From Nitrososphaerota archaeon (GTDB lineage Archaea > Thermoproteota > Nitrososphaeria > Nitrososphaerales > Nitrosopumilaceae): a stretch of 36,462 bases of DNA. This document shows positions 1 to 36,462 of the stretch, piece by piece; within the stretch, counting starts at the first letter, position 1; each line of letters begins with the position of its first letter. A program made the translations under genes and the position numbers. The notes beneath the pieces were generated by a model. It saw only the letters and a list, made by a program, of their open reading frames with translations, ran no database searches and was not told the origin of the DNA. The stretch lies in the NCBI GenBank assembly GCA_021325595.1, contig JAJPGX010000032.1:1-36462 (forward strand). Reading direction: 5' to 3'.

Positions 1-1
1 A

Positions 2-127
2 GTAGGAAAGTGGAAGGTAGAGGTTGTTTCACAAAAGGATCTGGTACCACATGCTGAAGCCGCATCAGATGTGTTCTTGAAAATAAAGTATACCGCAGTT
101 CAAGATCGATTCATGACAGAAAAATAA
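2..127 (+). CDS. 3' end of an unidentified protein gene (partial)
   Basis: An open frame enters from the left edge and stops with TAA at 125-127, giving the last 41 residues of a protein. The visible tail is mostly beta-prone and charged (it begins VGKWKVEVVSQKDLV and ends VQDRFMTEK). No motif is recognisable and the start lies outside the window. It converges on the glycyl-tRNA synthetase gene, whose stop is 35 bp away. I do not recognise the family. Codon use resembles the neighbours and the frame is uninterrupted, so a genuine C-terminus is likely. Confidence 0.55.
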   Translation, partial: VGKWKVEVVSQKDLVPHAEAASDVFLKIKYTAVQDRFMTEK

Positions 128-162
128 TTTCAATGCAGTGATAACAAAATCATATCACAAAA

Positions 163-1620
163 TTATGGATAAGCTACATGGTTTTCAAGATGATGCTCTA
201 ATTCTGAAATCTTGATTCTTTCTTGATTCATTGAATCACGCATTCTCATGGTTACTGTATCGTCTTGCAATGTCTGATGATCTACTGTTATAGCAAAGGG
301 AGCACCAACCTCATCAAGTCTTCTATATCTTCTTCCTATCGCACCAGAGTGGTCAAGAAATGTATCAAATTTTCTTCGTAGATTCAAGAATATTTCATCT
401 GTTTTTTCTGCCAGTCCGTCCTTTTTGACAAGAGAAAGTACGCCTACATGGATTGGTGCAAGATATGGTTTTATGGATAATACTATTCTGTCGTTTTCTT
501 TATCTTCCCTAAATCCATGCTCTAGTATAGTATACAAACTTCTGTCAATCCCCATGGAGATCTCAAATACATGTGGTAATACCTTTTCATTATCATCTAA
601 TACCTCAAACTTTTCTTTGCTGGTAACAGAATGACTCTTCAAATCATAATCTGATCTATAATTACATGCCACAAGCTCCAGCCACCCTACTGTAGTTTCA
701 ACTTCAAAATCAAAGGCACTTGAGGCATAAAACGCCTTTTCTTTTTCTCCTAGTTTTCTAAACCTACTTTTTGATATATCAATTCCAGTCTTTTGATAAA
801 ACTCTACCAATATGCCAAGATAGTATGCAACAAGCTTGTTTGGCAACACCTTAGAATCTACCGCCTCTTTACATGACATGACCTGAATCCTGTCATCTGT
901 CATCAACCTTAATTCAGTATTTTCTATCTCCGAAAATCTTTCCAAATCATTTAGTTTGTTAGGATTGCAAAAGACCTCGATTTCTGCCTGATAAAATTCT
1001 CTTAATCTTAAAAGGCTCTGACGAGGCGAGATCTCATTTCTAAAACTCTTGCCTATCTGAGCAATTCCTATTGGAAGTTTTCCCCTCATGGTCTTAAAGA
1101 GTCTTGGAAAATCTACAAAGATAGACTGGCATGTCTCTGGTCTAAGATACGCATCTTCTGATTGTGGTCCAATGCCTACCTTAAACATCATATTAAATTT
1201 TCTAACACTATCAAAAGTCCCATGACATTTGGGGCATGTGACATTTTTTTCTTTGATAATTGTATCAAACTCAGAAAGATCTGCACTTTCAGGCACTACG
1301 ATAGATGTTATCTCTGCAATCATTTTGTCTGCTCTGAAAATTGATTTGCATTTTTGGCAGGTTGCTATTGGATCAGCAAAGCTTGAGAGATGACCTGAAG
1401 CAACAAACACTGATTTTGACATTATTTGAGAGCCATCAATCTCCCACATCCTGTCCCTTCTTACCAGTTCTCTTCTCCACAATTCAATGAATTTATTTTT
1501 CAAACTTGTACCAGACGGCCCATATTCCCAAAAACCTGCAGGTGCATCTGAATAAATTTCACAGCTAGGAAAATAAAATCCCCTTTCTAATGCAAGTTGT
1601 ATTATTTGTTCGTAATTCAT
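163..1620 (-). CDS. glyS: glycyl-tRNA synthetase (class II, archaeal/eukaryotic alpha2 type)
   Basis: Charges tRNA-Gly with glycine using ATP, in the cytoplasm. The 485-residue protein starts MNYEQIIQLALERGFYFPS, followed by the family's EIY..APAGFWEYGPSG segment. A zinc-ribbon-like insert (CQKC and CPKC, about residues 88-132) comes next. RPETCQSIFVDF is a variant of the usual RPETAQGIF, class II motif 2 is FRNEISPRQSLLRLREF, and motif 3 is near PHVFEISMGIDR. It is shorter than the roughly 570 residues of many archaeal GlyRS, but all core motifs are present. The start is ATG, 14 bp after the endonuclease IV stop on the same strand, so the two are probably co-transcribed. Confidence 0.95.
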   Translation of the reverse strand: MNYEQIIQLALERGFYFPSCEIYSDAPAGFWEYGPSGTSLKNKFIELWRRELVRRDRMWEIDGSQIMSKSVFVASGHLSSFADPIATCQKCKSIFRADKMIAEITSIVVPESADLSEFDTIIKEKNVTCPKCHGTFDSVRKFNMMFKVGIGPQSEDAYLRPETCQSIFVDFPRLFKTMRGKLPIGIAQIGKSFRNEISPRQSLLRLREFYQAEIEVFCNPNKLNDLERFSEIENTELRLMTDDRIQVMSCKEAVDSKVLPNKLVAYYLGILVEFYQKTGIDISKSRFRKLGEKEKAFYASSAFDFEVETTVGWLELVACNYRSDYDLKSHSVTSKEKFEVLDDNEKVLPHVFEISMGIDRSLYTILEHGFREDKENDRIVLSIKPYLAPIHVGVLSLVKKDGLAEKTDEIFLNLRRKFDTFLDHSGAIGRRYRRLDEVGAPFAITVDHQTLQDDTVTMRMRDSMNQERIKISELEHHLENHVAYP

Positions 1621-1634
1621 AAAATCACATCTGT

Positions 1635-2477
1635 CTATGCTAATTCCTTAACTTTTCTAATATTACCAAAAACATCTCTTCTCTCGTCAATTGGTGTTTC
1701 CAAGATGATTGGAATCTTTTTTGAATTTATATTCTTTATAACATATGCTAATCCTTTTTCCCCTATGTATCCAAGTCCTATGTGCTCATGTCTATCTACA
1801 TTGCAACCAAGTTCGCCTTTTGAATCATTTAGATGCAATATCTTCAAGTTTTCAAATCCAACTGATTTCTCAAATTTTTCAAGCGTATTTGCAGCATCTT
1901 TTTGTGTTCTCAGGTCATAACCTGCTGCAAAAGCATGGCAAGTATCCAAACAAACTCCAAATCTTTTTGCTGGTTTTAATTGAGACAAGATTAAAGCAAG
2001 TTGTTCAAAATCAGATCCAACACTATTTTTCTGGCCAGCAGTGTTTTCCAATAAAATCATAACATCATCTGGTGTATCTGTGGCAGCTCTTGTGAAGGCC
2101 TTTACCAATTTTTCTATTCCCTTTTTATCTCCTGCTCCTTTGTGACTGCCCAAGTGCGCAACTATGTAGGGAATTCCAAGCTTGCTGCAGCGTTTTATTT
2201 CATCAATCAATGAACTCAGTGATCGTGCAAACGGATCATCTTCAGGTGATGACAAGTTTGGTAGATATGGCATATGAGCTACGGTCGCAAATCTATCAAT
2301 CTTACTTGCAACTAATTTTTCTTTGAAACTAGCTATATCCTTACTAGATAATGGTTTTGCTGCCCAGCCTCTTGGGTTTCTTGTAAAAATCTGAAACGCA
2401 GTACACTCCAACAATACAGCGTTATCCACTGCTCTATCAATCGAGCCTGCAATGGATACATGCATTCCAACCTGCAT
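1635..2477 (-). CDS. nfo: endonuclease IV (AP endonuclease, TIM barrel, Xylose isomerase-like)
   Basis: Predicted apurinic/apyrimidinic endonuclease of base-excision repair that cuts 5' of abasic sites using a trinuclear zinc centre. The 280-residue protein has the family opening GMHVSIAGSIDRAV, AFQIFTRNPRGW, the metal-ligand segments VAHLGSHKGAG, ILLENTAGQ, GVCLDTCHAFAAGYD, HLNDSKGELG..VDRHEHIGLG and the terminal ILETP. Length matches bacterial and archaeal Nfo. The start is the ATG at 2477. A TATA-like stretch (about 2497-2508 on the minus strand) sits about 26 bp upstream, fitting a leaderless transcript. It lies divergent to the primase operon and upstream of glyS. Confidence 0.95.
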   Translation of the reverse strand: MQVGMHVSIAGSIDRAVDNAVLLECTAFQIFTRNPRGWAAKPLSSKDIASFKEKLVASKIDRFATVAHMPYLPNLSSPEDDPFARSLSSLIDEIKRCSKLGIPYIVAHLGSHKGAGDKKGIEKLVKAFTRAATDTPDDVMILLENTAGQKNSVGSDFEQLALILSQLKPAKRFGVCLDTCHAFAAGYDLRTQKDAANTLEKFEKSVGFENLKILHLNDSKGELGCNVDRHEHIGLGYIGEKGLAYVIKNINSKKIPIILETPIDERRDVFGNIRKVKELA

Positions 2478-2578
2478 GTGAGTATTTCTAATTGGGTATA
2501 ATTTAAACTCGTAGTAGTTATTCGAAAAATCTCTGACAAATTATTTGACTTGATTATAATCAAATTTTTAAGGCTAAC

Positions 2579-3601
2579 ATGAACAAAGAAAATGTGTTAA
2601 AGATTGGCATTCAAGACTTGGCCAAATATCCATTCCTAGCTGAAGCAGGAGAATACCTGCGTGATACTGGTCTGAACCTTGAGCAGCTAGGCCATGACGA
2701 CTGGAAACCAATTATTGAGAAAGCCTATGGAAGAATCATAGTTGCATCATCAGGACAGATCTATGGTTCTGATACTGAAAAGCATGACTATGACTCTGAT
2801 CTACTGTCTTTTATTGTGGCCATAATTTTGCTAAAATCTGCAGGAATCTCTACTCTTACAAGACGATTTTCCCTTGCAGAAGCAAGAAGGGCAGAAAAGT
2901 ATCTTCAACAGGATTTATGGACAAACAGAGAAAAAAATCTGGAATTACCATTGAAAATAATTCAAGAACTTTTTGGTGTTAAAGTTTCAATAGAAAATGA
3001 TGAATTTGTGATAAAGATACCAGACTATCTAAAAAGAGCAGTACATTTTCATGAGAAAGAATGGAAGCTGGTAAACCGTAGGGTAACAGATGGTCATGTA
3101 TATCTTACAGCTCATGAGACTGTCAGATTGATACGCACCGAGCTTGGGGAATATATCAATTCAAAGATCCAGTCAATTAACATTGGTTCTATTCCTGAAA
3201 GCTTCAAGGACAGGGTAAGTGATCTGACATCTCTGGCAAAAAAATTCTCAGACACGCAGTATGTCTCATCTGAATATCCACCATGTGTCAAGCACGCAAT
3301 CGAGGTTCTTGAAAAAGGAGAGAACCTTCCACATTCCGGAAGATTTCTCCTTGCAACATATCTATTATCTAAAGGACAGACCATAGACCAAATTGCACCA
3401 CTTTTCAAAAATGCTCCAGATTATAATGAAAGAATTACAAAATACCAACTAGAACACATATCTGGTTCATCAGGAAGTGGGACTAAATACCAATGTCCCT
3501 CATGTGATAAGCTGAGAAGTGAGAACCTGTGCTTTGCTACCTCCGATTGTGAGGGGATAATAAATCCAATCCAGTTTGGTAAAAAAAGGAAAGTACAATG
3601 A
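2579..3601 (+). CDS. priL: DNA primase large subunit PriL
   Basis: Regulatory [4Fe-4S] subunit of the archaeal/eukaryotic primase, which makes RNA primers with PriS at replication forks. The 340-residue protein has an all-helical N-terminal region. Its C-terminal iron-sulfur domain contains cysteines at residues 236, 306, 309, 318 and 324 (PPCVKHA, YQCPSCDKL, ENLC, SDCEG) and the signature HSGRFLLATYLLSKG. Five cysteines are candidates for four ligands. A TATA-like box at about 2551-2560 supports the ATG at 2579. Its last codon overlaps the priS start by 4 nt (ATGA), so both subunits come from one mRNA. Confidence 0.95.
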   Translation: MNKENVLKIGIQDLAKYPFLAEAGEYLRDTGLNLEQLGHDDWKPIIEKAYGRIIVASSGQIYGSDTEKHDYDSDLLSFIVAIILLKSAGISTLTRRFSLAEARRAEKYLQQDLWTNREKNLELPLKIIQELFGVKVSIENDEFVIKIPDYLKRAVHFHEKEWKLVNRRVTDGHVYLTAHETVRLIRTELGEYINSKIQSINIGSIPESFKDRVSDLTSLAKKFSDTQYVSSEYPPCVKHAIEVLEKGENLPHSGRFLLATYLLSKGQTIDQIAPLFKNAPDYNERITKYQLEHISGSSGSGTKYQCPSCDKLRSENLCFATSDCEGIINPIQFGKKRKVQ

Positions 3602-4719
3602 ATGAAAAAAATACTGTTCTACTTGAGGAAACGTTCAAGGAATATTATTTCAATAAATTTGATTTAATACATGTGCCACCACGTGCAACGGAAAGGGAAT
3701 TTGGATATCAAAAAATTAATTCTGGAATGATAAGGCATCTATCTGTAAAAAATGACAAAGACCTACATCTGTTGTTGATGAGAGAGATTCCATCTGACGT
3801 GTATTGTTCTAATGCATACTATAACTTTCCAGCATTGCCAATGTCTGAAAAGGACTGGAAGGGCGCTGATTTGATCTTTGATATTGATGCAAAGGATCTA
3901 AATCTTTCATGCAGGCCTGAACATACCATAACCAAGTGTGCATCATGTCAAAACTTGACAGAACAGCAATCACCTTGTGTACAATGTGGTTCAACAAAGT
4001 TTGATACTGTTTCTGTAGGATGCAAAAACTGTATATCTGAATCAAAAAAAGAAGTTGAAAAACTAACAGAGATTCTTACATCTGATCTTGGTATAAAAAA
4101 AGAAGAGATCCAAGTATATTTTTCAGGAAACGAAGGATTCCATATGCGAGTCATAAACAATGATTATGAATCATTGAGCTCACATGAAAGAGCAGACTTG
4201 GCTGATTATATCATGTTCAATGGTGCAACACCAGAATCTTTTGGAATCAAAAAGCAAACAAACTCCAAGTCATCTCTTCCCACTTTAGATGAAAAAGGAT
4301 GGAGAGGCAGAATGGCAAGAAGTCTATTTACATCAAAATCAAAAACATCCAAGATTACAAAGGAGATCATCTCAGGAGGATATTCTGGATTCCAATTACG
4401 ACTTGAAGAGATACGAAAAACATTGGGAGTGCGTATAGACCCCAAAGTAACAATGGATATTCATAGAATATTTAGGCTTGAAGGCTCGATTAATAGCAAG
4501 AGTGGACTCTCAAAGATACAATGTACAAATCTGGATTCATTTGATCCATTTTCTGAGGCATGTCTGCTTGGAAATGACGAGGTGCAAATAACTGCAAACT
4601 GTCCTATACAAATTAAATTAAAGAACAAAAAATTTGGTCCTTACAAAAATGAAACTGTTTCAATACCAAAATACGCTGCAGTCTATCTAATATGCAAAGG
4701 GCTTGGAAGTGCAGTCTAA
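3598..4719 (+). CDS. priS: DNA primase catalytic small subunit PriS
   Basis: Catalytic subunit of the AEP-superfamily primase that synthesises primers on single-stranded DNA. The 373-residue protein has the catalytic acidic pair in DLIFDIDAKD (Asp95 and Asp97). A zinc-binding knuckle follows (CASC, CVQC, CKNC, about residues 113-145), then SGNEGFHMRV with the nucleotide-binding His. A later basic segment contains DPKVTMDIHRIFRLEGSINSKSG, typical of archaeal PriS. Start is the ATG overlapping priL by 4 nt, preceded by an AAGGAAA motif about 5 nt upstream that can serve as ribosome binding site. Confidence 0.95.
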   Translation: MNEKNTVLLEETFKEYYFNKFDLIHVPPRATEREFGYQKINSGMIRHLSVKNDKDLHLLLMREIPSDVYCSNAYYNFPALPMSEKDWKGADLIFDIDAKDLNLSCRPEHTITKCASCQNLTEQQSPCVQCGSTKFDTVSVGCKNCISESKKEVEKLTEILTSDLGIKKEEIQVYFSGNEGFHMRVINNDYESLSSHERADLADYIMFNGATPESFGIKKQTNSKSSLPTLDEKGWRGRMARSLFTSKSKTSKITKEIISGGYSGFQLRLEEIRKTLGVRIDPKVTMDIHRIFRLEGSINSKSGLSKIQCTNLDSFDPFSEACLLGNDEVQITANCPIQIKLKNKKFGPYKNETVSIPKYAAVYLICKGLGSAV

Positions 4720-4784
4720 AATGTGGTATTTGACTTATTAATGGTATTCTAAAATGAATACTATGAAAAGGGGATTGATTAATT

Positions 4785-7625
4785 TTGTATAGTTCATCTA
4801 CACAATCCGGTCCACCTCCACGTGATACTGGCAGATACATCAGAATTGGAATAGCCGCTATAATTGGAATTATAATTTTTGTAATGGGAAGCAACCAAGC
4901 CGTAATCCTTTACATGAATTTTCTAGAATTTGGTACCATCTTTACAAAACCTCTCTATTATTCATTGATATCGGCACTAGTTCTCTCATCAATTGCACTG
5001 ATTAGGGTAAATATCAAGAATCGCTCCTCGATATCCTGGTATGGACTGCATACAGCCCTAACTTTTCTCAAAAGAGGTTCCAATTATTCCGTAACTGACG
5101 GAATCAAAAGCTTTTCTGAATACAAGCTAAGTGTTCCAAACTTTATCATATGGCAAATTACAAAGGTCTTGCTCTTTGGTGCATTCTTTACAAATCTAAT
5201 GTTTGGGTTTGCGGTATCATATATGATCGAAGGAAATGACCTCGGCATTAACAGTCTCTGGCAAATATTCTCACTTCCATTTGCTTTCACCCCGACTGAT
5301 CCGTCATATGCTCTTGCAAAAGTTGTACCGATGATTCCTTCTCTAACCATTCTCATTCCTCCAATTCTTGCTGTTATAGGACTTAGACTTGTGCTCTATG
5401 TTGGAATACATAATATTGCAAAAACAATCATAAACTATGTACAAGACTCAGCAAAGGGAAAACCACGATTTTTAGATTATGTTGCTACCGTGGAGGGAAT
5501 AATTGGTGCAGGTATCATCTGGGCTGGGGTAAACATGTTCTTTACATCCCAGATAGATTACAACACAAAATATGCTATAGGAGGAACACTGGCAGCTGGA
5601 TTTGCTCTGGTGGGATTTTATTTTGTTGATAAATTCAAGTCCAAAGTAATAATTCATCCTTCAAAACGTGATATCTATGTTAGAATTTTTACGCTAGTTG
5701 CAATAGCAATTATCGCTGGCGCAATAATGACAGTAAACAACAGCATTGCTGATGCAAAAAAGATAGAATATCTAGGTCCCTATAAAGCACAACAAATTGG
5801 GGTAAATCGTTATCTTGGAGAGCTAGATCAAATTACGGTTGTACCAAACACCGTAAAGCTAAGCTCCGTATCGCCTGACAACATAACTAATTACATATCT
5901 TCTAACAATGACGTTCTGCAAAAAATACGAGTATGGGACTGGGATGCAGCATTTGCAAAATTAAAGCCCGAGATTGGCCTTATTCCATATGTAGATTTTG
6001 AAAACAATGACATTTTACGATTCAATGATACTCTATACTGGACTGCATCAATGAAACCACAACTTCCCTCATCTGTAAGCGTAGAAAATAGATGGTATAA
6101 TGAACATCTTGTTTATACCCATGTTGACAATGGATTTCTTACTCTTAATGCTCATAATGGAACAATTGTAGATAGTAGCAAGATCTTCAAACAGCGAGTC
6201 ATGTACTATGGTGAAGGAGGTTTATTTTCAGATACTTGGGCAGCTTATCCAACAGATCGACAAGTCTCTGCAGAGCTAAACAATGCATCGTACCATGGAA
6301 AGGGCGGTATTGATGTGAATCCTCCAATGAGCCAGATCTTTGAACCAAATTTCTTCTTGTCATACCCTACTGAACCAATACACATAATCAGATTCAGAGA
6401 TGTTCACGACAGAATGCAACTCTTGTATCCATATTTCCAATATTCCTTATTTGATAAACAAGTGGACATATTCCCAGTTACGGACGGAAAAAAATCTTAT
6501 TGGCTTATACCACTAATAGTAGGATTTGATACAAACAATGTACCATGGTCAGTGGGTAATCCGTATCTTAGATTGGTTGGTTATGCTCTAATTGATGTGT
6601 ATGATGGAAATATCACTCTGATAAAAACAGGTGACGACTTTTTCACAAATATGTTTACGAGTCAGTATAAAGATCAGTTCATTGAAATGCCAAGTTGGCT
6701 TGACAAACAGGTCAGATATCCAGAGGAGCTTTTCAATTGGAAAGTTAACATGTTTAACATTTATCACGTACAGGATACTTCTACATTTATTCAGGCCAAA
6801 GACTTCTATGAAGTGCCAGATGGTCTTGGTACGTATTATGTAGAAGCAAAACCTCCTGGATTTGACAAATCTACATTTGTTGGTTTGCTCTCACTTGAAC
6901 TACGTGGTTCTCAAGGAAGAAATCTTGCAGGTTACATGATTGTTCAAAATGATATGCCAAATCTAGGAAAGATGCAGTTCTATCAAGTACCTCTAAATTC
7001 AGAGACCAAATTACTAGGACCATCAGCTGTAAGGGAGGCATTAGCAAGAGACCCTGACTTTGCACAATTACAAACCCTGCTGAGAAACCCACGAGTAGGA
7101 GATAATATTCTCTATAGAGTAGGAAATCAAGATGTTTACTTTATCCCAGTTTATACGGCAGGTTCCGGTGGAGTAGTAACACAGCTTGGAACAATTGCAG
7201 CTGTTGGTGCTGCCTTTGATGGGGAGTATTTTGTAGGAATGGGAGGAACTCCTCAACAAGCCTTTGCTGCTTATTTGGCAAAGATGAGTGGAGTAGCGCC
7301 AGCTAACGTAACAGCAATACTGCAACTAGATCAATCATCAAGAATGTCCACTATCACATCGATTCTTAATGAACAAAAACTATCAGTAATCAAGCCCACA
7401 ACAATCCAGTTCCCACTTACATTTGAGGAAGGCAAGGTTTCGTTTACGCAACAATCTGATCTGGACAAAACAAAGAGTCTAATCTCAACATTTGTCAAGA
7501 ACTTTGTTCATGTAGGAGATAACAGGGTAATACTGTGGCAAGAAAATGGTACTGTCAAGATAGGAACCATAAATGTAGTAGCCAATGTACCAGAACTGCA
7601 TTATATCACAATTGAGGTAAAGTGA
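4785..7625 (+). CDS. UPF0182 family large membrane protein
   Basis: 946-residue membrane protein of the UPF0182 (COG1615) family, whose function is unknown. About seven hydrophobic helices occupy residues 20-320 (for example around 22-40, 60-78, 122-145, 180-205, 235-255, 263-282, 300-318). A large domain of about 620 residues then contains family-like segments WDWDAAFAKLKPEIGLIPY, WYNEHLVYTHVDNG and YGEGG. The large domain is probably extracytoplasmic. Start is TTG at 4785, with AAAGGGGATT upstream as a possible ribosome binding site. The stop directly abuts the next gene's TTG start with no spacer, which suggests translational coupling with the glutamine amidotransferase. Confidence 0.85.
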   Translation: MYSSSTQSGPPPRDTGRYIRIGIAAIIGIIIFVMGSNQAVILYMNFLEFGTIFTKPLYYSLISALVLSSIALIRVNIKNRSSISWYGLHTALTFLKRGSNYSVTDGIKSFSEYKLSVPNFIIWQITKVLLFGAFFTNLMFGFAVSYMIEGNDLGINSLWQIFSLPFAFTPTDPSYALAKVVPMIPSLTILIPPILAVIGLRLVLYVGIHNIAKTIINYVQDSAKGKPRFLDYVATVEGIIGAGIIWAGVNMFFTSQIDYNTKYAIGGTLAAGFALVGFYFVDKFKSKVIIHPSKRDIYVRIFTLVAIAIIAGAIMTVNNSIADAKKIEYLGPYKAQQIGVNRYLGELDQITVVPNTVKLSSVSPDNITNYISSNNDVLQKIRVWDWDAAFAKLKPEIGLIPYVDFENNDILRFNDTLYWTASMKPQLPSSVSVENRWYNEHLVYTHVDNGFLTLNAHNGTIVDSSKIFKQRVMYYGEGGLFSDTWAAYPTDRQVSAELNNASYHGKGGIDVNPPMSQIFEPNFFLSYPTEPIHIIRFRDVHDRMQLLYPYFQYSLFDKQVDIFPVTDGKKSYWLIPLIVGFDTNNVPWSVGNPYLRLVGYALIDVYDGNITLIKTGDDFFTNMFTSQYKDQFIEMPSWLDKQVRYPEELFNWKVNMFNIYHVQDTSTFIQAKDFYEVPDGLGTYYVEAKPPGFDKSTFVGLLSLELRGSQGRNLAGYMIVQNDMPNLGKMQFYQVPLNSETKLLGPSAVREALARDPDFAQLQTLLRNPRVGDNILYRVGNQDVYFIPVYTAGSGGVVTQLGTIAAVGAAFDGEYFVGMGGTPQQAFAAYLAKMSGVAPANVTAILQLDQSSRMSTITSILNEQKLSVIKPTTIQFPLTFEEGKVSFTQQSDLDKTKSLISTFVKNFVHVGDNRVILWQENGTVKIGTINVVANVPELHYITIEVK

Positions 7626-8171
7626 TTGCTTCTAGTTGTAGACAATGGTTCAGTCTACACACCTTCTCTTCTAAACTGTATGAATGAACTGCATGCAAAT
7701 TACGAACATTATACTGTATCTGACCTGAACATGTCATCTCTTGACAAATATTCTGCTTTTATTTTATCAGGAAGGAGAAAAAATGATCCTTACATGAATG
7801 CGGCTAATTCCAAGATCATAAAGCATGCTTTACGAAAGGAAGAACCTCTGCTAGGAATTTGTTATGGTGCTGAAATTTTAGCCTTGACACTTGGGGGAAC
7901 ACTGCAGAAAATGACCTCTTCTCGTCAAGGCCTTTATCAAATTGAAATAAAAAATGATAACCCACTAATCAATGGAAAAATTCAGGTCTTTGAGAGTCAT
8001 TCATACATGATATCAAAACTAGATTCATCTTTCAAAATTTTAGCATCATCTTCGCAATGCAAGTTCGAGTTCTTTTGTATTGAAAACCAAAACATCTTTG
8101 GCACCCAGTTTCACCCGGAAATGAGCCAGGATGGAAAAACTTTACTTAAAAATTTCATCTCCATTCAATAG
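7626..8171 (+). CDS. class I glutamine amidotransferase (GMP synthase subunit A-like)
   Basis: 181-residue stand-alone class I glutaminase domain. The nucleophile elbow is GICYGAEI, and the Cys-His-Glu triad is completed by FGTQFHPEMSQDG near the C-terminus. ILSGRRKNDPY replaces the usual ILSGGP. Such domains release ammonia from glutamine for a partner synthetase. It most resembles GMP synthase subunit A, but GICYGAE instead of GICLGHQ and the altered oxyanion region make a specialised partner possible. Start is TTG immediately after the UPF0182 stop. No synthetase partner lies in the window, so the acceptor is unknown. Confidence 0.75.
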   Translation: MLLVVDNGSVYTPSLLNCMNELHANYEHYTVSDLNMSSLDKYSAFILSGRRKNDPYMNAANSKIIKHALRKEEPLLGICYGAEILALTLGGTLQKMTSSRQGLYQIEIKNDNPLINGKIQVFESHSYMISKLDSSFKILASSSQCKFEFFCIENQNIFGTQFHPEMSQDGKTLLKNFISIQ

Positions 8172-8201
8172 TATTAATATTGTAAGAGAATCTATATCGT
8201 T

Positions 8202-9146
8202 ATGGAATCAGAGCATACGTTACCGGTTCCAATTATAAATGAAGAAAATATCTGTCTTCCACTAGTAATCAGTGCTGTTTCAAAATACTGGGGCGTAGAT
8301 CTGCCACTAAGTGAGGCAGTAGAAATTGCACAAAATTATCCAAACGTAAAGGGAAGCATACTTGTTGAAGGAATTGAATTAGCAGAAAGACACGGACTAT
8401 CAAGTGTTATTGTAAATTCAACCTTAAAGGAACTAAGAAAAATGATAGACATGGGAATTCCACCAATTGTGATATTGCCTGGAATGAAGGATGTCGTACA
8501 ACATGCTTCACTTATTATAGGATATGACGAGCTGGAAAAAACAATCTTTCATTACATTCCAGAACCAGACAGAATAGGTGCTATACCTGATGAAAAATTT
8601 GATAGACAATGGAGAGAAGATGATCGTCTAATGCTTTTGCTTGCTCCATCAGATATTCTTCAAGAAATCAAGATTGACACCTCAAAGAAAGAAAAAGCAA
8701 ATCGACTTTGTTTTAATGCCGAAAAATTACGATTACAAGGCAAAACAAGTGAATCTATCATTTTATTAAAAAACGCCCTAGATCTAGATTCATCAAATTC
8801 CACTGCTGCATGTATGCTGGCTGGAATCTTAAATGATGGAAATTCTGCAGAAGCTGTATCCTATTATAATAAAAGCATAAAATCAAACCAGTACTGTTAT
8901 CTTGCTTATCGAGGATTGGGTAACTACTTTCTTAAAATGCGTAACTATTCTGAGGCTGAGGCATATTATACCAAGGCAATACAAATTGATCAATATCGCT
9001 TTGCACCAATTTACAAAAATCGCGGTCTTGTCAGACTTGAACAAAAAAAGATTGATGATGCAAAACAGGACTTTAACACTTATTTGAAACAGATGCCTGA
9101 TGCTTCTGATAGAGTAAACATAGAACAAGCAATAGCGCAGTTATAG
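8202..9146 (+). CDS. C39-like cysteine-peptidase-fold protein with C-terminal TPR repeats
   Basis: 314 residues with no visible signal peptide. Residues 10-155 resemble peptidase C39-like domains: NICLPLVISAVSKYWG carries the putative nucleophile Cys18, VVQHASLIIGYDE the His101, and HYIPEPDR an acidic residue around 121-123. The N-terminal Gln/Gly around the Cys is replaced (CLP instead of CGP). Residues 165-310 hold about four tetratricopeptide repeats (AYRGLGNYFLKMRNYSEAEAYYTKAI is one). Related proteins are sometimes annotated as C39-family TPR proteins; substrates are unknown. It starts with ATG 30 bp after the amidotransferase and is probably part of the same plus-strand transcription block. 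Confidence 0.7.
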   Translation: MESEHTLPVPIINEENICLPLVISAVSKYWGVDLPLSEAVEIAQNYPNVKGSILVEGIELAERHGLSSVIVNSTLKELRKMIDMGIPPIVILPGMKDVVQHASLIIGYDELEKTIFHYIPEPDRIGAIPDEKFDRQWREDDRLMLLLAPSDILQEIKIDTSKKEKANRLCFNAEKLRLQGKTSESIILLKNALDLDSSNSTAACMLAGILNDGNSAEAVSYYNKSIKSNQYCYLAYRGLGNYFLKMRNYSEAEAYYTKAIQIDQYRFAPIYKNRGLVRLEQKKIDDAKQDFNTYLKQMPDASDRVNIEQAIAQL

Positions 9147-9190
9147 TTATTTACAAAAGAATTTAACGTTATGATGAGAAATTACTTGTA

Positions 9191-9604
9191 ATGGACTGTA
9201 TTTTTTGTAAAATAGTCTCTGGAAATATACCTGCAAGAAAGATAGAGGAAACTCAAAAATCATTGGCATTTCTAGATGCGTTTCCGCTCACTAAAGGTCA
9301 TACGTTGGTTATACCAAAAACTCATTATGCCAAGATTCAAGAAATGACAAAAGAAGACTCGTCTGATCTTTTTGAATTGGCAAAAACCATAACAAACAAA
9401 CTAGAATCCCTTTTTCCTGCCTCACTAATTGCTATCCATAATGGAAAAGAGAGTGGACAAGAAGTTCCTCATGTTCATATACACCTGATTCCACGAAACT
9501 CTTCTGATAAGGCAGGTCCGGTTCATAGTCTGTTTACTAGTAGACCAAAGTTTACAGATATGGAACTTGACGAAATCGTAAATACACTCAGAAATACAAA
9601 GTGA
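9191..9604 (+). CDS. HIT-family nucleotide-binding hydrolase
   Basis: 137-residue histidine-triad protein that probably hydrolyses nucleoside phosphoramidates or dinucleoside polyphosphates (Hint/AMP-lyase-like). The triad HVHIHLIPR places His94, His96 and His98. The start MDCIFCKIVSGNIPARKI contains Cys3 and Cys6, which with His45 and His94 may form the structural zinc site seen in many prokaryotic HIT proteins. Length and motif spacing are standard. It ends 7 bp before the 3' end of the oppositely oriented tRNA-Gly. Confidence 0.92.
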   Translation: MDCIFCKIVSGNIPARKIEETQKSLAFLDAFPLTKGHTLVIPKTHYAKIQEMTKEDSSDLFELAKTITNKLESLFPASLIAIHNGKESGQEVPHVHIHLIPRNSSDKAGPVHSLFTSRPKFTDMELDEIVNTLRNTK

Positions 9605-9611
9605 AATTTGA

Positions 9612-9685
9612 TGCGGAGTGCGGGATTTGAACCCGCGACCTTCAGCTTGGGAAGCTGACGTCGTGCCGGGCTGGACTAACTCCGC
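9612..9685 (-). tRNA. tRNA-Gly (anticodon CCC)
   Basis: On the minus strand the 74-nt cloverleaf starts GCGGAGT and ends ACTCCGC plus discriminator A. The anticodon arm is TCAGC-TTCCCAA-GCTGA, so the anticodon is CCC. The T-arm is GCGGG-TTCAAAT-CCCGC. No intron is visible and the CCA end is not encoded. A TATA-like element at 9711-9718 lies about 26 bp before the 5' end. Confidence 0.95.
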
Positions 9686-9710
9686 TCGTTTGGTGATCAC
9701 ATATCTAACA

Positions 9711-9719
9711 TTATATAGT
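9711..9719. promoter_or_regulatory. symmetrical TATA box shared by tRNA-Gly and the zinc-ribbon gene
   Basis: TTATATAGT, centred near 9714, is almost palindromic. The tRNA-Gly 5' end (9685, minus) is about 29 bp to one side and the ATG at 9739 (plus) is about 25 bp to the other. Either start would fit the archaeal TATA-to-start spacing of about 26 bp. No other TATA-like sequence is apparent in the 53-bp gap. Confidence 0.5.
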
Positions 9720-9738
9720 TTAATCAAGAATGATAATT

Positions 9739-9915
9739 ATGGATGCCAAATGTCCACAATGCGAAAAGGTTGCAATACTAAACGATGATGTGACAATTGT
9801 AAAATGTCCTCACTGTGGATTTGAAGCAAAATATGATGAGTACCTAGAATTAATGAAACAAAAAATCGGTACCATGGTAGAAAATTTTCAATTTGATAGA
9901 CCTGGTGGCTTTTAG
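9739..9915 (+). CDS. small zinc-ribbon protein (58 aa)
   Basis: A 58-residue protein with one treble-clef or zinc-ribbon pair: CPQC near residue 5 and CPHC near residue 25, then a short helix-prone, charged tail ending RPGGF. An in-frame ATG also exists at 9730. I prefer 9739 because the TATA-like box at 9711-9719 is centred about 26 bp upstream, which suits a leaderless mRNA. The function is unknown; nucleic-acid or protein binding is typical for such mini-ribbons. It meets the next mini-zinc gene tail to tail with no gap. Confidence 0.7.
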   Translation: MDAKCPQCEKVAILNDDVTIVKCPHCGFEAKYDEYLELMKQKIGTMVENFQFDRPGGF

Positions 9916-10038
9916 TTACCAAAATGAACCTTTGTCTGAGCAATCTAAATGCGCGCCACAATTAACACATATCATATGACATGCTTGCATAGAAACCATT
10001 ATCTTACTACAGCGTGGACATTGGATCTCATCTTTCAA
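9916..10038 (-). CDS. tiny cysteine-rich zinc-binding protein (40 aa)
   Basis: A 40-residue minus-strand frame beginning MKDEIQCPRCSKIMVSMQ and ending CSDKGSFW. It has Cys-x2-Cys at residues 7 and 10, then Cys/His at 20-21, Cys24, Cys27, His30 and Cys33, enough ligands for one or two zinc ions. Start is TTG at 10036-10038; an in-frame stop lies five codons upstream, so no longer form exists. TTTTAAAA at 10061-10068 is centred 26 bp upstream, matching a leaderless promoter. Function is not recognised. The dense zinc-ligand pattern and promoter spacing argue that it is a real gene. Confidence 0.7.
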   Translation of the reverse strand: MKDEIQCPRCSKIMVSMQACHMICVNCGAHLDCSDKGSFW

Positions 10039-10060
10039 TAATGATATAACTCATCTTGAA

Positions 10061-10094
10061 TTTTAAAAGATTTTAGGTACAAAGATTAATTAAT
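10061..10094. promoter_or_regulatory. divergent TATA boxes for the 40-aa zinc protein and S6e
   Basis: TTTTAAAA at 10061-10068 is centred 26 bp before the minus-strand TTG at 10038. ATTAATTAAT at 10085-10094 is centred about 28 bp before the plus-strand TTG of the S6e gene at 10118. The two boxes lie 16 bp apart, so the initiation complexes probably compete. Confidence 0.5.
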
Positions 10095-10117
10095 AGTCTA
10101 AAGATTTTTTTCACTAC

Positions 10118-10528
10118 TTGGCTACATTCAAGTTAAACGTATCCGATAAGAAAGGAAAGACTGTAACAAAAGAGGTAAAGGACAAGGATGCAAGTCCATT
10201 TGTAGGATTACAAATAGGAAATGAGCTAGATGCTAGTCTTATTGGAGAGGCAGGCAAGTTGACAATAACAGGTGGTAGCGACAAATCAGGCGTTCCACTA
10301 AGAGAGGACATTCATGGTGGAGTAAGAAAATACATCTTGTTATCAAAGGGTGTAGGTTTGTTGGATGCAGAAAAAGGACAACGAGTTCGCAAACTTGTAA
10401 GAGGAAATACAATAACTGAAGATGTATACCAGATAAACTGTTTTTATGATGGCGAACTTAAAGTAGAAGAAAAGCCAAGTGGCGAACAAGAAAAGAAAGA
10501 AACTACAGAAAAAAGTAAAAAGGCATAG
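10118..10528 (+). CDS. rps6e: 30S ribosomal protein S6e
   Basis: Archaeal/eukaryotic small-subunit protein, 136 residues. It starts MATFKLNVSDKKGKTVTKEV and contains the family's G.E.D...IGE and ITGGSDKSGVPLRED segments, then KGVGL and RKLVRGNTI. The C-terminal tail is lysine/glutamate-rich, as usual for archaeal S6e. Start is TTG at 10118 (TACTTGGCT) with a TATA-like box about 28 bp upstream. It is followed by a T-rich run at 10543-10549 and the aIF2-gamma gene. S6e beside aIF2-gamma is a recurrent archaeal arrangement. Confidence 0.95.
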   Translation: MATFKLNVSDKKGKTVTKEVKDKDASPFVGLQIGNELDASLIGEAGKLTITGGSDKSGVPLREDIHGGVRKYILLSKGVGLLDAEKGQRVRKLVRGNTITEDVYQINCFYDGELKVEEKPSGEQEKKETTEKSKKA

Positions 10529-10558
10529 GTTAACATATCCGCTTTTTTTAGCTCATTC

Positions 10559-11824
10559 GTGCACTGGAAAGATACTCTTCCTGATTGGTATGTAAAAAAA
10601 TATGGTCATCAACCATGTGTAAACATTGGTACCGCAGGACATGTTGATCATGGTAAAACTACTCTAATACAAGCACTGACTGGTGTTTGGACCAGCGCAC
10701 ATAGTGAAGAACTCAAAAGAGGAATTACAATAAGAGTTGGATATGCAGATGCTGCATTTTACAAATGTAAGAACTGTGAAGTACCACTGGGATATTCTGT
10801 AACTCCAAAGTGTAATAACTGCGGAAAAGAAAGTGAACTAACAAGAGTTGTAAGCTTTGTTGACAGCCCTGGACATGAAAGTCTAATGGCTAACATGCTT
10901 TCAGGTTCCGCTCTAATAGATGGAGCTATGTTAGTAATTGCAGCAAATGAAAAGGTGCCACAACCCCAAACAAAAGAACACTTGCTTGCTCTGCAGACTT
11001 TGGGAATAAAACAGGTGGTCTTGGTACAAAACAAAGTTGATCTAATTTCATATGAAGATGCCTTATCAAATTACTCTGACATTGTCAAGTTTGTAAAGGG
11101 CACAAATGCCGCAAAAGCACCCATTATACCAATTTCAGCACAATCAAAACTAAACATTGATGCCCTAATAGGTGCCATAGAATCAACGATACTTACACCT
11201 CAAAGAGACGAATCAAAGAACACTGTTATGCATGTTCTCAGATCATTTGATGTTAACAAACCTGGAACTAAAATCAAAGATATGAAGGGAGGAGTTATAG
11301 GCGGTAGTATCACACAAGGAACTTTTCATGTTGGTGATGGTATTGAGATAAAACCTGGATTGCTAAATGAAAAAACTGGAAAATATGAGCCAATTGTTAC
11401 AGATATAGCTTCACTTGGAACAGGCGCAGGAATAGTTGATGAGGTAAAACCCGGAGGCTTGGCGGCTATTGCTACAAAACTTGATCCATCCATGACAAGA
11501 AGTGATTCACTTATAGGTTCTGTTATTGGAAAACCTGGAACCTTACCAGAAAATTCCTACAGCGCAAAATTGGAAGTAAATCTATTTGATACCGCCGTAG
11601 GCTCATCTGATGAAATTAAAGTGTCATCAATTCAAACAGGAGAATCTCTTAGACTAAGTATTGGTACAGCTCCGTTGCTTTCCAAAGTAACAAGTGTTAA
11701 AGGCCAGACCATCGATGTACAATTTAAGAGGCCTGTCTGCTTGTTTGAGAAAAGTAAAGTTGCAATTAGCCGAAGACTTGCAGAAAGATGGAGACTTATT
11801 GGGGCAGGTGTAGCCATTGGTTAA
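10559..11824 (+). CDS. translation initiation factor aIF2 gamma subunit
   Basis: GTPase core of the aIF2 heterotrimer that brings Met-tRNAi to the small ribosomal subunit. The 421-residue protein has the P-loop AGHVDHGKTT (about residues 26-35), switch I KRGITIRVGYADA, the gamma-specific zinc knuckle CKNCEVPLGYSVTPKCNNC, DSPGHE and NKVDL, followed by two beta-barrel domains. The start GTG at 10559 is preceded by GGTTAACATAT, centred about 26 bp upstream, suggesting its own leaderless promoter after S6e. The alpha subunit lies 4 kb away on the opposite strand; the beta subunit is not in the window. Its stop overlaps the start of the PIN gene. Confidence 0.95.
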   Translation: MHWKDTLPDWYVKKYGHQPCVNIGTAGHVDHGKTTLIQALTGVWTSAHSEELKRGITIRVGYADAAFYKCKNCEVPLGYSVTPKCNNCGKESELTRVVSFVDSPGHESLMANMLSGSALIDGAMLVIAANEKVPQPQTKEHLLALQTLGIKQVVLVQNKVDLISYEDALSNYSDIVKFVKGTNAAKAPIIPISAQSKLNIDALIGAIESTILTPQRDESKNTVMHVLRSFDVNKPGTKIKDMKGGVIGGSITQGTFHVGDGIEIKPGLLNEKTGKYEPIVTDIASLGTGAGIVDEVKPGGLAAIATKLDPSMTRSDSLIGSVIGKPGTLPENSYSAKLEVNLFDTAVGSSDEIKVSSIQTGESLRLSIGTAPLLSKVTSVKGQTIDVQFKRPVCLFEKSKVAISRRLAERWRLIGAGVAIG

Positions 11825-12190
11825 GGTAGTTTGCGATACTAGTTTCTTGATGCTTCTATCTTCTAGGCGAATAAAGAACATCAACTCACTTGAAACTGAG
11901 ATAGGAAACCTGGAATTCCTAGTGCCGGATTTGGTTATTTCAGAACTGGAGAAAATCTCTTCAAGCAATGATAAAAAAAAAGCAATGCACTAAATGCTTT
12001 GGATCTAATTAAAGAATATAAAAAAATCCATCTCAAAGGAACCAATGTTGATGATGCCCTAGTCTCATATGTAAAGAAAAATGGGGGTATCATAGCAACA
12101 ATTGATATTGCTTTAAAAAATAGAATTAAAGAAACTGGAGGCTCGGTTCTTTCTATTGCAAATGATAAAATTGTTTTAGAATCAAAGTAA
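11817..12190 (+). pseudogene. PIN-domain nuclease (FCF1/Utp24-like), interrupted by a frameshift at a run of nine A
   Basis: Two overlapping frames together encode one PIN-domain ribonuclease. Frame one (TTG 11817 to TAA 11993) begins MVKVVCDTSFLMLLSS, with the first catalytic Asp, and reaches ELEKISSSNDKKK. Frame two continues from about 11981 as SNALNALDLIKEY and runs through KKNGGIIATIDIALKNRI, with the late acidic residue, to 12190. The break lies in nine consecutive A at 11973-11981; a tenth A, or a -1 slip, restores a continuous 124-residue protein of normal size. Archaeal homologues are tied to pre-rRNA processing and often follow aIF2-gamma, as here (8-nt overlap). It could be a sequencing indel, a true pseudogene or slippage-dependent expression. 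Confidence 0.8.
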
Positions 12191-12221
12191 GATTTAAACT
12201 TCTATTTGCCTAAACTTCTAC

Positions 12222-12878
12222 ATGTTTGAATATGATGGAATAAAAATAAGGTGGCATGGTCATGATACATTTAGCTTAACACATGATAAGACAATCGTAA
12301 CGGATCCATACAAACTGTCAAAAAAGATAGATGCGGATCTGATACTTGTCTCGCACAATCATTTTGATCATCTAAGCAACGATGATCTAGAAAAAATCGC
12401 TTCACCAAAAACTGTAATTGTTGCAGCAAAAGAATGCATTGACATGTTACAAGGAATCTCATGTAAAAAAATAATAAGTTTGGAACCAGGAAAAGAAGAA
12501 TCAATTGATGGAATCAAGATAAAGGCAATACCTGCCTATAATATAACCAAGATAAATCCTGATACAAAAAAACCATTTCATCCAAAAGAAGATAATAAAA
12601 TTGGATTTTTTGTAACTTTTCATGGAAAAACTTTCTATCACACCGGAGATTCTGATCTAATACCTGAGATGTCTGATCTACGGCCTGACATTCTTTTTGT
12701 CCCAGTCAGTGGAACCTATGTCATGACTCCCACCGAGGCATCTAATGCGGTAGAAAAAATCAAACCAAAAATAGCTATTCCAATGCATTATGGAACCATA
12801 GTGGGAAGTCAAAGTGATGCCATTGAATTTAAGAGCAAAGTAAGATCATGCAAGGTTGAAGTACTTACAAAAGAGTAA
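12222..12878 (+). CDS. metallo-beta-lactamase-fold hydrolase (UPF0173/UlaG-like)
   Basis: 218-residue zinc hydrolase. It carries the motif SHNHFDHLS (His45, His47, Asp49, His50), HTGDSD (His140, Asp143) and PMHYGT (His189), a full binuclear metal site. WHGHDTF near the N-terminus is typical of the L-ascorbate-6-phosphate-lactonase-like subfamily, whose archaeal substrates are mostly unknown. The start ATG at 12222 has TTTAAAC at 12193-12199 about 26 bp upstream. It lies between the PIN gene and the oligosaccharyltransferase gene, with no obvious shared pathway. Confidence 0.85.
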   Translation: MFEYDGIKIRWHGHDTFSLTHDKTIVTDPYKLSKKIDADLILVSHNHFDHLSNDDLEKIASPKTVIVAAKECIDMLQGISCKKIISLEPGKEESIDGIKIKAIPAYNITKINPDTKKPFHPKEDNKIGFFVTFHGKTFYHTGDSDLIPEMSDLRPDILFVPVSGTYVMTPTEASNAVEKIKPKIAIPMHYGTIVGSQSDAIEFKSKVRSCKVEVLTKE

Positions 12879-12908
12879 TAAACAGATAAAAATCCATGAA
12901 AAACTAGT

Positions 12909-15659
12909 TTGATTCAGGATACTAAACTATTTACTATACGCCGATTTGATTTTCATCTCAAACATCTGCTTATCATAGGAATACTGGCCATTTCATTTTC
13001 TCTATCTGTTATGGTAAGATCTCAGGCTGCAGATTATGGATTTCAGCTAAATGAATTTGATCCATATTTTAATTATCGAGCAACACAATATCTCCTGGAT
13101 CATGGAATAGATGCATATGTGCACTGGCATGATGACATGAGTTGGTATCCTCAAGGAAGAGACGTGTACCAAACTGCCCAAGTCCCACTTCACTTTACAG
13201 ATGCAATCTTGTACAAGGTCTTTGGAGGAGGAACCAGTCTTTATGATTTCACTATTCTCTTTCCTGTAGTTTTCGGTTCAATGACTGCTATAGTCGTTTT
13301 TGCACTAGTACGTGTAATTGGTGGAACTACGGCAGGGCTTTTTGCATCTCTGTTTTTTGCAATATCTCCACCCATAATTGTAAGAGGTACGATAGGCTGG
13401 TTCAAATCAGAACCACTAGGACTTTTCTATGGCTTACTAGGCGTATACTTGTTTCTCAGTGGTATAAAATCAAAGAATAGAAAAATTGCGGCACTAAAAC
13501 TTATTGGCGCAGGAGTATTTCTTGGAATTGGATTTGCATCTTGGGGTGGTGTGGAATTCTTCCTTGTGCCACTTGGTATATTCTTCATTGCATTACCTTT
13601 TCTAAGAAAAGATCACAAGTTCCTACTCTGGGCAATTCCACTTTTTGTAGGAGTAACAATGGCCATCTCTGGCGGTGTGTTTGCACGCCCTGGACCAGAT
13701 TTTGTTTTTGGAATGAGGGGTTTTGTAATGATAGGGCCAACTATTTTACTTGTCATCATAATTCTTGTTCAAAAATATAGTAAGGATCAACAAAAGATTC
13801 GTAATAGTTTGATGACCCTTGCAGCCTTGCTTGTTGCAGGAGTAATAATATTATCAGTCGGACATCTTGGTGGTGCTAGTTTTCGTTATCTTAATGCAGT
13901 AAATCCATTTTTAACATCAGAAGATCCACTGGTTGATTCTGTGGCAGAACATGCTACGCCCACGTTGGCACAGAACTTTACCTATTTCTCGGTTCTTATG
14001 TTGTTTGCAGGATTAGGAATCTGGTTAATATTTAGAAAAAAGAATGGGAACTACTCAAACATATCAATTAGAAATGAGATGACAATTTTTGCTTTAATTC
14101 TTGGTATAGCGGGTGCATATTCTGGATCTACCTTTTCAAGACTAGAATTATTGACAGCTGCATCTGTCATAATTTTATCATCAGTTGGACTGTCAGCCTT
14201 AACATCTGAACTTCTAAAAAAGAGTGACAAGCAAACCAAAATAATAGAATCAACAAAAAAAGGAACACAAACAAAGAAAATCAACATACCAATGTTTGGA
14301 AGAATGCCAAAGATTGCATATGTAGCCGTCATAGTCGCTTTACTTCTTGTTCCTACAATTTTTCCTGTTAATGCAAACTGGATAACAATTACAAAGTCAC
14401 CTCCGACCATATTGAATGGCGGTTCTAATTTTGCTATAGCTACAAGCGATTGGCCTGATACAATGAATTGGATAAAAACAAACACACCAGAAAATTCAGT
14501 TGTTGCATCATGGTGGGATTATGGTTATTGGATACAGACACTAGGAGACAGAAAGACACTTGCTGATAATGCAACAATAGATACTGATAGAATTGCAAAT
14601 ATAGCTAGAACATTCTTGAGTTCGCCTGACAAGGCATGGCAGATGCTTCGTGATATGGGTGCAAACTATGTACTGATCTATGTAGTAGGTCAAAAGTTTT
14701 CTTCAAACGGTCAGGACTTGTATATACTAGGTGGAGGCGGAGATGAAAGCAAGAAACAGTGGTTTATGAAAATTGGTGGTTACAATACATCTGATTTCTT
14801 GGAAGACGATCAGTTTACTCCAAAGCCAAGTTTCTGGCAGAATACTTTACTGGGACAGATGTTTCCATTTGTGCCAATAACTTACTATGATCCAAATACT
14901 CATACAGAATCGCAAACTTATACGACAGGCTATACCGCGATTTATGCAAAATCAGTAAAATATCCATCTGATGGAAATGGGCCTCTAAAACTGGTGTATT
15001 CATCACCTAGTCTTGATAGAAAAGATTCTGGAATATTTTCCGAGGTTCTGGTATACCAAGTAAATCCCGATTACAAACCTCAATTAAACAAAAATAATTT
15101 GTCTCAAGCTAATCAAAATCAGACACAAACACAGGTAAAACCAACCAGTTTGGTGCCTTCATCAACCAGTTCAGCAGTAATTGATACAAAGTTTGGAAAA
15201 ATTACATTGAATCTATATGGCAACATTGCACCAAAAACCGTAGATAATTTCATCAAGCTTGCAAATTCTGGTTTCTATGATGGTACTGTATTTCATAGAA
15301 TAGTACCAGGATTTGTTATTCAAGCTGGTGATCCTAATACCAGAAATGGTTCAAGAGACACATGGGGAACTGGTGATGCAGGCTATACAATTCCACCAGA
15401 ATTTAGTAATCTGACATTTGACAAGTATAAAGTTGGTATGGCCCGAGGACAAAGCTTGAACAGTGGAAGCTCTCAATTTTTCATAACGCTAGGTGATGCA
15501 CCATGGCTTGATGGTAACTATACCCTATTTGGCGAAGTTGCATCCGGACAAGATGTTGTTAACAAAATAGCTTCACTAAAAACGGATCAAAATGCTCAAC
15601 CAGTTGATGCTGATTCTGCTAGAATAAGTAAAATAACTATTACTAATAGTACAAAATAA
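12909..15659 (+). CDS. aglB: STT3/AglB oligosaccharyltransferase fused to a C-terminal cyclophilin domain
   Basis: 916 residues in one uninterrupted frame. Residues 1-490 hold about a dozen membrane helices, with the acidic FDPYFNYRATQYL near residue 55. The extracytoplasmic catalytic domain contains SWWDYGYWIQT, with the WWDYG motif at 535-539, and DRIANIARTFLSSPDKAWQML. Such enzymes move a lipid-linked glycan to Asn of secreted proteins. After a Gln/Asn/Ser/Thr-rich linker (about 720-752) comes a complete cyclophilin: FGKITLNLYGNIAPKTVDNF, FHRIVPGFVIQAGDP, SSQFFITLGDAPWLDG, LFGEV. The CypA Arg, Phe and Gln active-site residues are present; His126 is Tyr. The isomerase would face the outside. 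Start is TTG at 12909. Confidence 0.93.
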   Translation: MIQDTKLFTIRRFDFHLKHLLIIGILAISFSLSVMVRSQAADYGFQLNEFDPYFNYRATQYLLDHGIDAYVHWHDDMSWYPQGRDVYQTAQVPLHFTDAILYKVFGGGTSLYDFTILFPVVFGSMTAIVVFALVRVIGGTTAGLFASLFFAISPPIIVRGTIGWFKSEPLGLFYGLLGVYLFLSGIKSKNRKIAALKLIGAGVFLGIGFASWGGVEFFLVPLGIFFIALPFLRKDHKFLLWAIPLFVGVTMAISGGVFARPGPDFVFGMRGFVMIGPTILLVIIILVQKYSKDQQKIRNSLMTLAALLVAGVIILSVGHLGGASFRYLNAVNPFLTSEDPLVDSVAEHATPTLAQNFTYFSVLMLFAGLGIWLIFRKKNGNYSNISIRNEMTIFALILGIAGAYSGSTFSRLELLTAASVIILSSVGLSALTSELLKKSDKQTKIIESTKKGTQTKKINIPMFGRMPKIAYVAVIVALLLVPTIFPVNANWITITKSPPTILNGGSNFAIATSDWPDTMNWIKTNTPENSVVASWWDYGYWIQTLGDRKTLADNATIDTDRIANIARTFLSSPDKAWQMLRDMGANYVLIYVVGQKFSSNGQDLYILGGGGDESKKQWFMKIGGYNTSDFLEDDQFTPKPSFWQNTLLGQMFPFVPITYYDPNTHTESQTYTTGYTAIYAKSVKYPSDGNGPLKLVYSSPSLDRKDSGIFSEVLVYQVNPDYKPQLNKNNLSQANQNQTQTQVKPTSLVPSSTSSAVIDTKFGKITLNLYGNIAPKTVDNFIKLANSGFYDGTVFHRIVPGFVIQAGDPNTRNGSRDTWGTGDAGYTIPPEFSNLTFDKYKVGMARGQSLNSGSSQFFITLGDAPWLDGNYTLFGEVASGQDVVNKIASLKTDQNAQPVDADSARISKITITNSTK

Positions 15660-15661
15660 GA

Positions 15662-15817
15662 TTACTTGTATCTGTCCTCAATGCGATATCTTGCATACTT
15701 GTCATCAGGAGAATATTTTCCTGGATGTACGCTTTGAGTTTTATGACCACATTTTGGACAATCTTCTTTTAACGTATACCTTTTACAATCAGCGCATTTT
15801 CTCATTTGAAATTTCAT
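15662..15817 (-). CDS. nop10: H/ACA RNP protein Nop10 (51 aa)
   Basis: Small structural protein of the archaeal H/ACA ribonucleoprotein that supports Cbf5 in RNA-guided pseudouridylation. The 51-residue frame starts MKFQMRKCADCKRYTL and has a zinc ribbon with Cys8, Cys11, Cys20 and Cys23. HPGKYSPDDKYARYR follows, matching the family's HPPRFSPEDPYxxYR. The ATG immediately follows the aIF2-alpha stop codon (TAAATG), and aIF2-alpha followed by nop10 is a conserved archaeal operon, which supports the identification and translational coupling. Confidence 0.93.
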   Translation of the reverse strand: MKFQMRKCADCKRYTLKEDCPKCGHKTQSVHPGKYSPDDKYARYRIEDRYK

Positions 15818-16618
15818 TTAACCTTCACGGGTTTTCTTTGATTCTTCCCTTGTAAACTTGAAAGTGCCACCCTTTTTCTTAATATTGGTTTCAATTTCTT
15901 CCAAAATGGGTCTTAGTTCTTTTTCAGCTTCTTTGAAGTTTTGCGCAGATATAGATATTCTGTATTTGGGAGCACCTATGTATGTAACTGAAACATTTAC
16001 TTTTTTGTTTTCCATTGCTTCAAGCAAAGAATTCTTGATTATTTCAATCCCGTTGGATTTTGGGCATGTAAGCTCCAATACGCCACGTATCTCAACATGT
16101 GGAACCTGAATTTTTGAGCTTAATTCCTCGATTACGGGAATTGATTTGGGAGGGAGCTTTAGGTCTTCTAAAATAGACATGCCTTTAGCGGAAACTTCTG
16201 AAAATGCATCATAAATTGAACCAAATTTATCTGTCAGCAAATTTTCCAGTTTTTCAATCTCTGTTTTTGTAAGATTTCCTTTGGACTTGAGATTATCAAT
16301 CAGTGCTTTTTCCTTTTCTGTTCTTTTTATCTCTAAGAGTTTCTTTTTCTTTTGATCTGCAGATACCTGTTTTAATGATAAATCTATTTCAGACCTGCCA
16401 GGGTCTACTCTTTTTACAAGAAGGACTTTTTTTTCTCCAACCTTGAGAAATTTTTCTACATTGCGTATCCAGCCAGTTGCAATTTCTGAAACATGTAAAA
16501 ATCCTTGAATATTGTTATATTCATCAAGTGTAACATATGCTCCTTGATCCATAATTCTAGTTACTGTGGAAACTACAATTTCTCCTACTTCAGGAAAATC
16601 TTGTACAGTTGTTGTCAT
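15818..16618 (-). CDS. translation initiation factor aIF2 alpha subunit
   Basis: Alpha subunit of aIF2, contributing to Met-tRNAi binding. It has an N-terminal S1/OB domain (residues 1-85: PEVGEIVVSTVTRIMDQGAYV, LHVSEIATGWIRNV, VKRVDPGRSEIDLSLK), a helical middle domain and a C-terminal alpha/beta domain (VNVSVTYIGAPKYRISI). I place the start at ATG 16618 (MTTTVQDFPEVGE). A TTG at 16627 would add three residues, but TTTAAT at about 16643-16648 lies about 26 bp before 16618. It has 266 residues, the usual size, and is followed directly by nop10. Confidence 0.95.
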   Translation of the reverse strand: MTTTVQDFPEVGEIVVSTVTRIMDQGAYVTLDEYNNIQGFLHVSEIATGWIRNVEKFLKVGEKKVLLVKRVDPGRSEIDLSLKQVSADQKKKKLLEIKRTEKEKALIDNLKSKGNLTKTEIEKLENLLTDKFGSIYDAFSEVSAKGMSILEDLKLPPKSIPVIEELSSKIQVPHVEIRGVLELTCPKSNGIEIIKNSLLEAMENKKVNVSVTYIGAPKYRISISAQNFKEAEKELRPILEEIETNIKKKGGTFKFTREESKKTREG

Positions 16619-16657
16619 ATCCTTCAAATTTTAGGTACGTAATTTAATGTTGCTGAT

Positions 16658-17191
16658 TCAAAAATCAATTCCTTTCTTAGCTCTTATTCCCAATTTGAAA
16701 GGATGTTTTATCTCTCTCATTTCTGTGACCAGATCTGCTTTTTCAATGATTTCGTCTTTTGCATGATTTCCAGTAAGAACAAGATTTACACTATCAGGTT
16801 TATCAGAAATAATTTTCAAAACATCATCTAGTTCTATTAAATTAAGATTTAATGCATAATTTATCTCATCTAATATAATTATGTCATACTTTTTTGAACT
16901 AATTTTTTCTTGAGCTATCTTTAATGCCTCTTGAGCAATTTTTTTATGATCTTCTATAGGACTTTTATCATCCATTATTCCAACAAATCCCTTGCCCACT
17001 GCCGTTAGTTCAAATTCTGGCTCTAGCCTTTTTGATGATGTCATTTCGCCATAATGCCACGAGCCTTTGATGAATTGTATCATGCAAACCTTATGATTGT
17101 ACCCTATTGCTCGCAAGGCCATGCCTAAAGCCGCAGTTGTCTTGCCCTTTCCTTTTCCTGTATACACTATTACCAGCCCTTCCTTTGTCAC
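16658..17191 (-). CDS. cobO: cob(I)yrinic acid a,c-diamide / cob(I)alamin adenosyltransferase (CobO/CobA type)
   Basis: Transfers the 5'-deoxyadenosyl group of ATP to the cobalt of corrinoids. It has the variant P-loop YTGKGKGKTTAALGMALRA, then VCMIQFIKGSWHYGE, DIIILDEINYALNL and LVLTGNHAKDEIIEKADLVTEM, all hallmarks of the CobA/CobO/BtuR family. The frame stays open upstream to an ATG at 17275, but those 28 residues (Cys/Trp/Tyr-rich) are not family-like. GTG at 17191 gives the normal 177 residues and has CTTTTTA about 26-30 bp upstream. It is divergent from the flavoprotein-cbiA operon and 39 bp upstream of aIF2-alpha. Confidence 0.9.
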   Translation of the reverse strand: MTKEGLVIVYTGKGKGKTTAALGMALRAIGYNHKVCMIQFIKGSWHYGEMTSSKRLEPEFELTAVGKGFVGIMDDKSPIEDHKKIAQEALKIAQEKISSKKYDIIILDEINYALNLNLIELDDVLKIISDKPDSVNLVLTGNHAKDEIIEKADLVTEMREIKHPFKLGIRAKKGIDF

Positions 17192-17256
17192 TACAAGGAA
17201 TTTTTTACACGTAGGGTAAAAAGATTGGGATATACAAGAAAGCCACACCTTATAAT

Positions 17257-17276
17257 ATTGAATTGAAAAATTCAAT
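17257..17276. promoter_or_regulatory. perfect inverted repeat in the cobO / flavoprotein-cbiA divergent promoter
   Basis: ATTGAATT and AATTCAAT flank the 4-nt spacer GAAA, giving 8 of 8 matched bases per arm. The repeat lies 10-29 bp before the TTG start of the flavoprotein at 17286, just downstream of or overlapping its TATA-like TATAATA (17251-17257). That is a repressor-like position. The sequence is AT-rich, so chance is possible. Confidence 0.45.
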
Positions 17277-17285
17277 GACTGTATA

Positions 17286-18515
17286 TTGACTAAAAATTAT
17301 GATTATGACATAATAATTGTGGGTGGAGGTCCTGCTGGTTTATCTGCAGCATGGAGCGCATCACAAAAAGGTCTGCATGTTGCTGTACTTGAAAAAGATG
17401 AAGCAATAGGGCAAAATATCAGAACAAGCGGCGTAACTTGGATAAAAGAAGCCAGATCATTTGGTATTCCAAATGATTACTATAACGAAATTAGTAACTA
17501 TGCCTTTTATTCCCCAAGCAATTTTGTATTAAAAAAAACCAAAGAAGCTCAGGCCGCAGTATTAGACGTAAGAAGAACTTATCAATTTCTGGCATATCAA
17601 GCAGCAAGTAAAGGCGCAGATATTTTCCTGCGAACCAATGTTACCGATGTTATAAAAAATGAGAAAAACACCATATCTGGAGTAAAGGCAACTTCACTTA
17701 AAGAAGATCTGACTTTTAATGCTAAATTGGTAATTGACGCAAGTGGATTTTATTCAGTAATTGGAAAATTACTTGGCCTTGTTTCCTCATGGAAGAGATT
17801 TGGAGCAGGTGCTGAATACGAGGCGTACGTAGACAAGATTGATTCTGATACGTGGTATCTCATGGTAGGTTCACAATACTCTCCTGCAGGATACGCATGG
17901 ATATTTCCATTGGGGAAAAATAAAGTTAGAATAGGCGTTGGCGTTGGCAAACCTGAATCGCCAGCTGATGCAAGCAAGCTTTTGATTGAATTATTAGAAA
18001 AAAAACCAAAACCGCTAGATGGTCTTGGAAAAATAGTACCCATCGAATTTCATTATGGTTTGATACCAAATGAGGGTCTCAGGCAGTCAACAATTGATGA
18101 TGGCCTTATTCTGGTAGGAGACTCTGCAGGACAGGCAAATCCTCTTGTTCTTGAGGGTATACGATATGCAATTGAGTTTGGTAGACTGGCAGGAAAGAAA
18201 GGAGCAGAGGCAGTAATTGGCGGTGATACATCAAAACCATCGCTCAAGTCTTATGAAGATTCCATGAGAAAAGCCATAGGCTCTAAGATAGCTGCAGCAG
18301 TAAAGGTGCAACATAGATGGCTGAATCTAAGTGATCAAGAATGGGATAAGGAAATTGAAATAATAGATGAACTGTCCGCAGAAGAATTTCTTGATTTTAT
18401 CAAAGCAGATTTTGGAGTGTTTGATATGCTGCAACTTGCGACCAAACACCCAAAGCTGGCCATGAGACAGCTCTTTCAGATGATGAAAAATTCAAGAAAG
18501 GACGAAGCGAAATGA
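17286..18515 (+). CDS. FAD-dependent oxidoreductase of the geranylgeranyl reductase family, in the cobalamin locus
   Basis: 409-residue flavoprotein. The N-terminal Rossmann motif IIVGGGPAGLSAAWSA (Gly13-Gly18) is followed by an acidic residue binding ribose (VLEKDEAIG), and a later FAD motif lies in DDGLILVGDSAGQANPLVLEGIRYAIEFGRLAG. This is the architecture of the geranylgeranyl reductase/halogenase-like group. Archaeal relatives often reduce isoprenoid chains of membrane lipids. Its stop overlaps the cbiA start by 4 nt (ATGA), so it is co-translated with a corrin amidase. A cobalamin-linked reductase role is therefore a competing hypothesis. Start is TTG with a TATA-like box at about 17251-17257. 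Confidence 0.85.
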   Translation: MTKNYDYDIIIVGGGPAGLSAAWSASQKGLHVAVLEKDEAIGQNIRTSGVTWIKEARSFGIPNDYYNEISNYAFYSPSNFVLKKTKEAQAAVLDVRRTYQFLAYQAASKGADIFLRTNVTDVIKNEKNTISGVKATSLKEDLTFNAKLVIDASGFYSVIGKLLGLVSSWKRFGAGAEYEAYVDKIDSDTWYLMVGSQYSPAGYAWIFPLGKNKVRIGVGVGKPESPADASKLLIELLEKKPKPLDGLGKIVPIEFHYGLIPNEGLRQSTIDDGLILVGDSAGQANPLVLEGIRYAIEFGRLAGKKGAEAVIGGDTSKPSLKSYEDSMRKAIGSKIAAAVKVQHRWLNLSDQEWDKEIEIIDELSAEEFLDFIKADFGVFDMLQLATKHPKLAMRQLFQMMKNSRKDEAK

Positions 18516-19864
18516 AAATTCCTAGACTAGTACTTGCAGGTGCTACAAGCGGAGTAGGCAAGACATCTATAACTGCAGCAATAATTTATGGTCTTAAAAA
18601 AAGGGGATACTCGGTCCAGCCATTCAAGGTTGGGCCTGATTTTATAGATCCAAGCTACCTTTCCGCAATTTCAAATAGAGCCGCAAGGAACCTTGATGTT
18701 TGGCTAATGGGAAAAAATGGAGTTCTGAATAGCTTTGTACAGAATTCTGTTTCTGATGTATCAATCATAGAAGGAGTGATGGGATATTATGATGGATTTA
18801 GCGGCAAATCAAGTTTTGCAAGTACATATCATGTTGCATCACTTACAAGTTCTCCTGTAATTCTTGTCCTTGATGCAAGTAAAACTGCACGCTCTATTGC
18901 TGCAACTGCAATGGGATTTGCAAGTTTTGAAAAGAACTCTAGAATATGCGGTGTAATACTAAACAAGATTGGAAGCAAAAGACATGAGCAACTCTGCCGT
19001 GATGCCCTTGCCAAGACAAAACTATCCATATTAGGTGTGATTCCAAGAGATAACGATATACATCTGGAATCAAGGCATCTTGGATTGATTCCAGTACAAG
19101 AAAATATGTCACTTGATAAAAAAATCAAGTCAATTGCAAAATCACTATCTGAATTCATTGACATTGATAAAATAATTAGATTTTGTAATAGTGCACCTGT
19201 CTTACCATCAATTATCAGAACCAAGCACAAAAAGAAGCAAACCACAATATCTGTAGCACTTGATCAATCATTCAATTTTTATTATCAAGATAATCTTGAT
19301 TGCCTGAAAAGGGCTGGTGCAGAATTGAAGTTTTTCAGCCCAGTTTCTGACAAAAAGATACCTGCATGTGATGGAATCTATCTGGGAGGTGGATTTCCAG
19401 AAGTAAAAGGAGAACTACTCCGAAAAAACACACCGATGCTAAAATTGATAAAAAAATCTGCCGAAGACAACATTCCAATATATGCAGAATGTGGGGGATT
19501 GATGTATCTGACCAAATCAATAAGATACAAGGATGCAAAATTTAAGATGGTTGGGCTTTTTGATGCTGTAACAGTAATGGAACAAAAATTGAAACTAAAC
19601 TATACCAAGGCACGATCCAAGCCAAGTTCATTTTTGATAAAACCGCATAGCATTCAGGGACATGAATTTCATTACTCTCAATTGGATTTGGTATCAAGGG
19701 ATTCCAAGTTTGCATATGACTTGTCTGTTGGAATTGGAATCAAGGACAAAAAAGACGGGCTTGTTGCTTACAATACACTTGCATCATACATGCATCTTAA
19801 TTTTGAAACACCATCAATATCTGATGATTTTGTAAAGTCATGCATTTTGCATTCTAGAAAGTGA
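18512..19864 (+). CDS. cbiA: cobyrinate a,c-diamide synthase
   Basis: ATP- and glutamine-dependent amidation of the a and c carboxylates of cobyrinate. The N-terminal dethiobiotin-synthetase-like domain has the P-loop AGATSGVGKTSITAA (residues 9-23) and FKVGPDFIDPSYL. The C-terminal class I glutaminase domain has DGIYLGGGFPE and AECGGLMYLTKSI, with nucleophile Cys327, plus QGHEFHYS with the triad His. The 450 residues match the family. Start ATG overlaps the flavoprotein stop (ATGA), with an AAGGAC-like motif upstream. It is convergent with cbiC, the stops being 2 bp apart. Confidence 0.95.
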   Translation: MKIPRLVLAGATSGVGKTSITAAIIYGLKKRGYSVQPFKVGPDFIDPSYLSAISNRAARNLDVWLMGKNGVLNSFVQNSVSDVSIIEGVMGYYDGFSGKSSFASTYHVASLTSSPVILVLDASKTARSIAATAMGFASFEKNSRICGVILNKIGSKRHEQLCRDALAKTKLSILGVIPRDNDIHLESRHLGLIPVQENMSLDKKIKSIAKSLSEFIDIDKIIRFCNSAPVLPSIIRTKHKKKQTTISVALDQSFNFYYQDNLDCLKRAGAELKFFSPVSDKKIPACDGIYLGGGFPEVKGELLRKNTPMLKLIKKSAEDNIPIYAECGGLMYLTKSIRYKDAKFKMVGLFDAVTVMEQKLKLNYTKARSKPSSFLIKPHSIQGHEFHYSQLDLVSRDSKFAYDLSVGIGIKDKKDGLVAYNTLASYMHLNFETPSISDDFVKSCILHSRK

Positions 19865-19866
19865 TG

Positions 19867-20508
19867 TTATTGCTTGGAATTTTTTGCAGATAATATTTTA
19901 AAAAGTGCATTAATAATTGCAGATGCACATGGACTTCCACCCTTTCTGCCAATGTTTGTGATATATGGAATATCTGTACCGCGAAGATCATCTTTTGATT
20001 CTGCAGCGCATACAAACCCTACTGGAATACCAACAACCAATGCTGGTGCTGTTACACTTTCTTTTATCATCTGTATTACTTCCAAAAGTGCAGTAGGTGC
20101 ATTGCCTACAGCAACTATTCCGCCATTCATCTGTTTTGCAGCCATCCTCATTGCGGTCTGAGCTCTAGTCTTGTTTAGCTTTTTTGCTTCTTCTACAACC
20201 TTTGTGTCTGATATGCTACATATCACTTGGTTTCCAAATCTCTGTAGGTTATCCTTGTTTAATCCCCCGATGACGCCGTTTACATCTACAATTATGTTAC
20301 AGCCTTTTTGCAATGCATCAATCCCGTTTTTTATTGCATCTTTGTGAAAGACTATTTTTCCATCTCTTGCAAAATCAAAATCTGCTGTAGAATGAATCAC
20401 TCTTTTGACTATGATCCACTCCTCAGGTGAATATGAATGAGGGCCAATCTCACTGTCGATTATTTCCATGCTCTTGTCCTCAATCGACTGTCCCTTTTGA
20501 GTAATCAT
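19867..20508 (-). CDS. cbiC: precorrin-8X / cobalt-precorrin-8 methylmutase
   Basis: Catalyses the 1,5-sigmatropic methyl shift from C11 to C12 that forms (cobalt-)hydrogenobyrinate. The 213-residue protein has VKRVIHSTADFDF with the catalytic His39, VDVNGVIGGL, NKTRAQTAMRM, GGIVAVGNAPTALL and VVGIPVGFVCAAESKDDL, all diagnostic. It is the last gene of the minus-strand cbiD-cbiG-cbiX-cbiC run. Its ATG overlaps the cbiX stop by 4 nt and is preceded by a strong Shine-Dalgarno GGAGGT. Confidence 0.95.
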   Translation of the reverse strand: MITQKGQSIEDKSMEIIDSEIGPHSYSPEEWIIVKRVIHSTADFDFARDGKIVFHKDAIKNGIDALQKGCNIIVDVNGVIGGLNKDNLQRFGNQVICSISDTKVVEEAKKLNKTRAQTAMRMAAKQMNGGIVAVGNAPTALLEVIQMIKESVTAPALVVGIPVGFVCAAESKDDLRGTDIPYITNIGRKGGSPCASAIINALFKILSAKNSKQ

Positions 20509-21251
20509 GATTCAACCTCCCTTGCTCTCTCAATTATCAAGTCAATCATTTTCTCATCTACTCCTATGTGCTTTGTAATGAGAACTTTTTTTAAATTGTG
20601 CTTTTCAAGTGCAGGTTTAAGGTCCGTGTTGATATCTGTTTTTACATGTGCACCCTCATGTAAAAAATAAAACACTATGACTAGAACATCTGGATCTCTT
20701 TTCTTGCATATCTCTACTCCATGTTCAATGTTTGGCTCTTCAATCTCTAGAAAACAAAAATCTACATTTCTATATGACTTGCTTAGCTCATCTGTTACAT
20801 ATTTTATCGAGATCTTTGCATTGGGATCCATGCTGCCATGACCAATTACTAGAACATCTATCTCATTTTCTGGAAGTGTTATTCCATCTTTTTCAAGTGC
20901 TGATCTTATCCTGTTTTTAACAAGCTCCACTAGTGTTATGTGCATGGACATTGGTTTTGTTACAAGAAACTTTACCTTTGTATTTGCTTGATATTTCATT
21001 ACCTCAGTTACTGCAGCCTTTACCTTTTTGCCAGGATATAGAAAATATGGCACTATGGTAAGTGAATCTAAATTATGTTGAAGGCATTTTTTTATTCCAT
21101 CTTCTATGTATGGAGGCCGCACTTCCAAAAAGCAATATTCAGCATAATCATAATTGCCCTTTTCTCTTGCTTTCTTGGATATTATCTCCAACTCCTCTTC
21201 TGACTCTCTTTCCTTGCTTCCTCTATCTATTAGTAACAATCCACGTTTCAA
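20505..21251 (-). CDS. cbiX: sirohydrochlorin cobaltochelatase CbiX, two-domain form with degenerate N-half
   Basis: Inserts cobalt into sirohydrochlorin. The 248-residue protein is two CbiX-like repeats. The C-terminal half keeps both metal/catalytic histidines, His138 in VLVIGHGSMD and His202 in FYFLHEGAHVKTDI. At matching positions the N-terminal half has Arg10 (LLLIDRGSKE) and Lys76 (YFLYPGKKVKAA), so it is probably non-catalytic. Start is TTG at 21251, overlapping the cbiG stop by 4 nt (TTGA), with an AAGGAGAT ribosome binding site just upstream. A related ferro- or nickel-chelatase role is possible, but the operon strongly favours cobalt. Confidence 0.88.
   Translation of the reverse strand: MKRGLLLIDRGSKERESEEELEIISKKAREKGNYDYAEYCFLEVRPPYIEDGIKKCLQHNLDSLTIVPYFLYPGKKVKAAVTEVMKYQANTKVKFLVTKPMSMHITLVELVKNRIRSALEKDGITLPENEIDVLVIGHGSMDPNAKISIKYVTDELSKSYRNVDFCFLEIEEPNIEHGVEICKKRDPDVLVIVFYFLHEGAHVKTDINTDLKPALEKHNLKKVLITKHIGVDEKMIDLIIERAREVES
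20515..20520 (-). promoter_or_regulatory. strong Shine-Dalgarno site of cbiC
   Basis: GGAGGT on the minus strand, 6 nt before the cbiC ATG (20508). It lies inside the end of cbiX and fixes the cbiC start. It contrasts with the leaderless first genes in this genome. Confidence 0.75.
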
Positions 21252-22312
21252 CTTGATCTCCTTGCTATGGCAATTGTAAGATTTGGAGGGAACTTGTGTT
21301 TTTGAACAATCAATTCCCCGCCTGAGGCCTTTATGGCTGCTGCTTCTGATACACTTGGTGTGCCCTCAAACGTTTGCACTACATCTGAGGGATTAGGTAT
21401 GATAATTGTCGCAAGTGTCTCCTTTTCAAAATACTCTATTGGTATATTAGTCTCCTCTGATAGTTCCTGTAATCCCTTGACATCTGACTCTTTTTTTATT
21501 GATGCAAATTTTGCAATGGATTTTGGGCTGAGCTTAAACTTGGATAGACAAAAGTTCATACCTTCCTTTATGGTTTCTTTTGTAGTGTCCCAGTGCAGTC
21601 CTATGCCAACTGTCAGAGTCTTTGGTCTATAAACTACGGCCTGTTCCAAAATTTTCTTGTCCTCTATAATTTTATCAGTTATTATTAGAAATCCCTTACA
21701 ATCAGACTGTACCAGATCATTCAATGTATTGTAAATATGTACATTTTTTGGCAATTCTTTTTTTGGGCTCCACCAGTCTTTTTCTCCTGCATCTTGAAAT
21801 ACGCCAATTTTTTCTTCATTTACCATAAAGGCGCTCACCTTGGTTACGTTGGTATGATCATCTATAATCCAACCAAATTCCTTTCCAACCAAATCTACTG
21901 GAATGGTTTTGTTCACATCTGCTGCTGTGGTTATAACAGGAGTTGCATGTAGGGCATCGGATATCTTTTCAGTAAGCTCATTTGCTCCACCCAAGTGGCC
22001 TGAAAGAGTACTTATGACAAACTTTGCTGTATCATCTATTACTACAACTGCCGGGTCTGTTTTTTTGTCTTTTAGGTGGGGGGCAATTAATCTTATAACA
22101 GCACCAAGTGAGAATATGCATATCATTGCATCATAACTTGAAAACAACTCCTTTACTTTGGATGTGGTGGTTTCCTCAAACCATCGTATCTGTGAATCAT
22201 TATTGGAGAGCTTTGAAGGGGCAAATATCTCCCAAGATGTAAAGTGTTTTTTTAGTAAAGTTGCTATGTTTATACCGTTTTTAGTTATTGCAAGTATGGC
22301 TGTCTTGTCCAA
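21248..22312 (-). CDS. cbiG: cobalt-precorrin-5A hydrolase
   Basis: Opens the delta-lactone of cobalt-precorrin-5A and releases acetaldehyde, the ring-contraction step of the anaerobic pathway. The 354-residue protein has the N-terminal domain with ICIFSLGAVIRLIAPHLKDKKTDPAVVVID and FVISTLSGHLGGANELTEKI. A linker follows, then the C-terminal CbiG domain (LTVGIGLHWDTTKETI, ASIKKESDVKGLQEL, PSVSEAAAIKASGG). Start is TTG at 22312, 5 bp after the cbiD stop. It is in line with cbiX and cbiC. Confidence 0.94.
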   Translation of the reverse strand: MDKTAILAITKNGINIATLLKKHFTSWEIFAPSKLSNNDSQIRWFEETTTSKVKELFSSYDAMICIFSLGAVIRLIAPHLKDKKTDPAVVVIDDTAKFVISTLSGHLGGANELTEKISDALHATPVITTAADVNKTIPVDLVGKEFGWIIDDHTNVTKVSAFMVNEEKIGVFQDAGEKDWWSPKKELPKNVHIYNTLNDLVQSDCKGFLIITDKIIEDKKILEQAVVYRPKTLTVGIGLHWDTTKETIKEGMNFCLSKFKLSPKSIAKFASIKKESDVKGLQELSEETNIPIEYFEKETLATIIIPNPSDVVQTFEGTPSVSEAAAIKASGGELIVQKHKFPPNLTIAIARRSS

Positions 22313-22317
22313 GATCT

Positions 22318-23436
22318 CTAATTTTTTGCGCTCTCAAGATATTTGTTACTCTTTGGAAATAATCCTATGACATTTCCATCAAAATCAAACATTATTACCT
22401 CAATCTTGAATTTGTTATCAGAATGCTTTCCAAGTTGGGTGGCAACTTCAGAACAAACCATGTCAAAAAAGCCAAGAACCTTTTTTTCATTTATTATCTC
22501 AAAGACATGCCTTGCGGTATTTGCCTCCCTGATTTGTTTTACTACATCCTCAGGTGCCCTGCACTTTAGGGCTATGCCGGCAAGAAACTCCATGTCCACC
22601 TTTGATCCTTTTACATGGGTTTGCTTTACTCCCATGCCCATCTTTGTTAGTTTTCCGATAAATCCTGCAACATATGCCATCTTGATTCCTTTCTTTGCAC
22701 ACTGCTGTACAGTATATCCAGAAAAGTCACCCATCTGTACAAAGCAATGATCGGGAAGATCAATTATCTTTCTTGAAAAATCCTCGCTTCTTCCTCCGGT
22801 TGTTAATACTACAGTATCATTTCCCATTGCCAAAGTAACATCGATGCTCTGCCTAATTGATGCCGCAAAAGATGCTGTAGAATATGGTATTACAATTCCG
22901 CTTGTTCCTAGAATGGAAATTCCACCAATGATTCCAAGCCTTGGGTTATCTGTCTTAATTGCAAGTTCTTTTCCCTTTGGAACGGATATTGTTACTTTGA
23001 TTCCTTTTTTTACAAGAAGGTCTTTTGCTATCTCTAAAATATTTTCCCGTATCATTTTTTTGGGTGTGGGGTTTATTGCGGCAGAACCTATCTCAAGTCC
23101 AAGTCCGGGTTTTGTAACCCTGCCAACTCCTTCTGCTCCGTCAATTTCTATCTCTCCTTGTTTTTCATTCAGGGAAACATTTGTTATTATTTCTGCACCA
23201 TGTGTTACATCTGGATCATCGCCGCCGTCTTTTATTACGGAACATGTGGAACTTTGCGAATCAAAAACACAACTCTCAATTTTTATTCTAATTTGTGATT
23301 TTTTTGGCAGTGCTACATCTACAAAATCTATCTTTTTTTGATTCAATATGGCAAGAACTGCAGCCTTTGCACCAGCAGTAGCGCATGTACCTGTGGTAAA
23401 ACCTGTCCGTAACTTTTCTTTTGTTTTATTTTCCAC
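22318..23436 (-). CDS. cbiD: cobalt-precorrin-5B C1-methyltransferase
   Basis: SAM-dependent methylation at C1 of the contracted corrin ring. The 372-residue protein begins with the family signature LRTGFTTGTCATAGAKAA. It then has GGDDPDVTHGAEI, GAEGVGRVTKPGL, GGISILGTSGIV, TTGGRSE and MGDFSGYTVQQCAKKGI. Start is GTG at 23434-23436. GTATTAATCC at 23457-23466 is centred 26 bp upstream, pointing to a leaderless mRNA, so this gene probably opens the cbiD-G-X-C operon. The J-protein gene lies upstream in the same direction, 40 bp away. Confidence 0.95.
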   Translation of the reverse strand: MENKTKEKLRTGFTTGTCATAGAKAAVLAILNQKKIDFVDVALPKKSQIRIKIESCVFDSQSSTCSVIKDGGDDPDVTHGAEIITNVSLNEKQGEIEIDGAEGVGRVTKPGLGLEIGSAAINPTPKKMIRENILEIAKDLLVKKGIKVTISVPKGKELAIKTDNPRLGIIGGISILGTSGIVIPYSTASFAASIRQSIDVTLAMGNDTVVLTTGGRSEDFSRKIIDLPDHCFVQMGDFSGYTVQQCAKKGIKMAYVAGFIGKLTKMGMGVKQTHVKGSKVDMEFLAGIALKCRAPEDVVKQIREANTARHVFEIINEKKVLGFFDMVCSEVATQLGKHSDNKFKIEVIMFDFDGNVIGLFPKSNKYLESAKN

Positions 23437-23456
23437 ACAGATAATTTGTTTTCTTG

Positions 23457-23466
23457 TGTATTAATC
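23457..23466 (-). promoter_or_regulatory. TATA-like promoter of the cbiD-cbiG-cbiX-cbiC operon
   Basis: On the minus strand GGATTAATAC, centred near 23462, lies 26 bp before the cbiD GTG start at 23436. This is the spacing expected for a leaderless archaeal transcript. Confidence 0.45.
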
Positions 23467-23476
23467 CGTTATTGGA

Positions 23477-23914
23477 TCACTTGAAGATGGATGCCAAAAC
23501 TATCCAAATCGCAATGGCTGCCAGTCCTCCATATAATATCAGGTGTATACTCATAGGTGAGCCCTCCTTTTCTTGATTGTGCTCATAAGTGCTACTCACT
23601 TTGGCACCAAACTCTTGTCTAAACGAGGAAAAATCTGGACCAAAATGAAACTCGTCGCTTTTTTCATATTTTTTCCAAAACTCTGTATACTTTGTTGCTA
23701 CCTCTGATTCTGAAATCTTGCTCTTGCTCTTTTCTTCCTGCCTTAGCTTTTGATAAGCCTCTGAAATTTTTTTGAATTTCTCACTATCGCTTTCTTTGTT
23801 TCTGTCTGGGTGATATCTCAAGGAAAGCTGTCTGTATGCGTTTTTTATCTCCTTTTGAGACGCTCCGGGTTTTATGCCCAGTATGTGGTAGCAATCAGCT
23901 ATATTCAAGTACAA
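23477..23914 (-). CDS. membrane-anchored J-domain protein (DnaJ type III)
   Basis: 145 residues. An N-terminal J domain (residues 6-65: [30 protein letters not shown], with the HPD triad at 35-37) is followed by a charged linker. A single C-terminal membrane helix spans about 121-143 ([22 protein letters not shown]). There is no Gly/Phe region, zinc finger or client domain, so it should only recruit and stimulate Hsp70 (DnaK) at the membrane. With a C-terminal anchor the J domain faces the cytoplasm. It is divergent from the SDR gene and upstream of cbiD on the same strand. I infer no cobalamin role. Confidence 0.9.
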
Positions 23915-23966
23915 ATATGATTATACCAGGACCAAAATTAATTTGTCGGGAAAATTCTTGCCTAGT

Positions 23967-24818
23967 ATGAATAGAACTGTAATAATAACTGGAGCAAATG
24001 GGTTTGTTGGGAAAAATGTTGGAAAAATACTGTCTCAAAATGGATTTAAGGTAACAGGCATTGTACGCAAAGGACGTATAACTTTTGGAAGGACAATTCT
24101 ATCAAAGGAGCTCTCTGAAAGTAACTTGTCACAAAAGATCAAGGAAGCTGATGCATTGCTTCATTTCATAGGAAAGGGAGAGCAAACAGTAGAATCAGAC
24201 TATCAAAAAATAAACGTTGACCTTACTAGAAATGCAATTTTGCTTTGCAAACAATCTGGGATAAAAAAAATTGTTTACATAAGTGGTCTAGGTGTTAACT
24301 CCAAAACAACACTAGGGTATTTTATTTCAAAATACAAGGCAGAGCAAGAAATAATACATTCTGGACTTGATTATACTATATTCCGATCATCATACATAAT
24401 TGGTACTGATGACGCTCTATCGCAGAACTTGCAAGAACAAATCAAGAAAGGCATAATCATGATACCAGGTTCGGGAAACTATCGCATCCAACCAATTTTC
24501 ATTGGTGATGTGGCAAAGATTATCATAAAATCAATCACTTCAAAGTCATTCTCAAATAAAATACTTGATCTGGTTGGGCCTCAAACTGTACGATACAGTC
24601 AGTTCGTAAAGAACTTTGTAGGTAGGAGAACCAGAATAAAGAAAATTGATTTTGAAGAGGCATTCCATGACGCTCTTCATAACAATGGATACTTTGGTAT
24701 AGATGATCTGAGCATTTTAGTGGGAGATTACATAGGAGACCACAAAAAACTTGAAACACTTGCAAAAATGAGATTTACTAGATATAAAGAAGTTTTAAAG
24801 TCCAGAAGCCTTTCTTAA
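23967..24818 (+). CDS. NAD(P)-dependent epimerase/dehydratase-like protein (atypical SDR, NDUFA9-like)
   Basis: 283-residue Rossmann-fold protein. [22 protein letters not shown] has the GxxGxxG dinucleotide motif at the very N-terminus. [13 protein letters not shown] and the Tyr/Lys region [13 protein letters not shown] follow, then FRSSYIIG and [12 protein letters not shown]. This pattern suits atypical SDRs related to NDUFA9 and NmrA-like proteins. Substrate unknown. An in-frame TTG at 23943 would add 8 residues; I prefer ATG 23967 because AATTAATT lies about 26 bp upstream and the Rossmann strand then starts normally. Its 3' end overlaps the convergent metK gene by 24 bp. Confidence 0.82.
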
Positions 24819-25958
24819 TGTATCTGCCTTGTCAGTTTTTTCCCAAGTGAATTCTGCCTCATTTCTTCCAAAGTGTCCATATGCTGCAGTCTTTCGATAG
24901 ATTGGGTTTTTTAATTTCAATTGAGATACAATGGCAGAAGGCCTAAGATCAAAGTTTTTTCTAACTATATTTTCAATCTCCTCTTCTGGAATCTTGCTTG
25001 TCTCAAACGTATTTACCATTAAAGAGATAGGCTCTGCAACACCAATTGCATATGCTACTTGGACTTCGCATTTATCGGCAAGCCCTGCGGCTACAATATT
25101 TTTTGCTACATATCTACACATGTAGCAAGCTGACCTGTCTACTTTTGATGGATCCTTTCCTGAAAATGCTCCACCGCCATGTCTTCCCATTCCTCCATAT
25201 GTATCCACAATTATCTTTCTTCCAGTAAGCCCTGCATCACCTGGAGGACCTCCTATGACAAATCTTCCTGTTGGATTGATGTGAATCTTTATTTTATCAT
25301 TCCAGAGATTTCCTAAAACTGGCTTGATCACTTTATCTATGATCTGATTTTTTATCTCTCCATTAGAAACCTCCTCTGAATGCTGTGTGGATATCACTAT
25401 TGCTTCTACACTTTTTGGCTTGCCATTTTCGTATTCCACTGTAACTTGGGACTTTCCATCAGGTCTTGCCCATGGCAATTCCTTTTTCTTTCTTGCTTCT
25501 GAAAGACGCTTTGTTAATTTATGAGCAAGTAAAATTGGCATGGGCATTAATTCTTGGGTTTCATTTGTGGCATATCCAAACATTAATCCTTGGTCTCCGG
25601 CACCTTGATCCTTGTTGTCAGTAGCAGTAACCCCTTGTGATATGTCAGGGCTCTGTGCATGTAATGATACCAAGACACTGCAGGAATCTGCATCAAAGCC
25701 ATACTGTGGATTGTCATAACCAATCTCTCTGATGGTTTTTCTTACTATATCCTGGATGTCAAATTTTGCCTTTGATGTTACTTCACCTGCCACTAGAACT
25801 ATACCAGTTGTTGTCAGAGTTTCCACAGCAACTCTAGAGTCTGGATCTTGTTTTAGATATTCATCTAATATTGCATCAGAGATTTGATCACAGATTTTGT
25901 CAGGATGTCCTTCTGTTACAGATTCTGAAGTGAAAAGGTATCTTCTACCTGCAGTCAT
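24795..25958 (-). CDS. metK: S-adenosylmethionine synthetase, bacterial/eukaryotic MetK type
   Basis: Makes SAM from methionine and ATP. The 387-residue protein carries the bacterial/eukaryotic-type signatures: [85 protein letters not shown]. The divergent archaeal MAT family lacks this pattern. Start ATG at 25958 lies 10 bp after the Lsm stop on the same strand, so the two are probably co-transcribed. SAM supply fits the neighbouring corrin methyltransferase genes but is a housekeeping need anyway. Confidence 0.95.
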
Positions 25959-25968
25959 AACTATACAC

Positions 25969-26220
25969 CTATAATTCGTTTTCTAGCTTTATGAAAAGTA
26001 CGTTATTTCCTCTTACTATGACTCGACCGTAATTTGCAACTGTCTTTCCGTTGCTGATCTCCTCTGCATCAGTCATGATAAGATTCATGTAAGAATCAAC
26101 GTTATTCATCTTGCCTTTGTATTCTATATCGCTTTTTAGTCGTACGGTGACTTTCTTGTTAACGCCTTTTTGAAGGGTAGTCAATGGTCGTTTCGGAGTT
26201 GCCTGCGACACATAATTCAC
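25969..26220 (-). CDS. Sm-like archaeal RNA-binding protein (Lsm)
   Basis: 83-residue Sm-fold protein that would form a heptameric or hexameric ring binding U-rich RNA. The Sm1 motif is [28 protein letters not shown] and the Sm2 motif [14 protein letters not shown] near the C-terminus. A basic 15-residue N-terminal extension (SQATPKRPL) precedes the fold. It lies immediately upstream of metK and divergent from the RadB-like gene. Confidence 0.93.
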
Positions 26221-26308
26221 TTGTCACCTGTGCTTGAAATCGGGAATAAAAGCCTTCCCGATCATCACTTATACTGTTTAATTTATGATATAATCTCTGG
26301 AAAAAGAA

Positions 26309-26959
26309 TTGATCTTAACTGGTTTGACAAAGTTGGACAGTCTGCTTGGTGGTGGAATTGCACCAGGTACCATAACAGACATCTTTGGTCCTGCTGGAAG
26401 CGGCAAGACACATCTTGCAATGCAAATATCACTTGGTGTAATTGATGATGGAGTAGTTCTATACCAGGACAACTCTGGTGGATTTAGACCGGAAAGGATG
26501 TTGCAACTTTTTAAAATGCGACAAATGAATCCAAAATTGCTTGACAATGTTGTGGTTGCAAGAATTACAAACATATCAGAACAAATATCATATGTGAAAA
26601 AAATTTATGATATAAAACCAAAATTAATCATAATAGAAAACATAACAGAACTTTTTACATTTGAATATTCGAAACAGGCAAACTCACTTGAAAAACATGT
26701 CAAGTTTATGGAATACATGCACATGCTAAGCCTTGCTGCAATCAAACAAAATATACCTGTAATTGTAACAAATACTGTACGAAGCTCAGAGCAGAAAGAA
26801 GTTGAGAGCCTTGACAGGTCAATTTCCATGTTTACTCATAAAAAAATAAGACTTGACAAAAATGGCCAAAAGCGTACAGCACATGTGCTTCCTTGCTTTG
26901 GGGAAAAAAAGGAGATCTTGTATAATATAACCGAATCAGGTCTTGTGGAGATACCCTAA
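26309..26959 (+). CDS. RadB-like RecA-superfamily ATPase
   Basis: 216 residues forming essentially a bare RecA core: TKLDSLLGGGIAPGTITDIFGPAGSGKTHLAMQ contains the Walker A motif, and PKLIIIENITELF occupies the Walker B position. The L2-like region and VIVTNTVRS follow. It lacks the N-terminal helix-hairpin-helix domain of RadA, as RadB paralogues do, which assist recombination. A KaiC-like or other single-domain RecA paralogue is the alternative. Start is TTG at 26309; AATTTATGATATAAT around 26280-26293 is centred about 26 bp upstream. Confidence 0.8.
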   Translation: MILTGLTKLDSLLGGGIAPGTITDIFGPAGSGKTHLAMQISLGVIDDGVVLYQDNSGGFRPERMLQLFKMRQMNPKLLDNVVVARITNISEQISYVKKIYDIKPKLIIIENITELFTFEYSKQANSLEKHVKFMEYMHMLSLAAIKQNIPVIVTNTVRSSEQKEVESLDRSISMFTHKKIRLDKNGQKRTAHVLPCFGEKKEILYNITESGLVEIP

Positions 26960-26960
26960 G

Positions 26961-26968
26961 TATTTATC
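26961..26968 (+). promoter_or_regulatory. TATA-like box of the 41-aa membrane protein
   Basis: TATTTATC, centred near 26964, lies 26 bp before the ATG at 26991, which supports a leaderless transcript for the small gene and its start choice. Confidence 0.5.
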
Positions 26969-26990
26969 ACTGTACTAAATAATGATACAC

Positions 26991-27116
26991 ATGGCAGGAA
27001 TTTTTGATTATATTCCAATAATCACTGTTATCTTATTTGGCATCGGTTTAGTTGGTGCTATGGTATACGAGCGAGCTAGAACAAGACAAACCCAAGAGCC
27101 AGAGTCAGCTACCTGA
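26991..27116 (+). CDS. small single-span membrane protein (41 aa)
   Basis: Reads MAGIFDYIPIITVILFGIG, then LVGAMVYERARTRQ and a short polar tail. A membrane helix covers about residues 8-28, followed by a basic stretch and an acidic end, suggesting a cytoplasmic C-terminus. An in-frame ATG at 26982 would add three residues; the promoter spacing favours 26991. The last 65 nt overlap the first codons of the helicase gene in another frame. Function is unknown. The clean helix plus positive-inside pattern, together with a well-placed TATA box, support a real gene. Confidence 0.6.
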   Translation: MAGIFDYIPIITVILFGIGLVGAMVYERARTRQTQEPESAT

Positions 27117-29811
27117 TATACAAGAAAAGTTTCGTAATCTTGGTTTTGAGCATCTCACCGAGATTCAACAAAAGGCAGTACCTGTAATATATCAGAAAAT
27201 TGACTCACTTGTAATTGCACCCACTGGCTCTGGAAAGACAGAGACTGCAGTAATTCCTATATTTGCAAAGACTGCACAATCCAAAAAACCAGGAAAAATC
27301 AAAGTACTGTACATAACACCACTTAGAGCTCTAAACCGAGACGTATTTCGTAGAGTAATAAAATATGCAGAATCTGAAAACCTTCGAATCGAGATAAGGC
27401 ATGGTGATACATCACAATACATGAGGAAAAAAATCAATCTCTCCCCGCCTGATGTATTGATTACAACACCTGAGACTTTGATTATATTACTTACACAACC
27501 TCTCATGTTGCATGCACTTGATGAACTTGAATGGATTGTGCTTGATGAAGTGCATGAACTTTTAGGAAATGAGAGGGGCGCGCAACTCTCTTTGAGCCTT
27601 GAAAGACTTCAGGCAAACACAAAGCAGTATATCACAAGAGTTGGCCTTTCTGCCACCGTAGGCAACACATCTGAGGCTGCCAAGTTTGTTGTAGGAACAA
27701 AAAGAAAGTGCAAAATCATCGAAGATCATTCCATTCGAAAATATGATGTTGAGGTAAAGTATGTGGATGGAACAATTACTGATGTTGTAGATTATGTAAT
27801 AGAATATGTAACAAAATACTATTCTCACTCTCCAGTTCTTTTGTTTACAAATACAAGAGGCGAGTCTGAATATATTGCATCAATTCTAAAGGAGCGTTCT
27901 AGTCTTGCAATAGATCTTCATCACGGTTCCTTGTCACAACAAGTGCGTGAAGAAACAGAGGAGACATTGCGAGAAGGAAGACCTGGCATTGTAGTATGTA
28001 CGTCATCACTGGAACTTGGCCTTGACATTGGCTCAGTCGAACTTGTAATTCATTATGGTTCTCCAAGACAGGTGTCAAAACTTGTGCAAAGAATAGGGAG
28101 AAGCAGACACACAAGGGAATCTTCTGCAAAGGGGCTTGTGATAACAAACAATCCGGACGATGAGATAGAGGCACTTGCCATACTGGAACGTGTAAGGGAA
28201 AAGTCAATTGAAGACCAAGTAGTTCATGATGGTGCACTAGATGTACTGGCACACCACCTTGTTGGAATGACAATGCAGTTTGGAAAAATTTCTATAGATT
28301 CTGCATTGAATTTAATCCAGCAGGCATACTCGTTTAGAAACATAACTGCACAGGAACTATTACAGGTATTATCAGTACTTGATAATGCTTCCATAATACA
28401 TCTTGACAAGGAAGAGATGACATTTACAAAAAAGGGTCGCGCATTTAGATATCACTTTGAGAACCTTTCCACAATACCTGACATTTTAAAGTTCAAGGTA
28501 TTTGATACTGTATCTAAAAAAATAATCGGAAGCCTTGATCAAAGATTTGTAGGGGATTATGGTGAGCAGGGAAATGTCTTTGTTCTAAAGGGACTGCAGT
28601 GGCGCATACTAAACGTGGATGACAAGGGACTAAAAGTAAATGTGGAGCCAATCCAGTCTGCTGGAATAAATGTACCATACTGGGAGGGGGAGAACATTCC
28701 AGTTGATTATATCACAGCAAGAAAGGTTGGCATGTTTAGAACTAGAACTATAATAAATCCACTTGCAAGTAAAGTAATAGAAAATCTCAAGCTTGGAACA
28801 ATACCTGATGAGAAAAACATCGTAATAGAATCACAAAGAACAAGAAATACTGTTGTGATTCATGCGTGCTTTGGAACCAGAATCAACGCAACACTTGCAA
28901 TGCTTGTATCAGCAATGCTTTCTGCAAAAAGTGGATATCTTGTGGAATCGCGCTCTGATGCGTATAGAATAATGCTATCATCAAATGGCAGGATATTAGA
29001 AAAGCCAATCTTGGATATATTGTCTGACAAGTATGACCTTGAGGATATCGTTCAGGCCTCGCTTGCTGGCACACACAACGTAAACTGGAGGACATGGTGT
29101 GTTGCAAAAAAGTTTGGCATAGTAGGGCGTGAGGCTGTATATGACAGAAAAGCCGCGAGATTTCTTTATGAAAAATACTCCAAGACAGCACTGACAAAAG
29201 AAGCCTTGCGTGAGCTGTACCATGACAAGTATGATCTGGAAAATACTGGTACGTTACTTGAAAGGATCAAGTCAGGACAGGTAAGGATGCACTGGATTGA
29301 AGTTGATGGTTTCTCAAAACTTGCAGAACCCATACTTGATCACACCAGCAAGTACTATGCTGCACCTGCAAACATAGACAAGGGAATATTGGACTTGGTA
29401 AAGGCAAGGCTTGGCAAGACAAAGCACAGATTGGTTTGTGTAAGGTGTGGCAAGTGGGAAAGAGTTGTAGAAACAAATGAGATAAAAGAGATACCATCCT
29501 GTCCTTACTGCAAATCAAGGCAGATTGCAACTACATTTTATTCTGATTATGATCTGGGAAAGATTGTACAGAAAAAAGCCGCTGGGAAAAAAATTACAAC
29601 TGAGGAGAATCACAAGTTTGCACGTGCATGGAAGGTATCATCACTTTTAGCAAACTTTGGCAAGACAGCACTTGTTGTACTTTCTGGATATGGAGTTGGT
29701 GCTGACACAGGAGCAAGGATTTTGCGTAACATGGTAGGAGAAGATGAACTATACAAGCAAATCTATGAGGCAGAAAGGCAGTATGTCACCACAAGGGGCT
29801 TTTGGGACTAA
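27052..29811 (+). CDS. lhr: large Lhr-type superfamily 2 DNA helicase with C-terminal zinc ribbon
   Basis: 919 residues. Helicase motifs in order: LTEIQQKAVPVI, Walker A APTGSGKTETAV (Lys62), TPLRALNRDVF, TTPETL, DEVHEL (165-170), LSATVGN, LLFTNTRGESE, SLELGLDIG and QRIGRSRH. A winged-helix and Lhr-like C-terminal region follows. Four cysteines (796, 799, 817, 820) form a zinc ribbon, and a glycine-rich segment follows near the end. Lhr proteins act in DNA repair. Start is TTG 27052 or GTG 27055, the only initiators before the Q-like motif, so it overlaps the 41-aa membrane protein gene. The stop is 1 bp from the convergent toxin gene's stop. Confidence 0.92.
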   Translation: MVLWYTSELEQDKPKSQSQLPDIQEKFRNLGFEHLTEIQQKAVPVIYQKIDSLVIAPTGSGKTETAVIPIFAKTAQSKKPGKIKVLYITPLRALNRDVFRRVIKYAESENLRIEIRHGDTSQYMRKKINLSPPDVLITTPETLIILLTQPLMLHALDELEWIVLDEVHELLGNERGAQLSLSLERLQANTKQYITRVGLSATVGNTSEAAKFVVGTKRKCKIIEDHSIRKYDVEVKYVDGTITDVVDYVIEYVTKYYSHSPVLLFTNTRGESEYIASILKERSSLAIDLHHGSLSQQVREETEETLREGRPGIVVCTSSLELGLDIGSVELVIHYGSPRQVSKLVQRIGRSRHTRESSAKGLVITNNPDDEIEALAILERVREKSIEDQVVHDGALDVLAHHLVGMTMQFGKISIDSALNLIQQAYSFRNITAQELLQVLSVLDNASIIHLDKEEMTFTKKGRAFRYHFENLSTIPDILKFKVFDTVSKKIIGSLDQRFVGDYGEQGNVFVLKGLQWRILNVDDKGLKVNVEPIQSAGINVPYWEGENIPVDYITARKVGMFRTRTIINPLASKVIENLKLGTIPDEKNIVIESQRTRNTVVIHACFGTRINATLAMLVSAMLSAKSGYLVESRSDAYRIMLSSNGRILEKPILDILSDKYDLEDIVQASLAGTHNVNWRTWCVAKKFGIVGREAVYDRKAARFLYEKYSKTALTKEALRELYHDKYDLENTGTLLERIKSGQVRMHWIEVDGFSKLAEPILDHTSKYYAAPANIDKGILDLVKARLGKTKHRLVCVRCGKWERVVETNEIKEIPSCPYCKSRQIATTFYSDYDLGKIVQKKAAGKKITTEENHKFARAWKVSSLLANFGKTALVVLSGYGVGADTGARILRNMVGEDELYKQIYEAERQYVTTRGFWD

Positions 29812-29812
29812 T

Positions 29813-30148
29813 TTATTCTATAATCTCTATGACAATTCTCTTAATCCTGTCAAAAGTGTCCTTGTTTATCCTTCCAATATTCATCTTAACAAGTTTTTTA
29901 CTTACACTAAAAATTCTATCTACCTTGATGGTACTATCAATAATGAGATTACCTCTTTCCAAATCATTATTTGTTATAAGTAAAGAATAGTCTCTTGATT
30001 TCATCTTTGTGGTAAGAGGAACAGCTACGATGTCCTCAAACTTTCTATTATATTTGCTATTGGATAAAACTACTGCTGGTCGTACCTTAGAACTTTTCAG
30101 ATCTGAAAAAGGAAATGAAAGTAATATTATATCCCTCTGGGAAATCAT
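29813..30148 (-). CDS. PemK/MazF-family mRNA interferase toxin
   Basis: 111-residue toxin-fold protein. Its N-terminal QRDIILLSFPFSD followed by KVRPAVVLSN is the PemK/MazF signature, containing the catalytic Arg/Pro loop. VAVPLTTK and IDSTIKVDRIFSVSK then supply the second conserved strand (usual S/T..D.I...). Such toxins cleave cellular RNA. It sits 6 bp downstream of an AbrB-type antitoxin on the same strand, so it forms a type II toxin-antitoxin pair. Codon use does not look different from neighbours. Confidence 0.88.
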   Translation of the reverse strand: MISQRDIILLSFPFSDLKSSKVRPAVVLSNSKYNRKFEDIVAVPLTTKMKSRDYSLLITNNDLERGNLIIDSTIKVDRIFSVSKKLVKMNIGRINKDTFDRIKRIVIEIIE

Positions 30149-30154
30149 TTGTTA

Positions 30155-30436
30155 TCACTTTTTCAAATATTGATTCCAAATCTCATCATTTTTGTTCATC
30201 CAGATCTTGCGAAGAGATTGTTCTGTTAGATATTGAACATCAAAGAATTCATCTTTGAATTTTTTTGCGACCCTTTCAGGCTTTTCTAGAATTAATTTTT
30301 CACCTTTTCTTATGAGGATAATTTCATCACCCTTCTTTATGCCGATCTCTTTTTGAATATCGGAAGGTAATGTTATCTGTCCCTTTGCCGAGACTTTAAT
30401 TGACCTGAACTTTAGATCATCGGTAACTGCTCCCAT
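30155..30436 (-). CDS. AbrB/SpoVT-type antitoxin (partner of the PemK/MazF toxin)
   Basis: 93 residues. The swapped-hairpin DNA-binding domain occupies about 9-55 (FRSIKVSAKGQITLPSDIQKEIGIKKGDEIILIRKGEKLILEK). A polar, aromatic C-terminal tail (FFDVQYLTEQSLRKIWMNKNDEIW) probably wraps the toxin. Start is ATG at 30436. CTTATAAAG at 30459-30467 is centred about 26 bp upstream, and a 20-bp palindrome lies between TATA box and start, as expected for autorepression. Confidence 0.88.
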   Translation of the reverse strand: MGAVTDDLKFRSIKVSAKGQITLPSDIQKEIGIKKGDEIILIRKGEKLILEKPERVAKKFKDEFFDVQYLTEQSLRKIWMNKNDEIWNQYLKK

Positions 30437-30441
30437 GGAGA

Positions 30442-30461
30442 AAGTAAGAATTTTCTTACTT
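30442..30461. promoter_or_regulatory. palindromic operator of the PemK/MazF-AbrB module
   Basis: AAGTAAGAA-TT-TTCTTACTT, a perfect inverted repeat with 9-bp arms and a 2-nt spacer. It lies 6 bp before the antitoxin ATG and overlaps the edge of its TATA box. The core half-site GTAAGA recurs in the same position of the second AbrB module at 36043-36057. Confidence 0.7.
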
Positions 30462-30515
30462 ATAAAGAAGGCGTAAAGATGTTGATTTCATTTGCCTGAA
30501 AGATATGTGATAAGA

Positions 30516-31913
30516 CTAGTTCTTTCTTGAAATAACTGAATATGCAGTAAGGAACAGTTCAGTTCTGCCTTCAAGACCTGGTTTTGCATTGACCGCAGTT
30601 ACTGTGATTATCTCACCTTGTGTAAACTGTTCAAGTAATCTGGCCTGTGACCTCCAGCCCTTGAGCCAGATCTGGCCTGTATCGTCCTCGATAAATGTCT
30701 CAGACAATAGTATCGTCTCGCCTGACTTTGTCTGTATCTCGCGCTTTTCAGGTGACTTTAGAATTATTGCCTCGATGCAGTAAAGTGTATCAGATGGCTT
30801 GATCTCTTTTATCTTTGTTCTAAGCTCTGGTAACGTAGGAATATTTTTTTCATCAACTTTTCTTACAAGTGCATCACCTTCAAGTGTGATGGAATTTCCA
30901 TAAACCTTTGATGGCATGCATTCTATTGTATCCCCTACTGCCAAGTCCTTTGTTATCTGTACTGTATCTGCTATGCTTACAAGTTTTTTCTCCTTTGTCA
31001 CACCTAGAATCAATGTGTTTCCTGAATCGCTTTTTGTTGTAGATAAAATCCTAAGTATGGTTGGTTGAATCTCTTTTGCCCCTTCGATTTCTATTACAGT
31101 TCCCTCATCGCCATGAATCTCAAGCCCCATCTGGCCCATCTTTGTCCTAACCCCAATCAATCTTGTCTTTGCACCAGATGTAATCATCTTTGGAATTGTT
31201 GACTCGTCTTTATTCCATAGTACAACCCTAATAATTGTGCCATCCTTTCCCTTTAGTCTAAGTTGCAATGACTTTGCAGGCTCGCCCTTGAAATTTGTAA
31301 ACTCGGACGTTCTTACATTTCCATCAAGTATTCCTGACACTACAAGATTCTGCTGATTCTCTTTTACATTGCTCACATCGTCTGTTATGGAATCAAGTGA
31401 TGGAATGGTGCTCTCAGTGCCATCCGGTTCTATGGTAGAGCCAGAGCCCACATTGATTATTGGCTCGCCTCTCATGTCTGATTTTACATATGCTTTTATT
31501 ATTTTCACCAAATCTCCTGGCTTTAGATTCTCAATTCCAGGCATGTTTGCCTTTTCATCCCATAACTTTACCTTTGCCCTTGAATCATTGTCATATACTG
31601 TCATTGTTCTCAAGAGGAACTGTGTTCCATCCTTTCTTGAAAACTGTCTTGCTGGATAGACATTCATGACTCTGGTGGCAAGCGTTATCTCCTTTGCACC
31701 AACATAGAGGTCCTTTAATCCCATCTCTACCTTTAGCGGCTCACTTAATGATACTCCCAAGTCTGATGCTATCAAAAACAATGCACCCTGGTCTGTAAGA
31801 TATCCAGCTCCTATCTTTTCCTTCTTTCTCTGTATCATCTCATCGATATCTTTTCTGGAAAGTTCTGGCTTTTGCTCCAACAATCTGTTAATTAGCGAAT
31901 CAAATTCTGACAA
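30516..31913 (-). CDS. RPA-like single-stranded DNA-binding protein with several OB folds
   Basis: 465 residues. A helical start (MSEFDSLINRLLEQKPELSRKDIDEMI, then KEKIGAGYLTDQGALFLIASDLG) is typical of archaeal RPA. At least three OB-fold blocks follow: about 70-165 (ATRVMNVYPARQF, DNDSRAKVKLWD, KPGDLVKI), about 190-290 (VSGILDGNVRTSEF, IRVVLWNKDEST) and about 365-465 (YCIEAIILKSPEKR, GQIWLKGWRSQARLLEQFTQGEII). No zinc finger is visible, since cysteines are almost absent. It protects and organises single-stranded DNA in replication and repair. It lies just upstream of the toxin-antitoxin pair on the same strand. Confidence 0.88.
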   Translation of the reverse strand: MSEFDSLINRLLEQKPELSRKDIDEMIQRKKEKIGAGYLTDQGALFLIASDLGVSLSEPLKVEMGLKDLYVGAKEITLATRVMNVYPARQFSRKDGTQFLLRTMTVYDNDSRAKVKLWDEKANMPGIENLKPGDLVKIIKAYVKSDMRGEPIINVGSGSTIEPDGTESTIPSLDSITDDVSNVKENQQNLVVSGILDGNVRTSEFTNFKGEPAKSLQLRLKGKDGTIIRVVLWNKDESTIPKMITSGAKTRLIGVRTKMGQMGLEIHGDEGTVIEIEGAKEIQPTILRILSTTKSDSGNTLILGVTKEKKLVSIADTVQITKDLAVGDTIECMPSKVYGNSITLEGDALVRKVDEKNIPTLPELRTKIKEIKPSDTLYCIEAIILKSPEKREIQTKSGETILLSETFIEDDTGQIWLKGWRSQARLLEQFTQGEIITVTAVNAKPGLEGRTELFLTAYSVISRKN

Positions 31914-31991
31914 TCAATTGCTGATCAAATGTGTATGATATAAAAATTTCATGGAATCAAAACCTGATCGCTATTACCTTCTTATTAGTGA

Positions 31992-32942
31992 ATGAATCGA
32001 TCTGGTATATTGCATATCATACAGGTCACATCACTTTCAAAGTCATATGGAGACTTTATTGCAGTAGACAACATTGATCTCAACGTAGAAAAAGGCAAGA
32101 TATTTGGTTTTTTGGGCCCAAATGGTGCTGGCAAAACTACTACCATAAAATTACTTACCACGCTAATCCCTCCAAACAATGGAAAAATAAACATACTTGG
32201 AATTGATGCGGTAAAAAATCCGCTTGATGTGAGAAAAAGAATTGGAGTGGTACTGCAGCAGCCAAGCTATGAGCCAACACTGAGTGTTGAAAAATCCCTT
32301 GAAAAATATGGCATGATGTGGAATGTTGACAAGAAAACCAGAAAGCAAAGAGTTGAGGAACTCTTGGTAGCATTTGATCTCTTGGATATCAGGAAAAAGA
32401 AAAACGATGACTTGTCCATAGGGCAGAGAAGACGTGTTCAGGTAGCACGCGAGTTCATGCATGACATGGACTTGCTGTTTCTGGACGAGCCAACAGTGGG
32501 CCTTGACCCGTCTGCAAGGCGCAGCCTTCTTGATTATATCAAGGGAAAGGTAAAGTCAGGCCTTACAATATTTTTTACAACGCATATACTGGAAGAGGCA
32601 GAATACCTATGCGATGAGATTGCAATTATCAACAAGGGAAGGATAATTGCAATTGATACCCCAGACCAACTAAAAACAAAGTTTGGACGTGAAAAGACAA
32701 TAAAGATTCATGTTCAGGAACAAAACGTTTCCAGTCTTCTTTCTGATATAGACTGTAAGATAGAATACAATTCTGGTGTTACAATTACGGTTCATTCAGA
32801 TAAATCTGAGGATGTACTGCAAAAGATTCTGCACATACTTGCATCAAATGGTATCACAGTAGAGGACTTGAGTGTGGTACCGACAAGTTTGGAAGAGATA
32901 TTCTTGTCAGTGGTGAAAAATTCAAATGAATCCAGTAATTAG
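31992..32942 (+). CDS. ABC exporter ATP-binding protein (DrrA-like, ABC-2 class)
   Basis: 316 residues. It has Walker A GPNGAGKTTT (42-51), a Q-loop region VVLQQPSYEPTLS, the signature LSIGQRRRVQVAREF, Walker B LLFLDEPTVGLDPSARR and the switch FFTTHILEEAEYLCDE. The C-terminal extension (about 225-316) resembles DrrA-like regulatory tails, ending in VPTSLEEIFLSVV. It energises export through the membrane partner that starts 17 nt before its stop. The substrate is unknown; drugs or lipid-linked molecules are typical. ATG at 31992 is used; an in-frame TTG at 32010 would trim six residues. Confidence 0.9.
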   Translation: MNRSGILHIIQVTSLSKSYGDFIAVDNIDLNVEKGKIFGFLGPNGAGKTTTIKLLTTLIPPNNGKINILGIDAVKNPLDVRKRIGVVLQQPSYEPTLSVEKSLEKYGMMWNVDKKTRKQRVEELLVAFDLLDIRKKKNDDLSIGQRRRVQVAREFMHDMDLLFLDEPTVGLDPSARRSLLDYIKGKVKSGLTIFFTTHILEEAEYLCDEIAIINKGRIIAIDTPDQLKTKFGREKTIKIHVQEQNVSSLLSDIDCKIEYNSGVTITVHSDKSEDVLQKILHILASNGITVEDLSVVPTSLEEIFLSVVKNSNESSN

Positions 32943-33687
32943 ACTAGTCAACAGAAACCTGACAATATCCCTTAACATGGGATTTGTAATCTGGCAGGTT
33001 GTATTTCCATTGATTTACATATTTGTTGCAGGCTTTGCATATACTGCACTGATACATGATGTTCCATTTGCAAACAAGACACTTGACTATCCTGCATTTA
33101 TCGCAACCGGAATGATTGGTTTTAACATAATGAACAGCACTCTGATATCAGGAATAATAATCTGGAATGACAGAAGACATGGAATGTTTGAGCAGATACT
33201 TGTAGGACCTTTCAAGAGGTCGCAGTATATTTTATCAAATGTTTATACCATTGGCATAATCGGGCTTTTTAGTGCCGGATTGATAACAGCAGTTGGATAT
33301 CCTCTCTTTTTCAAGTCGGTATCATTTAATATTTTGACTGTACCGCTTGTTGTATTTGCATCAATAACTGGTGCTATACTATTTGGTTCCATTGCATCTA
33401 TAATTTCTACTAGATTAAAGTCAAGTGAGGGGTTTAACGTAGTAATCAATACGGTATTTCTCTTCTTTGCATTTGTTAGTACAGCATTTTATCCTGCGCA
33501 AGGAGCTCCTCCCATACTTGCAACTGCATTTTATTTCAATCCACTGACATATCTTGTGGATGTTGTGCGCGCCGGAATATTTGGTTACTTTGATTATACC
33601 ATAGCACTTGAGATGATCGTTCTAGCAGTAGGTGCTGTTATACTGTTTACGGTTGCTACAAAACTCTTGTCAAGACTTGAGATTTAA
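32926..33687 (+). CDS. ABC-2 type transporter permease
   Basis: 253 residues with about six membrane helices (around 18-40, 60-80, 103-128, 136-160, 170-190, 225-245). The conserved ABC-2 stretch near ATAFYFNPLTYLVDVVRAGIFG lies before the last helix. WNDRRHGMFEQILVGPFKRSQYILSN is the cytoplasmic coupling segment. Start ATG overlaps the ATPase gene by 17 nt, so subunits are made together. Export function is inferred from the DrrA/DrrB-like pairing. Confidence 0.9.
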   Translation: MNPVIRLVNRNLTISLNMGFVIWQVVFPLIYIFVAGFAYTALIHDVPFANKTLDYPAFIATGMIGFNIMNSTLISGIIIWNDRRHGMFEQILVGPFKRSQYILSNVYTIGIIGLFSAGLITAVGYPLFFKSVSFNILTVPLVVFASITGAILFGSIASIISTRLKSSEGFNVVINTVFLFFAFVSTAFYPAQGAPPILATAFYFNPLTYLVDVVRAGIFGYFDYTIALEMIVLAVGAVILFTVATKLLSRLEI

Positions 33688-33694
33688 AATGTAA

Positions 33695-33743
33695 TTTCAG
33701 TGCGTTTTTGTATTATAAACTATTACAGAAATTGCACTGGAAA
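33695..33743. repeat. imperfect inverted repeat after the ABC permease gene
   Basis: TTTCAGTGC at 33695-33703 and GCACTGGAAA at 33734-33743 pair except for one bulged G, across a 30-nt AT-rich loop. It could be a transcript-end hairpin or a protein site before the next gene. The rest of the gap 33688-33815 shows only TATA-like runs. Confidence 0.3.
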
Positions 33744-33815
33744 ATATATTATATGAATATGGCATGTTCTGGAAATAGTTAAAACCATATCTTGCTGACC
33801 TTTTTTTGTAAAACC

Positions 33816-34187
33816 GTGAATTTTGAAAAATTATTAGATGAGATAGTCAAAGTCAATGATTCTATTCGTTTCATTTTTGTTACAGATGAGGATGGAAAAC
33901 TAGCTCATAGTAGGGTTTCTACGAATACTTTTCTTTTAAATGATAAACAGGTATCACTTCTTGGAGTGGATATGCAGGTTCTAAGGAGATTGCTGAATCT
34001 GTACGATGAGATCATTGGAAAAAATACATTTGTACATTTGATAAGAGAAAGGGTTCATGTCTTGATATACTATATTGACAAGTGGATAATTCTGGTAAGT
34101 TGTGATAGGAAAACTGACAGGCATGTTTTGACTGATATATCAATTAAGATAGAATCTCTCATAAATGACGCTAAATCTCATCACTAG
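33816..34187 (+). CDS. small alpha/beta protein, lineage-specific (roadblock-like or DUF6659-like)
   Basis: 123 residues from GTG 33816 (MNFEKLLDEIVKVNDSIRFIFVTDEDGKLAHS). The alternating helix and strands with DSIRF.FV.D.DGKL recall small Nitrososphaerota proteins of the DUF6659 kind and roadblock-like folds; this is from memory and unverified. A longer frame begins at TTG 33792, but TTAAAACC at 33779-33786 lies at about leaderless spacing from a start near 33810-33816, and the extra residues are not conserved-looking. No catalytic motif is visible. It converges on the RHH-protein gene with a 2-bp gap. Confidence 0.6.
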   Translation: MNFEKLLDEIVKVNDSIRFIFVTDEDGKLAHSRVSTNTFLLNDKQVSLLGVDMQVLRRLLNLYDEIIGKNTFVHLIRERVHVLIYYIDKWIILVSCDRKTDRHVLTDISIKIESLINDAKSHH

Positions 34188-34189
34188 TT

Positions 34190-34738
34190 CTATTTCAAAT
34201 AACTTTTCTTAATGGTGTAAACTATTGTATTTTCAGTCAATGAAAATCTTGCCTTGCAGCCTAAATCATACAAAACCGACTCGATTAAAATTTTGAAGTA
34301 CAAAGACCATTTTATTCCCATGCTATGCTGAAATACGAAATTGATTTCATCATCTTCATAGATTTCATTATAATGAAATCCTGCTGCTTTTGCTCTCAAT
34401 GCCATTACCTCAAGTGCATTTTTTATATTGTACTGTCCCTTCATGGAACTAACTAAATCTCTGTATGCATTTTTCCCCTGCTCTGATGCTATCTCTTCAA
34501 TCACTTCATCATCTAATTTATCCATGATTGATTCTAGAATGTCTTTTGGAATGGGCACCCACCCAGATTTTATGGCAGGAATTGTCCATGCAAGGTCAAA
34601 ACGGAGTTGCTTGCTTATTTCAATATCAAGTGTTGTTCCATGACTTTCTGCAATCTTTCTTAAGCGGTCTAGTGTCTTTTTATCTACACTGATGGAGATG
34701 CTCTCAGTTGTTGACTGATCATCCAATGTAATTGTCAT
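34190..34738 (-). CDS. ribbon-helix-helix-type protein with unknown C-terminal domain
   Basis: 182 residues. The N-terminus (SISISVDKKTLDRLRKIAESHGTTLDIEISKQLRFDL, about 12-50) reads as a ribbon-helix-helix DNA-binding or dimerisation unit. A helical middle follows (PIPKDILESIMDKLDDEVIEEIASEQGKNAYRDLV). The C-terminal alpha/beta part with aromatic residues (FHYNEIYEDDEINFVFQHSMGIKWSLYFKILIES) might bind a ligand or partner. I do not recognise the full architecture. An AATTAAAAAA stretch near 34763-34772 could be its TATA box. A transcription regulator is the most economical guess. Confidence 0.6.
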   Translation of the reverse strand: MTITLDDQSTTESISISVDKKTLDRLRKIAESHGTTLDIEISKQLRFDLAWTIPAIKSGWVPIPKDILESIMDKLDDEVIEEIASEQGKNAYRDLVSSMKGQYNIKNALEVMALRAKAAGFHYNEIYEDDEINFVFQHSMGIKWSLYFKILIESVLYDLGCKARFSLTENTIVYTIKKSYLK

Positions 34739-34795
34739 TTTTGTACCTGCATATAATTACTGTTTTTTTAATTGGCTGTACGGTACTTTCAAACC

Positions 34796-34998
34796 TTACC
34801 GATCTTTGGCAATAATATGACATAATCGTATAGTGTATAATCCAAGTCTGTGAAATTCAAATAAATCATTATATTCCAAGTTCATTCCGTTCAGGGAAGC
34901 ATAATATCCAAAATTATCAATTTGATTTACCTGCTTGACTATTCCACCATATACAGGGCAGTGATGTCAAAGGTTGACCCATCACCTACAAAATCCAT
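34796..34998 (-). pseudogene. possible decayed small gene with a 2-nt insertion
   Basis: The 341-bp stretch 34739-35079 has no intact gene. On the minus strand an ATG at 34998 opens MDFVGDGSTFDITALY and then stops after three more codons. Skipping two bases in the TATAT just there joins it to an open stretch GGIVKQVNQIDNFGYYASLNG that runs through EFHRLGLYTIRLCHI to a stop at 34796, giving about 66 residues in all. The composition is protein-like, but no family is recognised and no good promoter is visible. It may be debris of a former gene or chance. Confidence 0.25.
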
Positions 34999-35079
34999 TC
35001 AATACATAAAACGAAGATTACATTGATGGAATGATTCTGTACTGCCTTGGTTTAAATGGAATGATGACATAATGATACC

Positions 35080-35316
35080 ATGCAGGTCAAACGTAGAAGC
35101 AGTTTCTGGTTTTTGCTGCCAATATTTTTCAATGTAATAGGCGGCGTCATTGCGTATTTTATAATAAAAGAGGATGACCCTGGAAAAGCAAAGAACTGTC
35201 TGTACCTTGGAATCATTCTGGCTGTGATTCCTTTTGTGTTGTTTGTAATTCCAATGCTGATTGGAATTGCGCTATTTCCGAATATGCCTAGATTTGGTAA
35301 CATGCATTATGTCTAG
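35080..35316 (+). CDS. small two-helix membrane protein (78 aa)
   Basis: Starts MQVKRRSSFWFLLPIFFNV. Helix 1 spans about 9-28 (FWFLLPIFFNVIGGVIAYFI), a loop KEDDPGKAKN follows, helix 2 about 40-67 (CLYLGIILAVIPFVLFVIPMLIGIALF), and then a short tail. The basic N-terminus suggests both ends are cytoplasmic. The pattern LLPIFFNVIGGVIAYFIIKEDDP.KAK is familiar from small Thaumarchaeota membrane proteins, some with zinc ribbons ahead of it; there is no zinc ribbon here. Function is unknown. Confidence 0.7.
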   Translation: MQVKRRSSFWFLLPIFFNVIGGVIAYFIIKEDDPGKAKNCLYLGIILAVIPFVLFVIPMLIGIALFPNMPRFGNMHYV

Positions 35317-35370
35317 TATGTAACTTTGACAGACAAATTTTGCAAAAACATGGGACACCAATTGTAGCAA

Positions 35371-35380
35371 ATTTAAGTTA
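35371..35380 (+). promoter_or_regulatory. TATA-like box before the truncated 36-aa frame
   Basis: ATTTAAGTTA, centred near 35375, lies about 25 bp before the ATG at 35400. It suggests a promoter left in place in front of a gene whose body has been lost. The gap 35317-35399 shows nothing else. Confidence 0.35.
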
Positions 35381-35399
35381 GAACAAATATTATCAAAGT

Positions 35400-35510
35400 A
35401 TGAAGCAGAATTTTCCTTCCATCATGGATTTCCAATCTGTCTTTGGGAAGGAGACAATATGGAAAGAGATTTGGCTCCGGCCCGATTCGAACATATGCTA
35501 TCTTGTTTAG
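35400..35510 (+). pseudogene. truncated 5' end of a gene (36-residue frame), possibly transposase-like
   Basis: ATG at 35400 opens MKQNFPSIMDFQSVFGKET and then WKEIWLRPDSNICYLV before a stop at 35508-35510. The beginning resembles the N-terminus of IS1595-type transposases (..MDFQ..F..E..C), but the zinc-finger region does not follow. From about 35472 the frame runs into a GC-rich tRNA-like fragment. I read it as a gene start cut off by a rearrangement. The transposase resemblance is weak and from memory. Confidence 0.3.
35472..35492 (-). other. tRNA 3'-end fragment (possible attachment-site remnant)
   Basis: On the minus strand the 21 nt end GGAGCCA and contain GTTCGAATCGGGC. This reads as T-loop, 3' T-stem, 3' acceptor strand (CGGAGCC) and discriminator A of a tRNA. 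The 5' T-stem strand is missing (GCATAT instead of a complement), so no cloverleaf exists. The acceptor differs from the tRNA-Gln at 36132, so the parent tRNA is elsewhere. Such 3' ends remain where integrative elements used tRNA genes. Confidence 0.45.
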
Positions 35511-35515
35511 ATTAA

Positions 35516-35773
35516 CTATTTTTCATAAACCTCTTTTCTATGTTCAAATCTTAACAAATACAATACGGTTCCTTGATATGCATAGATGAGTCTGTAAGGC
35601 TTTACATAAACTGTTCTTTCCCCCTTTAGATTATATCTTAGGGGTTTTCCAGATTCTGGATTTTCTATTATGTTTTGAATTTGACTTTTTAATTTCTCTT
35701 TTAATTTATTGTCTTTTATCTTTGAAACCTCTTTTCTGAATTTATCCGACCAAACTATTTGTGAGATTACCAT
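35516..35773 (-). CDS. RelE/ParE-family toxin
   Basis: 85 residues starting MVISQIVWSDKFRKEVSKIKD and containing LRYNLKGERTVYVKPYRLIYAY and LLRFEHRKEVYEK. This is the RelE/ParE pattern, with a basic, aromatic C-terminal strand and a late His/Lys/Tyr. RelE types cut mRNA on the ribosome and ParE types poison gyrase; the present sequence does not decide between them. The frame is open upstream to 35842, but ATG 35773 overlaps the antitoxin's last codons (ATGGTAA), the usual coupling, and gives normal length. Confidence 0.85.
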   Translation of the reverse strand: MVISQIVWSDKFRKEVSKIKDNKLKEKLKSQIQNIIENPESGKPLRYNLKGERTVYVKPYRLIYAYQGTVLYLLRFEHRKEVYEK

Positions 35774-36039
35774 TTTGCAAATTCTTTGAAAAATTGTGAT
35801 GTTTTGGCCTTGCCACCTTTTCTGTGCTCTATTTCTTCCCATGCTTCCTGAATTGATCTTAGTGTTTCAATATCTTGAGCGGTGAATTCCTGATCTAGTT
35901 TTTTTAAAACTATCAAACTCTTCTTCTCTGTTATGGTAAATACATCTCCGTCTTTTATTCCAAGTTTTTTCCTAACCTTGTTTGGAATAACTATCTGTCC
36001 TTTACTGCTTACTGTGGTAAAGGCAATGTCATTTGGCAT
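35767..36039 (-). CDS. AbrB/SpoVT-type antitoxin (partner of the RelE/ParE toxin)
   Basis: 90 residues. The AbrB hairpin domain spans about 5-50 (FTTVSSKGQIVIPNKVRKKLGIKDGDVFTITEKKSLIVLKKL). A helical toxin-binding tail follows (FTAQDIETLRSIQEAWEEIEHRKGG, ending FFKEFAKW). The start ATG at 36039 has ACTTATTAAC at 36060-36069, centred 26 bp upstream, with an inverted repeat between them. Pairing an AbrB antitoxin with a RelE/ParE toxin is less common than with MazF or PIN toxins. It overlaps the toxin start by 7 nt. Confidence 0.88.
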   Translation of the reverse strand: MPNDIAFTTVSSKGQIVIPNKVRKKLGIKDGDVFTITEKKSLIVLKKLDQEFTAQDIETLRSIQEAWEEIEHRKGGKAKTSQFFKEFAKW

Positions 36040-36042
36040 AAT

Positions 36043-36057
36043 GTAAGATTGTCTTAC
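36043..36057. promoter_or_regulatory. inverted-repeat operator of the RelE/ParE-AbrB module
   Basis: GTAAGA-TTG-TCTTAC, with perfect 6-bp arms and a 3-nt spacer, lies 3 bp before the antitoxin ATG and just below its TATA box. The half-site GTAAGA is identical to that of the palindrome at 30442-30461. Confidence 0.65.
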
Positions 36058-36131
36058 TTGTTAATAAGTATGATACGGTTAGTTCTAGGGAAATTAGTTG
36101 TGTCATATATTGTCACAATTAGTTGATTATA

Positions 36132-36204
36132 TAGCCCGGCCCAGATTCGAACTGGGGTCAAGGGCTCCAAAGGCCCCTATGCTTGACCGCTACACTACCG
36201 GGCT
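36132..36204 (-). tRNA. tRNA-Gln (anticodon TTG)
   Basis: 73-nt cloverleaf on the minus strand. The acceptor is AGCCCGG/CCGGGCT plus A. The anticodon arm GGGGC-CTTTGGA-GCCCT gives anticodon TTG, and the T-arm is CCCAG-TTCGAAT-CTGGG. The leading A:T acceptor pair is typical of archaeal tRNA-Gln. CCA is not encoded and no intron is seen. A TATA-like CATTATAAAG (36230-36239) lies about 30 bp upstream. Confidence 0.94.
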
Positions 36205-36261
36205 TCTTTTCAAACCTTGATTTGCATTCCTTTATAATGTTACTTGAAATACGCGAGAAGC

Positions 36262-36268
36262 TTAATTA
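36262..36268 (+). promoter_or_regulatory. TATA-like box of the secreted-protein gene
   Basis: TTAATTA, centred near 36265, lies about 28 bp before the ATG at 36293. This favours that start over the in-frame ATG at 36272. Confidence 0.4.
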
Positions 36269-36292
36269 GCCATGTTTGGGTTTTTTAGAATC

Positions 36293-36462
36293 ATGCGAGC
36301 ATTGCTTGTATTTTTGGTTCTAGGTTCTGTAGGAATAATGATGATTCCAAATTCGTATGCACAAACCCAGAACAATCTAGCAATTTTTGTTCAAATCAAG
36401 ATTCAGGACTCGAATGGAAACTTGATTTCATATCTTGAAGTGCCAAAAATAACAATAACAGA
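36293..36462 (+). CDS. start of a secreted protein with signal peptide (partial)
   Basis: The first 56 codons of a gene running off the right edge. MRALLVFLVLGSVGIMMIPNSYAQ is a clear Sec signal peptide, with Arg2, a hydrophobic core, and Ala-rich cleavage after SYA. The mature part begins QTQNNLAIFVQIKIQDSNG and looks beta-rich (repeated short strands), as in surface-exposed thaumarchaeal proteins. An upstream in-frame ATG at 36272 would add seven residues; the TATA-like box favours 36293. The family cannot be named from this fragment. Confidence 0.7.
   Translation, partial: MRALLVFLVLGSVGIMMIPNSYAQTQNNLAIFVQIKIQDSNGNLISYLEVPKITIT

What the first reader, a model, noticed from the sequence alone, without database searches (positions are those of the whole stretch)
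12909..15659. Oligosaccharyltransferase and cyclophilin fused in one membrane protein
A complete STT3/AglB enzyme (WWDYG motif at residues 535-539) continues in frame through a Gln/Asn-rich linker into a full cyclophilin domain with most CypA active-site residues. The STT3 C-terminal domain is outside the membrane, so the prolyl isomerase would act on the same emerging chains that are being glycosylated. This suggests a single-molecule station for N-glycosylation and folding at the archaeal cell surface. Known eukaryotic and archaeal OSTs do not, to my knowledge, carry a built-in prolyl isomerase.
Basis: partly seen in the sequence, partly recalled or inferred. Interest (0 to 1): 0.75.

Follow-up and report, generated by a model that had tools for sequence, protein, structure and literature searches.

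The report
Glycosylation enzyme fused to folding helper
In ammonia-oxidising archaea, the membrane enzyme that attaches sugar chains to surface proteins carries a built-in protein-folding enzyme on a flexible arm; I found no earlier description of this old and mostly conserved fusion.

Summary
The fusion is real. Window 12909-15659 (+) is one 916-residue ORF: a full STT3/AglB oligosaccharyltransferase (WWDYG at 535-539), a disordered ~26-residue linker, and an intact cyclophilin (758-901). It is the genome's only full STT3. It is not an assembly artefact: I collected 84 distinct in-frame fusions, and in Nitrosopumilaceae fused and unfused STT3 share one gene neighbourhood. The fusion occurs in all four amoA-positive families and in none of the amoA-negative families tested. 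The STT3 tree fits one gain on the ammonia-oxidiser stem and about five losses; two loss cases keep a leftover linker. The cyclophilin keeps its catalytic residues and is under purifying selection like the STT3 part. The linker varies from 13 to 84 residues and holds more N-X-S/T sequons than shuffles give. Some amoA-negative relatives carry a stand-alone membrane-anchored cyclophilin. Best reading: a prolyl isomerase tethered beside the glycosylation site, acting on secreted chains. Activity and substrates are untested, and the losses show the transferase does not need it. Nearest known parallel: FKBP11, a separate prolyl-isomerase-family protein at the human OST-A translocon. New variant of a known kind.

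The parts
12909..15659 (+). Fused STT3/AglB-cyclophilin ORF, 916 aa, TTG start, stop included
   Evidence: only full-length STT3 in the genome
12909..14393 (+). N-terminal polytopic membrane region (GT-C fold), residues 1-495
   Evidence: hydropathy, AF2 helices, PDB fold matches to STT3A/Stt3/AglB
13050..13073 (+). EL1 motif NEFDPYFN (first DxD region; D51 invariant in 84/84 fused)
13395..13415 (+). EL2 motif G-W-F-K-S-E-P: position of the second DxD/DxE motif, with Lys166 in place of the acid
   Evidence: alignment to human STT3A
13938..13952 (+). EL5 motif SVAEH (counterpart of TIXE/SVSE)
   Evidence: motif definition in PMC8342417
14511..14525 (+). WWDYG catalytic/sequon-binding motif, residues 535-539
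14421..15074 (+). External C-terminal globular domain of STT3, residues about 505-722
15087..15164 (+). Disordered tether, residues about 727-752, with two N-X-S/T sequons (N730, N737)
   Evidence: pLDDT < 50; sequons; 85 linkers of 13-84 residues
15180..15611 (+). Cyclophilin-type peptidyl-prolyl isomerase domain (Pfam extent, residues 758-901); catalytic Arg is R797
12222..12878 (+). MBL-fold metal-dependent hydrolase just upstream; conserved neighbour in Nitrosotalea-, Nitrosotenuis- and many Nitrososphaeraceae loci
10559..11824 (+). aIF2 gamma, syntenic marker
15818..16627 (-). aIF2 alpha, syntenic marker at the other side (convergent)

Best explanation
This is the sole oligosaccharyltransferase (AglB/STT3) of an ammonia-oxidising archaeon, with an apparently intact cyclophilin tethered to its external C-terminal domain by a flexible, sequon-rich linker. 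Proposed working: the STT3 part, next to the Sec channel, transfers the lipid-linked glycan to N-X-S/T sites on chains crossing the membrane. The cyclophilin swings on its tether in the same extracytoplasmic space and speeds cis-trans isomerisation of prolines in those chains (S-layer, multicopper oxidases), so that glycosylation and folding are coupled by local concentration. Evolution: a free-standing membrane-anchored cyclophilin, of the kind seen in amoA-negative relatives, was re-anchored on STT3 once, on the stem of the ammonia oxidisers; the domain was later lost cleanly several times. SHOWN (sequence or computation): fusion, conservation, intact active site, purifying selection, disordered tether, taxonomic distribution, syntenic losses. 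INFERRED: outward orientation, isomerase activity, substrates, coupling, source of the domain, and glycosylation of the linker.
For: ORF and domains. 84 distinct in-frame fused proteins compared with 44 unfused AOA and 11 non-AOA STT3. All four amoA-positive families carry fusions; none was seen in 18 amoA-negative genomes of f4 and f6-f16, nor elsewhere in the phylum. STT3 tree: AOA one clade (support 100), fused state clustered, 6 changes. Fused and unfused copies share the S6e-aIF2gamma ... aIF2alpha-cobA-cobB neighbourhood in Nitrosopumilaceae. Left-over linker tails in L111 and L182 with no cyclophilin downstream. Counterparts of R55, A101, Q111, L122 in 31/31 and of Q63 in 30/31 fused domains. 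dN/dS of the cyclophilin about 0.03-0.2 in most close pairs, like STT3. AF2: both domains confident, linker disordered; folds match STT3A/AglB and cyclophilins. TM-anchored stand-alone cyclophilins in f4, f7, f11, f12. One origin of the fused domain not rejected: log-likelihood 5.4 higher when held together, p-AU 0.62.
Against: No biochemical or proteomic evidence for the joined product was available. The domain was lost about five times while STT3 stayed, so it is not needed for transfer. The free cyclophilin tree does not unite the fused domains (weak supports). Lineages that lost it mostly have a secreted CFI-box cyclophilin, so a general envelope isomerase may be the relevant function rather than OST coupling. 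In the human parallel FKBP11's catalytic site is buried by CCDC134 and the authors argue against nascent-chain isomerase activity there (PMC12804085).
Confidence: 0.6

Rival explanations
1. STT3 serves only as a membrane anchor for a general envelope cyclophilin: the isomerase works on any surface protein, and co-location with glycosylation is incidental (one anchor exchanged for another).
For: Some amoA-negative relatives anchor a cyclophilin by an N-terminal TM helix (L160-L162, L164, L166); many Nitrosopumilaceae have a signal-peptide, CFI-box-anchored cyclophilin; Nitrosocosmicus-like genomes have a secreted protein carrying a similar linker plus cyclophilin (L148, L149); the linker is long and variable.
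Against: The fused domain persists in lineages that also have the CFI-box cyclophilin (g12, g16, g17, g22 and G023), so it is not simply interchangeable. A TM helix is a far more common anchor than the sole OST.
Confidence: 0.22
2. The cyclophilin is a non-catalytic adaptor or chaperone module that docks nascent chains or a partner (like FKBP11 at the human OST-A translocon) rather than an isomerase.
For: FKBP11 precedent (PMC12804085); cyclophilins can act as scaffolds (general knowledge).
Against: Catalytic Arg and substrate-pocket residues are conserved in almost all 31 fused domains checked and the domain is under strong purifying selection; adaptors often lose these residues.
Confidence: 0.1
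3. The fused ORF is made as one chain but cut in the linker, releasing a soluble extracellular cyclophilin; the fusion is a secretion device.
For: Disordered, protease-accessible linker of variable length.
Against: No conserved cleavage site seen in the linkers; a gene with its own signal peptide would be simpler, and such secreted cyclophilins exist.
Confidence: 0.06
4. Assembly or frameshift artefact.
For: None found; one locus (L059) is frameshifted the other way, breaking the fusion.
Against: 84 distinct fused proteins from many independent assemblies, including single-contig genomes.
Confidence: 0.01

Closest known systems
STT3/AglB/PglB oligosaccharyltransferases (human STT3A 6s7o, yeast Stt3 8agc, A. 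fulgidus AglB 7e9s)
   Same: GT-C membrane fold, EL1 Asp motif, EL5 SVSE-like motif, WWDYG, external C-terminal domain
   Different: Carries a cyclophilin after the C-terminal domain; EL2 DxD is K-S-E. Other Thermoproteota with long AglB tails that I read carry other extensions, apparently beta-rich, with no cyclophilin match
Cyclophilin-type PPIases (CypA, PPIL1, PpiA of M. tuberculosis 1w74)
   Same: Fold and catalytic residues
   Different: Attached to a membrane glycosyltransferase by a disordered sequon-rich tether
FKBP11 at the human OST-A secretory translocon (PDB 9n9j; PMC12804085)
   Same: A prolyl-isomerase-family protein held next to the STT3 catalytic subunit at the site of glycosylation
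   Different: Separate polypeptide of an unrelated fold (FKBP), present at the translocon with CCDC134 and nascent GRP94, and argued not to isomerise nascent chains there; resemblance is functional, not homology
CFI-box secreted cyclophilins of Nitrosopumilaceae and TM-anchored cyclophilins of amoA-negative Nitrososphaeria
   Same: Extracytoplasmic tethered cyclophilins in the same class of archaea
   Different: Anchored by a C-terminal membrane segment or an N-terminal TM helix, not by STT3

Membership tests
STT3/AglB/PglB oligosaccharyltransferase | Polytopic N-terminal GT-C membrane domain with OST fold | tested here: met
   Pfam PF02516; Foldseek to STT3A, Stt3, AglB, PglB
STT3/AglB/PglB oligosaccharyltransferase | First DxD region in EL1 | tested here: met
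   NEFDPYFN, D51 invariant
STT3/AglB/PglB oligosaccharyltransferase | Second DxD/DxE motif in EL2 | tested here: inconclusive
   K-S-E: Glu168 kept, Lys166 in place of the acid in all 84 fused and 44 unfused AOA sequences; a class-wide trait, not decay of this gene
STT3/AglB/PglB oligosaccharyltransferase | TIXE/SVSE motif in EL5 | tested here: met
   SVAEH, E347 invariant
STT3/AglB/PglB oligosaccharyltransferase | WWDYG motif in external C-terminal domain | tested here: met
   535-539, invariant
STT3/AglB/PglB oligosaccharyltransferase | Glycan transfer activity | not testable with these tools
   Indirect only: Ns. viennensis, with a single aglB, glycosylates its S-layer (PMC12153357); that its aglB is the fused gene is inferred from family f3 and the size of genome G253 (2,527,938 bp)
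Cyclophilin | Cyclophilin fold, Pfam PF00160 over cut-off | tested here: met
   155.8 bits, cut-off 21.7; AF2/Foldseek
Cyclophilin | Catalytic Arg55, Phe60, Gln63, Ala101, Gln111, Phe113, Leu122 | tested here: met
   All present in the window
Cyclophilin | PPIase activity | not testable with these tools
   needs an assay
FKBP11-type translocon accessory | FKBP fold on a separate polypeptide | tested here: not met
   Domain is a cyclophilin, joined to STT3; works-alike at most

The most novel reading that the evidence does not exclude
The ammonia-oxidiser stem evolved a one-protein glycosylation-folding machine: the OST-tethered isomerase works in cis on chains leaving the Sec channel, raises folding and sequon use of S-layer and multicopper oxidase proteins, and glycosylates its own sequon-rich tether. 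Its loss in marine lineages is linked to their changed or absent surface N-glycosylation.
Probability: 0.25. Interest if true: 0.8.

Novelty: new variant of a known kind. Interest (0 to 1): 0.6.

Why it matters
N-glycosylation and folding of secreted proteins are coupled in eukaryotes by many separate factors at the translocon. Here an abundant and globally important group of archaea, whose STT3 resembles the eukaryotic one, put a folding enzyme on the glycosylation enzyme itself, apparently once, near the origin of archaeal ammonia oxidation. That gives a compact two-domain system for testing whether prolyl isomerisation and glycosylation are coupled, with natural deletions (Nitrosopumilus, Cenarchaeum-like, Nitrosopolaris) as controls. 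It also matters for work on AOA S-layers: the published glycoproteome study compared a species from a family with the fusion to one from a lineage that mostly lacks it, and its main text does not mention the domain.

Tried and rejected
Assembly artefact: rejected (84 distinct fusions). Programmed stop or readthrough: the search tables reported '1 TAG/TAA/TGA' inside some full-length matches, but the four such loci whose junctions I translated (L035, L039, L041, L062) have no stop between the domains, so I read these as terminal stops. Adjacent-gene ancestor: no cyclophilin within 5 kb of unfused STT3. Decayed cyclophilin after STT3 in loss cases: only insignificant matches in L111 and L182. 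Fusion elsewhere in the phylum: none seen in 300 genomes drawn from the phylum, apart from the AOA among them; long AglB tails there are other extensions. Origin of the fused cyclophilin by tree: not resolved; the free tree scatters fused domains, but holding them together is not worse. Literature: no paper in the held open-access library was found to describe the fusion; the 2021 survey of archaeal PPIases and the 2024 survey of archaeal fusions do not mention STT3 or oligosaccharyltransferase in their main text. Subscription papers (for example the 2020 AglB evolution survey cited in PMC12153357) could not be read, and automated domain databases may already list the architecture.

Full report
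WHAT IS THERE. The ORF at 12909-15659 (+) is open for 916 codons from a TTG. Pfam finds STT3 (41-316), the STT3/PglB core (529-581) and a full cyclophilin (758-901, E 1e-45). The closest solved relatives of the first part are human STT3A/B and yeast Stt3. The genome, 99.5% complete, has this one full STT3 and one separate cytosolic-type cyclophilin on another contig. A second PF02516 match, on contig C24, is weak. Motifs: EL1 NEFDPYFN, EL5 SVAEH, WWDYG 535-539; the EL2 DxD is K-S-E. No membrane segment follows residue 500. In the AF2 model both domains are confident and residues 727-752 are disordered. Foldseek matches the membrane part to STT3A/Stt3/AglB and the tail to cyclophilins.

IT IS NOT AN ARTEFACT. 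Within the window's genus, 26 of 36 relatives searched have a fusion spanning nearly the whole query, three more have it in part or in two matching pieces, and none has a complete unfused STT3. After removing duplicates I held 84 fused, 44 unfused AOA and 11 non-AOA STT3 sequences. In Nitrosopumilaceae, fused and unfused copies lie between S6e-aIF2gamma and aIF2alpha-cobA-cobB, so one orthologous gene differs by the presence of linker plus cyclophilin. Unfused STT3s end at about residue 725, with no cyclophilin within 5 kb.

DISTRIBUTION AND HISTORY. Fusions occur in f1 (the window's family; Nitrosotalea-, Nitrosotenuis- and some Nitrosopumilus-named lineages), f2 (genus g31), f3 (Nitrososphaera, Nitrosocosmicus and others) and f5. 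amoA (PF12942) is found in exactly these four families among 36 genomes tested; 18 genomes of f4 and f6-f16 lack amoA and none showed a fusion. G237 of genus g23 (f2) has amoA but no STT3. No fusion was seen in the rest of the phylum. In the STT3 tree AOA form one clade (support 100) and the label needs six changes. With the amoA-negative outgroup at the root, one gain and about five losses is the simplest reading; the count alone cannot tell gain from loss. The losses: the Nitrosopumilus/Nitrosarchaeum clade, other Nitrosopumilaceae genera, L182 (a 2,045,086-bp genome, the size I recall for Cenarchaeum symbiosum, whose genus-mate G023 is fused) and Ca. Nitrosopolaris (L111). L182 and L111 keep linker-like tails without a cyclophilin, which argues for secondary loss. 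Two genomes of genus g36, probably Nitrosopolaris-like, have no cyclophilin at all.

THE CYCLOPHILIN IS MAINTAINED. Counterparts of CypA H54, R55, A101, Q111 and L122 are in 31/31 fused domains and Q63 in 30/31. In close pairs its dN/dS is mostly 0.03-0.2, like STT3. So it is not riding along passively.

THE LINKER. 85 linkers run from 13 to 84 residues: Thr 18%, Ser 17%, Asn 13%. They hold 172 N-X-S/T sequons against 116.9 +/- 8.1 in shuffles; taking one per cluster, 29 against 18.2 +/- 3.4, p = 0.001 with 24 clusters. Density is 5.8 per 100 residues, against 1.7 in the STT3 external domain and 1.1 in the cyclophilin. The window's linker has two (N730, N737). About 30% of linkers have none, and runs such as NSSST inflate the count, so glycosylation of the tether is a suggestion only.

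ANCHOR EXCHANGE. Several amoA-negative relatives carry stand-alone cyclophilins behind an N-terminal TM helix, one (L162) with a Gln/Ser-rich spacer. Many Nitrosopumilaceae have a ~500-residue cyclophilin with signal peptide, PsbP-like middle and CFI-box C-terminus. Nitrosocosmicus-like genomes have a secreted protein ending in an Asn-rich linker and a cyclophilin that groups with their own fused one. Tethering a cyclophilin outside the membrane is thus a recurrent theme in this class, and STT3 is one of several anchors. This supports the outward placement, and it is also the basis of the main rival (STT3 as mere anchor). The cyclophilin tree is weakly supported; a single clade of fused domains is not rejected.

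HOW IT PROBABLY WORKS. The catalytic C-terminal domain of every OST structure is on the side where lipid-linked sugar and acceptor meet, so the tail is outside (established structural knowledge). A ~26-residue tether lets the isomerase reach chains at the OST. I infer that it speeds proline isomerisation in secreted chains while or just after sequons are used. Ns. viennensis, with one aglB, glycosylates its S-layer and two multicopper oxidases; Np. piranensis, also with one aglB, showed no N-glycosylation and low OST abundance (PMC12153357). Family f3, which contains Nitrososphaera, carries the fusion, and the Nitrosopumilus lineage mostly does not. That is a correlation from two species, not evidence of cause.

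COMPARISON. By membership it is an STT3/AglB and a cyclophilin; neither alone is new. The joined architecture was not found described in the held papers. The nearest functional parallel turned up through the fold search: the top match, 9n9j, is a human translocon with FKBP11 next to OST-A (PMC12804085). There the isomerase is a separate protein of another fold, and the authors argue it is not acting as an isomerase on nascent chains.

VERDICT. Confirmed, conserved, old, and apparently undescribed. Function of the coupling is plausible but untested, and the domain is dispensable in several lineages.

Noticed in passing
13395-13415 (residues 163-169): The EL2 DxD/DxE motif of the OST is G-W-F-K-S-E-P; Lys166 is invariant in 84 fused and 44 unfused AOA STT3s and in 9 of 11 amoA-negative relatives, a class-wide departure from the usual metal-binding acid.
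   Followed up: partly
L142-L147, L150-L159, L179: Many Nitrosopumilaceae encode a ~500-residue cyclophilin with an apparent signal peptide; in the one scanned (L144) a PsbP-like middle domain and a CFI-box C-terminal domain follow. The window's Nitrosotalea-like genus seems to lack it.
   Followed up: partly
L148, L149: Nitrosocosmicus-like genomes have a secreted protein ending in an Asn-rich linker and a cyclophilin that groups with the STT3-fused one of the same genomes: probable copying of the tail onto another secreted protein.
   Followed up: partly
L111, L182: Unfused STT3s that end in a left-over linker-like tail with no cyclophilin downstream: natural deletions of the domain.
   Followed up: yes
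G237, G240, G241, G245, G264 (f2 genus g23): No match to the query STT3 in any of the five; G237, checked by Pfam, has amoA but no PF02516 and no cyclophilin.
   Followed up: no
G004, G026, G042 (genus g5): 0.8-Mb genomes in the window's family with no STT3 match and no cyclophilin: a reduced lineage.
   Followed up: no
L222-L229: Some other Thermoproteota AglB proteins carry long C-terminal extensions that look beta-rich, Ig-like in some: the OST C-terminus seems a modular attachment point. Not scanned against Pfam.
   Followed up: no
L086: Record titled Chitinophagaceae bacterium (CROMO_A_82) holds an AOA STT3 locus with archaeal S6e and aIF2 neighbours: a misbinned contig.
   Followed up: no
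16658-23436: Cobalamin genes beside the locus: CobA, CobB, CbiC, CbiX, CbiG, CbiD.
   Followed up: no
4785-7625: 946-residue UPF0182 membrane protein of unknown function; matching DNA also lies upstream of aIF2gamma in some related Nitrosopumilaceae loci.
   Followed up: no
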